DNA of 39,135 nucleotides, from positions 1 to 39,135 of the IMG/VR virus record IMGVR_UViG_3300049846_000808; one strand, written 5' to 3'. This DNA is from a virus. Under the pieces are notes generated by a model. The model saw nothing but the letters and a program-made list of their open reading frames with translations. It searched no databases and had not been told where the DNA came from. Each line of letters begins with the position of its first letter. The first letter of the stretch is position 1. The translations under genes and the position numbers were made by a program. Below, piece by piece: positions 1 through 39,135 of the stretch.

Positions 1-231
1 GTATCGACCGTATGCGGTTGAGTACGTTTATGGCGTGTTCTTTTTTCATTGGATTGGTTTTATCTCACTTACTGAATACTTTATACTTTGGCTCTCCCCG
101 TCTAGCCGTCCTACGAAACCACATTTTTTTACTACGAAATTGAAGCTTTAAAACCCCAATCAATTTTTACATCAGAAGTTTCAAATACAACACTTTCGTG
201 AAGAAATACCCAACCTATCATATCGCCCTTT
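1..231. repeat. Left copy of terminal redundancy (deleted form)
   Basis: Bases 1-107 match 38209-38315 and bases 108-231 match 39012-39135, so the two contig ends overlap and the molecule is circular or circularly permuted. Relative to the right end, this copy lacks 696 bp (38316-39011). The join is at a shared GCC trinucleotide. Bases 1-49 carry the first codons of a second copy of the minus-strand gene that is complete at 37952-38257, and bases 46-107 carry the last codons of a second copy of the gene at 38254-38448. The two forms may be population variants or an assembly artefact. Confidence 0.9.
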
Positions 232-305
232 TCATCTCTTACAGCGTGCATTTTAAGGTTGTCTTTTTTGCCTGTAACAAGGCAGGTAGGATTAAACTTA
301 TCCAT
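132..305 (-). CDS. Small hypothetical protein, paralogue 1 (57 aa)
   Basis: It encodes 57 aa starting MDKFNPTCLVTGKKDN and ending DWGFKASIS. I chose the ATG at 305 because the paralogue at 1858-2034 starts at the equivalent codon; the frame is open further upstream to 371 (an in-frame ATG) but that stretch aligns with a shared leader repeat. The protein is soluble, with one Cys and a beta-rich look, and function is unknown. A third, truncated copy of its 3' part runs off the right end (39036-39135) because of terminal redundancy. It is the last gene of the minus-strand accessory module on this side of the join. Confidence 0.6.
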   Translation of the reverse strand: MDKFNPTCLVTGKKDNLKMHAVRDEKGDMIGWVFLHESVVFETSDVKIDWGFKASIS

Positions 306-356
306 TTTATTTTTTGTGGGTTTTATAACTCCGCCCAGAAGTTTTATCGTGAAAAC

Positions 357-495
357 GGCAGCCACTAACATTGCATTGGCAAAAAAGGGGCTGACGAATG
401 TTATTGAGCCTTTTGTTATTAATTAAACTTTTGTACTATTATTGAGCGAAGTGCTATAAAGCCCCTTCTTCGCCAATGCTTTTATGTTAGCTGCT
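357..495. repeat. attC-like imperfect inverted repeat A
   Basis: Arms at 357-392 and 460-495 are inverted copies with a few mismatches and unpaired bases. The inner cores are GCATTGGCAAAAAAGGGGCT on the plus strand at 373-392, and the complement of 460-479 with two transitions. Outer ends carry CACTAAC and GTTAGCTGC. The loop is about 67 nt. The stop codon (TAG) of the gene at 494-835 lies inside the outer arm, so the element sits directly at a gene 3' end. Long imperfect palindromes with ...AAC/GTT... termini at cassette 3' ends are the hallmark of integron attC sites. The R-box consensus RYYYAAC/GTTRRRY is matched only approximately. Confidence 0.5.
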
Positions 496-835
496 ATTTT
501 ACCGACCACTCCGAAAGTTTAGAATTGACAACAATTTTCATTTCATCAACTTTTGACAATGGACAGCGAAAAGCAACCGTTTTTGTTTCTTCGTTGTATT
601 TAGGTTTTGCACCCGACCCTTTCCGAGTGCCTCCCCTTGTTTCTTTTAAAGAAAAAACACCCTCACATAATTCAGTTAATTTACTTTTAGCTTCGGAACT
701 CCAAACGCCTAAATATTCTTCTATTTTATCAGTTTCCAACCACCACCCATCCATTCTTGAATACCATACTTTAGGCTTATTAAAACCTATTTTTTCAGCA
801 TATTTAGTTAGTTCTTTTGCTGTGTATTTTTTCAT
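494..835 (-). CDS. Hypothetical protein with basic GGTRKGSGAKPK linker
   Basis: 113 aa. The N-terminal half (to about residue 60) is predicted helical with aromatic residues (VWYSRMDGWW). A Gly/Lys-rich segment GGTRKGSGAKPK follows at about residue 68, then ETKTVAFRCPLSKVDEMK. That C-terminal pattern (GxGAxxK followed by a beta strand and helix) resembles small ribbon-helix-helix-like DNA-binding proteins that are frequent in mobile DNA of Bacteroidota, so a DNA-binding role is possible but unproven. Its start overlaps the end of the gene at 804-1022 by 32 bp, and its stop codon lies in the attC-like repeat A. Confidence 0.65.
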   Translation of the reverse strand: MKKYTAKELTKYAEKIGFNKPKVWYSRMDGWWLETDKIEEYLGVWSSEAKSKLTELCEGVFSLKETRGGTRKGSGAKPKYNEETKTVAFRCPLSKVDEMKIVVNSKLSEWSVK

Positions 836-1022
836 CTTTTAATTGTTTAATCATTGGTATAATAAAAGTTACTAAAACTGATATTGAGTAAAATGTAATA
901 ACCATAGGTTTCCAAAGTATTTTACCATCATTAGTCAAAGCATCTTCTGCGTAACACATACACCAAAACAATGCGTAAAATATTGTTTGGAAAATTAGGA
1001 GTTTAACGTAAAATGTTTTCAT
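804..1022 (-). CDS. Small membrane protein (72 aa)
   Basis: It contains two hydrophobic segments, about residues 5-24 (VKLLIFQTIFYALFWCMCYA) and 38-56 (PMVITFYSISVLVTFIIPM), followed by a basic, charged tail (KQLKDEKIHSKR). It is probably a two-pass inner membrane protein. Its ATG overlaps the TGA of the upstream gene (1019-1267) by four bases, indicating translational coupling, and it overlaps the next gene by 32 bp. Function is unknown; small membrane proteins in phage accessory modules are often superinfection-exclusion or host-interaction factors, but nothing here proves that. Confidence 0.6.
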   Translation of the reverse strand: MKTFYVKLLIFQTIFYALFWCMCYAEDALTNDGKILWKPMVITFYSISVLVTFIIPMIKQLKDEKIHSKRTN

Positions 1023-1267
1023 TTTATTCCAAATGGTTTTAGTGCTTGTTCAAAAATTGGGTGCATATTAGAAGTGGAGGTTTTCGCCTCCAACTTATTT
1101 TTTTTGTCTAAGAACTTTGCCCAAAGTTTCAGAAGAGTTTTGTTGTTTTCCCCAAACTCTGAATCAAGTTTTCTAAGTTCGTCCATTGCATATTCAAGGT
1201 CTGCAATGTCTGTGCAGTTGCTTACTTTCAAGTAAGGATTGCTGTTGATTTTTTCTGTTAGTGTCAT
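1019..1267 (-). CDS. Hypothetical helical protein (82 aa)
   Basis: Soluble and mostly helical, with a charged central region (DELRKLDSEFGENNKTLL, then KFLDKKNKLEAK). No recognisable domain. It is first in a three-gene overlapping run (1267 down to 494) and has its own promoter candidate just upstream (1291-1321). This run, bounded by attC-like repeat A downstream and repeat B upstream, would correspond to one multi-gene cassette if the integron reading is right. Confidence 0.6.
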   Translation of the reverse strand: MTLTEKINSNPYLKVSNCTDIADLEYAMDELRKLDSEFGENNKTLLKLWAKFLDKKNKLEAKTSTSNMHPIFEQALKPFGIK

Positions 1268-1290
1268 TTTGTTTGTTTTTAAATCTGGTG

Positions 1291-1321
1291 TAAAAATACA
1301 CCTTTATTTTGAAACTGCAAA
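1291..1321 (-). promoter_or_regulatory. Bacteroidota-type promoter for 1267-494 gene run
   Basis: On the minus strand a TTTG at 1321-1318 is followed after 19 bp by TATTTTTA at 1298-1291, close to the -33 TTTG / -7 TAnnTTTG pattern (last base A instead of G). It lies 24 bp upstream of the ATG at 1267. A promoter inside the accessory module would let this run be expressed independently of the terminase transcript. Confidence 0.4.
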
Positions 1322-1380
1322 CTTTTTCAAAGATATTTTTAAATTATTTTCTATGGCACTGATAATCAAATAGAAAAAAA

Positions 1381-1487
1381 CAGCAGCTAACACGCAATTG
1401 GCAAAATAAAAGCCATCAAGTGTAGTGCTAACCATAAGCATTGGTGCAAGGCTTTTACTTCGCCAATCGCCACCGTTATGTGCTACC
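1381..1487. repeat. attC-like imperfect inverted repeat B
   Basis: The left arm (1381-1414) and right arm (1450-1487) are inverted copies. The left carries AATTGGCAAAATAAAAGCC and the complement of the right carries GATTGGCGAAGTAAAAGCC. Outer ends read GCAGCTAAC and, at the other end, GTTATGTGC, with extra unpaired bases between outer and inner blocks. The loop is 35 nt. As with repeat A, the TAG stop of the adjacent minus-strand gene (1483-1725) lies in the outer arm, in the same TAGCA context. The shared design of A and B, with different inner sequence, fits the attC family rather than a duplicated terminator. Confidence 0.55.
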
Positions 1488-1725
1488 TTAAAGACAGACG
1501 TTCTTTGTGCAAAGACAACAAATCTTCGTGGATAGCTTTTAATTCATCATCCATAGGTAAAACAGATTGCACTTGCTTATTTATACCAAATTCTTTTTTA
1601 CATCTTTTACAAGTAAGTTCCGCAATTTGATAATTAATTCTTCTTTTTAATTTGTACTTGTGACCAAAGGCAGCACATAACAAGTGTATTGCTGCAATTT
1701 GGGCTTGACGAATAAACTTCAACAT
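1483..1725 (-). CDS. Small zinc-ribbon-like protein (DUF1660-like), 80 aa
   Basis: Starting at ATG 1725 the protein reads MLKFIRQAQIAAIHLLCAAF, then GHKYKLKRR, and later LTCKRCKKEFG. A C-x3-GH motif followed by a CxxC pair is the layout of the short phage/prophage DUF1660 family (CxxFGHxx...CxRC), which probably binds one zinc ion. The C-terminus is helical and charged. The frame stays open upstream to 1839, but that segment runs through non-coding repeat-like sequence, so the internal ATG is preferred. The stop codon lies in attC-like repeat B. Confidence 0.6.
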   Translation of the reverse strand: MLKFIRQAQIAAIHLLCAAFGHKYKLKRRINYQIAELTCKRCKKEFGINKQVQSVLPMDDELKAIHEDLLSLHKERLSLR

Positions 1726-1815
1726 AGTAATTCTATTTAGCGTTAATAATAAATTCAGCTTGACGGTTTTCAATTGCCCAAACTGCAAAGCAATACTTTG
1801 AACGTTAGTGGCAAC

Positions 1816-1845
1816 CGTAGGACACCCGACACCGAGCATCCTACG
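1816..1845. other. Hairpin downstream of paralogue 2
   Basis: CGTAGGA (1816-1822) pairs with TCCTACG (1839-1845), a perfect 7-bp stem with a 16-nt loop. It lies just 3' of the gene at 1858-2034. A related hairpin (GTAGGA...) lies 3' of the other copy of this gene at 38991-39018. It may be a transcription terminator without a clear T-tract, or part of a recombination site. Nearby GTTAGTGGC (about 1804-1812) resembles one end of repeat A. Confidence 0.4.
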
Positions 1846-1857
1846 AGAACCACGTTT

Positions 1858-2034
1858 TTACTTCTGTATTGAAGCCTTGAACCCCCAATCAATTTTTACA
1901 TCAGAAGTTTCAAACTCAACACTTTCGTGAAGAAACACCCAGCCTATCATATCGCCTTTTTCATTTCTGACAGCGTGCATTTTAAGGTTGTCTTTTTTGC
2001 CTGTTACAAGGCAAGTGGGATTAAACTTGTTCAT
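1858..2034 (-). CDS. Small hypothetical protein, paralogue 2 (58 aa)
   Basis: 58 aa, MNKFNPTCLVTGKKDN to GFKASIQK, nearly identical along its length to the 57-aa product at 132-305. DNA identity covers the gene and stops close to its ends, where each copy is followed by a GTAGGA-stem hairpin. The ATG overlaps the TGA of the 40-aa frame upstream (ATGA). Function is unknown. Retaining two near-identical short genes about 1.7 kb apart argues for recent duplication or independent capture of the same unit. Confidence 0.6.
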   Translation of the reverse strand: MNKFNPTCLVTGKKDNLKMHAVRNEKGDMIGWVFLHESVEFETSDVKIDWGFKASIQK

Positions 2035-2153
2035 TTTATTAATTGGGTTTTACAAAGCCCTCCCAAGGCGTTATCGTTACATTCAATCAATGCCCATTCT
2101 ATTGCAGGGTCGCAAGCTTTTAGCTCAAGGAGTAATTGTTTTAGTGTTTTCAT
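2031..2153 (-). CDS. Tiny hypothetical ORF (40 aa)
   Basis: An ATG at 2153 opens a 40-codon frame beginning MKTLKQLLLELKACD and ending NALGGLCKTQLIK, with its TGA overlapping the next ATG by four bases. The amphipathic N-terminus and the start/stop overlap suggest a translated gene. Its 3' part contains the 37-bp repeat that recurs at 37523-37559 without an intact reading frame. Function is unknown. Confidence 0.45.
   Translation of the reverse strand: MKTLKQLLLELKACDPAIEWALIECNDNALGGLCKTQLIK
2043..2079. repeat. 37-bp direct repeat, copy 1
   Basis: Bases 2043-2079 are identical to 37523-37559. A diverged third version lies at about 317-352, upstream of paralogue 1. In all three places the repeat sits immediately 5' (minus strand) of a small gene: 1858-2034, 37149-37511 and 132-305. 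Here it also encodes the peptide NALGGLCKTQ. It may be a shared cassette boundary or leader, or the 3' end of a once-complete gene that has been copied. Confidence 0.75.
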
Positions 2154-2158
2154 AGTTA

Positions 2159-2547
2159 TTAGCGGTTATTTTGGAAGCTGTCAAATACCTGTTTCTGATA
2201 CTCAGAGAAATTGCTTGGCTCTATATAGCCAGACATACAATTTTTACAACTTTGCAGTTTTAGGACTTGAATTTCTTTTGAGTATAAGTTAAAAGCTGTT
2301 TGCTCCGCTTGTCTAACTAAGTCTTCTGGGTCTTCGTAGTCACACGTTGTCATGCGGTGGCTTGCGGCAGAAACGGTTCTTATGATAAATTCCGTGTACT
2401 TTTCTCTAGCTTCTTCTGGGATGACTTCTTTTGTTGATAAGCTGTACTTTGGGTATTTCTCATCCTTACACGAGGAAAGAACCCCAGCCGCCAGCACACG
2501 GCAATTATAAAAAGCAATCGTCTTTTTATTTTTGATACATTTTTCAT
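2159..2547 (-). pseudogene. Lipoprotein gene split by a 2-nt frameshift
   Basis: The ATG at 2547 overlaps the TGA of the upstream gene (ATGA) and encodes MKNVSKIKRRLLFIIA, the n-region and start of a hydrophobic core. The frame then shifts. The other frame continues VLAAGVLSSCKDEKYPKYS, giving the hydrophobic remainder and a lipobox (LSSC), and stays open to the stop at 2159. Removing one GT from GTGT (about 2496-2500) restores a single classic lipoprotein precursor of about 128 aa. The mature part has a Cys pair (CKNC). The gene is either inactive, slippery, or misread at this dinucleotide. Confidence 0.6.
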
Positions 2548-2744
2548 TTTATAATCTGGGATTTAATTTGTTGCCACTTGGCTTTTTCGCTTTCTCCGAT
2601 TTCTTCTTTTGTCATCTCCGACTTTAATCTTGGCTCGTCATTTTTATAATCCCAAAGCCAAGTTACTTTGTTGCCATTTGCATCCCTCACTTCGATTGAG
2701 CCATACATTTTACAAATCCGTGCCAATCCACCCACTTTCAACAT
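2544..2744 (-). CDS. Hypothetical protein (66 aa)
   Basis: 66 aa if the ATG at 2744 is used; this ATG overlaps the stop of the gene at 2738-2929, giving translational coupling. An internal ATG at 2708 would start MYGSIEVRDANGNKVTWLW, which looks like a compact beta-rich domain followed by an acidic, Lys-rich helix (EMTKEEIGESEKAKW). The TGA overlaps the ATG of the downstream lipoprotein gene. Function is unknown. Confidence 0.55.
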   Translation of the reverse strand: MLKVGGLARICKMYGSIEVRDANGNKVTWLWDYKNDEPRLKSEMTKEEIGESEKAKWQQIKSQIIK

Positions 2745-2929
2745 TGCTGTTTGCTTTTAATGAGTTTACTTTGTTCGGCAATCTGCTTTTCGACTTCTTC
2801 CAAGTCCCTTTCTGTGTAATATCCATCGCCATAAACGTTGCTGCAATCAATAAGCCTTGGCAAATTCGCCTTGTAGCGTTTAAGCTTGGCAAGTCTCTTC
2901 TTGAGCTGTTTTCGTTCGGTCATGGCCAC
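2738..2929 (-). CDS. Hypothetical coiled-coil protein (63 aa)
   Basis: Charged and helical: residues 4-22 (TERKQLKKRLAKLKRYKAN) and 42-62 (about ERDLEEVEKQIAEQSKLIK) form heptad-like segments around a short loop with Tyr and Gly. This may be a small helical-hairpin phage protein. It is followed by an overlapping gene at 2744. No family recognised. Confidence 0.55.
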   Translation of the reverse strand: MAMTERKQLKKRLAKLKRYKANLPRLIDCSNVYGDGYYTERDLEEVEKQIAEQSKLIKSKQQC

Positions 2930-2963
2930 TATTTTAGAAAGTACTCCAGACGAGTCTTTTTGG

Positions 2964-3307
2964 CTATTTTACCTCTATCAATCCTAGGATATAACCAAGG
3001 ACGGTTATGCTCCTGTTCAGGCTACGGATTTCGAGGTCTTTCAGCATGGCCTTCTTGGCCTTTCGGATGGTTCCGTGCGTGGCCTTCATGGAGGACTCGT
3101 TTACGGTCAGCTGCACGTCTATTGTCCTTAGCAGCGTGTCCCTCTTGGACCGAGCTTTCTGTACTGCTTTAGCAGTCCCTCCTCCGTCAGGATGTTGCAT
3201 TGCAGGAACTCGCAGGCTTCCTTGTATACGGATAGCTTTTTCTTGTCCTTTTCCTTGTTTTCTATGGTGGAGGCAAGTACCTCCCTTACGTGTTCTTTTG
3301 TCAGCAT
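2964..3307 (-). pseudogene. Frameshifted hypothetical gene next to terminase
   Basis: An ATG at 3307 opens a 59-codon frame (MLTKEHVREVLASTIENKEK ... EEGLLKQYRKL) that then runs into GPRGTRC and a stop at 3128. In the -1 frame, protein-like sequence continues as RSKRDTLLRTIDVQLTVNES and on to LGYILGLIEVK (stop at 2964). Joining the two around 3145-3152 gives one plausible, mostly helical protein of about 113 aa. No convincing slippery heptamer is seen at the join, so a 1-nt indel is the simplest explanation. The first part is preceded by a strong TATATTTG promoter box. Confidence 0.55.
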
Positions 3308-3315
3308 GGCTATTG

Positions 3316-3336
3316 TTTACCTATGCCTCAAATATA
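3316..3336 (-). promoter_or_regulatory. Promoter -7 box upstream of accessory module
   Basis: On the minus strand TATATTTG occupies 3336-3329, a perfect TAnnTTTG box, 22 bp upstream of the ATG at 3307. The 21 bp upstream of and including this box (3349-3329) are identical to 10303-10323, the putative promoter of a plus-strand early gene. It overlaps the 3' end of the large terminase gene and would drive the accessory genes independently. A -33 TTTG is not obvious. Confidence 0.6.
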
Positions 3337-3346
3337 CACAATAATA

Positions 3347-4546
3347 TTATATCCACTTCTTCGATGGCGTTTTTTTATTCACAAAGTTTGCCGATGGCCT
3401 TTCGGCAAGCACCTTGTTCTCCATGTGCCAACTGTGCAGAGCGTAGCGCATTGCATCCATCGCGTGGTCTAGGAACTCGACTGGCGTACGCGTTGGGTTG
3501 CCAAGAGCATCCTTCTTGAACCTGTAACTACGGATTTCTTTTAGCGTGTTGAATGCCCCTCGATGTACATGCAGCCTATACCTCTTTACTGTGCTTATCC
3601 CTTCTTCCCGACAACCTGCCCCTTTTTTCGCAGCTTTAATGTCATAGCCTTGCCTGAATATCTCTTCGATGATTTCTGGCCTTGCTCCGTCTGCCCATAT
3701 TGGGCAGGACTTATTTTGGACTATTTCGGGGAGCAGTGCCAAAATATCCGAGGTTGTTAGCTTAGTTTGATATAACTTTTCCGTGATATAAGCGTCTTCG
3801 CCATCAATATCAATTTCGAGCAACGCCAATGGGTCGTTTGAAAAGCCGAAATCAAGACCGTAGATTTTAATATCGGTAGCTGGGCATGTATCAAACTCGT
3901 TATAGTTATAGATAAGCGACTGACCTCCTGAACCCCGAACGCCTTCGCCATACACCTTCCAACTATCCTCGTCCTCATCTTTTAGCCTCTCGATTTCGTT
4001 TATCTGCTCGGAGGAAAGGAAAGGGTTGTCGCGATAGGTTGTGATTATATGCTTGCAGTCGCTCCTAGGCAACACCTTGTCGTAAACCCAACTGTCGTAT
4101 TCGGAAGGGTTGTAGTCAATGATTACACGACCCCTTGTCCTTAGTACCAATTGCTTGTAAATGGCGTAATCGACCTCATTAGCCTCGTTTACGTATAGTA
4201 TGTCTCGCTTTCTCCCATGCACCTTTAGGTGGTCGTCTAGGGAGAAGAAATCAATCGTGTTGCCGTTAAGCACATAAACCTTGTCTGTCTTATTGTGGGC
4301 TGCTGGGTTGTATTGGCCAACGCCAATAAGTATATCGAAAAAATCTTTATAGACGGTTGCCTTTAATGCTGGCATCGTGCGGCGCACTATACTAATTTCT
4401 AGGCCAGAGTAGCGTAGGCACTGGTTGATTATAAACTGAAGAGTACTGTACGTCTTGCCTGACCTCGTGCCGCCTTGTAAAGCCAAGACACGGGTATCTT
4501 TTATGTTGTCACGAAGGAAGGTAAAATTAGGGTTGAGAGTCGCCAT
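3347..4546 (-). CDS. terL: Terminase large subunit
   Basis: 399 aa, full length for the PBSX/Terminase_3-type packaging motor. It powers DNA translocation into the procapsid at the portal and cuts the concatemer. Walker A is GGTRSGKT (residues 25-32), Walker B is ILYVNEANE (116-124), and VIIDYNPSE (141-149) may be part of the coupling region. The nuclease domain shows YGLDFGFSND with Asp232, WADGARPE with Asp286, and FLDHAMDAMRYAL with Asp360 and Asp364, the expected RNase H-like metal ligands. It overlaps the small subunit gene by 20 bp. Confidence 0.97.
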   Translation of the reverse strand: MATLNPNFTFLRDNIKDTRVLALQGGTRSGKTYSTLQFIINQCLRYSGLEISIVRRTMPALKATVYKDFFDILIGVGQYNPAAHNKTDKVYVLNGNTIDFFSLDDHLKVHGRKRDILYVNEANEVDYAIYKQLVLRTRGRVIIDYNPSEYDSWVYDKVLPRSDCKHIITTYRDNPFLSSEQINEIERLKDEDEDSWKVYGEGVRGSGGQSLIYNYNEFDTCPATDIKIYGLDFGFSNDPLALLEIDIDGEDAYITEKLYQTKLTTSDILALLPEIVQNKSCPIWADGARPEIIEEIFRQGYDIKAAKKGAGCREEGISTVKRYRLHVHRGAFNTLKEIRSYRFKKDALGNPTRTPVEFLDHAMDAMRYALHSWHMENKVLAERPSANFVNKKTPSKKWI

Positions 4547-4880
4547 CTTGCAGCCAGTCTGGCAGGTTTTTTTGGAAAATGTTCGCGTCTATCTCTTGCC
4601 GCTCGACATAGCCTCTCTTCTTGCCTCTGGTTTTTAAAAGAAAAATAATAGCGGTGGTGTCGTTATTGTTAATGTTTTCATGCAGCTTGCTTTCAGCAAA
4701 ATCCAAGACCAAATTTGACAGTTCTTCGACCTCAGCCTTATACTGCTCGTCATCATCCATCCATTTGTAATGAGTAGAGCGAGCAATACCCACCATCTTG
4801 CACGCATCTGTAACAATGCCCAGTGTCTTCTCCAACGCCTCAATCATTGCGTTCTTTTTAGTGTCCGAATACGTAGTCAT
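4527..4880 (-). CDS. terS: Terminase small subunit-like protein
   Basis: 117 aa from the ATG at 4880 (MTTYSDTKKNAMIEALEKTL). The N-terminal half has a helix-turn-helix pattern, TLGIVTDACKMVGIARSTHYKWMDDDEQY, followed by helices and FLLKTRGKKRGYVERQE, all typical of small terminase DNA-recognition subunits. The position directly upstream of, and overlapping, terL supports the call. The frame is open to 4979, but the ATG at 4880, 5 bp after the previous stop, fits the tight gene packing. It should bind the pac/cos region and recruit TerL. Confidence 0.88.
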   Translation of the reverse strand: MTTYSDTKKNAMIEALEKTLGIVTDACKMVGIARSTHYKWMDDDEQYKAEVEELSNLVLDFAESKLHENINNNDTTAIIFLLKTRGKKRGYVERQEIDANIFQKNLPDWLQDGDSQP

Positions 4881-4885
4881 GTGTA

Positions 4886-5245
4886 TTATTTTGCCTTGTA
4901 GCCAACCCCATACTCGTACTTCTCCCCTATCTGCTGCATCTTGCCTTCGACCTCTGCGAATAGCATAAAAGTCCTCCACTCCTGCGAAGATACGTTAATA
5001 CTATCGCCAACCGCAAGCTGCCTTTCAATCGGCTTGCCACCGACCTGATTGCGCTCCGTTACCCAATTGCTTTCCCCATTAATAGTCACCCGTAGCTTGC
5101 TGATACTATCGGACGGGTTGCTGGCAAAGAATACTACTGCTACTTTTACACGGGTCGGCTCTTGTTTGGTAATTGGCCTTGGGTCGTCAGCCTTTTTTTT
5201 GCAGGAAAAGAACAGGATTGCGAGTAACGGGATTAGATACTTCAT
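4886..5245 (-). CDS. Small outer-envelope lipoprotein (119 aa)
   Basis: The N-terminus MKYLIPLLAILFFSCKKKAD is a signal peptide with a Cys15 lipobox (LFFSC); the KKK after the Cys is unusual next to typical acidic export signals of Bacteroidota. The remaining ~100 aa look like one beta-rich domain (VKVAVVFFASNP, RVTINGESNWV, INVSSQEWRTFM). The ATG overlaps the TGA of the regulator gene upstream (ATGA), and terS follows after 5 bp, so it is co-expressed with the regulator and terminases. A lipoprotein here could alter the host surface (superinfection exclusion), which is inference only. Confidence 0.75.
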   Translation of the reverse strand: MKYLIPLLAILFFSCKKKADDPRPITKQEPTRVKVAVVFFASNPSDSISKLRVTINGESNWVTERNQVGGKPIERQLAVGDSINVSSQEWRTFMLFAEVEGKMQQIGEKYEYGVGYKAK

Positions 5246-5661
5246 AGCTCGTACTTATTATAGTTAAAGTCAGGGTAGTGTTGTTTTAGCTTGTCAACGA
5301 CCGAAGAGGTCACCGTCTTTCCACCAGACATTAGTCGGCATACTGTTGGGTAATGCGTATTGATTAGCTTACACATCTTCGTTTTGGAAATTGAGTTCTG
5401 GGTCATCAGGTCGATCAATAAGGTGTTTTTGTAAGCCTTATTCGTGCGATAATCGCCGAATAAAACAATCCCTTCCTCTTCTCCCGCCTTAAATATTCGC
5501 TTGGCCATTGCCTCGGATATGAGCTGTTTCCCTGAGATAATTTGGCGGATAGAATTGTGGTTAATACCTACGTCTCTCTGCACCGCATAGGCAGTCATTT
5601 TACCTGTGTAGTGCATGTAGTCGATTAGCAACTCTTTCTTATACTGTACGGCGTGTTTCAT
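5242..5661 (-). CDS. Tandem helix-turn-helix DNA-binding regulator
   Basis: 139 aa with two similar HTH-like segments: residues about 8-58 (KKELLIDYMHYTG ... NSIRQIISGKQLISEAMAKR) and about 78-132 (KNTLLIDLMTQNSISKTKMC ... VCRLMSGGKTVTSSVVDKL). Both halves share LLID-M, a turn, and xxxxxSGxxxxS, suggesting an internal duplication of an XRE/Cro-like fold. It is the first leftward gene at the divergent control region and lies beside the TATCC-N8-GGATA palindrome, so it is the natural candidate for its repressor or activator. It heads the lipoprotein-terS-terL run. Confidence 0.7.
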   Translation of the reverse strand: MKHAVQYKKELLIDYMHYTGKMTAYAVQRDVGINHNSIRQIISGKQLISEAMAKRIFKAGEEEGIVLFGDYRTNKAYKNTLLIDLMTQNSISKTKMCKLINTHYPTVCRLMSGGKTVTSSVVDKLKQHYPDFNYNKYEL

Positions 5662-5676
5662 TTCTTTAATCTAACG

Positions 5677-5706
5677 CAAATATACATATTTTGTTGCAAA
5701 AACAAA
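5677..5706 (-). promoter_or_regulatory. Leftward promoter of regulator-terminase operon
   Basis: On the minus strand TTTG (5706-5703), an 18-bp gap and a perfect TATATTTG (5684-5677) fit the Bacteroidota housekeeping promoter. The box ends 15 bp upstream of the ATG at 5661. It is divergent from the rightward promoter at 5754-5784. Confidence 0.75.
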
Positions 5707-5741
5707 CATTGCGGCCACTCTGCACTCTGCATCTAAAATAA

Positions 5742-5763
5742 TTTATCCTAATTTTTGGATAAA
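5742..5763. promoter_or_regulatory. Operator-like palindrome over early promoter 1
   Basis: TTTATCC (5742-5748) and GGATAAA (5757-5763) form a perfect 7-bp inverted repeat with an 8-bp spacer. The right half overlaps the -33 TTTG box of the rightward promoter. The same core, TATCC-N8-GGATA, recurs at 7509-7526 in the same place relative to a second promoter. Occlusion of the -33 box by a dimeric regulator is inferred. Confidence 0.65.
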
Positions 5764-5784
5764 CTAAAATAGTGTGTATATTTG
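5754..5784 (+). promoter_or_regulatory. Rightward early promoter 1
   Basis: TTTG (5754-5757), a 19-bp gap and TATATTTG (5777-5784) match the -33/-7 consensus exactly. It precedes the ATG at 5823 by 38 bp. The stretch ATAGTGTGTATATTTGTG is shared with promoter 2 at 7535-7553. Confidence 0.85.
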
Positions 5785-5822
5785 TGTCATAGAAACAGTA
5801 GCCAAAACTAAAACACACAATT

Positions 5823-6131
5823 ATGAAAAAAATAGCCACATACCTATGGTGGTTCGAACAGCACGAACAGGCCAAGAAAAGGGCAGCCGAGGCACAGGCA
5901 AAGCTAAAGGCCGAGATAGCCGAGCTAGGCGACCAAAAGGAGCTTCTGGTCTCTTACTTCAAGTCGCACCCCGATTTCTTGGCACGCATAAAGGACAGGA
6001 TTGAAGAATACCCGTCAAAACAGTGGCGCAACTGGGTAAGGATGAAGGTTTGCAGCAAGATAACAAACGAAAGGTTTGAGCTTCTTACGCTTGGCGCACC
6101 AGAAATAAGAGAGATTGCACACTCTGTTTAA
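5823..6131 (+). CDS. First early gene, hypothetical (102 aa)
   Basis: Starts MKKIATYLWWFEQHEQAKKR. Residues 14-45 are a Lys/Ala/Glu-rich helix likely to form a coiled coil (AAEAQAKLKAEIAELGD); the C-terminal half contains Trp and basic residues (EEYPSKQWRNWVRMKV). No family recognised. As the first product after the early promoter it may be a host take-over or regulatory protein, but the sequence does not show a function. Confidence 0.7.
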   Translation: MKKIATYLWWFEQHEQAKKRAAEAQAKLKAEIAELGDQKELLVSYFKSHPDFLARIKDRIEEYPSKQWRNWVRMKVCSKITNERFELLTLGAPEIREIAHSV

Positions 6132-6165
6132 GGATAAAACCATTTTCAAACCAAACCCCATAACC

Positions 6166-6594
6166 ATGAACTACAAAGTAGGAGACACCGTGTATTTTTG
6201 CTCGGATAACCAAGTGAAACAGGGCATTATCTGGTTAATCGAATATGACCACCCGCCAGAATATCCAATTATTGTCAGAACGTCCGATGGGAACGCTTAT
6301 GCATTTACAGAGGATGGCTACTATGTTGGAGAAGAAAAGGAAAGCCAGCGCCTTTCCTTTACCCCCTTCGAAATTAAAGTAATCGGAGCTACCTACGAAC
6401 GGCCAGAGCCAGAAATCCCCATTGATACGATGGTGTGGGTTAAGCACAATAATCATAATAATTGGGAGGTTAGATTTTATTCTCACAAAAAAGACGGAAT
6501 GCACTATTGCTTTGACTGTCAAAAGAAAAGCAACCAAGCCGAAGGAGAGGCTTATCCTTGGTCTTACCTATCCATAGAATGCCCTTTAAAGTAA
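6166..6594 (+). CDS. Hypothetical SH3-like beta protein (142 aa)
   Basis: Starts at ATG 6166 (MNYKVGDTVYFCSDNQVKQG). The pattern KVGDTVYF...KQGIIWLIEYD and later PIDTMVWVKHNNHNNWEVRF suggests two small beta-barrel, KOW/SH3-like repeats. Cys residues occur near the C-terminus (HYCFDCQKK). The frame is open upstream to 6115, overlapping the previous gene; the chosen ATG follows a 34-bp gap. Function is unknown. Confidence 0.65.
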   Translation: MNYKVGDTVYFCSDNQVKQGIIWLIEYDHPPEYPIIVRTSDGNAYAFTEDGYYVGEEKESQRLSFTPFEIKVIGATYERPEPEIPIDTMVWVKHNNHNNWEVRFYSHKKDGMHYCFDCQKKSNQAEGEAYPWSYLSIECPLK

Positions 6595-6598
6595 CAAT

Positions 6599-6781
6599 AT
6601 GGCCAACACATTATTCACCCACATCACATCTCACCGCCTTAACGTTCGCGAAATCGAACGTAAGTGCGAGATACCTGCTGGCATGCTCGCCAAGGCCATA
6701 AAGGGGAGGCAACCGCTACCAGTAAAGTATTGGCCATTGCTCACCAACTACTTGAAAACACTAGGCTATGAAGGAGCGTAA
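6599..6781 (+). CDS. Small HTH protein (60 aa)
   Basis: 60 aa; LNVREIERKCEIPAGMLAKA followed by IKGRQPLPVKYW reads as a Cro/XRE-like helix-turn-helix with a short dimer or wing extension. It may be a second regulator of the early block or an origin-binding accessory protein. The gene ends inside the start of the DUF6291-like gene (14-bp overlap), implying coupled translation with it. Confidence 0.65.
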   Translation: MANTLFTHITSHRLNVREIERKCEIPAGMLAKAIKGRQPLPVKYWPLLTNYLKTLGYEGA

Positions 6782-7502
6782 GCAGTTTAATTTCTATCGT
6801 TCCTTTGCAGACATTGCGAATCAACTCCCGAAGAAATATCGGCTTGAGTTTTACGAAGCCATCATTAATCATCAATTAGTTGGTGCAACACCTGTTTTTT
6901 CTGGAGTTCTCGCAGTTGCTTGGGCAGGCGTTAAACATAGCTTGGAAAAACAACTAACTGGCTATGTCATAGCTACTTCCGAGCTAACACCCTCTGGGGG
7001 TGGCTCAGGGGGTGACCCCTTAGTACCCTCCGACATACCCCCAAAGCAAGTATTAAAGAATAAGAATAAGAATAAGGATAAAGAGAAAGGAGAAGTTAAA
7101 GAGTTAAACGAAAGTATACACATAGACACGCCTACTTTACCCGTTGTCGACTTTTCGACAACCCCGAGAAAAAAAAACGAGGTATATGAGCTGTTCCAAG
7201 AGTGGTACCAAAACGAATACGGGCTGGAATATCAAATGGCTAAAAAGGATTGGGTAGGCATCGCTAAAATGTCTGAATACCTCAATAATCTTGCGGCGCA
7301 AACCTCGTCAGACACAAACACCCTGTTTTTGGCCATTTTTAGCCGCTACAAGACACTTCCAAGGTTTTTCCAAGAGAATGTATCACCGAGCTTCATTGCG
7401 TCGCGTATGAACGAGATTTTGGCTATTCTGAAAGGGGCGAAAAACGCAGAGCAGAAGAATGACAAGGCCGCATCAGTTAGAGCTATTTTTGAGGGGCTGT
7501 AA
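6768..7502 (+). CDS. DUF6291-like replication protein
   Basis: 244 aa. Residues 7-65 (FNFYRSFADIANQLPKKYRL, EFYEAIINHQLVG, VLAVAWAGVKHSLEKQ) match the DUF6291 pattern found at the N-terminus of phage replication initiator-type proteins in Bacteroidota. A low-complexity linker (SGGGSGGD, then KNKNKNKDKEKGE) separates it from a helical C-terminal domain (from about residue 138) with WYQNEYGLEYQMAKKDWVGI, resembling replisome-organiser C-terminal regions. It probably binds the origin and loads the host helicase. No phage helicase or polymerase is visible, consistent with reliance on the host replisome. Confidence 0.65.
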   Translation: MKERKQFNFYRSFADIANQLPKKYRLEFYEAIINHQLVGATPVFSGVLAVAWAGVKHSLEKQLTGYVIATSELTPSGGGSGGDPLVPSDIPPKQVLKNKNKNKDKEKGEVKELNESIHIDTPTLPVVDFSTTPRKKNEVYELFQEWYQNEYGLEYQMAKKDWVGIAKMSEYLNNLAAQTSSDTNTLFLAIFSRYKTLPRFFQENVSPSFIASRMNEILAILKGAKNAEQKNDKAASVRAIFEGL

Positions 7503-7508
7503 AAAAAA

Positions 7509-7551
7509 TATCCAACAATTTGGATAAGTAGATTAATAGTGTGTATATTTG
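7509..7551 (+). promoter_or_regulatory. Early promoter 2 with overlapping operator
   Basis: TATCC (7509-7513), 8 bp, GGATA (7522-7526) reproduces the palindrome of promoter 1. TTTG (7519-7522), a 21-bp gap and TATATTTG (7544-7551) give the promoter boxes. It sits in the only sizeable gap between genes at 7502 and 7573 and would drive the recombination module. Confidence 0.75.
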
Positions 7552-7572
7552 TGGCACATAAACGCAGTAAAC

Positions 7573-7947
7573 ATGAAGACCGAAAAGCTAACAAAAACAA
7601 ACCTTATTCCGCTGGAGAAAGCTGCCGAAATAGAGGCTGTTTTGGGAAAGGAAATTGAAGACGTGATTACGTACAAAACAGGCCATAAGCGAGGGTTTGA
7701 CGAGATAAGCCCTTATACATTTGGATACTATACAAAGAATTTGTGCAAAAGGGATTTTAAGTTTGGTTTCTACGCCGTAGAATCTGCTGTTTTTGACAAA
7801 GAAAGTATTACGATTACAGTAGTTGGCCGCAAAAGATGGCAGAGGAATTTCTCTACGCTTGTCTTTCGAGGCGAAAAAATAGGATACAAGTTACCTACCT
7901 CGAAGATGCCAGAAGGGTTTATATATGGCAATTGGACAAAACTTTAA
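7573..7947 (+). CDS. Hypothetical protein (124 aa)
   Basis: Starts at ATG 7573, 22 bp after the TATATTTG box; the frame is open to 7549 but that overlaps the promoter. Sequence is mixed alpha/beta with a basic segment (TYKTGHKRGFDEISPYTFGY) and a beta-rich end (SITITVVGRKRWQRNFSTLV, then RGEKIGYKLPTSKM). No family recognised. Confidence 0.65.
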   Translation: MKTEKLTKTNLIPLEKAAEIEAVLGKEIEDVITYKTGHKRGFDEISPYTFGYYTKNLCKRDFKFGFYAVESAVFDKESITITVVGRKRWQRNFSTLVFRGEKIGYKLPTSKMPEGFIYGNWTKL

Positions 7948-7967
7948 TAACAATACCAAACACCCCT

Positions 7968-8123
7968 ATGACAACCATCCTACACTTCGCCAGAATTATC
8001 GACAAGCCTTTGTGCCATCTCTTCTTGATGGAGATTGGCAGACAGATGCTACATGCCCGACCGTCTACATGCGTGGACATGTCTACGCTACTAGACATAC
8101 TGACAGGCGTACAAAAGATGTAG
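7968..8123 (+). CDS. Short hypothetical ORF (51 aa)
   Basis: ATG at 7968, 20 bp after the previous stop, opens MTTILHFARIIDKPLCHLFL and ends TLLDILTGVQKM. It is hydrophobic/amphipathic and fills the gap before the gene at 8175. Two other frames are open here as well, so coding status is uncertain. Confidence 0.35.
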   Translation: MTTILHFARIIDKPLCHLFLMEIGRQMLHARPSTCVDMSTLLDILTGVQKM

Positions 8124-8174
8124 ACAAAAGTTTCTATAATCAATAAATCAGAGTTAAACATAAATCTCAATATT

Positions 8175-8390
8175 ATGACACGAGACGAGGCAATCGACTT
8201 TATAATCGAAACCATCTGGGAGACAGCCACTTCATCAGAAGAAGAACGGCTAATCGAGGCACTAGATGCCCTCGGAGAATACAAACATGCTCAGAGGCTG
8301 CGTGATGACATCAAGCAGCGTCAAGACGATTACTGGCAAGAATACTTTGACAACAGAGCAGAGACGATGAAGGACAGCGGCATATATTAA
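8175..8390 (+). CDS. Small acidic helical protein (71 aa)
   Basis: Strongly charged, Glu/Asp-rich helices: MTRDEAIDFIIETIWETATS, LIEALDALGEYKHAQRLRDD, QDDYWQEYFDN. Such small acidic proteins precede recombination genes in many phages, but no family is recognised. It lies 16 bp upstream of the annealing protein gene. Confidence 0.65.
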   Translation: MTRDEAIDFIIETIWETATSSEEERLIEALDALGEYKHAQRLRDDIKQRQDDYWQEYFDNRAETMKDSGIY

Positions 8391-8405
8391 TCAATTCTTA
8401 CAACC

Positions 8406-9071
8406 ATGAGCGAAAAAACACAATCGACTTTTGCAACGCTATACGCGATAGATTGCAATAGCCACACCGAAAAGAAAAACGGCCTTACCTACCTATCTTG
8501 GGCTTGGGCTTGGGCAGAAACCAAAAAACAATTTCCCGGTGCAAACTACAAGGTCGTAAAGTACGATGGCAAACCTTATCTATTCGACACAGACCTTGGT
8601 TATCTTGTGGAAACAGAGGTTACTATCGGAGGCGAAACGATTTCTATGCAGCTACCAGTGATGGATGGCAACAACAAAGCACAAAAGGCTACACAATATT
8701 CGTACAAGGCCAAAGAATATGTTAATGCCAAGTGGACTGGAAAGTATCTCGACAGAGAAGTAGAGCCAGCCACCATGTTCGACATCAACACGGCAATTAT
8801 GCGCTGCCTCACAAAGAACCTCGCCATGTTTGGTCTTGGCCTCTACATTTACGCAGGCGAAGACTTACCAGAGTCTGCAACAAGCACCCCTGTATCTGCA
8901 CCTCCACAGCTAGTTAAAAAGCAGCCTGTAACTCCTGAGAAGTGGGCGCAAATTTACAAGGCTATCTCCGAGGCAGACACCTCCGAGAAAAAGCAAAAGT
9001 ACTTTTCTGGCGCATGCTCTACATACGAGCTTACTAAAGAACAATTCGATACCCTTGACTCTCTAGTGTAA
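8406..9071 (+). CDS. Single-strand annealing protein, DUF1071/Sak-like
   Basis: 221 aa. The N-terminus (TFATLYAIDCNSHTEKKN, LTYLSWAWAWAETKKQFPGA, YKVVKYDGKPYLFDTDLGY) is the diagnostic start of DUF1071 single-strand annealing proteins, which anneal complementary ssDNA in phage recombination. The core continues to about residue 160 (MFDINTAIMRCLTKNLAMFG, LGLYIYAGEDLP); a flexible Ser/Pro/Val linker and a short helical tail follow. It overlaps the exonuclease gene by one base, forming a Red-like exonuclease/annealing pair. Confidence 0.85.
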   Translation: MSEKTQSTFATLYAIDCNSHTEKKNGLTYLSWAWAWAETKKQFPGANYKVVKYDGKPYLFDTDLGYLVETEVTIGGETISMQLPVMDGNNKAQKATQYSYKAKEYVNAKWTGKYLDREVEPATMFDINTAIMRCLTKNLAMFGLGLYIYAGEDLPESATSTPVSAPPQLVKKQPVTPEKWAQIYKAISEADTSEKKQKYFSGACSTYELTKEQFDTLDSLV

Positions 9072-9817
9072 TGGAATTGGCAAACAAACCCAAAGGAGTA
9101 TTCTCCGCAAGTCGCATAGTCGACTTGTGTCCTGTCGACCAGACAAAAACAAAGACGGCACAATCTTACTGCCTTGACCTCGCATTAGAAATTATTGGCA
9201 TAGAAAAAGACCTCGAGACTGCGGCCATGAGACACGGCGCAGTCAATCAGCATAACGCGTTTGAGTTGGTCGTCAAGCCACTCTACCCTAATGCGTTATG
9301 GCATGACGACTACATCCCAATCAATGATGTCTGTGGGGCTAGCCCTGATGTGCTAATAGACGGCATCCCTTTGGACATAAAATGTCCATATACGCCGATG
9401 TCGTTCTTTGAACATGTTGCCAAGATTGCGCGGCCTTATGCCTATCAGCTTAACATGCAGATGTGGGCGTGCAATTCTTCTCGCGCAATCATATGCTACT
9501 ATTGTACACGCCCTGAAACATTTGCAATGGAGGAATGGCGCGAGTACGACATTCCTCTTGATTCTCGATTCAGGCTGTTTGAGGTCTCGGTCGATGAGGC
9601 AATTGTGGACGAGATGAATGCAGCAATCGAGAAGTACTTGCCAGTTCGCAACCAGATAGTCGAAATGCTAAAATCGGCGACCGTAATCAGTGACGAGCAG
9701 TTCTTTTTTGATTCTGAAATAGGCGTGAAGTACCGCCATTTAAAGGACGCGACAACCATTACAAACTTAAAAGAGGCTTATAGGCTACACAACGAGTTTT
9801 TATATATAGCAAGATGA
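9071..9817 (+). CDS. YqaJ/lambda-exonuclease-like recombination nuclease
   Basis: 248 aa. A PD-(D/E)xK core is visible: GASPDVLIDGIPLDIKCPY (residues 89-107) supplies Asp93, Asp102 and Lys104. Upstream HGAVNQHNAFE (55-65) fits the conserved helix with a catalytic Glu, and YAYQLNMQMWA (about 128-138) fits the conserved Q-containing helix of YqaJ nucleases. It should resect dsDNA ends to provide ssDNA for the neighbouring annealing protein. Tight spacing with both neighbours (1-bp and 4-bp overlaps). Confidence 0.87.
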   Translation: MELANKPKGVFSASRIVDLCPVDQTKTKTAQSYCLDLALEIIGIEKDLETAAMRHGAVNQHNAFELVVKPLYPNALWHDDYIPINDVCGASPDVLIDGIPLDIKCPYTPMSFFEHVAKIARPYAYQLNMQMWACNSSRAIICYYCTRPETFAMEEWREYDIPLDSRFRLFEVSVDEAIVDEMNAAIEKYLPVRNQIVEMLKSATVISDEQFFFDSEIGVKYRHLKDATTITNLKEAYRLHNEFLYIAR

Positions 9818-10278
9818 AGATACAAGTAGGCATTGACCCAGACATTAACCGTTCTGGCGTGTGTATTCGCCACGATGGGGTTATCACTAGGCTAGAGGCA
9901 TGGACAATCGGGGAATTGGTTACCGAACTGATTGCGCTCAAGACATTTAACCCAGAGGCTCGTGTACTTGTTGCGATAGAAGGAGGGTGGCTTGTCAAGA
10001 AATCCAACTTTAGAGTAAGAGCCAAGACGGCTAGATATGGAGAGGCTGTTGCAAACGATACTGGGAAGAACGCTGGATATGGGATGGCAATTGCCGATTT
10101 GCTAACGCATTACAAATTCAACCCGAAAGTTATACGCCCAATCAATAAGAAGCCATTTAAAATCAACGGGTCTTGGACGCCCGAAGGACGGATAGCGTTC
10201 GACAATGCCAACGGGTTTCCTAGGAGGTACGTCAATGATGACATTCGAGACGCGGTCATTATTAGCCAGTTTGCATAA
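9814..10278 (+). CDS. RuvC-like Holliday junction resolvase
   Basis: 154 aa, normal for phage RuvC-type resolvases. The RNase H fold is marked by VGIDPDINRSG with Asp8, VLVAIEGGW with Glu56, and the C-terminal NDDIRDAVIIS with Asp142/143 and Asp146. It probably resolves branched recombination and replication intermediates before packaging. ATGA overlap with the exonuclease gene completes a three-gene recombination operon. Confidence 0.85.
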   Translation: MKIQVGIDPDINRSGVCIRHDGVITRLEAWTIGELVTELIALKTFNPEARVLVAIEGGWLVKKSNFRVRAKTARYGEAVANDTGKNAGYGMAIADLLTHYKFNPKVIRPINKKPFKINGSWTPEGRIAFDNANGFPRRYVNDDIRDAVIISQFA

Positions 10279-10302
10279 AAAACCATTGCCAGCTAGCTAT
10301 CT

Positions 10303-10323
10303 TAATATTATTGTGTATATTTG
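10303..10323 (+). promoter_or_regulatory. Early promoter 3
   Basis: TATATTTG at 10316-10323, preceded by an AT-rich block; the whole 21 bp are identical to the minus-strand sequence 3349-3329. It lies 23 bp upstream of the ATG at 10347. No -33 TTTG or TATCC palindrome is seen, so it is probably not under the same control as promoters 1 and 2. Confidence 0.65.
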
Positions 10324-10346
10324 TGTTATAGATAAACAATTCCAAA

Positions 10347-10517
10347 ATGACCCCAGATGCCAATACACTCGCCGAGCAACTACGTGCTAACCTTGTGCGC
10401 CTCCAGCAGCTACTTACCACAGAAGAACGTCAAAAGTATGGCGAACTGGTAGACTACGCCGTAGAGGACGCGAATCGCTTAAAATCACAACTACAACAAA
10501 ATGCTAGCAGTAAGTAA
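10347..10517 (+). CDS. Small helical protein (56 aa)
   Basis: ATG at 10347 just after promoter 3. 56 aa: MTPDANTLAEQLRANLVRLQ, QLLTTEERQKYGELVDYAVE, DANRLKSQLQ... Regular heptad spacing of Leu suggests a coiled coil. It ends 1 bp before the next ATG. Function is unknown. Confidence 0.6.
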   Translation: MTPDANTLAEQLRANLVRLQQLLTTEERQKYGELVDYAVEDANRLKSQLQQNASSK

Positions 10518-10518
10518 G

Positions 10519-11211
10519 ATGCACATTTTGGAGGCATTCAAGACTCCTAAATGCACAGACCAACAGGCTTTAAAAGAGAGGGTAAAAACCTCCCTTCAAG
10601 AGTACTACATTCGCGGTGGCTTTACCTCTGAGGGGCAATCGCAATACATATCCGAGATGTTGGCTATGCTCGTAAAAGACATCTCCACGTACTTTCAGCA
10701 TTTGCACGCAGGAGAGGTTTACTTAGCAATTGTCTACGGCGCAAACGGGGTATTCGGGGAGCTGCAAAGACCGTGTGTAAATGCGTTCATATCTTACATC
10801 AAGGCTTATATTGCTCTAAACGAGCGTAAGGCTGTGATGAAGGAGATAGAGGACGAAAGGCAAAGGCTTATGTTGCCGCAAGTATCAGAGGCTACAAAGG
10901 CAGAGGTAGATGCGAAGTTGCGGCAGTCCTATCTTGACAACATGGCAAACGTTCGTGCAGGTCGCAACATAGTTGACATTGGGGGCTTGCTCTTTGCCAA
11001 GCTAAAAGAAATTGGCCATGTTAGCCTAACTGACGAGCATATCAACGAAGCTGTTGAAGAATGTAGGGCTAGGGTTAGGCAACGTGTCAACGAGGCATTT
11101 AACCGCGAGCTACTAAACAGACATAACAACGGGGAGCATGTTTTTGTCCCACAAGCCGAGAAGATAGCCCTAAAACAATATTTCCAACAAAAACTAAAAG
11201 AGAAGAACTAA
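10519..11211 (+). CDS. Hypothetical early protein (230 aa)
   Basis: I used the ATG at 10519 (MHILEAFKTPKCTDQQALKE) because it follows the previous stop by 1 bp; the frame is open to an ATG at 10501. Mostly helical: an N-terminal domain to about residue 95 containing YYIRGGFTSEGQSQYISEML and GEVYLAIVYGANGVFGE, then a long charged helix (ALNERKAVMKEIEDERQRLM) and a basic C-terminal region. Not recognised; position after the recombination genes suggests a DNA-metabolism role. Confidence 0.65.
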   Translation: MHILEAFKTPKCTDQQALKERVKTSLQEYYIRGGFTSEGQSQYISEMLAMLVKDISTYFQHLHAGEVYLAIVYGANGVFGELQRPCVNAFISYIKAYIALNERKAVMKEIEDERQRLMLPQVSEATKAEVDAKLRQSYLDNMANVRAGRNIVDIGGLLFAKLKEIGHVSLTDEHINEAVEECRARVRQRVNEAFNRELLNRHNNGEHVFVPQAEKIALKQYFQQKLKEKN

Positions 11212-11212
11212 A

Positions 11213-11578
11213 ATGCCACAAACACAAGAACAGGCGCACGACCCACTGACAAACGACATCTTGCAGTGTCTTACCAACATATCTGCGCACCTACACATGG
11301 TGAACGGATGGTTTGACGCGGCATGGCCTTACCGCAATATTATCTGCCTCCACGACAGGAGGCTTTCGACCCAGATGCTCCAAACGCACGGACAGGTAAA
11401 GCTTGGGATAAAGGCCATTTCGAAAGAGTTTATACGGGATGACGAAAAAGCTCTTGATTACATGTTTGAGAGCATTGGAAGGGCTGTGTCGGCCATGCAG
11501 AAGCTGTCGATTGAGGAGAGGGCTGTATTTACGAAGAGACTAAACGCGTTGATGACTGAGGCGTTGAAAACGATATAA
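11213..11578 (+). CDS. Hypothetical protein (121 aa)
   Basis: Starts 1 bp after the previous stop. Helical throughout: DPLTNDILQCLTNISAHLHM, SISKEFIRDDEKALDYMF-type segments and AMQKLSIEERAVFTKRLNAL. No motif recognised. It is the last gene of the tightly packed early run; after it intergenic gaps widen and the DNA becomes visibly more AT-rich. Confidence 0.65.
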   Translation: MPQTQEQAHDPLTNDILQCLTNISAHLHMVNGWFDAAWPYRNIICLHDRRLSTQMLQTHGQVKLGIKAISKEFIRDDEKALDYMFESIGRAVSAMQKLSIEERAVFTKRLNALMTEALKTI

Positions 11579-11624
11579 GCAAGGCACACAAACAAATAAT
11601 TTTTAAACAAAAAATATAAAAGAA

Positions 11625-12038
11625 ATGGAAGCATTAAAACAAGTAAAGAAATTACTTACAAACGTTAATCAAATTAGGGATTTGTTTCAAAGGAAAATTC
11701 CTATGTGGCGTGCAGACGAAAAGACCTATGATAAAACAAGATATGGATTTGTCGAAGGTAGCTCTGATGGGTGGTATAAAGACTGTGAGATAAAGATACA
11801 TTTTGCAGCTTGGTGTGGAACTCATGGGTCGTCGGATACTTACAGACAGATTGACTTAGATGGAGATGTTTTTAAAAAACACTTGATGCTTTACCTTAAT
11901 AATAATAAAGAAAACATTATGATGTCTATTGCTGAAAGCATAGAAAATGAAGCAAAAAAATTAAAGTCAAAAGCCGAAAAAGAACTTAATGATGAATTGT
12001 CGAAACTAAAAGAATTAGATAATTGCGTAGTGTCGTAA
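11625..12038 (+). CDS. Hypothetical accessory protein (137 aa)
   Basis: The N-terminal two thirds look globular, with GSSDGWYKDCEIKIHFAAWC and GTHGSSDTYRQIDLDGDVF; the C-terminal third is a Lys/Glu-rich coiled coil (ENEAKKLKSKAEKELNDE). Codons are more AT-rich than upstream genes, as in the next three genes, suggesting a later-acquired block. Function is unknown. Confidence 0.65.
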   Translation: MEALKQVKKLLTNVNQIRDLFQRKIPMWRADEKTYDKTRYGFVEGSSDGWYKDCEIKIHFAAWCGTHGSSDTYRQIDLDGDVFKKHLMLYLNNNKENIMMSIAESIENEAKKLKSKAEKELNDELSKLKELDNCVVS

Positions 12039-12073
12039 AATGGCAGAGGCGTTGGGAGGTAAAGAATAGAACT

Positions 12074-12472
12074 ATGGAATTAAAAGGAATAATTACTCAA
12101 GGTGAATAAAAGATATTAACCTGTTGTGACCGCATAACTGATATACTAATTGATGGCGTTTCGCTTTACGATAAACTTTATGAGTTATCTGGTCAAGACG
12201 AGAATGAATATTCTATAGATAGCACCAAGAAAAGCACAAGTTGCGGTGTTAGGTATGTGATATTAGATGAGCGACCAACAGAAGACAAAGCATTTGAGCA
12301 ACAATACGCAGAAATAGCAATGCAAATGCTTTATGCTGCATACGTATCTGGTTGCTATAGCTACTGGACTTGTGGGGCTGGAGGTTTCGATTATGTGATT
12401 GATAACGATGAGCATTCAATATTTAAAGAACTTGAAAACCACATCGGCAAGTATATTCATTTTATTATTTAA
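12074..12472 (+). pseudogene. Gene with in-frame TAA at codon 12
   Basis: ATG at 12074 begins MELKGIITQGE and then hits TAA at 12107-12109. The same frame continues with clear protein-like sequence KILTCCDRITDILIDGVSLY and on through DEHSIFKELENHIGKYIHFI to the stop at 12470-12472. The whole would be 132 residues. Translation could restart at the in-frame GTG at 12257, giving 71 aa, but that would discard a coding-like segment. It is either a nonsense mutation, a sequencing error, or a read-through stop. Function is unknown. Confidence 0.6.
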
Positions 12473-12496
12473 GTGCGGCATATTAAAAAACAACAA

Positions 12497-12862
12497 ATGA
12501 GCAACCTACAATTAAGCCTAAAGAGGCGGTGGTTTGAAATGACCAAAGCTGGCATCAAAAAAGAAGACTACAGAGTTATTACCCCCTATTGGTGGAGTAG
12601 ATTAGTCCAATCTGGGGTAATCTACCGAAACGACCCGATGGATGAAGCTGGAAGTATTCTTTTGCCAATTAATGAATGGAAAATGTTGATGCCAAAGAAA
12701 TTCGATTACAACATTATGACTTTAGGCTACCCAAGTTCAACCGACACCAACCGCATTTTGAGGCTTGGGCATAAGGGGATTGAAATAAGAACAGGCAACC
12801 CAGAATGGGGTGCAGAAGAAGGGAAGCTGTACTTTGTGATTAAGCATGGAGATATTTTATAA
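12497..12862 (+). CDS. ASCH (PUA-like) domain protein
   Basis: From ATG 12497 the protein is 121 aa: MSNLQLSLKRRWFEMTKAGI, KKEDYRVITPYWWSRL. The LSLKxxWFxMxxxGxKxEdYR...YW signature is the start of the ASCH fold (PUA-like RNA-binding beta-barrel), and GHKGIEIRTGNPEWGAEEGK, YFVIKHGDIL fits its end. ASCH proteins bind RNA or modified nucleosides; some have nuclease or deacetylase activity. In phages its role is unclear. It is one of the AT-rich accessory genes at the end of the early block. Confidence 0.75.
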   Translation: MSNLQLSLKRRWFEMTKAGIKKEDYRVITPYWWSRLVQSGVIYRNDPMDEAGSILLPINEWKMLMPKKFDYNIMTLGYPSSTDTNRILRLGHKGIEIRTGNPEWGAEEGKLYFVIKHGDIL

Positions 12863-12873
12863 ATCAATTACCA

Positions 12874-12883
12874 CCCCCCCCCC
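12874..12883 (+). repeat. C10 homopolymer upstream of start codon
   Basis: Ten consecutive C residues end 6 bp before the ATG at 12890, in the 27-bp gap between two genes. Slippage here would change leader length but not the reading frame, so any effect would be on transcription or translation initiation. Confidence 0.85.
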
Positions 12884-12889
12884 AACAAT

Positions 12890-13243
12890 ATGATAAACTC
12901 AAATAGTATAGTAGAATTTAACACAGAGAAAGTAAAAGGACTGTTTATATCAGTGCCTCACGATACTATTGTAGAAGAATGCCACATTAAAGATAAAGAA
13001 AGTATGAGATTTGTTTTAATGGTATGTTTTGGCAAGAAGAACTTAATCCCTTCATGGACTCCAATTATAATACCCGAAGGTAATTATAAGATTATGGGTC
13101 TTTCAAATGAATTAACTGAAAAGCAAATAAGTGAAGAAATCGGTTTAACTTATCACGAATATTTAAGATTGCTCGAAGAAAAAGTTGTTACGGTTAATTA
13201 TTCAGACTTCTCAAATTACTGGCTGGTTGTCGTTTTAAACTGA
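12890..13243 (+). CDS. Hypothetical accessory protein (117 aa)
   Basis: Beta-rich N-terminal half (SIVEFNTEKVKGLFISVPHD, RFVLMVCFGKKNLIPSW, TPIIIPEGNYKIMG) followed by LTEKQISEEIGLTYHEYLRL and a short Trp-containing end. The pattern is reminiscent of small DUF-type phage proteins but I do not recognise it. It is the last plus-strand gene; a GCTAAC-containing element follows its stop codon, then convergent lysis genes. Confidence 0.65.
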   Translation: MINSNSIVEFNTEKVKGLFISVPHDTIVEECHIKDKESMRFVLMVCFGKKNLIPSWTPIIIPEGNYKIMGLSNELTEKQISEEIGLTYHEYLRLLEEKVVTVNYSDFSNYWLVVVLN

Positions 13244-13268
13244 GAGCTAACAATTGCGCTCAACCCCA

Positions 13269-13781
13269 CTACCTCACCCAAACCCCCAACAAGAACCCCA
13301 CCGCTATGGCCCATGCCGCGACCTTCCAGCCCTTGAGCTTTGGCTGTACAAACACAGTGTCTGTCCTGCTAATACGTAGCGTGTCTATTCTGGTAAGTAT
13401 CTTGGTGCTATCGATGTCTACAATGCCTATAAGCCTGTACACGCTGTCGTTTGCGGCACTGTCTCTAATGCCTATGGTAATCCCCTCGTAGGTGAACGTA
13501 TCAGCCGAAAGGTGATAGGTGTGTACCGTATCGGGGTTCGGGACGCTGTCGGAGGCGAACTTAATCACGTAGCGAATTTCTGGCTTTAGCTTTCTCCTTA
13601 CCGAACCGCTATCCTTCCTTGTCTCCCATCGCACTACCGTATCGCCCTGTACGTAAACAGTATCCGACTTGCCTATCTTGGCTGTTGGCGGCTTTTCGCA
13701 GGTAACGGCAGAGTAAAACAAAAGCCCCACTACTACGGCTAACAGTAGGCCAGTGGCAAGGTTGTGGCGGCGGCTACTCAT
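13269..13781 (-). CDS. Candidate spanin, anchored at both ends (170 aa)
   Basis: The N-terminus MSSRRHNLATGLLLAVVVGL, LFYSAVTC has a hydrophobic segment ending in Cys28, which could be a signal anchor or a poor lipoprotein signal (SAVTC). The central ~115 residues are Ser/Thr/Asp-rich and predicted beta (DTVYVQGDTVVRWETRK, TVHTYHLSADTFTYEGITI). A second hydrophobic segment ends the protein (KVAAWAIAVGFLLGVWVR). Envelope-spanning, beta-rich and anchored at both ends is the architecture of unimolecular spanins, which fuse inner and outer membranes. It is last in the lysis cassette, directly after the holin-like gene. Family membership is inferred from topology only. Confidence 0.55.
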   Translation of the reverse strand: MSSRRHNLATGLLLAVVVGLLFYSAVTCEKPPTAKIGKSDTVYVQGDTVVRWETRKDSGSVRRKLKPEIRYVIKFASDSVPNPDTVHTYHLSADTFTYEGITIGIRDSAANDSVYRLIGIVDIDSTKILTRIDTLRISRTDTVFVQPKLKGWKVAAWAIAVGFLLGVWVR

Positions 13782-13998
13782 TGTCGCTCTCTGTAAATAG
13801 GTTAAGCAAGACGTGGTTGAGAAACGCCGCCCCTCCTATAGCCATCGGAACCCAAGACGGCAAAGTGAAGTCAGAGAATACCGCTATCGAGGCTGTGACC
13901 ACTACGCCAGAGCCGCCTATTGCCGCCGCTATCTTTTGCAGCTTTTTGACAATCTTAGGCGTTGGGCTGTTGAATCTAGAAATGATTTGTTTTGTCAT
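13774..13998 (-). CDS. Holin-like small membrane protein (74 aa)
   Basis: From ATG 13998: a basic N-terminus (MTKQIISRFNSPTPKIVKKL), then two hydrophobic stretches, IAAAIGGSGVVVTASIAVF and LPSWVPMAIGGAAFLNHVLL, and a short acidic tail. Size and topology match class II holins. It follows the endolysin gene by 11 bp and overlaps the spanin candidate. The frame is open to 14043, overlapping the endolysin; the internal ATG is preferred. Confidence 0.6.
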   Translation of the reverse strand: MTKQIISRFNSPTPKIVKKLQKIAAAIGGSGVVVTASIAVFSDFTLPSWVPMAIGGAAFLNHVLLNLFTESDNE

Positions 13999-14009
13999 AT
14001 GTTTGTTGT

Positions 14010-14540
14010 TTATAGTGGCAACCAATTGGCTCTGTTTTCCCATCCTTTTAGGAATTTTTGCTGGCTAGGCTTGCGCGTAACTAGGCTTCTGTAAAACGCC
14101 AACTGCTCTTGCACGTAGGCCACAAGCAGTTGTTCCTCTGCATACCTCTTGCATTCGTTCAAGGTTTGCTGTCCTATCACGCCATCTATGTTTACTTTGC
14201 TTCCCAGGCGTAACAAACTTCTTTGCAGCAATATGTTGGCTCGTGCATGTCCTGTATTCACGGCAGTGTCGAACAACTTCATGGCCAATCGTTCGGTCAT
14301 CACATCGTAATAGGGCTTCCAGAAGTTGTTCCAGTAAATGTCTTCGGCCTGTGCCTTGGTCATGTTTTTGACATCGAGCGTGTCTATTTTGCCGTCTCCG
14401 TTCAAGTCTTTTTTAGCGGTTCTGAGAAACACAAGCGAAACCCCGTAATTGGTAGCACCGCCGGCGTCATCGGCTATGTTGTTGTAGCCTCCCTCGTGTG
14501 CCAGTACGTGTTGTATAGCCTTCTGAAATCTTATGGTCAT
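14010..14540 (-). CDS. Endolysin, GH108 muramidase
   Basis: 176 aa. FQKAIQHVLAHEGGYNNIAD carries the EGGY motif with catalytic Glu16 of glycoside hydrolase family 108 N-acetylmuramidases; GGATNYGVSLVFLR follows. A C-terminal PG_binding_3-like segment is suggested by GSKVNIDGVIGQQTLNECKR. Between them, DLNGDGKIDTLDVKNM (residues about 45-60) is an EF-hand/dockerin-type calcium loop inserted before the helix WNNFWKPYYD. No signal peptide is seen, so release requires the holin. ATGA overlap with the upstream membrane protein gene. Confidence 0.92.
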   Translation of the reverse strand: MTIRFQKAIQHVLAHEGGYNNIADDAGGATNYGVSLVFLRTAKKDLNGDGKIDTLDVKNMTKAQAEDIYWNNFWKPYYDVMTERLAMKLFDTAVNTGHARANILLQRSLLRLGSKVNIDGVIGQQTLNECKRYAEEQLLVAYVQEQLAFYRSLVTRKPSQQKFLKGWENRANWLPL

Positions 14541-14941
14541 GTCCGTATATGGTATTCTTTTATGAATTTCACGTCTGCCTCCAAAGTAATAATCCGCTTG
14601 CTGTGGTCTTCGTTCACCTGCTCATGCCTAACCTCTACCTCCTTCATCCTTGTCCCAACGCCTTTGACTATGTTTGCCAGCTCGTTGACGTTGTGCTTCA
14701 TCTCTCTAAACTGTGTCCTGTCTTCCTCGTGGTTCTCGACTATCTTGTATAGAACGGGGGCGACTTCTATGACCTTCCCGATGTCGTCAAGCCTTTTCGA
14801 TAGCATGGGCTTGACGAAATACCTGCCTATGAGCCATAGCGTGACCGACCCCATAACTAGGATGAACACCAATACCCACGTAATCGTTAGCAGCAAATGC
14901 CCGTTGATGGCTAGGTGTGGTATGGTGATGTCGAAGTTCAT
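14537..14941 (-). CDS. Single-TM coiled-coil protein of lysis cassette
   Basis: 134 aa from ATG 14941 (ATGA overlap with the esterase stop). A transmembrane helix (about residues 17-39, LLLTITWVLVFILVMGSVTL) is followed by long helical segments (RLDDIGKVIEVAPVLYKIVE, REMKHNVNELANIVKGVGTR) likely to form a coiled coil. It could be an auxiliary holin/antiholin or a structural tail-tip protein; position next to endolysin favours the former. Confidence 0.55.
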   Translation of the reverse strand: MNFDITIPHLAINGHLLLTITWVLVFILVMGSVTLWLIGRYFVKPMLSKRLDDIGKVIEVAPVLYKIVENHEEDRTQFREMKHNVNELANIVKGVGTRMKEVEVRHEQVNEDHSKRIITLEADVKFIKEYHIRT

Positions 14942-15786
14942 AGGCAAATCTGTTGTAGTATTTTTGATTGGTCTAGCCCGTGCGTAATCTGCCCATTCTT
15001 CGACCAGTGGATGTTGTCCGCCTCCAATGCATACGCGTCCGAATTAAGCCAAAATCCCCCTCGCAAATTGGCGCAGTTCTCCAACGCCGTCCGCACGGTC
15101 GATAAATATGGGCGCGTCCCTGCGTTGAAATTGTTGTGAATCCGCGTGACAATAGGCACTATCCTCCTGGCGGATGGATAGAACTGCCCAATGTCTTCCC
15201 TATACGCATCGAAAGTAGTGAGCCATGTGGACTCATAGGCATTGGCACAGGCAAGTATCGTGCTGTCCGATTCGCCTTGCGTCCAGAGAAATGCCCGAAC
15301 GATAGGCGTGTAGCCTGCCGTCTGCGCAAGTCGAAGGGCTGGTAATACAAAATTATACAGCGATATGTTGTACCATACAAGGCCGCTCGCGCGGGTAGAG
15401 TTAGCATTCTTTTGCCAGATGCCGTTGGCCTGAACGGTACTCCCATCGTCCACGAGCAACGAGCCTCCGTAACCCAGCTTGACAATCAGCAGTTGGCGGC
15501 CAGTAGCGTTACAGTAATCGTAGCCCAACGCGCATTCTGACCCAGAGCTTGTGAGCGAGCCTGTGCGATAGTTGTTGTTAGTGCCGTAAAACAGAGAGGG
15601 GATAGTGCCGTTGTAAGTAGCCGAAGAATCGTTGTTTTTGTAGAATATCAAGCAATTGCTTACTGTTGCGTTATATGGTGCAGGTTGCGCCCCCGAATTG
15701 TTCCCCTCGCAGTTCGATTGGCCAAACATCAAGACTACGTCTAGCGTAGTCCTGTTACGAGTACCTCTTTGGTTTTGGGGTATCAT
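14938..15786 (-). CDS. SGNH/SASA-type carbohydrate esterase
   Basis: 282 aa from ATG 15786 (ATGA overlap with upstream gene). Motifs of the sialate O-acetylesterase/CE6 SGNH family are in order: VVLMFGQSNCEGN with nucleophile Ser24; FLWTQGESDS (residues 167-175); and DNIHWS with Asp257 and His260 as the acid/base pair. These enzymes remove acetyl groups from glycans. It lies just after the LamG-like and fibre genes, so it is probably a virion receptor-modifying depolymerase that deacetylates host surface polysaccharide. No signal peptide is seen. Confidence 0.85.
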   Translation of the reverse strand: MIPQNQRGTRNRTTLDVVLMFGQSNCEGNNSGAQPAPYNATVSNCLIFYKNNDSSATYNGTIPSLFYGTNNNYRTGSLTSSGSECALGYDYCNATGRQLLIVKLGYGGSLLVDDGSTVQANGIWQKNANSTRASGLVWYNISLYNFVLPALRLAQTAGYTPIVRAFLWTQGESDSTILACANAYESTWLTTFDAYREDIGQFYPSARRIVPIVTRIHNNFNAGTRPYLSTVRTALENCANLRGGFWLNSDAYALEADNIHWSKNGQITHGLDQSKILQQICL

Positions 15787-16586
15787 AAGGCATACTTTGC
15801 TCTTGCATAAGACCACATCGCGTCCAAATACGGCTTGCCTAGGGCAGTATCGCAAAAGAAATCTTCAAATAAGTACCCTTTGAAATAGTTGGTCTGGCTG
15901 CTAACGCCGTTTGTCCTAGACCCGTAGCGAATCTTGTAGCTGTTGCTGGCGGTCGTATTGCCAGAGGTTGTCAGCTGCTGCGTAATAATCAATTGCCCAT
16001 CCACGTACAGCGTGACTGTCCCTGCCGTGTAGTTGCAGACTACTGCCATAAAATGCACGCTCGTGTTGTCGTATCCGCCAGCCTCAGCATATACCGCCGA
16101 GTCACCATCTGCACGGATGGCAAAGCCGCCCGTGTTCTTGCTGGTTGCGCGGCTAGGCACTATCTCAAGCCGACCAGTAGTCGCCGCACTGCTGTTTTGG
16201 TGTATATGGAAAATGGTCTGCTGCGTAGTGGTGGTGGTGTCCGTCTTCCTGTACACGCAGCCGTAGGTAGAGCCAGACTTATTGTTAAGCAAATCTAGCA
16301 ACCCAATGTCCATAAATTCAACCGTACCGCCTGACTGTATCGCTGGTAGGCCATTTTGCACGTTCGTGCGATACTTCCATTGGTTCGCAGACGTTAATTG
16401 CTGTGCCGAATACCCGTTGCCCGTGAAGTCGGTGAGCGTCACGAAGTTGGTATTGTCGGTTTGCGCAGCCTGCCTCCCCACGTCATGCACAAACTTGAGA
16501 TTGGGCAAAAGGTAAGGCGATTCGCCTACCACCACTATGTTGCTGCCAGATGTGATTATCTGGCTACCTGACGTTACTATCTGCAT
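15783..16586 (-). CDS. LamG/concanavalin-like adhesin
   Basis: 267 aa. The N-terminus is a short repeat-like TSGSQIITSGSNIVVVGESP; the remainder has the beta-sandwich pattern of LamG/ConA-like lectin domains (NGLPAIQSGGTVEFMDIGLL, HFMAVVCNYTAGTVTLYVDG, QLIITQQL), ending YLDAMWSYARAKYAL. It probably binds a host glycan, acting with the SGNH esterase encoded next. Gene boundaries are 1 bp from the fibre gene and a 4-bp overlap with the esterase. Confidence 0.7.
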   Translation of the reverse strand: MQIVTSGSQIITSGSNIVVVGESPYLLPNLKFVHDVGRQAAQTDNTNFVTLTDFTGNGYSAQQLTSANQWKYRTNVQNGLPAIQSGGTVEFMDIGLLDLLNNKSGSTYGCVYRKTDTTTTTQQTIFHIHQNSSAATTGRLEIVPSRATSKNTGGFAIRADGDSAVYAEAGGYDNTSVHFMAVVCNYTAGTVTLYVDGQLIITQQLTTSGNTTASNSYKIRYGSRTNGVSSQTNYFKGYLFEDFFCDTALGKPYLDAMWSYARAKYAL

Positions 16587-16587
16587 G

Positions 16588-18600
16588 TTAGTTTGAGCCT
16601 ACGTTGTAAAATGTGCTGCCTACTAGCCTAATCCTCATATACTTATATCTTGCATTCAATGTAGGGTTAACCACCCCAGAGACCGTTCCAGACAGGGTTA
16701 CAGTGCCGCCAGCCGAGATGTCGTTGATGATTTCTTTTACCTCCCCGTTTTGGAAATTGGAAAGCGCAATGGTCACTGCCGCCGTTACTACCAATACCGT
16801 ATCCGTTGCCTGTGTAGTGTCTGTCGCGCCTGTACTTCTGGTAGGGTTGGTGACAGGGAGGCTTGAGATAGCAACAGCCTTCCCTATGGGGTTGCGCGTG
16901 GCCGTCCCAGCTACTTGGCAAGAGTACCTGTATTTTAATCCATCTGTCAAGTTTGTCCCCTCCCACAATTGCCCAGCAAGGAGATTAGAAATCCCTGTTT
17001 TTGTGTCCCCAGACCATCCACTTTCGGTGTTCAATGCCGTTTGCACAGTACTATCTGTCACCAGCATCGATTGCCTACTGCCGCTGTTGATCATGTTGTA
17101 CGTTACGACATTGGGCTGTATTGTAGATGTGCCGCCAGCGTCTATATTCACGTCTCCACTTGCAAGTATCCCCGTACCGTCATTTACCGTCCAGTACAGC
17201 GTAGTTGCATCACATTCGTAATACACGAAATATCTAGCCCCGTTGTTGGCGGGCAAGGCGATACTGCCAATAGTAGTCCCTGTCCCCTTTCGGTAGTCGG
17301 TAAACGAAGCTGGCAATGTCATAATAACGGCACTTGCCGTGTTCATGGTCACGATTAGTGTCGCAGCGCATCCGCTCTTCACGTTTGTTAGGCCAAGGGT
17401 GAAATTCCCTGTGACCGTCAGTTTAGCTAGAGGCAACTGCTTGTTTTGGTTGTCCCAAGTGACAGTCGAGCCGAAAGTGAGCGAAGTGAACGTCTCGGCA
17501 CTCACTGGCGTAAATCCGAGCGCAGCAGCCACATCCGCAGAAATTAGGGTTATAGCCCCTATGCGTCCATTAAACGAGCTAATGGCATCGGTGTTGTCGA
17601 TTTTGTTCCACGCAGTTCCGTTGTAAACAGCCCAGTCGCCAACCACCCAATCGGTAATGCCGTCAAGATTGGTAGCCCCTGAGACGCTTACTATATAGTA
17701 ATATCCTTTTGTCCCAACGCCACTCGCCAATGAAGGGTTATTGGTACTTGCGTTCCACACACCTTGGTAAGCCAACTGTCCAAGAACGGCATCTGGAAGA
17801 TAGGTTGTATCTATCTTGCTCGATGCATTAAGTGGCGTATATCCGTTAGCTGCTCCTTTGTTTGCCGCATTTTCTGGCGTGTACCCAAGGGCGTTTTGCT
17901 TTCCAGCAGATAATGCATTTATCTGGCCTTGCGCCTTGCTAAAGCCAGACTGCACAGTATCGCCAGTCGCAATTGCTGAATTATTAGGCGTGATAGTGCC
18001 AACCACAGATGTTGTAGGGTCAAACGATTCTCCTCCACTTGCAGTAGAACTAATGACATATGGGGCTTCTTGTGTGCCACTGCCCGTAATAGTAACGTTG
18101 CTGCCAGCCGAAATTAATCCGTTTATCGAAGTAGCTGCGGCCTCAATCGTAATCCACTCGCCTTTTTCGTTGAGGAACTTCTCTTCGTCCCCAGTTGTGC
18201 TAATGCCTATACACTCTTTAACATCCGCACATGTCAATATTTGTGGCAGAGTAGGACTAGGAGTAGTTGCTGTTTGGCCTGTAACTGTTAACTGAAATTG
18301 CCCAAGATAGGTCGCGTTTTCAGGCGCAAGATTAACTATCCCTGATTGCCCGTATACATCAACTTCCCAATTGCCACTATATACCAAGTCGACCTCTGCA
18401 TTTGCTGGTACGGCAGCCCCATAGCCATTAGTGTCGGCAATATCAGCAATGAAGTAACGCGTCCCAGCTACTATTGGGGTTAATATCGCTTTCTGGACAG
18501 CCGAGTTAAGAACATTGCGGAATACCAGTAGGTAGAACGAATGCCCACTGTATTGCAACCGCCACCTTCTCGTAGTGCCTATCTGTAAGACCTGATTCAT
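16588..18600 (-). CDS. Phage fibre-like protein (670 aa)
   Basis: The N-terminal ~130 residues look like a particle-attachment domain (RRWRLQYSGHSFYLLVFRN). A linker ending SAGSNVTITGSGTQEAPYVI leads to fibre-type repeats: SAGKQNALGYTPENAANKG and GYTPLNASSKIDTTYLPD, common in tail fibres and head fibres. Mid-region TDWVVGDWAVYNGTAWNKID is also widespread in phage fibres. The C-terminal part is Thr/Ala-rich beta sequence. It overlaps the connector gene by 4 bp. Position after portal and connector leaves open whether it is a head or tail fibre. Confidence 0.7.
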   Translation of the reverse strand: MNQVLQIGTTRRWRLQYSGHSFYLLVFRNVLNSAVQKAILTPIVAGTRYFIADIADTNGYGAAVPANAEVDLVYSGNWEVDVYGQSGIVNLAPENATYLGQFQLTVTGQTATTPSPTLPQILTCADVKECIGISTTGDEEKFLNEKGEWITIEAAATSINGLISAGSNVTITGSGTQEAPYVISSTASGGESFDPTTSVVGTITPNNSAIATGDTVQSGFSKAQGQINALSAGKQNALGYTPENAANKGAANGYTPLNASSKIDTTYLPDAVLGQLAYQGVWNASTNNPSLASGVGTKGYYYIVSVSGATNLDGITDWVVGDWAVYNGTAWNKIDNTDAISSFNGRIGAITLISADVAAALGFTPVSAETFTSLTFGSTVTWDNQNKQLPLAKLTVTGNFTLGLTNVKSGCAATLIVTMNTASAVIMTLPASFTDYRKGTGTTIGSIALPANNGARYFVYYECDATTLYWTVNDGTGILASGDVNIDAGGTSTIQPNVVTYNMINSGSRQSMLVTDSTVQTALNTESGWSGDTKTGISNLLAGQLWEGTNLTDGLKYRYSCQVAGTATRNPIGKAVAISSLPVTNPTRSTGATDTTQATDTVLVVTAAVTIALSNFQNGEVKEIINDISAGGTVTLSGTVSGVVNPTLNARYKYMRIRLVGSTFYNVGSN

Positions 18601-19145
18601 TGTTGATTGTCAAATAATTTACCTGTATTTCTTTCGGTCAAATTCGGTTTGGCTGCGGCTCTCCCTACGTTGCCAATGCCTAGCGTGAGCCTACTCTCGC
18701 CAACGCAAGACGTAAGCCCGTAAACGCTGAGGTTGTCGTTGAGATATACTTCTAGCTTGCGCACATATATCTGTGCGTCTGCATCTGACTGCCCAATCAT
18801 TGTCTTTATCTGCTCAACAGTAGGAGGCTCGGCCATGTCGTCACGCATGAGCCTAATGCCTTTTTCTGTCGCCTCTAACATGTTTATCGCCAAGTACCTC
18901 GAATAGCTCTTGAACACAATTACAGGCTTGACATACTCTAGCAATGTCGAGTAGTCGGGGGTAAGTGTATCGTCTGTGACCTGCGTAATTAGCTCCTGAT
19001 AAACAGGAGTAGTTAACAGTGGCTCGATAAATGCCTCCTGCACAATCCTAAGGTGTGGCTGCATCTTGCCGCTGTCATTATATAGGCTAAACGCAACCCT
19101 GTCGCGATAGTCCTGAAAGGTAGCCAGTGCTATAAACGTACTCAT
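18597..19145 (-). CDS. Head-tail connector-like protein (182 aa)
   Basis: Mostly helical, with FIALATFQDYRDRVAFSLYN, AFIEPLLTTPVYQELITQV, YVKPVIVFKSYSRYLAINML, RDDMAEPP. This resembles the DUF6712-type connector/adaptor proteins of Bacteroidota phages. The gene is coupled to the portal gene (ATGA), as expected for a protein that docks under the portal ring. Confidence 0.6.
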   Translation of the reverse strand: MSTFIALATFQDYRDRVAFSLYNDSGKMQPHLRIVQEAFIEPLLTTPVYQELITQVTDDTLTPDYSTLLEYVKPVIVFKSYSRYLAINMLEATEKGIRLMRDDMAEPPTVEQIKTMIGQSDADAQIYVRKLEVYLNDNLSVYGLTSCVGESRLTLGIGNVGRAAAKPNLTERNTGKLFDNQQ

Positions 19146-20722
19146 ACTATCCCTATGTTTTTAAGCATCAATTTTTTTCTAGGCATACATTGCCCACTAG
19201 CTGCTGGCATGTCTTTTAATTGCATTATCTTTTCGGCTTTCGCCAGCAACTGCATTGCCCATCGTGCCTCAACTAACCCCCAATCCTTTTTGTTTAGGTT
19301 TAGCAATTGCAACACCCTATCCGAGTAAATGCGACCGCTGCCAAGGCTCTTGGCGCAAGGAGTGTCGAGCCACTTGGCCAGCTCCGTGTAGGTCATGTTG
19401 AAGAGTCGGTAAAAGCGTTCGTAAGTAGCCGCAATGTCGGTCACTTGATTGAAAGGCATACTGTCTTGCTCTGGGTCGTCTGCTAAAGGGTCGGCGACTT
19501 CTACCTCCACTGTGATGCCGTAATTATCTTCTATCCAGTCGTACTTCGCATCCACAGGCAGGGCATCCCATACCTTGTCGGGCAATTCAAACGCGTATGA
19601 AAGCGGCTTAATCTTGATTTCACTTGGTATAATGCCCAGCGCGTTCCCTTCAAAAAGTTTTTGGTACTGCTGCTCGAGCCAGCTATGATAATAGCTAACT
19701 CGCTGCTGCAACATGTCTATCGCGTTTTGCAACAAATTGTTCTGGCCAAGACTACTGCCAAGGTCTGCGCCAAGCAGGACGGGATGCACCCCGAACGCCC
19801 TACCAATCGAAAGCAGTAGCTGCGTACTAACCGAGTCGCCAAGTTTGTCGTTGTAATTACTCGGGAATGCCTCTATTTTAGGAGCTGCCTCAGCAGACTT
19901 TACCCAGAACACCATTGTCGAGCCTGCGGCCTCTACGCCTTGGTTCTCCTGCATCGCCTCGTTAAACAGCTCTTCACGGGTCTTGTAAATTGCCTTTCCT
20001 TCGCTGTCAATACCAACCTGTATCTTCTCGTCCTTATCGCCTATTACGGTCATTAGGTTGGATTGAAAGAACCCATTATCAATGAGCCTATCGCGGAAAG
20101 TAGTTAGTCGACCGTCTGCGGTTATATCGTTTATTGCGGCGTAGTATTGTGGGACAGGGTAGAATCGATTATTTATGCGCGTAAGTGCCGCCCAGAATAT
20201 CTGGCCTTTAAAGTCTGCCCCAAGGGTATTGATTTGTTCCTGCGCAGCCATCTGGTCAAAAACAGGGTAGGCCACTGTTTTATCCTTTTTAAAATCAGAT
20301 GTCCCAAAGAACGGGTTATAGTGGATGTGCCTAACCTGCCCGTTTTCGTCAGGCAATTCTAATCGGCAATTCTCGAAAGGCACATGCTCGTAGCTTATCG
20401 GCTTCCCGTTGCTATTGTATCTGACTAAGACAGCAATACCACAAAGACAACCAAAGTCTTCTACTAGTTTCCCGTGCAATCCTGCAAGCGTCTGTTTCTC
20501 GCCAACAACAACCTTGCCTATGTCTTCGGCCGTAAAACCTTCTCCGCCAATGTACTTTGTCAGTATGTCTAGCGCGGCCTGTGCGGTTGGGCTAGAGTAA
20601 ACAGCCTCCGTAAGCCGTTGAGGGAAGTCGTTGTCGTTGCCGTACTTGACAATATTGGTGCTTTTATCCTTGCGACCCTCTGGGGCTTGCCCTCGCCACA
20701 AATTAAGTATCTTGTATAACAC
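19142..20722 (-). CDS. Portal protein
   Basis: 526 aa, a typical portal length. Starts at GTG 20722 inside the end of the glycosyltransferase gene (20-bp overlap). Features include RLTEAVYSSPTAQAALDILT near the N-terminus, GCLCGIAVLVRYNSNGKPIS and FENCRLELPDENGQVRHIHY (clip/wing), and SIGRAFGVHPVLLGADLGSS LG-type crown-stem sequence (about residues 313-333), which is characteristic of portals. It would form the dodecameric DNA entry ring at one capsid vertex. Unusually, it lies about 5 kb downstream of the capsid gene, separated by sugar-modifying genes. Confidence 0.82.
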   Translation of the reverse strand: MLYKILNLWRGQAPEGRKDKSTNIVKYGNDNDFPQRLTEAVYSSPTAQAALDILTKYIGGEGFTAEDIGKVVVGEKQTLAGLHGKLVEDFGCLCGIAVLVRYNSNGKPISYEHVPFENCRLELPDENGQVRHIHYNPFFGTSDFKKDKTVAYPVFDQMAAQEQINTLGADFKGQIFWAALTRINNRFYPVPQYYAAINDITADGRLTTFRDRLIDNGFFQSNLMTVIGDKDEKIQVGIDSEGKAIYKTREELFNEAMQENQGVEAAGSTMVFWVKSAEAAPKIEAFPSNYNDKLGDSVSTQLLLSIGRAFGVHPVLLGADLGSSLGQNNLLQNAIDMLQQRVSYYHSWLEQQYQKLFEGNALGIIPSEIKIKPLSYAFELPDKVWDALPVDAKYDWIEDNYGITVEVEVADPLADDPEQDSMPFNQVTDIAATYERFYRLFNMTYTELAKWLDTPCAKSLGSGRIYSDRVLQLLNLNKKDWGLVEARWAMQLLAKAEKIMQLKDMPAASGQCMPRKKLMLKNIGIV

Positions 20723-21443
20723 GCGTCAGATTGTAGTAATCTGGCACTAAGATAGTAGGTTGCCCTTTGAAATATAGGGGGTTAGTTATACTAGCTCTGA
20801 TTGAGTTGCATTCTTCTGCAACGTTGTAGTTGACTTTCGCAGAACTGTTCTTGAGCTTACGTTCGATGTCTTTGCGGACAAATGTGTAGTGGTGCATCGT
20901 GCCAACACAGATAGCATTGCGCGTTTCTGGTTTACGGGTGGGGTCTACCAGCACGGGATATAGGCTTCTAACACCAGATTTTACACATATGTTAGTGATG
21001 AACGGAACAAACAAGCCAGAAGTACCTATCTTATGGGTAGGCGTGAGGTACTCGTCTATCAAGCAATAAGTACTTTCGTAGCCTGAGCTTAGATAGTCAA
21101 TTGCTTTATCGAATGTGCTAGGCTCGTGCATCTCATCACAATCGATGTGCATATAGTGGGTTGCGCCAAGTGCTTTGGCAGCCGCATAGCCTAAAGCGCG
21201 TTTGTTTGTCTCGTTTATCACCCCGTTAAGCCGTTCAGGCGAGACATACGGCGCGAATTGTATCAGTTCATCAATACCCGTAATTTTTGACACCTCTTCT
21301 TCTAGCCCTTCGAGGTCTTCGCCCCAATTGCTTTGCCTTTGCCAGACAACTATAATCGCATGCACGTGCTTTCTGATGCTATCAATAGAGGATTGCAAAA
21401 GCTCCACCCCATCCCATACGCTGTATATTGCTGCGATTTTCAT
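20703..21443 (-). CDS. Glycosyltransferase, GT-A type (246 aa)
   Basis: From ATG 21443: MKIAAIYSVWDGVELLQSSI is a GT2-like nucleotide-sugar-binding start, and YMHIDCDEMHEP (residues 98-108) supplies the DxD metal site (DCDE). The C-terminal half contains RNAICVGTMHHYTFVRKD. It is the last of a run of sugar-modifying genes linked by ATGA overlaps. It probably glycosylates a virion protein or a host surface sugar; acceptor unknown. Confidence 0.75.
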   Translation of the reverse strand: MKIAAIYSVWDGVELLQSSIDSIRKHVHAIIVVWQRQSNWGEDLEGLEEEVSKITGIDELIQFAPYVSPERLNGVINETNKRALGYAAAKALGATHYMHIDCDEMHEPSTFDKAIDYLSSGYESTYCLIDEYLTPTHKIGTSGLFVPFITNICVKSGVRSLYPVLVDPTRKPETRNAICVGTMHHYTFVRKDIERKLKNSSAKVNYNVAEECNSIRASITNPLYFKGQPTILVPDYYNLTRVIQDT

Positions 21444-21649
21444 TGCCAGTATCCTTTTTGGCATTTGGATAGTAACGTTGCCGTTTTGCTTTTTATCGGG
21501 CAAAAGCATAACGTACAAACATTTGCTGTGTTGTAAGTACAGCCTTTGCATATCTCTCGGCGAGAACGTATTAGCTTGCTGTTACGCCCTACGACAAGGC
21601 AGCCCCACCAGCCGTCTAGTACTGTTATAATATACTTGGCTAGTTTCAT
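21440..21649 (-). CDS. Small Cys-rich zinc-binding-type protein (69 aa)
   Basis: From ATG 21649 (ATGA overlap). The N-terminus is amphipathic (MKLAKYIITVLDGWWGC), then ICKGCTYNTANVCTLCFCP with Cys34, 37, 45, 48 and 50, and Cys63 near the end (SKCQKGYW). The C-x2-C-x7-C-x2-C-x-C pattern suggests a metal-binding knuckle. Its place in the middle of glycosyltransferase genes suggests an accessory or carrier role, but function is not known. Confidence 0.65.
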   Translation of the reverse strand: MKLAKYIITVLDGWWGCLVVGRNSKLIRSRREICKGCTYNTANVCTLCFCPIKSKTATLLSKCQKGYWQ

Positions 21650-22341
21650 ATACCCTGAGAATACAAACAAACTGACGCTGCGATTGTCATTACTTGCCTA
21701 TGTGTCTCGTAGGCAAAGAAAGTATCCTGAGCCTTTATCGGCTTGATACCGTGCTTATACAGTATAAGGCTCATCACTGATTGGTCATGGCGATGGCCTT
21801 TTACTCTCATGTCTGCACTTACCTCGCAATTGTTGTTTGACCAAGCACCTTTGTATGTCGTTTCCTCTGAAGCCAGTTTAATATATTCGTCAAACATTTC
21901 AACGGCCTTTAGATTGTCAAAATCAAACCCCATTACACACGCCATTATCATAGGTATACTAAACGACTCCTCTCTGCTTACTCCAAAGTGCGCAATGCAT
22001 TGGTCTGAGGTATAGTCGCCAACCGAATAGCCTATATTGTCAAAGAACACGTAACCATGTTCTTTTATGTGGTCAAAGACTGGCTGTATGCTTTTCTTTG
22101 CATATACTGGCGAGTCGCACCATAGTATCAAGCCACCGCATTCCTCCCTCGCGTTTTGAATCGCGTAAGGCTTAAATTGGTAAGGGACTTCGCTGTGGAG
22201 TTTCGAGCGTATATGACCGTAGTCGTTAATTGCTTTGAAATTGCCGTTAAACCCAGTTTGTGTAAGGCTTATCCCAAGCCTCGCCATTTGTTTTATATAG
22301 TTGCCGTTCCCATCGGCAAAACTTACCACCGTCTTGTTCAT
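21646..22341 (-). CDS. Glycosyltransferase-like protein (231 aa)
   Basis: KPYAIQNAREECGGLILWCD SP (residues about 57-78) ends in a WCDSP motif at the DxD position of GT-A folds; HRHDQSVMSLI (183-193) is the conserved HDQS helix of DUF1647/GT-A-like transferases. The protein reads as one complete domain. ATGA overlaps on both sides tie it to the FkbM methyltransferase and the Cys-rich protein. Confidence 0.7.
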   Translation of the reverse strand: MNKTVVSFADGNGNYIKQMARLGISLTQTGFNGNFKAINDYGHIRSKLHSEVPYQFKPYAIQNAREECGGLILWCDSPVYAKKSIQPVFDHIKEHGYVFFDNIGYSVGDYTSDQCIAHFGVSREESFSIPMIMACVMGFDFDNLKAVEMFDEYIKLASEETTYKGAWSNNNCEVSADMRVKGHRHDQSVMSLILYKHGIKPIKAQDTFFAYETHRQVMTIAASVCLYSQGI

Positions 22342-22949
22342 CTTTGAAATATTAAATTTTCGCCGTTCTCATTTGTAAGCGTCATGCCAAAACTTTCGCA
22401 GTACATTTTGTACAGTTCTTTATCCTTCCCATTCCACTCGACAATAAGCATTCTACAGCCTACTTTAATCAGGTCAATCTGTTTGAGTATCTTCCAGTCC
22501 AACCCTTCTGCATCAATAGATATAAGGTCGAATTGCTTCAGAGATGACAACTTAACCATCGTATCAAAGTCTATTACCTCTACTTCTGTCTCGTCAAATC
22601 TCACAGAATTCCCCCATCTTTTAAGCTCTGCCTTTTCAATAGTAGACACCAATGCCATGTCACCGCTTTTCAGTAACGTATCTGAATCATAAAACACGGC
22701 CTTTGTGCATCCTTCTCCAATTGCCACATTCATACACTGCACTTTTGGGTGATTAGCATGGGTGCTTACTAGCGACTCCCATACTTTAGGGGAAGGCTCT
22801 ACGCATAGCCCACCCCAGCCGTCTAATGCAAGTTGGTAGCAGTTACTAAGTGTCTTCCCGTCATTTGCCCCTATTTCTAGGAAAGTGCCTACATGACCGC
22901 CAAAGTAGTATTTGACTAGTTGTTCTTCGTTGTTCTGTGAATAGCTCAT
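22338..22949 (-). CDS. FkbM-family methyltransferase
   Basis: 203 aa. SAM-binding motif I is FLEIGANDGKTLSN (residues 23-36) with the acidic end of strand 2 at GGLCVEPSPKVWESL; further FkbM markers are VEVIDFDTMVKLSS and FDLISIDAEGLDWKILKQID. FkbM enzymes O-methylate sugars or polyketides. In a phage glycosylation cluster it may cap a transferred glycan. Confidence 0.85.
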   Translation of the reverse strand: MSYSQNNEEQLVKYYFGGHVGTFLEIGANDGKTLSNCYQLALDGWGGLCVEPSPKVWESLVSTHANHPKVQCMNVAIGEGCTKAVFYDSDTLLKSGDMALVSTIEKAELKRWGNSVRFDETEVEVIDFDTMVKLSSLKQFDLISIDAEGLDWKILKQIDLIKVGCRMLIVEWNGKDKELYKMYCESFGMTLTNENGENLIFQR

Positions 22950-23491
22950 TTTTGTGTGCGATAGTCGTAGTGGTACATCTCCTCGTCTATGTGTGATTCT
23001 GTTTTAAGCAGTCCTAAATCATTAATCTTCTTCGCCCATTCGTAATCTTCGCCCATTACTTTATGTGGGAATTGGACGCTCCTTGCTATTTCTGTTTTTA
23101 TTGGGGTTATGTGGTTGGGGAAACGGTAATACACCCCCCCCCTTTCTTCGTAAGCCTCCCCTAGACGGATGACAAAATTAACTAGAGAACGCCCGTTAGT
23201 TGTCATGAAGCCCCGAAAAGTAACACAATCGCAACGATGCTTTGCATGTCCTAAAACATCTGCAACATACGTATTTGACACCAAATCGTCATCATCTATA
23301 AAAACCGAATATATGCCCTTGGCTTGAGACAACAACCAGTTTCTTTTTTCGCCAGTTGTAACCCCTCGCGGTCTTTCATCTGTCAACACCTCCACTTCCA
23401 TGGTTAATTGTGGCGTTAGAATAGCCATTAGCCTTGCCAGATATTCAGCTCGCTCTGGAAGGGTTGGGATTAAAATAGATAGCGTAATCAT
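22946..23491 (-). CDS. GT2-family glycosyltransferase with G9 tract
   Basis: 181 aa. LSILIPTLPERAEYLARL is a GT2 start, FIDDDDLVSN (residues 65-73) contains the DxD site, and MGEDYEW (146-152) is the ED catalytic-base motif. Codons 117-120 (RGGV) are written by a run of nine G on the coding strand, so a one-base slip would truncate the protein before its catalytic base. It may therefore be phase-variable. Coupled by ATGA overlaps to neighbours. Confidence 0.82.
   Translation of the reverse strand: MITLSILIPTLPERAEYLARLMAILTPQLTMEVEVLTDERPRGVTTGEKRNWLLSQAKGIYSVFIDDDDLVSNTYVADVLGHAKHRCDCVTFRGFMTTNGRSLVNFVIRLGEAYEERGGVYYRFPNHITPIKTEIARSVQFPHKVMGEDYEWAKKINDLGLLKTESHIDEEMYHYDYRTQK
23134..23142 (-). 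repeat. G9 homopolymer inside glycosyltransferase gene
   Basis: Nine G on the coding strand within codons 117-120 of the GT2 gene. In the present length the frame is ON. Homopolymeric tracts in surface-sugar genes are a known cause of slipped-strand phase variation; that this tract is variable is inference. Confidence 0.85.
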
Positions 23492-24162
23492 AGATTATGG
23501 GAAAGGATATAGTTGCGGAGGTTCTTGTCGCTTGGGAGGTCTTTATCTTTTGCCCACTCCAAATAGGTCAAACGGCCTTCATTAAATGTCGTGTCATTTC
23601 TTATATTAACCTCGTCTCGTCCTCCTACCAATGAATAATGGTGGTGAGGTATGACTATATCTAAATTTATGACCAGCTTTTTCTTCAGTTCGGCCAAATG
23701 TGTTAGATGGGTATCGGCAAACATGTGCTTGTATTGTGGAGGGTAGACAAAACCTACTTTCCAGTACCACTCCATGCCTATGACTGGTAACGTAACAATA
23801 TACTTTTGTATCCCGTCATGGGTCTTTAATACTCCATCGCTAGGGCATGACTCTCTGATTGCATCCAGCACATCGTTCATGCAGTAGAAATCGTCCGACA
23901 CGGCTATAATAATATCGTCCGCGCTTGTATATCCAGCAGACTTGGCCGCCATATTATACGCCTCGATTGCTGTTGTGCTGTTCTGGACAATTAAATGCCC
24001 TTTGTTACCCCCAAACACACGGCAGTACTCATTAAATTGGTCTTCCTCAACAGCTACCGTATAGGTATCGCCACTCGCCAACTGCCTCATCCACAACTGC
24101 ATCGTTTGCAATGCTTGTGCTGCGCGGCCTCGTGAGGCGTGGATAAAATGGATGTTTCTCAT
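23488..24162 (-). CDS. GT2-like glycosyltransferase (224 aa)
   Basis: MRNIHFIHASRGRAAQALQT has the HASRGR motif near the N-terminus typical of GT2-like enzymes, and IIIAVSDDFYCMNDVL (residues 84-99) provides the acidic DD metal site. IVIPHHHYSLVGGRDEVN may contribute to the acceptor or metal site. Overlaps the following gene by 4 bp. It belongs to the same coupled cluster. Confidence 0.72.
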   Translation of the reverse strand: MRNIHFIHASRGRAAQALQTMQLWMRQLASGDTYTVAVEEDQFNEYCRVFGGNKGHLIVQNSTTAIEAYNMAAKSAGYTSADDIIIAVSDDFYCMNDVLDAIRESCPSDGVLKTHDGIQKYIVTLPVIGMEWYWKVGFVYPPQYKHMFADTHLTHLAELKKKLVINLDIVIPHHHYSLVGGRDEVNIRNDTTFNEGRLTYLEWAKDKDLPSDKNLRNYILSHNL

Positions 24163-24848
24163 ATACGCTCTACTTTGTAGTCTCTGCTTTGCAAAAACAA
24201 TGTCGGCAGCCTTTCAATTACAAACGGGTGGTACGGGTAGCCTTCAATCCCAAATGCATCGATACACTTTTGCCTTAACTGTGGGAACTCAACAAAGCGG
24301 CGTTCCATAAAAGGATACGGGCATTTCTGCCATACCATACGCTGCATCTCTTCGTCTGTCGTATCTTTTAGTATGGCAATCGCTGGCTTCAGGTAGTTGG
24401 CAATATAATCCTCCCAAACGCATTTCTTTGCCATAAAGTAGTTGCGATAAATCGGCCATTCGTAGTGTAGGGCATAGGCAAATTCTACGCCCATTTTGTT
24501 AAATAGCTTTTGGTATATCGCCTTGATGCCTGTATGCACACGCTCGGCCTGAACAAACACGTTGCTGGCTACATTGGCCGTCCCAAATATAACTACGTCT
24601 GCGTCTCCACCATAACCATGTATGTCGTGTGGCTGATATGCCCTTCCTTCGATATTCGTTGCCGTATCATAGAACTTCCATGACAGGAACGTTGTATAGC
24701 CGTCTCCAAGGGGCTGCGAGACAATTGCGGCGTTCTCGAACCAAGGCGTAAGGGTGTCGTGTAGCACATGGGTTGCCGATGGGTCGGCGGCAATCGATTC
24801 TTCCAGCGTATAGGCGTTGAAAGAAATCATGTATATTTGCTTGTTCAT
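24159..24848 (-). CDS. Hypothetical protein of glycosylation cluster (229 aa)
   Basis: From ATG 24848 (ATGA overlap with the gene before): MNKQIYMISFNAYTLEESIA, then HVLHDTLTPWFENAAIVSQP, DVVIFGTANVASNVFVQAER, FAYALHYEWPIYRNYFMAKK. A mixed alpha/beta fold with no motif I can name. Its place, size and coupling suggest another sugar-modifying enzyme or an accessory to the neighbouring transferase. Confidence 0.6.
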   Translation of the reverse strand: MNKQIYMISFNAYTLEESIAADPSATHVLHDTLTPWFENAAIVSQPLGDGYTTFLSWKFYDTATNIEGRAYQPHDIHGYGGDADVVIFGTANVASNVFVQAERVHTGIKAIYQKLFNKMGVEFAYALHYEWPIYRNYFMAKKCVWEDYIANYLKPAIAILKDTTDEEMQRMVWQKCPYPFMERRFVEFPQLRQKCIDAFGIEGYPYHPFVIERLPTLFLQSRDYKVERI

Positions 24849-25051
24849 ATCAGCCCTGCGCCTTTTAGGTACTTGCGTATCAATTCCCTGTTTTCTGACC
24901 ATCGGCACAACCCCTTCGCGACCGCTTCCCCAGTCAAACTGTTGTAGATACCGACGGCCTCAAATATCTGGGTCTTAATTACCTCATGTTCTCCTTCGCA
25001 TCTTACCACTCTGGGTAAAGTGGTGTAAAGTGATAGTAATCGCTCTTTCAT
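24845..25051 (-). CDS. Small hypothetical protein opening glycosylation cluster (68 aa)
   Basis: Helical and basic (MKERLLSLYTTLPRVVRCEG, AVAKGLCRWSENRELIRKYL). It is first after the terminator at 25092-25121, so it opens a separate transcription unit containing the sugar-modifying genes and, further on, the portal. Function is unknown. Confidence 0.6.
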   Translation of the reverse strand: MKERLLSLYTTLPRVVRCEGEHEVIKTQIFEAVGIYNSLTGEAVAKGLCRWSENRELIRKYLKGAGLI

Positions 25052-25068
25052 GTTGCTTGTTTATAGCG

Positions 25069-25094
25069 CAATTATAGCCAATAGTTACGACAAA
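25069..25094 (-). promoter_or_regulatory. Weak promoter candidate for glycosylation cluster
   Basis: On the minus strand TATAATTG (25076-25069) is one base from TAnnTTTG and lies 17 bp before the ATG at 25051. A TTTG occurs at 25094-25091, but the 14-bp spacing is short. Its place directly after a terminator makes a promoter here logical. Confidence 0.35.
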
Positions 25095-25121
25095 AAAAAG
25101 AGGGAGCATAACCCCCTCCCT
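25092..25121 (-). terminator. Rho-independent terminator after tail-tube-like gene
   Basis: On the minus strand AGGGAG pairs with CTCCCT around a 9-nt loop and is followed by eight T residues (25099-25092). It lies 22 bp after the stop of the gene at 25143. This would end the capsid/tube transcript before the glycosylation genes. Confidence 0.85.
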
Positions 25122-25142
25122 TTATCGTCCTTACCAAGCAAT

Positions 25143-25679
25143 CTACTCCGCGTTGGCGTCAAAATAAGCCTGATTACCACCAGTCAAATTTAACCGCCTC
25201 GGCTTCTTCTTTTCTTCCCCTGTAAATGTCAGGGTTGTTGAGACGTCCGTAGCCCCTTCCGTGCCAGTTGTTTGCGTTTGGGCTGTTAGCTCTAGGCCAT
25301 TGTCTATGCCCATCGCAAACCACTCGTTGTTGTTCGTCTTATAGACAATAACTACATCGGTGTTTTTGAGTACCTCAATAATACCATCGTCTGTGGGATT
25401 TGAGTTAACCACCTTCGCGATAAATGTATGCCTGAATAGACTGTTTGCACCAGCTTGTACAACCAGCTCGTCACTTGCCACGTGCGCACGTTTACGACTC
25501 GTGAACGTATACCAACTAGCATACACGCTAGAGAGTGTAAATCCAGTCACAAACCCCTCAGAATCAGTATATGCAGTGATATCGTCTTTCGAGATGGCGT
25601 AGAAGGTCTTGTTGACACCTCCTACTTTTTGCAAGTCGTCACAACTTGCCAATATTCCTCCTGTTAATAAGCAGCTCAT
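25143..25679 (-). CDS. Putative tail tube or virion structural protein (178 aa)
   Basis: Starts MSCLLTGGILASCDDLQKVG and continues VNKTFYAISKDDITAYTDSE. Beta-rich, with VIVYKTNNNEWFAMGIDNGL and a Thr-rich end TSTTLTFTGEEKKKPRR-like. The short Cys-containing N-terminus followed by GGVNKxFY resembles major tail tube proteins of Bacteroidota siphophages, but a capsid decoration protein is possible. It follows the major capsid gene and is bounded by a hairpin before and a terminator after, which is typical of highly expressed structural genes. Confidence 0.55.
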   Translation of the reverse strand: MSCLLTGGILASCDDLQKVGGVNKTFYAISKDDITAYTDSEGFVTGFTLSSVYASWYTFTSRKRAHVASDELVVQAGANSLFRHTFIAKVVNSNPTDDGIIEVLKNTDVVIVYKTNNNEWFAMGIDNGLELTAQTQTTGTEGATDVSTTLTFTGEEKKKPRRLNLTGGNQAYFDANAE

Positions 25680-25693
25680 ATTTTTAAGGGTTA

Positions 25694-25713
25694 AGCCCCT
25701 ATTTCTAGGGGCT
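25694..25713 (-). other. Stable hairpin between capsid and tube genes
   Basis: AGCCCCTA and TAGGGGCT form a perfect 8-bp stem with a GAAA tetraloop on the minus strand. It is not followed by a T-tract, so it is more likely an mRNA-stabilising or partial terminator structure in the 43-bp gap between the two structural genes. Confidence 0.7.
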
Positions 25714-25722
25714 GGTTAATAA

Positions 25723-26721
25723 CTAGGAAGCTGCGCCGTATGAAACAGCCTGAAGGTCACAGTGCGCGTATTGGTAGCCCAATTTGAACTGCATTCTGTG
25801 GTAGTACTTGTTCTCTTTTTTCTCGAACCATCCTTCAATTTGCCCTTGGTCAGCGGCAGCAGAAACGCCAATCCAGTGGTTATCGAGGGTTGTATACAAG
25901 ATGCGCGAAGGAGACCCTAGCGAGTAGCTTGCGATGTCTTGCGTCCAGTCGTACATTGGGACTACCTCAATCCCCTGATAGTATAGTTTTGTCACCCCGT
26001 TCTCCAGCTGCAACGTCCCAATGGATGCGGCGTTGGTTGTTTGCAAGTACAAACGGTAATTGTCCCAAATGTTTACGGTCACGAAGAATGCTTTCTTGGA
26101 CGCGTCTATCTGCCTGAGCAATGTGTCAGCACCTTTGTACAAGTTCTCGAGATAGTCAACTGCTCGTGTACCTGAAGTAGTATTAAGAGTAGCAATATTG
26201 TCCACCCTGTCAACGCAGTAAGAATCGGCAACACCAGCAATTAGTCTTGTCCAAAGACCCGTGATACCATTGAGGGCAGTGTTTGTGCTAAGGCGGCTTC
26301 CAAATGCCAACTGTCTACGCAAGCTCCTGTTTACTCCTTTCTCCAACAGTGACATTATTAGCTTCTCGGCATCTGTACCGCCAATATCGCCAATCGTTAC
26401 GCCCGTCCTCAACCAATCTTCTGTCAGCTGGTTTTCAAACTCGTCTTTACATGTTGTCAAAGGGACAATCACCTCTTCTAGCTGAAGCGTTCGGTTAGAA
26501 AGCGTTCCGACAGATACCGCAGTAGGCATCCCACAGTTGCCATCGTACTGACGAATAACGTCTTCATTGGCTACGGCCAATGGGATTTGCCATTTGTTCT
26601 TTATTCCTGTCTTTACGTTAAACAGCTTTTGCAAGTCTGCCCCTGCAACAATAGGTTTGAGAATGAAGTCATTTGTAATCTGCCCATTCCACGTATAGTT
26701 ATATGATTGTGATATTGACAT
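25723..26721 (-). CDS. Major capsid protein
   Basis: 332 aa. Placement directly after a ClpP-type protease, size, and sequence such as IVAGADLQKLFNVKTGIKNK, EDWLRTGVTIGDIGGTDAEK, DASKKAFFVTVNIWDNYRLY and FKLGYQYAHCDLQAVSYGAA fit an HK97-fold capsid protein of the Bacteroidota type. It would form the icosahedral shell after cleavage or maturation by the protease. No delta-domain is obvious at the N-terminus; the coiled C-terminal part of the protease protein probably supplies scaffolding. Confidence 0.8.
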   Translation of the reverse strand: MSISQSYNYTWNGQITNDFILKPIVAGADLQKLFNVKTGIKNKWQIPLAVANEDVIRQYDGNCGMPTAVSVGTLSNRTLQLEEVIVPLTTCKDEFENQLTEDWLRTGVTIGDIGGTDAEKLIMSLLEKGVNRSLRRQLAFGSRLSTNTALNGITGLWTRLIAGVADSYCVDRVDNIATLNTTSGTRAVDYLENLYKGADTLLRQIDASKKAFFVTVNIWDNYRLYLQTTNAASIGTLQLENGVTKLYYQGIEVVPMYDWTQDIASYSLGSPSRILYTTLDNHWIGVSAAADQGQIEGWFEKKENKYYHRMQFKLGYQYAHCDLQAVSYGAAS

Positions 26722-26726
26722 TTTAT

Positions 26727-27776
26727 TTAGTCGTTATAGTTTTGTTTAACAATGTTTTTTACAAACGCTGCCAAAGGCTCATCATTTGCCTTGTCGAGTG
26801 GCATTTTGGGGTTTGGCGCAACGAAATTAGAGGGCCTCCCAACTGGTATCTTATTCATCACTTCGGTCACCTTGGCTTCTAGTTCGGCAAACGCCTTACC
26901 TTTCTCCTCCAACTCATTTGTAGCTTGCGCAAATGCGGCATCTCTTTCGGCCAGTTGAGCTTTTAGCGATTCAATTTCGGCTTTGGCTTCTGCCAATGGG
27001 TCAGCCTGTGCCGAAGCTTTTTTGCCGCCAGCTACTACAAGCTCAGTCCCATCGGCTAGCTTATAAGTCCCGTCTGGTAACGGCGTTCCGTCCTCCTTAA
27101 CTACTGTACCGTCCTCTAGTAGCGTTACGGCCGAGCCGTCCTCAAGCTCCATTCCCGTATCTTTAGGCACGAACTTTGCAAACATGTTTTTGATGCCTGA
27201 CAGCTCTTTAGCTATCTGTTGCATCAAGTCTGGTTTATCCATCGATTCAAATTTGGTTACGTCTAAGTATGCCACTGCTCGAAGTGGCTCGATTATCTCG
27301 TCTACAAAGCCAGCAGCTAGAGCGTCTTTTGCATTAAAGTAGGTTTCACTAGACATCAATGCCGACAGCTCTTCGGGGCTGCCTTTGAAACGGCTCTTGT
27401 AAACAGCGAGAATTTGGGCTTTGATTTGGTCAAGTTGGTCGGCTGCCTTTCTGAGCATATTCGCCGTACCCTGCACACCGACCAAAGGGTCGTGTATCAT
27501 AAATGTAGCCGTCTCGGCCATCTCTATTTTATCCCCCGCCAATGCAATAAGCGTGGCGATTGAGGCGCAAATGCCATTTATCTTAACCGTTATTGGCTTG
27601 CCTGCCCCCTTGATTAGGTTATAAATGGTATAGCCCTCGTATACTTCTCCGCCGTTCGAGCTAATTTCTACAACTAGCTCTTTCGCTGAAGCGGCAGCCG
27701 CCAATTGTTTTTTAACGCCCTCTGCGGTTACCCCGCCAGAGCCGATATTACCGAATATGCTGATTGTGCCTTGCAT
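26727..27776 (-). CDS. ClpP-type head maturation protease with scaffold domain
   Basis: 349 aa. The N-terminal ~190 residues are a ClpP/S49-like serine protease: EISSNGGEVYEGYTIYNLI (oxyanion NGG at 41-43), ICASIATLIALAG with Ser72, TFMIHDPL with His95, and AGFVDEI downstream. The C-terminal part holds an acidic/glycine stretch (EDGTVVKEDGTPLPDGTYKL), a coiled coil (AEAKAEIESLKAQLAERDA) and a C-terminal helix, typical of a fused scaffolding domain. It processes the procapsid and lies just upstream of the capsid gene. Confidence 0.93.
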   Translation of the reverse strand: MQGTISIFGNIGSGGVTAEGVKKQLAAAASAKELVVEISSNGGEVYEGYTIYNLIKGAGKPITVKINGICASIATLIALAGDKIEMAETATFMIHDPLVGVQGTANMLRKAADQLDQIKAQILAVYKSRFKGSPEELSALMSSETYFNAKDALAAGFVDEIIEPLRAVAYLDVTKFESMDKPDLMQQIAKELSGIKNMFAKFVPKDTGMELEDGSAVTLLEDGTVVKEDGTPLPDGTYKLADGTELVVAGGKKASAQADPLAEAKAEIESLKAQLAERDAAFAQATNELEEKGKAFAELEAKVTEVMNKIPVGRPSNFVAPNPKMPLDKANDEPLAAFVKNIVKQNYND

Positions 27777-27839
27777 TGCGCAAATATCAGCATCGGTTGA
27801 TATTGATTACCTATGTGTTGCAGTCGCTTGCAACGTCTG

Positions 27840-28103
27840 TCATAAAAATCGATTTTTTATTCTCCATAAACGAAAGCGGTCAATCTTGTATCTTTCTCTT
27901 GTCTTGGCATTAGCCCATTGCGTAGGCTTCTTCACCTTTGCCTTATGCGCCTCTTCCAAATTATGCAGGAAGCACAGAAACACCTCGTAATCATGCTCGA
28001 TGACGGAGGTGGCCAAAACACCTGCTCGGTAGAGGGCTGCGGCAATCTTGCCCCCGTCACACTCTGGACATACTTGATTTATGATACTTGCGGCGTATTT
28101 CAT
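27840..28103 (-). CDS. Small CxxC protein after tape measure gene (87 aa)
   Basis: MKYAASIINQVCPECDGGKI has a CPEC pair; the rest is helical and basic (EEAHKAKVKKPTQWANAKTR, DRFRLWRIKNRFL). The ATG overlaps the tape measure stop (ATGA). It could be a tail assembly factor; not recognised. The 63 bp between its stop and the protease start hold no gene. Confidence 0.6.
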   Translation of the reverse strand: MKYAASIINQVCPECDGGKIAAALYRAGVLATSVIEHDYEVFLCFLHNLEEAHKAKVKKPTQWANAKTRERYKIDRFRLWRIKNRFL

Positions 28104-30010
28104 GCTCGTTTTAGTTTTGCTCGGCTTTCAGAAACGCTAACCCTCTTTTGTGCTTTATTGATGTCGGTCACACCCACCGTTAATTGTGTCTTGGCCAACA
28201 TCTTCGCGAATATACGCGTTTGGTCTATCTCGTTTTTAACAGGCGCAGACAATTGGCTTATTGCAGTAGACCCTCCAATAGCAGTCAAAGACCCCCCGCC
28301 TGCCATTGCAATCAGGCCGCTTTGTGGCGTTATACGGGTTTGGCCTTTCCCCGAAATTGGCTCAACGGTAACCTTTTCGATGCCTCCTGGGTTGTCCCCG
28401 ACCAATAACATAGTTGGCTTGGTTGTCAAGAACTCCCCACCTCCTGCGGCAGCAGCGATTGTTCCTATCTGTAATGCCCCAAGCGCACCTACCGATGCGG
28501 CAAGCGCAAAATTAAACGGCGGTGGTGCGGAGGCCAAGGCACGAGTAACCCCGTTGGCAGTATTGACTACCGCCTCCACGTAGCTGATTGCTTTTAGCGC
28601 GTCTTTATTGTCTCCCGCCAACTGTCTGGCAATGGCAACCCCGTTTTGTAAGAGGCTAACGCGTGCGGTTTCTATCTGCTTCTGTTGTTCGAATACTCTT
28701 CGCTCTGCCTCTGCTCTTTTCTTAGCCTCTTCTTCTTTTACTCGTGTAGCCTCTTTTTCTAGCTCTTCCTTTTTTCGATTGCTTGCCTCTTGCGCTTTGA
28801 GCAAAGCAGCCTCTTGCTTCTTCCTGTCCTCGGCAAGCATCTTATTGAATTTATCTTCTTGGCCTCTTAGTCGTTCTAGCTCCGCCTCCTGTGCTAGCCT
28901 TGCTTTCTCCGCGCGTGCCTGCCTTTCTTCTGCCAGCTTGTTTAAACGAGCCTCCTGCTTTTCCTGCAACGCTAACGACTCTCCTTGCATGTCTATTCTC
29001 TTGGCCTCTAGCTCCAGCAGCTTGAAACTAATTTCTTCGCGTTCGTTGCTGTTCTTCGCAAGCGAGGCAAGGTACTTCTGGTTAGCCTGTATCTCTTGGT
29101 CAATAGCCGACAGCCTTACCTTTAGTCGCTCTTCGTCTCGCTGCTGTATCTGCTGGCTTATCTTTTCGCGCTCGGCTATGCTTTTTGTTGTGTCTCTAAA
29201 TTGACGTTCAAGCACTCGGATTTCTGCCGATAGCTTTGCCTCGGTGACGAGGTTTTCTTTTTGCTGAGCCTCCAAGTCGTCCAGTGCTTTCTCATAGTCA
29301 ATTGCAGCACTGGCTGCCTGTTTGAGAGCTGAAGCATTCTCCTTTAAAGAGGTGGTGAACTGGCTGAATGACATTTGGCCAGTCAGTAGCTTGCCTAGGT
29401 CAAGCACCGACCTTCCAAGCAGAGCAAACAGGTCGTTTATGGCTCTTAACGTCCCTTTGAAAAACACCATAACTGAATCGCTTGTGCTGACGGCCTTGGT
29501 CAAAATGCCAAGCGCAGCTATAATCATGCCGATTGGGCTAGCAGCCATTGCCATATTGACGCCTGTCACCCCTTGCGCAAAGTTCCCAAGCGCAGCCTTG
29601 CCTTGCCCCAAGGCTTCCTTGTAATTACCAACGTTGCGCTGGTTTTGGCCAAGACCCCCCTCTAGCTCTTTAAGCCTCGCAGACAATGCCCCCGCCTCTC
29701 TTTGAGTTGCCGCAAACTCTTTGCTCCCAACGTCTAGCTTGGTAGCTTCTGCTGTCAGTAGCTTGTACTTGGCACGCAACCCTTCAAGCGTGTTTTGGGA
29801 GGCCAGTACCTCTAACTGCTGCTGCTTGAACTGCTGCTTAATAGCTTCCGTCTGCTGCTTTAGCTCGGCTTGCGCCTTAGCAAATTCACTACCACTAATC
29901 TTACCTTCTTTATACTGGCGATTAAGGTCTTTCAGATTTTGGCTTGCCTGCTCTAGTTGGGCAGCATTCTCGATTTGGATTTTAATTAAAACGTCTCTTT
30001 CGTCTGCCAT
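28100..30010 (-). CDS. Tail tape measure protein
   Basis: 636 aa from ATG 30010 (MADERDVLIKIQIENAAQLE). Long coiled-coil stretches dominate: AQAELKQQTEAIKQQFKQQQ, DLEAQQKENLVTEAKLSAEI, RLAQEAELERLRGQEDKFNK. A central hydrophobic segment (MAMAASPIGMIIAALGILTK) and a C-terminal one (FNFALAASVGALGALQIGTI) are typical. It sets tail length and helps DNA entry. It is followed by small genes and the head protease rather than by tail-tip genes. Confidence 0.88.
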   Translation of the reverse strand: MADERDVLIKIQIENAAQLEQASQNLKDLNRQYKEGKISGSEFAKAQAELKQQTEAIKQQFKQQQLEVLASQNTLEGLRAKYKLLTAEATKLDVGSKEFAATQREAGALSARLKELEGGLGQNQRNVGNYKEALGQGKAALGNFAQGVTGVNMAMAASPIGMIIAALGILTKAVSTSDSVMVFFKGTLRAINDLFALLGRSVLDLGKLLTGQMSFSQFTTSLKENASALKQAASAAIDYEKALDDLEAQQKENLVTEAKLSAEIRVLERQFRDTTKSIAEREKISQQIQQRDEERLKVRLSAIDQEIQANQKYLASLAKNSNEREEISFKLLELEAKRIDMQGESLALQEKQEARLNKLAEERQARAEKARLAQEAELERLRGQEDKFNKMLAEDRKKQEAALLKAQEASNRKKEELEKEATRVKEEEAKKRAEAERRVFEQQKQIETARVSLLQNGVAIARQLAGDNKDALKAISYVEAVVNTANGVTRALASAPPPFNFALAASVGALGALQIGTIAAAAGGGEFLTTKPTMLLVGDNPGGIEKVTVEPISGKGQTRITPQSGLIAMAGGGSLTAIGGSTAISQLSAPVKNEIDQTRIFAKMLAKTQLTVGVTDINKAQKRVSVSESRAKLKRA

Positions 30011-30011
30011 G

Positions 30012-31982
30012 TCAGTTCCATTTAACCAGCTCACACCTTGTAGACGGCGAGCCGTTGTATTGAATAATCTTGTTTATGTAGTAATATCCGCCCAGTTCCT
30101 CGATATACTTCAACCTTCGATAGTCTAGTTGAGCGATGTCTATATCTGACAATCTTAGGCTGCATTCGACCAATTCCATCTTTAACAGTCTATCGTATAG
30201 AGGCTGCAAGTACCGTTCGATTAAATTAGTCTTGACGCTGTCGGCAAACGATACTTCAAATGCAGTCTTGACGCTTGGCTCGTTTTCTCCAAAGGCAACG
30301 ACATCGCCAATAACAATCCCTGCTGCGGCGGTTCTCATCCAAGCCCATGTCATATAGTACTGGACAACGCCTGTTGTGTTGTTCTCAACGTGCGTCAAAT
30401 TGCCATTTGTCAAGTTGCTGATTATCGTAGACTTGAGAGAATAGGCAATTAAGGGGGTGTCATCAAGTGGCGTATCTAGCAACGGCAACTTGTAGGTTGC
30501 CCCATTAAACCCATATCGGAGGTTTGCGAAACCAAACACGTCAGGGGCAGCGTCTCGTTCAGCGTCTAGCCATGAGTTATCAACCTGTACATGGCCGTTC
30601 CCGTCCGTATTCTCGCCCGAAAACATGTAGTTGTTCTTAACGGCATATCCATCAAGCATTGTGTTGAAGTTGCGGACTGGCGGCTCTGTCACATCTAGTT
30701 TCCCAGACCAATCTTCAGAGGGCAATAACTCAATGTCTTTTAGTAAGTCCAACCTAACCGTATTCTCGACCCTGTCATAAGTAGCCAACACGCCATGGGT
30801 GGCAGCAAGCCATTCAAGCAAATCGCCGCATGTAATGTCTGGGCAAAAACTCGCGACATCGACCGTCCCCCCTTGAATGAGCGTCCATTTTAGTACCCCA
30901 GACAATGTATAAGGACGATTTACGTTGCTGTTGATATTGGCTAGCCAAACCTGTTGCCCTGCGGTCATGGACAGTTGAGCCTTATAGGTGTCGTTCGACC
31001 AGCCCCCGATGTATGGGTAAGATATTGGCGACCCTGCTACCGTTCGGTTAATCACATAGCTTCCTGCAACGCTTGCACCAAGACTAACCACCGCCGAGCC
31101 TGACGAGTTGTTTACGCTCTCGGAATTAATCGATATCTCAAGCTCGATTATACAATTCTCGGCTACGGTCAATATGCCTGTTGTCGAGTCAAACCAGCCA
31201 GCATTGTTACCAATGACCTGACAGTAGTTGGTTGTCTTGGTCAGTCGCGTAAGCCCAGCAAGCGCAGGTATGTTTCCTTTTGCGAAGCCATTGCCAAAGC
31301 CAAACGAGGCCGTGCCGCTACGTTGAGTATTCCAATCGGCTTGGCTTGGCCACGAGCTTCCGTTAAATGGCATTAGCAAACAATCGAACAACGGGTCTTG
31401 GAATAGCGAGCCTGTCACGTTGTAGCCTGCTTTTTTAAAAACCCCTCTTAACACGTCTTTTACAAACGGCGCAGGGAAGACCTCTCCAAGGTCGAATTTA
31501 TGGTTGCTTTTGGCGATTATGGTTGGCGTTGCCGTTAGCAGATATGTGTAGCCTGTTGTTCGATTGAAATTGCTGTCTATTGACGCGACAACCCTGTCAT
31601 GGTCGTAATACGACATGTCGGCGTCCTTCAAATTGGTATCTTTAACTTTAGAAAACCAGTCAACGTTTTGACCGAAGAATGTGGCACGGATGACGTTCGC
31701 CTCTACCTCGTCAATTCTTACTATACCTGTATCCAGTACAGTAACCCCATTCTGTACGGTTGCGGCAATCTCTTGGCTAATGCCAGTGATGCTCTCGCTG
31801 TTTTGGATAGTAGAATAGCCTAGCACTTCGGCCACCGATGCCGTATTGACAATCTCAAACTGAACAGAGAAGCTCCCCTGAGCAACGCCTATCTCTTGAA
31901 AGGTCGCCGCTTGATAGGTCACTCCAAAATCAATCGGGTTAAGTAAGGGCAATTCGTTTGAGCCAATGTATACGCCTATCAT
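30012..31982 (-). CDS. Tail tip / distal tail-like structural protein (656 aa)
   Basis: The N-terminus IGVYIGSNELPLLNPIDFGV, TYQAATFQEIGVAQGSFSVQ and the segment DTGIVRIDEVEANVIRATFF resemble distal-tail/hub proteins that close the tail tube. A beta-rich middle follows (AGWFDSTTGILTVAENCIIE, SGSAVVSLGASVAGSYVINR). The C-terminus (RYLQPLYDRLLKMELVECSL) is helical. The gene overlaps both neighbours and lies upstream of the tape measure gene in the transcript. Exact family not recognised. Confidence 0.6.
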   Translation of the reverse strand: MIGVYIGSNELPLLNPIDFGVTYQAATFQEIGVAQGSFSVQFEIVNTASVAEVLGYSTIQNSESITGISQEIAATVQNGVTVLDTGIVRIDEVEANVIRATFFGQNVDWFSKVKDTNLKDADMSYYDHDRVVASIDSNFNRTTGYTYLLTATPTIIAKSNHKFDLGEVFPAPFVKDVLRGVFKKAGYNVTGSLFQDPLFDCLLMPFNGSSWPSQADWNTQRSGTASFGFGNGFAKGNIPALAGLTRLTKTTNYCQVIGNNAGWFDSTTGILTVAENCIIELEISINSESVNNSSGSAVVSLGASVAGSYVINRTVAGSPISYPYIGGWSNDTYKAQLSMTAGQQVWLANINSNVNRPYTLSGVLKWTLIQGGTVDVASFCPDITCGDLLEWLAATHGVLATYDRVENTVRLDLLKDIELLPSEDWSGKLDVTEPPVRNFNTMLDGYAVKNNYMFSGENTDGNGHVQVDNSWLDAERDAAPDVFGFANLRYGFNGATYKLPLLDTPLDDTPLIAYSLKSTIISNLTNGNLTHVENNTTGVVQYYMTWAWMRTAAAGIVIGDVVAFGENEPSVKTAFEVSFADSVKTNLIERYLQPLYDRLLKMELVECSLRLSDIDIAQLDYRRLKYIEELGGYYYINKIIQYNGSPSTRCELVKWN

Positions 31983-34942
31983 AGTCGGATAGTGTTTATG
32001 TCTGGCAACTCAATATCAAACTCGATTGAATACGTCTTGTCCAGCTCTTCATATTCTTTTATCGAATCCGTGACGACTAACACCCCAATGTACTTGTCGG
32101 AGTCGTACCAGTACCATACCTGAGGCGAGTAGATAATTTTAGCAAGCTCTTTCTTTTGGGCAAGTGACACATACTGGCTACGCATGGTGATTATACGCTT
32201 GGCCTTTGTCGATGCCTTTTGCTTTTGGTACTTCCCATTGAAGTTTGTCGGCCAATCAGCAAGAGTAGACGTAGTTACTATTTGCGTCTCTTCCGTCTCT
32301 AGGGCGTAACTTTTGGCTGCGCGGAAATTGAAATGCTCCCGTCCTCCTAGCTCGTTTACCCAACTAAGGTGCTGGTCGTAACGGCTGCAATCGCTGTTAA
32401 CACGAACACGTTTGGTTTCGCTGACTGGATAGTCGGTTATAGAATATCTGTAAAACACCCCCGTTGCTGTCAACGCCTGAAATGCAGGGGTCGTTGTCGT
32501 TTCATTGCCTTTATACCTCTCGATTGCTTCTGCGCCTCCATCGACTTCTGTATACAAGATGCTATCCACATTACCAGCGGCACTATCGTGCGATACAGTG
32601 ACTACACTTTGGTCAGTTGTCTGAATAGTCGTTTTAGTAGCAAAGAAATCCGAGGTAAAGACCACCTTTCGTCCAGTAGCGTTAGTATATGTGAGGGTGT
32701 AGCTGTTCGAGCTTCCTACAAGTGACGTGGCATTGCTGGCAATCGCCTCGTCAATTATCAACTGCCCAGACGTTTCGCCATAGTGCCACAGGTAGTATTT
32801 GTCGGGCTGTGAAATTAATCGGCCTAAGACAACAACCGCACTAAAACGCCGAAACAACAACCTTCCACCAGTCGATGCTGTGTCAAACCTTATGCCCGAT
32901 TGCGAATAGTTGGATACAACCGTTTGCCCATTCATCCTCACCACATATCCATTGGCATTCGCGGGGGTCTGCACGACAACATAATAATCGGCTAAACTTC
33001 CACCTTCAATGTCTACTATATAGTTAGTGCCAATTGCCGTCAAGATGCTATTACCTATGTCGTAAACATCCAGACTAGAGCCATCGTAGCCAAGCATATA
33101 TCCATTGGTGGTATACCTCTGGAATGCCACGTAGTCGCCGTTTGCGAATTTCCTTGCCGATGACGGGCTGAAATCAACGCTTGTTACTACACTTGCAACT
33201 GTGATTGCGCTATTGTTTGACAGGTCTAGCTCTTTAAGCGCGTATGTTATGTTGGGGGACGTGCCAGACTTTTCGATATACCTGATTTTCGTTGTGCCTT
33301 GGGCGATAGCCCCGAAGCAATTCGGCAACGACAACTGAATGGTCGCCCCGTCATAAATAGCTGTAATCTGGTTGGCATTTTGCCCGTTTAAAACCAGCAA
33401 GCCTAGTTTGGTGCGTTCTTCTCTGTGCAACCTCACGTCAAGATATGCCGCACCCTCCGTCAACTCGTCTAGCCTATGTCGATAGATGCCGTCCCCCTCG
33501 TTTACTACTTCGTAATTATCGACCGATACTTCCCCTAGTTGGCTGTCCAGTCGGGTGACCTCAAGCAATAGCCCGTCCTCGGTATACGGGATGTCCAGCA
33601 CGTCCTGAGGCAAACAACTACTAACATCGAAGTAATTGCCAGTAAACAACTCAAGGTCTGTGTTGGTTGTCAGGAACTTGTTTGCAAACGCCCCCTCGTT
33701 ATAGTTCTGTACATACTCGCCCATATTGCCAGCATACGCCGACTTTCCAAGGTCGATGTCGTAGAATTGGCGAGTGGCTTTCGCTGCCCACATGTAGCGT
33801 GTGCAATCTGGCTCGTCATAAACTGTCTCCGCAAATGTAGCAGATAGAAAGTATATGAAACTAGTGCCATTGCGTTGGTTTAGATTGGCGGCCATCCCCA
33901 GGATATCGCAATCCTCCAACGGGGTAAACTCTATCTGAATGCTTTGATTACCGACTACGCCGTTATGCTGCGCTTGCCCTATCCTGTATTTTAGTCCAGT
34001 GTTTGCTGGGGTATCTGATGCCTTTCCGATGGCAAAGTAGACATCCATTGTTGCCCCTAAACAACTAACATAGTAATCAACGGTTAGATTGTATGTGACG
34101 CCAGCTTTGAGAGCCAACCCCGTCTTTCTAAGTGACTCGGTTAACTCATAGGCATTAAAGTCCGCCACCATCGCGTAGCCATTTGAGGCAAAAGGTTCTT
34201 GCGCCGTGGACTGCCGACTGGTAGATGCAAAGCTAGTTATCGCTCCAAGAGGAGGGGTGCTACACCCGTCCAAATAGTCAATCTCGTAAACGCCCGTTTC
34301 GCTCTCGGGAACTCCAGACGCGTTAGGGATGTCGTACCTTTCGGCAAAAGAGACATAGAAGCCAGTTGCAGCCAATAGGTCGTTCTTGTTTACTACGCCG
34401 CTTTCAACAAACGCCCCAGTTACAGACAATTGGGAACGGACAAAACCGCCAACATCTACTTTGGCTGTGTTGTTCAACGATGGGGAAACGGCGAACGACC
34501 CGACATAAGCAATTGGGTTGCTGCTGTGCATCGGGTGCGTCTCGGGCAACCCAACAAACACTTTAACCACAATCGCATACCCCGTATATTTTTTCTTCAC
34601 CGTCCCGTTTGCGGATGCCGTGTAAACAGTATCAATTGTTAGCGTGGTACTTGTCGCGCTCCTAACTCTTGCACTAGCTGGGTAGTTGCCTGTTGTCGTA
34701 ATGTCTACTGTGTCGCCAGCGACAAGCGACCCGAACCCAGAGGCACTATACAACTGCGCATACCCTCCGCTGTTTGCAACGCTTGCGAACGCAAACGCAC
34801 CGTCAACTGTGTTGGTCGGGTAGATGTCGCTATCAATCTCATACACAATTGGAAGCTCTGACGCCGTCCACCTGCTTATGTAATAGACTTCGCTACCCTC
34901 TACTAACTGTGCTTCTGGCCTTGCCAGTACCGTCAATGCCAT
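31979..34942 (-). CDS. Large tail structural protein (987 aa)
   Basis: The longest gene in the window. Mostly beta-structured, Ser/Thr/Asn/Gly-rich, with no signal peptide: PTNTVDGAFAFASVANSGGY, YNLTVDYYVSCLGATMDVYF, DYVAFQRYTTNGYMLGYDGS. A distinct C-terminal ~110 residues (AKSYALETEETQIVTTSTLA, AQKKELAKIIYSPQVWYWYD) is shared-looking with tail proteins of Bacteroidota phages. Likely a tail-tip or receptor-binding subunit; its ATG overlaps the tail-completion gene by 50 bp. Confidence 0.6.
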   Translation of the reverse strand: MALTVLARPEAQLVEGSEVYYISRWTASELPIVYEIDSDIYPTNTVDGAFAFASVANSGGYAQLYSASGFGSLVAGDTVDITTTGNYPASARVRSATSTTLTIDTVYTASANGTVKKKYTGYAIVVKVFVGLPETHPMHSSNPIAYVGSFAVSPSLNNTAKVDVGGFVRSQLSVTGAFVESGVVNKNDLLAATGFYVSFAERYDIPNASGVPESETGVYEIDYLDGCSTPPLGAITSFASTSRQSTAQEPFASNGYAMVADFNAYELTESLRKTGLALKAGVTYNLTVDYYVSCLGATMDVYFAIGKASDTPANTGLKYRIGQAQHNGVVGNQSIQIEFTPLEDCDILGMAANLNQRNGTSFIYFLSATFAETVYDEPDCTRYMWAAKATRQFYDIDLGKSAYAGNMGEYVQNYNEGAFANKFLTTNTDLELFTGNYFDVSSCLPQDVLDIPYTEDGLLLEVTRLDSQLGEVSVDNYEVVNEGDGIYRHRLDELTEGAAYLDVRLHREERTKLGLLVLNGQNANQITAIYDGATIQLSLPNCFGAIAQGTTKIRYIEKSGTSPNITYALKELDLSNNSAITVASVVTSVDFSPSSARKFANGDYVAFQRYTTNGYMLGYDGSSLDVYDIGNSILTAIGTNYIVDIEGGSLADYYVVVQTPANANGYVVRMNGQTVVSNYSQSGIRFDTASTGGRLLFRRFSAVVVLGRLISQPDKYYLWHYGETSGQLIIDEAIASNATSLVGSSNSYTLTYTNATGRKVVFTSDFFATKTTIQTTDQSVVTVSHDSAAGNVDSILYTEVDGGAEAIERYKGNETTTTPAFQALTATGVFYRYSITDYPVSETKRVRVNSDCSRYDQHLSWVNELGGREHFNFRAAKSYALETEETQIVTTSTLADWPTNFNGKYQKQKASTKAKRIITMRSQYVSLAQKKELAKIIYSPQVWYWYDSDKYIGVLVVTDSIKEYEELDKTYSIEFDIELPDINTIRL

Positions 34943-35330
34943 CTGTAATTTGTTTAACTATTGATATAACTATCTTATCTTCAATCTTGCCTACCATTAC
35001 GTCCAGCTCTTCCGAATAGATATTCCTCTTCTTGCCCTTGCTTCCATGCGACCGCCAAAGCAGTGTTCCGATGGTATTTATTCGCCACGTTAAAAACCTA
35101 GCAAGTCCTTCCTTCTTTTTGTCCGTCAAGTCTTGGCCAATACCCCTATACCCCATCCACGCCAATATCTTGTCCTTTAGACCACTTGGCGTAGACGATG
35201 TTCTTGGCGGCCTCCCTGTCTCAGCCCACCGGAGCGACTTATGGCCGTAAATGATTAATGTTTGGTTGTTTGCCTCAAATGTCAAGCTGTCTTTTGTCTC
35301 ACCAGACGCGTTGAAGTCCTTCGCGTCCAT
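34893..35330 (-). CDS. HK97 gp10-like tail completion protein
   Basis: 145 aa from ATG 35330. NASGETKDSLTFEANNQTLI, YGHKSLRWAETGRPPRTSST has the NASGxTxxSL and W-x-E-x-GR-x-P pattern of HK97 gp10/minor tail completion proteins. Sequence upstream of the ATG in the same frame is also protein-like (IADIFTTEAQSAIANIRDN) back to about 35389, but offers no ATG, GTG or TTG, so an ATT start is possible. It joins tail and head. Confidence 0.65.
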   Translation of the reverse strand: MDAKDFNASGETKDSLTFEANNQTLIIYGHKSLRWAETGRPPRTSSTPSGLKDKILAWMGYRGIGQDLTDKKKEGLARFLTWRINTIGTLLWRSHGSKGKKRNIYSEELDVMVGKIEDKIVISIVKQITDGIDGTGKARSTVSRG

Positions 35331-35379
35331 GTTGTCGCGGATATTGGCAATCGCTGATTGTGCCTCGGTTGTGAATATG

Positions 35380-35808
35380 TCAGCAATCGTATCGATTGGG
35401 CAAAGTGATTATAGCGGTGATGCGTGACGCGCTTGTATTATCTCCCCCTATCGGGGATTTCAAAAGCGGCTCAAATGCTTGCTTGGAAATGGCTAGCACA
35501 TCCGCCTGTTCATACAAGACAGTAAGATATTGAGATAAAATGGCCTGAGCCTCGTTGTATGTAGAGGTTTGGGCTGTTCTATTATTGTCTGGGGTTGCCT
35601 TTGCGAAACATACCAACTCGAGCCTCGCCTCTATGGTGTTTACGCCATCTTCCTGCGCAGGGGTTACACGTATAGGGTCGCACCAAATGGCAGGATATGT
35701 TTTTTGCCACACGCTAAAGTCATCAGCTCGGCCATGACCGAAAGCAATGGTAAGCGGCATGTTTGTTGCCGCAGTCTGAAGCAAATCAATGATATCGCTA
35801 TACTCCAT
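35380..35808 (-). CDS. Tail terminator-like protein (142 aa)
   Basis: From ATG 35808: MEYSDIIDLLQTAATNMPLT followed by IAFGHGRADDFSVWQKTYPA, WCDPIRVTPAQEDGVNTIEA and a beta-rich end (TSASRITAIITLPNRYDC). Size, mixed fold and position between assembly-chaperone-like and gp10-like genes fit a tail terminator. The ATG lies inside the end of the 67-aa gene upstream (11-bp overlap). Confidence 0.55.
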   Translation of the reverse strand: MEYSDIIDLLQTAATNMPLTIAFGHGRADDFSVWQKTYPAIWCDPIRVTPAQEDGVNTIEARLELVCFAKATPDNNRTAQTSTYNEAQAILSQYLTVLYEQADVLAISKQAFEPLLKSPIGGDNTSASRITAIITLPNRYDC

Positions 35809-36001
35809 GTTTCGCCTTTGCCAGTTCGCGCATATTTCGCCCACATTCGGCAATGTGCGAATTTAGTTGAATTTTGCGATACACGCGATATACCGATTGT
35901 TTCAAGATGTAATCTTCTGTTTCAAAACTTCCGCCTGCAAGCGCGTGGAGAGTGAGCGTAAACCCAGCCGCTTTTTGAAGCTCGCCATAGCCTGCATCCA
36001 T
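35798..36001 (-). CDS. Overlapping -1-frame product (67 aa)
   Basis: 67 aa (MDAGYGELQKAAGFTLTLHA ... RELAKAKHGV). It overlaps the end of the 227-aa gene by 100 bp in the -1 frame. It may be an independent gene starting at ATG 36001, or the C-terminal part of a -1 frameshift fusion made at CAAAAAG (35972-35978), as for G/GT tail assembly chaperones of other tailed phages. The overlap is much longer than elsewhere in this genome. Confidence 0.6.
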   Translation of the reverse strand: MDAGYGELQKAAGFTLTLHALAGGSFETEDYILKQSVYRVYRKIQLNSHIAECGRNMRELAKAKHGV

Positions 36002-36585
36002 TTCTTCGGTTTCAATTGCCGACTCTGCAAGTCTGCCTTTGTGCCACTCTTCAATTCGACCAATTTCAGCAAAAAAAAATTGGCCATCCGAAACATGTCA
36101 ATAGCCGATAATCTAAGTAAGTGAGGTGCTAGCTCGTGCGCCTGTTCGTTGTCGTAAGGCTGTTTAAATACGATTGGCTGAAGATATATCGCGACTATAT
36201 AAGGTAAGTACTCCTGTGTTGCCAAATGCTCATCTTCTTGCCTCTTGGCATTGTACTCACGGGCGAGAATTTCCAAGTCTTTGTACTGCGCCAGACTCAA
36301 CTTGCCTATGTCGTCAATTTCTACTCCGAGGTAATTTGGAGCTTTCATGTTGTTGGCCAAGACTCCCCGATGTGCCTCGGCTAAGACATCTGACAAGAAC
36401 GCCTCGGCTATATAGTATGTCTTTGGGTCGATAGGCTTGCTGCCAAGATAAAACGCCTCCGCAAACATCATCGGGCTTACAGCCTGCCCATGTTTGACAT
36501 ACACCAAGTACTGCCAGAGGCTTATTTCTTCGGCGGCTTCAGGAATTTGAACCGCAATGTCGTCTATAATTACTGGTACTGCCAT
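35902..36585 (-). CDS. Tail assembly chaperone-like protein (227 aa)
   Basis: Helical: IPEAAEEISLWQYLVYVKHG, FLSDVLAEAHRGVLANNMKA, KLSLAQYKDLEILAREYNAK, EYLPYIVAIYLQPIVFKQPY. A soluble, helical protein of this size upstream of the tape measure gene, with a frame-overlapping partner, fits a tail assembly chaperone (gpG-like). Identification rests on context and composition rather than a clear motif. A lysine-rich C-terminus (LKPKKWMQAMASFKKRLG) contains the candidate slippery site. Confidence 0.5.
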   Translation of the reverse strand: MAVPVIIDDIAVQIPEAAEEISLWQYLVYVKHGQAVSPMMFAEAFYLGSKPIDPKTYYIAEAFLSDVLAEAHRGVLANNMKAPNYLGVEIDDIGKLSLAQYKDLEILAREYNAKRQEDEHLATQEYLPYIVAIYLQPIVFKQPYDNEQAHELAPHLLRLSAIDMFRMANFFLLKLVELKSGTKADLQSRQLKPKKWMQAMASFKKRLGLRSLSTRLQAEVLKQKITS

Positions 36586-36624
36586 TTCTATATTGATTTT
36601 GGTGGATTGGTGTTGTTCGTGGGG

Positions 36625-36906
36625 TTAAGATGTTGGTGTTTGATTATTATCGGAAGACACAAAAAGCCTGTGTTTTGATTTGGCGTAATCGACCACATCT
36701 TGGCCTATCTTCCATTTCATAGGGTTGCAGCCTCCCCATTGCAATCCATAGTTTATTATCTGCATATAGGTGCTGTCGTCTGCTTCTGTCAGCATGGAAG
36801 CAAACAAATCCATTAACTGCTCATTTGCAGCTCGGAAATCCCCTTTTGCAAAATTAGCTAGCAATATCTCTCCAATCCTGCTTTCTATGTCTATTGCGTT
36901 TTCCAT
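36625..36906 (-). CDS. Hypothetical protein (93 aa)
   Basis: Acidic helical N-terminus (MENAIDIESRIGEILLANFA) and a C-terminal half with NYGLQWGGCNPMKWKIGQD and a Ser/Thr/Asn tail. First gene of the tail block after the accessory module; a 39-bp gap separates it from the chaperone-like gene. Function is unknown. Confidence 0.6.
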   Translation of the reverse strand: MENAIDIESRIGEILLANFAKGDFRAANEQLMDLFASMLTEADDSTYMQIINYGLQWGGCNPMKWKIGQDVVDYAKSKHRLFVSSDNNQTPTS

Positions 36907-36974
36907 GTTGGTTGTGTTTTATGTGGGGGATGCGGCTTAAGATAGTTGTTTGAATACGTTTGTTGGTTGCCATT

Positions 36975-37148
36975 TTAAGAAGTGCGCTCAATAATAAAGT
37001 TTATCATTCCGCAAGTCCACCATGTTATTGATGCCAACAAGAGCATCCAAGTCATAAAATCTTTATGATAAGTGTAGTCGGCTGCAAAAATTACAAACCA
37101 AATTAAAGCTCCCAAAAGGAGGATAATTGATATTAAATGCTTTTTCAT
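36975..37148 (-). CDS. Small two-pass membrane protein (57 aa)
   Basis: 57 aa: MKKHLISIILLLGALIWFVI, FAADYTYHKDFM, TWMLLLASITWWTCGMINFI, IERTS. Two hydrophobic helices with a short polar loop. The ATG directly abuts the TGA of the lipoprotein gene upstream (TGAATG), so the two are translationally coupled. The pair lipoprotein plus small membrane protein suggests an envelope-directed function such as exclusion, but this is inference. Confidence 0.6.
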   Translation of the reverse strand: MKKHLISIILLLGALIWFVIFAADYTYHKDFMTWMLLLASITWWTCGMINFIIERTS

Positions 37149-37511
37149 TCACAAGCAGGACTCTACTTTAGTTATAAAATGACTCGTCTCGCCTCTGTTT
37201 TTAAACCAATTTTTACCAGCAGTTTCATGGTAAACTAATTTTACTTTCCATCCATGCTGTGCGGCAGAATCCAAAGTATTAATTACTTGCTGGTCGGGTC
37301 TGTCATTGTCAATTGAAAAATCAAACGGAACGCTGCTATTCATTCCTGTTTGAGTTACATTTAAATGTCCCTCCCAACTTTTCCAAATTAACCCCGTTTC
37401 TGAAAATTGGGTAATAACTCCGATTCTTTCGCCATTTGAATAATTCTCTGAACAGCTTGTTAGCATCAATGATGCTGATGCAGTCGCTAAGAAATAAAAT
37501 ACATGTCTCAT
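37149..37511 (-). CDS. Small lipoprotein (120 aa)
   Basis: The signal peptide MRHVFYFLATASASLMLTSC ends in a lipobox (MLTSC, Cys20). The mature part GERIGVITQFSETGLIWKSW, EGHLNVTQTGMNSSVPFDFS resembles a family of small lipoproteins seen on plasmids and other mobile elements, with a conserved G-x-R-x-G-x-x-T-x-F-S-x-x-G...WEG pattern. It is probably anchored in the host envelope. It is preceded by the 37-bp repeat (37523-37559) and coupled to the membrane protein that follows. Confidence 0.7.
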   Translation of the reverse strand: MRHVFYFLATASASLMLTSCSENYSNGERIGVITQFSETGLIWKSWEGHLNVTQTGMNSSVPFDFSIDNDRPDQQVINTLDSAAQHGWKVKLVYHETAGKNWFKNRGETSHFITKVESCL

Positions 37512-37522
37512 TTTGTTTAACT

Positions 37523-37559
37523 TTGGGTTTTACAAAGCCCTCCCAAGGCGTTATCGTTA
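37523..37559. repeat. 37-bp direct repeat, copy 2
   Basis: Identical to 2043-2079. Here it lies between the stop at 37572 and the lipoprotein ATG at 37511. The frame that encodes NALGGLCKTQ in copy 1 can be read (IND NALGGLCKTQS, stop) but has no start, so here it looks like a leftover gene end or a shared boundary sequence. Confidence 0.8.
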
Positions 37560-37571
37560 ATCCAACCAAGG

Positions 37572-37829
37572 CTACTGACCGCCCTCTACTTGTATTCCAG
37601 CTTCTTTAATATCTCGTATATCCACCTCTCTATTCATGTCGTCAAGGAGAATACGAGAATATCTTATCGAATGAATAGTGCCATATCTTACAAAGTACGT
37701 TCCTCGATATGGTTCTACAAAATCAACATAGCATATCCTTTTCCCTATGTTTGCTTTTACATTATCTTTGCTTACAACGAACGGTTTATAACCCTTTTCG
37801 TCTTTTTCAAAGTCTAAATACTTGCCCAT
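37572..37829 (-). CDS. Hypothetical beta-rich protein (85 aa)
   Basis: MGKYLDFEKDEKGYKPFVVS, KDNVKANIGKRICYVDFVEP, YRGTYFVRYGTIHSIRYSRI. The NIGKRICYVDF...RGTIHSI pattern suggests a small SH3/KOW-like barrel. Its start overlaps a short frame that ends at 37807. Downstream lies the 37-bp repeat. Confidence 0.6.
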   Translation of the reverse strand: MGKYLDFEKDEKGYKPFVVSKDNVKANIGKRICYVDFVEPYRGTYFVRYGTIHSIRYSRILLDDMNREVDIRDIKEAGIQVEGGQ

Positions 37830-37925
37830 TTTTTTTCAAATAATAGCGCCCCCCGTCAAAAGCAATGTGCAAAATCTGCACGTTGCTACAGCGGTAGTTC
37901 TGATAGATGCGGTAGATTGTTTCAT
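37807..37925 (-). pseudogene. Possible broken short gene
   Basis: An ATG at 37925 (MKQSTASIRT) gives only 29 codons, but the neighbouring frame reads NETIYRIYQNYRCSNVQILH, IAFDGGRYYLKKNGQVFRL and stops at 37807, overlapping the next ATG by 23 bp. The second frame looks like real protein yet lacks a start codon. A small indel near ATGAAACAATC would join the two. Could also start from an upstream TTG. Confidence 0.35.
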
Positions 37926-37951
37926 TGTATCGTTTTTTAGGGTTGTTGTTT

Positions 37952-38257
37952 TTAGTCTTTGCTGGCGCAAAACTCTTCAATCCAATTCACAAACGCTTCT
38001 GGCGACGTAACGTCTATTCTCTTGCCATTAAGAGTAATGACTTTTTCGACTTCTTCATACAGCCACCATTGGATGTCATCTAATACCACCCCAAATTGCT
38101 GTTCGTCTTGTGCAAAAAGAATGGCGACCGATTTTTCAAGGAGGTTTACGCCATCTTGATAGTCGATTAAATCAACACCAAGTTCTCGGAGTTTTGACTT
38201 TGTGTCCTGTATCGACCGTATGCGGTTGAGTACGTTTATGGCGTGTTCTTTTTTCAT
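37952..38257 (-). CDS. Hypothetical protein (101 aa)
   Basis: MKKEHAINVLNRIRSIQDTK, SKLRELGVDLIDYQDGVNLL, FGVVLDDIQWWLYEEVEKVI. Mixed helical fold, acidic; no family recognised. The ATG overlaps the TGA of the gene at 38254-38448. Its first 16 codons are repeated at bases 1-49 of the window. Confidence 0.65.
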   Translation of the reverse strand: MKKEHAINVLNRIRSIQDTKSKLRELGVDLIDYQDGVNLLEKSVAILFAQDEQQFGVVLDDIQWWLYEEVEKVITLNGKRIDVTSPEAFVNWIEEFCASKD

Positions 38258-38315
38258 TGGATTGGTTTTATCTCACTTACTGAATACTTTATACTTTGGC
38301 TCTCCCCGTCTAGCC
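38209..38315. repeat. Right-end match to bases 1-107
   Basis: Identical to the first 107 bases of the window. With 39012-39135 (matching 108-231) it forms the terminal redundancy; the intervening 38316-39011 is absent from the left copy. Confidence 0.9.
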
Positions 38316-38448
38316 TCACCCTCACGTACTCTACATAGATGCCCATGCGAGAAATGCTGGTTATGGTGCCGAGGCGGCCGCCGGCGGTTACCCGTAGCCC
38401 GTAGCGCATCCACGGCGGCAGTTCGGCAAATTGGGATGAGGAGGTCAT
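38254..38448 (-). CDS. Small KOW/SH3-like protein (64 aa)
   Basis: MTSSSQFAELPPWMRYGLRV, TAGGRLGTITSISRMGIYVE, YVRVRLDGESQ. The pattern G-x-R-V-T-x-G-G-x-x-G-T-I...V-R-L-D-G is that of a KOW-like barrel. The 5' half (GC-rich around 38370-38420) lies in the 696-bp segment missing from the left end, so the deleted form would lose the gene's start and keep only its last 20 codons. Coupled by overlaps to both neighbours. Confidence 0.6.
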   Translation of the reverse strand: MTSSSQFAELPPWMRYGLRVTAGGRLGTITSISRMGIYVEYVRVRLDGESQSIKYSVSEIKPIQ

Positions 38449-39011
38449 GGTTTGTTGGGGTGATATGGTTGTTGGCAGCAGCCATCCGTAACAGTCTTTA
38501 ATTTCAAAAGGACTTGACGCATCGCCCTTGACAAGTAAACAAGCCTTTCATTGTCATCAAAAATTCCATCACCAGATGGCTCTGCTTCGTAGATAGTTTC
38601 GCCGCCACATTCAGGATAATCAACCCTAAACTCCCCGTGTCTTAAACGATAATAGGCAACTTGCTTGCCGTCCTTGAAAACATCGTATTGCTCAGGGCAA
38701 GCACCACAAGTCATTTTTAATTCTAACCCGTTTTTTGCATACAGTTTATTTGCAAGCAGCATTTGTGCGTCTTGCATATCCATTGCCTGCGACCATCCAC
38801 TCATTTGTTGACCGAGCCTTCTAAATTTTTGTATTAAATTCATATATTGTAATTCTTGCTTCGCTCATAATTTTGTTTTTGAATCCCTCTGCATCATCAT
38901 GCCGCAAGCAGCTGGTTTACTCTTTCTATTATCGCTGCCCCTAACACCTCTCGGCAGATGTCGGCTGTTTGTTGCTGGTTTTGGGCCCCTGTAAGACGGC
39001 CCCGAAAGGCC
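38316..39011. other. 696-bp segment absent from the left copy
   Basis: Bounded by GCC at both sides; one GCC remains at the junction in the left copy (105-107). It contains the 5' half of the KOW-like gene, the whole 132-aa gene and most of the 43-aa frame, and its right boundary lies within the right arm of the hairpin at 38991-39018. 696 is a multiple of three but the join does not produce a sensible fusion. It may be a natural deletion allele, a variable cassette, or an assembly error. Confidence 0.75.
38445..38843 (-). CDS. Hypothetical phage protein (132 aa)
   Basis: MNLIQKFRRLGQQMSGWSQA, MDMQDAQMLLANKLYAKNGL, ELKMTCGACPEQYDVFKDGK. Cys pair CGAC followed by PEQYDVF, then YYRLRHGEFRVDYPECGGET and a C-terminal helix. 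It looks like a small, compact alpha/beta protein of a type common in phages of this host group, with unknown function. Present only in the long form of the genome end. Confidence 0.6.
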   Translation of the reverse strand: MNLIQKFRRLGQQMSGWSQAMDMQDAQMLLANKLYAKNGLELKMTCGACPEQYDVFKDGKQVAYYRLRHGEFRVDYPECGGETIYEAEPSGDGIFDDNERLVYLSRAMRQVLLKLKTVTDGCCQQPYHPNKP

Positions 39012-39028
39012 GTCCTACGAAACCACAT
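38897..39028 (-). CDS. Short ORF starting in hairpin (43 aa)
   Basis: ATG at 39028 reads MWFRRTAFRGRLTG through the hairpin, then AQNQQQTADICREVLGAAII, ERVNQLLAA and TGA. The second part looks like a genuine small helical protein, whereas the first 14 codons may be non-coding hairpin sequence. No other start codon is available downstream. In the deleted left copy the same ATG reads MWFRRTARRGEPKYKVFSK and stops. Confidence 0.4.
   Translation of the reverse strand: MWFRRTAFRGRLTGAQNQQQTADICREVLGAAIIERVNQLLAA
38991..39018 (-). other. GC-rich hairpin at deletion boundary
   Basis: GTAAGACGGCC (38991-39001) pairs with GGCCGTCCTAC (39008-39018), an 11-bp stem with one G:T pair and a 6-nt loop. 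It lies downstream of the third (truncated) copy of paralogue 1, as the 1816-1845 hairpin does for paralogue 2. It may act as a terminator without T-tract or as a deletion-prone structure. Confidence 0.6.
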
Positions 39029-39135
39029 TTTTTTACTACGAAATTGAAGCTTTAAAACCCCAATCAATTTTTACATCAGAAGTTTCAAATACAACACTTT
39101 CGTGAAGAAATACCCAACCTATCATATCGCCCTTT
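39012..39135. repeat. Right-end match to bases 108-231
   Basis: Identical to bases 108-231. It includes the 3' end (minus strand, from 39036) of another copy of the 57-aa gene, cut off by the end of the window. Confidence 0.9.

Follow-up and report, generated by a model that had tools for sequence, protein, structure and literature searches.

The window, that is the whole stretch of DNA analysed here, covers 39,135 nt (positions 1 to 39,135 of IMG/VR virus record IMGVR_UViG_3300049846_000808). Its portal protein identifies it as belonging to a tailed phage, and besides the genes listed in Table 1 it encodes a tape measure protein and a Sak-type annealing protein. Between the terminase and the tail genes lies a cluster of small minus-strand genes separated by long imperfect hairpins. 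An earlier note on this DNA had read the cluster as integron-like cassettes inserted at this place in a phage genome, and both the location and the phage setting (terminase, portal, head protease) are borne out. A search of viral contigs recovered no close relatives of the window's terminase. In one contig (L017) a distant terminase relative adjoins E2 and a cassette matching the complete cassette of the window, so the placement near a terminase is not unique to the window. Comparison with Rfam gave no match, and a tRNA search found none.

Table 1. Phage genes, hairpins and cassettes of the window.
Feature	Position	Strand	Description
Terminase large subunit	3347-4546	-	upstream (in gene direction) of the cassette region
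Portal protein	19142-20722	-	phrog_11226, E 1e-50
Head maturation protease	26727-27776	-	phrog_94, E 1e-60
E1, attC-like hairpin	366-489	-	67-nt loop; 69.4 bits, member of the model's alignment
E2, attC-like hairpin, TAACGGTGGCGATTGGCGAAGTAAAAGCC...GGCTTTTATTTTGCCAATTGCGTGTTA	1388-1478	-	112.5 bits
E3, weaker attC-like hairpin	1678-1807	-	25.2 bits, E 0.003; model not trained on E3
Truncated cassette	132-489	-	E1, GTTAGTGGCTGCC and 57-aa gene (305-132); 3' TAAC end missing
Complete cassette	486-1478	-	E2, GTTAGCTGCTG leader with promoter, three ORFs (in order 1267-1019, 1022-804, 835-494) and AATAGCAGCTAAC end
Cassette	1475-1807	-	E3, GTTATGTGCTGCC, small DUF1660-like zinc protein and GGTAGCACATAAC end
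Paralogous cassette remnant	1804-2034	-	58-aa gene (2034-1858), intact 3' end GGTTGCCACTAAC, no 5' hairpin
Cassette ORF, 82 aa, unknown	1019-1267	-	54% identical to L008 over 59 aa
Cassette ORF, 72 aa, hydrophobic, membrane-like	804-1022	-	
Cassette ORF, 113 aa	494-835	-	C-terminal 50 aa conserved in other contigs

Read on the minus strand, which is the gene strand, the hairpins share one plan: TAAC, spacer, stem, loop, stem, spacer, GTTA. This corresponds to the R''/L''/loop/L'/R' plan of attC sites with pairing boxes. Set against the attC core boxes RYYYAAC and GTTRRRY, the TAAC and GTTA are invariant and the next three bases are free. The boxes are GCAGCTAAC...GTTAGTGGC in E1, GCACATAAC...GTTAGCTGC in E2 and GCCACTAAC...GTTATGTGC in E3, and the 3' box of E3 pairs with the 5' box of E2. 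The two inverted repeats described earlier (357-495 and 1381-1487) were confirmed, with arms at 347-392/460-505 around a 67-nt loop for E1 and at 1394-1414/1450-1470 around a 35-nt loop for E2. Both fold well as single-stranded DNA (z about -3.8 for E1 and -2.5 for E2 on the gene strand), and the TAAC/GTTA ends and the ATTGGC/GCCAAT blocks are all present, as is the TAG stop codon of the ORF before each hairpin, at which its 5' box begins. The hairpins of the window are thus confirmed as real; the count of two was too low, since the third, E3, had been overlooked.

The earlier note had also missed the most telling sign, namely that the matching ends sit on the units between the hairpins. The right box of each hairpin complements the left box of the next hairpin, so the matching ends belong to the inter-hairpin unit. 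Every unit has an inverted repeat of its own at its ends, GTTAnnn...nnnTAAC, which is the signature of an integron cassette. In the window the unit-end repeat pairs are 485-500/1377-1392 (16 nt, 94%) and 1475-1489/1667-1681 (15 nt, 93%), with a further repeat pair at 355-372/1801-1818 (18 nt, 83%). The truncated cassette and the remnant are paralogous, each lacking one end. The site of an integron cassette is complete only in the excised circle, and for the complete cassette computed folding gives -28.5 kcal/mol for the circle form against -20.0 kcal/mol for the integrated form.

Some further features of the region are worth recording. A conserved Bacteroidota-type promoter (TTTG...TAnnTTTG in relatives) lies at 1290-1395, straight after the hairpin of the complete cassette. 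The idea that every cassette has such a promoter was rejected, as TAnnTTTG is not enriched (11/157 against 17 in shuffles) and the majority of the other cassettes lack one. The leader repeat CGATAACGCCTTGGGAGGGCTTTGTAAAACCC and variants of it stand before three small genes (2031-2093, 37508-37572 and 304-350), which suggests that the region has on its other side older cassettes that have decayed. The two ends of the window share sequence: positions 1-231 equal 38209-38315 joined to 39009-39135, with a 3-bp GCC joint that has no TAAC. A 693-bp segment with a 132-aa gene (38445-38843) is present in one window end (38209-39135) and missing from the other (1-231). The difference is either a variant within the population or a branch in the assembly of a circular genome.

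Relatives of the hairpins were sought with the core pattern ATTGGCGAAG-N45-75-TTTTGCCAAT across 2.9 million viral contigs. This returned 43 stretches, mostly true hairpins, and the biggest group among them is nearly identical to E2 with unrelated upstream flanks; near-identical copies of E2 were found in dozens of other viral contigs. Among 84,980 bacterial and archaeal species genomes a strict form of this pattern turned up just three times, and neither the cassette region of the window nor its hairpin was found in 50,697 isolate phages. A hairpin model built from 37 hairpins revealed tandem arrays in many related contigs, and a finder for the TAAC-stem-GTTA plan recovered 279 hairpins in related loci and 0 in shuffled sequence. 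Searches with two terminase families were positive in only 14 of about 38 related viral records, and a direct scan added G056 (L108), which has a recombinase, three hairpins, a major head protein and DnaB. In this record the recombinase gene is followed immediately by that of the terminase large subunit, as if in one operon. The other related records count as viral by the classification of the viral database itself. By profile, weaker hairpins were found in 41 of 247 sampled Bacteroidota genomes. Three loci of Bacteroidota genomes (L204, L207 and L209) have hairpins that partly show matching unit ends and mostly have no recombinase of the phage clade directly beside them.

For 51 adjacent hairpin pairs the unit ends match at 5.55 of 7 nt, compared with 3.47 (sd 0.16) in shuffled sequence. 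In 158 units found without the model the mean match is 3.91 of 5 nt against 1.86 (sd 0.08) when shuffled, and 94 of these units are exact over 5 nt. The two flanks of one hairpin match at 1.86 of 5, which is chance level. As in integrons, the cassette ends match each other only after circularisation.

Which gene each hairpin belongs to can be read from natural breakpoints. The start and end of the complete cassette recur in five independent contigs (L017, L026, L033, L036 and L045), where E2 always precedes the homologue of this cassette and the sequence past the terminal TAAC differs. In the same contigs the C-terminal 50 residues of the 113-aa protein are kept and its N-terminus varies. Among one-sided pairs that share the upstream gene the hairpin differs in 15 of 15, while pairs that share the downstream start have the same hairpin in 76 of 82. 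The hairpin is therefore co-inherited with the downstream start and not with the upstream gene, and moves with the downstream ORF. This reverses the polarity assumed at the outset, of an ORF followed by its attC. The ORF starts at a median of 33 nt after GTTA. Spacer lengths were abandoned as a test of polarity because the outcome depends on how the boxes are defined, and the breakpoint test was used instead.

The window itself contains no tyrosine recombinase (PF00589 search, E up to 10), in line with the earlier note, which had seen no integron integrase, and no attI-like motif was found in it. Beyond the window, the system does not simply lack an integrase: related viral contigs have a tyrosine recombinase dedicated to it, together with an attI-like site. 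Among the viral records of the hairpin set, six encode a tyrosine recombinase of about 270 aa, truncated at the contig end in one of them, and in all six it lies 3' of the array on the same strand. Five of those proteins were used as queries in a search blind to hairpins, which led to 80 viral loci, and the hairpins near each recombinase were counted by a finder that had not been trained on them. Upstream of the recombinase there are 177 hairpins on its strand and 8 on the opposite strand; downstream there are 0 and 1, respectively (429 kb of sequence compared downstream and 289 kb upstream). Of the 54 loci that extend 1.5 kb or more upstream, 49 contain at least one hairpin and five contain none; among recombinase clusters at 90% identity, 36 of 41 have hairpins. 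A profile search for hairpins agrees with the finder on this linkage. No hairpins were found near seven Bacteroidota recombinase controls, which are mostly Xer. The placement of a recombinase beside the array, known from integrons, is thus found in the relatives and not in the window. One 246-kb viral record (L091 and L117) carries two different recombinases of the clade, each with its own hairpin array.

In integrons the attI site adjoins the 5' end of the integrase gene. The relatives have a comparable arrangement, which is absent from the window: a conserved attI-like site, TAACTATTATATGTAAAC, about 60 nt ahead of the recombinase gene (usually 53-79 nt before its start). In 49 of 55 loci the last cassette before the recombinase ends in its own nnnTAAC, and in most loci TAACTATTATATGTAAAC or a variant comes next. 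Between 40 and 130 nt ahead of the recombinase gene, a match to the last cassette's own start was found in 33 of 49 loci, compared with 4.2 in shuffled sequence (max 12).

Cassettes have been reshuffled in natural variants. Two sister genomes, each recovered from two datasets (L067 and L070 identical over 9.9 kb, L069 and L071 identical over 6.1 kb), share four cassettes that are 98.8-100% identical and differ in their order. The joints of the reordered cassettes fall at TAAC, and the attI-like junction is common to both genomes with different cassettes in front of it. As each arrangement was assembled independently from two datasets, a chimera is unlikely to explain the difference. Reordering or exchange of cassettes with precise joints, as expected of an integron, can thus be read from these genomes.

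These data bear directly on two rival explanations. One takes the hairpins for intrinsic terminators of the ordinary kind, or for RNA hairpins, that separate phage genes, the mosaic being made by homologous recombination. They do lie just past stop codons, with a median of 9 nt from the stop to TAAC. That said, terminators would not account for the conserved TAAC/GTTA ends, the paired unit ends or the exact TAAC joints, nor for the link to one recombinase clade and one attI-like site, and the gene that a hairpin would terminate is not inherited together with it. This reading, to which we give almost no weight, is refuted by the data on linkage and breakpoints; the hairpins of the window are not ordinary terminators. 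The other explanation is phase variation, in which a recombinase flips units between inverted repeats. Tyrosine invertases are known from Bacteroidota and the units are indeed flanked by inverted repeats, but the ORFs lie on one strand in 141 of 143 units (141:2), and the sister genomes differ in order and not in orientation, which makes DNA inversion very improbable. It is equally hard to credit that the units derive from single-strand transposons of the IS200/IS605 or REP-like type moved by an HUH transposase. The hairpin that flanks the unit on one side only, and the short tetranucleotide resembling a target, would fit such elements, but the linked enzyme is a tyrosine recombinase, and unit-specific paired ends are not known as a feature of IS200/IS605-type or REP-like elements.

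An integron-like reading remains, and the next question is to which kind of recombinase the arrays belong. The catalytic residues R, K, H, R, H and Y are invariant in 22 of the recombinases. Against the IntI profile TIGR02249 they score 138-167 bits, where the cut-off is 265 bits, and they match it in two pieces with profile positions about 180-235 unmatched, that is, without the IntI-specific insertion near patch III. In a tree with three IntI rows and no outgroup root, 47 recombinases form one clade (96/80) apart from IntI and Xer, while the IntI clade (98/99) groups with Xer. Judged by profile and tree, the recombinase is not a member of the IntI family. Its closest family and structure matches are simple tyrosine recombinases of the Xer/XerA type (NF040815, XerC/D), although Xer proteins serve chromosome dimer resolution at dif and the mostly-Xer controls had no hairpins (0 of 7). 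In the 50,697 isolate phages the recombinase has only distant relatives (about 34% identity at best, none at or above 60%), and the top ones are annotated as ordinary integrases. Among the Bacteroidota genomes, relatives at 33-42% identity were found in 60 of 247. Any hairpin within 8 kb was seen for 5 of 20 chromosomal relatives, and an array of the viral type for 0 of 20, so a chromosomal counterpart of the viral system was rejected.

Among the closest published systems are the integrase-less attC-like arrays of phages, or CALINs (Qi et al. 2023, PMC9892861), which carry small genes including methyltransferases and include one phage of a Bacteroidota host, Polaribacter phage P12002L. That paper reports that one P12002L site recombines with IntI1 and reads the phage CALINs as integron components; neither a dedicated phage recombinase of the present clade nor a systematic reversed polarity is reported in the text consulted. 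Our hairpin model has a weak match of 19.7 bits in that phage (L140, 32215-32289), for which PMC9892861 reported attC sites. A phage could have taken canonical cassettes from a chromosomal integron, to be moved by a normal IntI, and besides the published precedent the general layout is alike. We consider this unlikely for the present arrays: the 41 related records contain no IntI above the family cut-off, the linked recombinase forms a separate clade without the IntI insertion, the hairpin travels with the downstream gene, and the hairpin model misses true attC sites, with no match to those of Vibrio, Shewanella or class 1 integrons.

The likeness to integrons, the textbook gene-shuffling machines of bacteria, extends to a recombinase gene with an attI-like site by its 5' end, tandem small cassettes, hairpin sites boxed by TAAC and GTTA, unit ends that pair only as a circle, and a reshuffled order. 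The differences lie in the phage recombinase, which is about 270 aa long, falls outside the IntI clade and lacks the IntI insertion; in a separate family of hairpin sequences, whose arms are matched by G-T pairs and not by bulged bases in the examples read; and in the hairpin belonging to the downstream ORF, with ORFs running opposite to those of the textbook cassette. Hence, of the original identification, the integron-like character of the cassettes stands and their assignment to canonical attC and IntI does not, the recombinase lying far below the IntI cut-off and the model missing true attC sites.

That the system functions like an integron is strongly supported by the comparison of related sequences. 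A cassette consists of a hairpin, a short leader, one to three ORFs and TAAC, flanked by its own short inverted repeat. The recombinase would bind the hairpin folded from one DNA strand and cut within TAAC/GTTA; the cassette would leave as a circle, its two ends now paired with each other, and the circle would re-enter at attI or at another hairpin. As the window has no tyrosine recombinase and no attI-like motif, the activity of its array is judged from relatives, and the array would be active only with an enzyme from elsewhere. We think it very probable that the window holds a recombinase-less, integron-like cassette array built on excision and reinsertion of circles, with its cassettes moved by a recombinase acting in trans (from a co-infecting phage or the host) or with the array as a leftover.

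More broadly, and with less assurance, we lean towards a second integron lineage: a phage-borne clade of Xer-like, non-IntI recombinases with its own attI and hairpin family and a hairpin heading each gene, found widely in the phages of Bacteroidota, whose chromosomes have hairpins too, and missed by finders based on IntI. It may have originated separately from known integrons or have branched before them. We found no description of such a recombinase-hairpin system in the open-access literature searched. The IntI insertion has been described as essential for integron function, and as incompletely conserved in an IntI-like subgroup (PMC8138268). A working system without it, if true, would be another way of recombining folded DNA and would open the origin of integrons to testing.

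Bacteroidota are described as almost without complete integrons, IntegronFinder 2.0 reporting one in Bacteroidetes proper (PMC9024848), yet matching hairpins occur in 41 of the 247 genomes sampled here. A survey of 50 cassette proteins found DNA-modification genes (Dam, C5 and N4/N6 DNA methylases, Mom and a TET-associated glycosyltransferase) together with an exonuclease, an RNA ligase, HNH, an acetyltransferase and YopX. The methyltransferases, Mom and glycosyltransferases suggest that the cassettes act as a set of interchangeable genes for anti-restriction and other accessory functions. For phages of Bacteroidota the arrays would then be a stock of small accessory genes open to exchange, including those for DNA modification. 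If this is true, phages would own a dedicated gene-swapping device, and could trade protection against restriction cassette by cassette.
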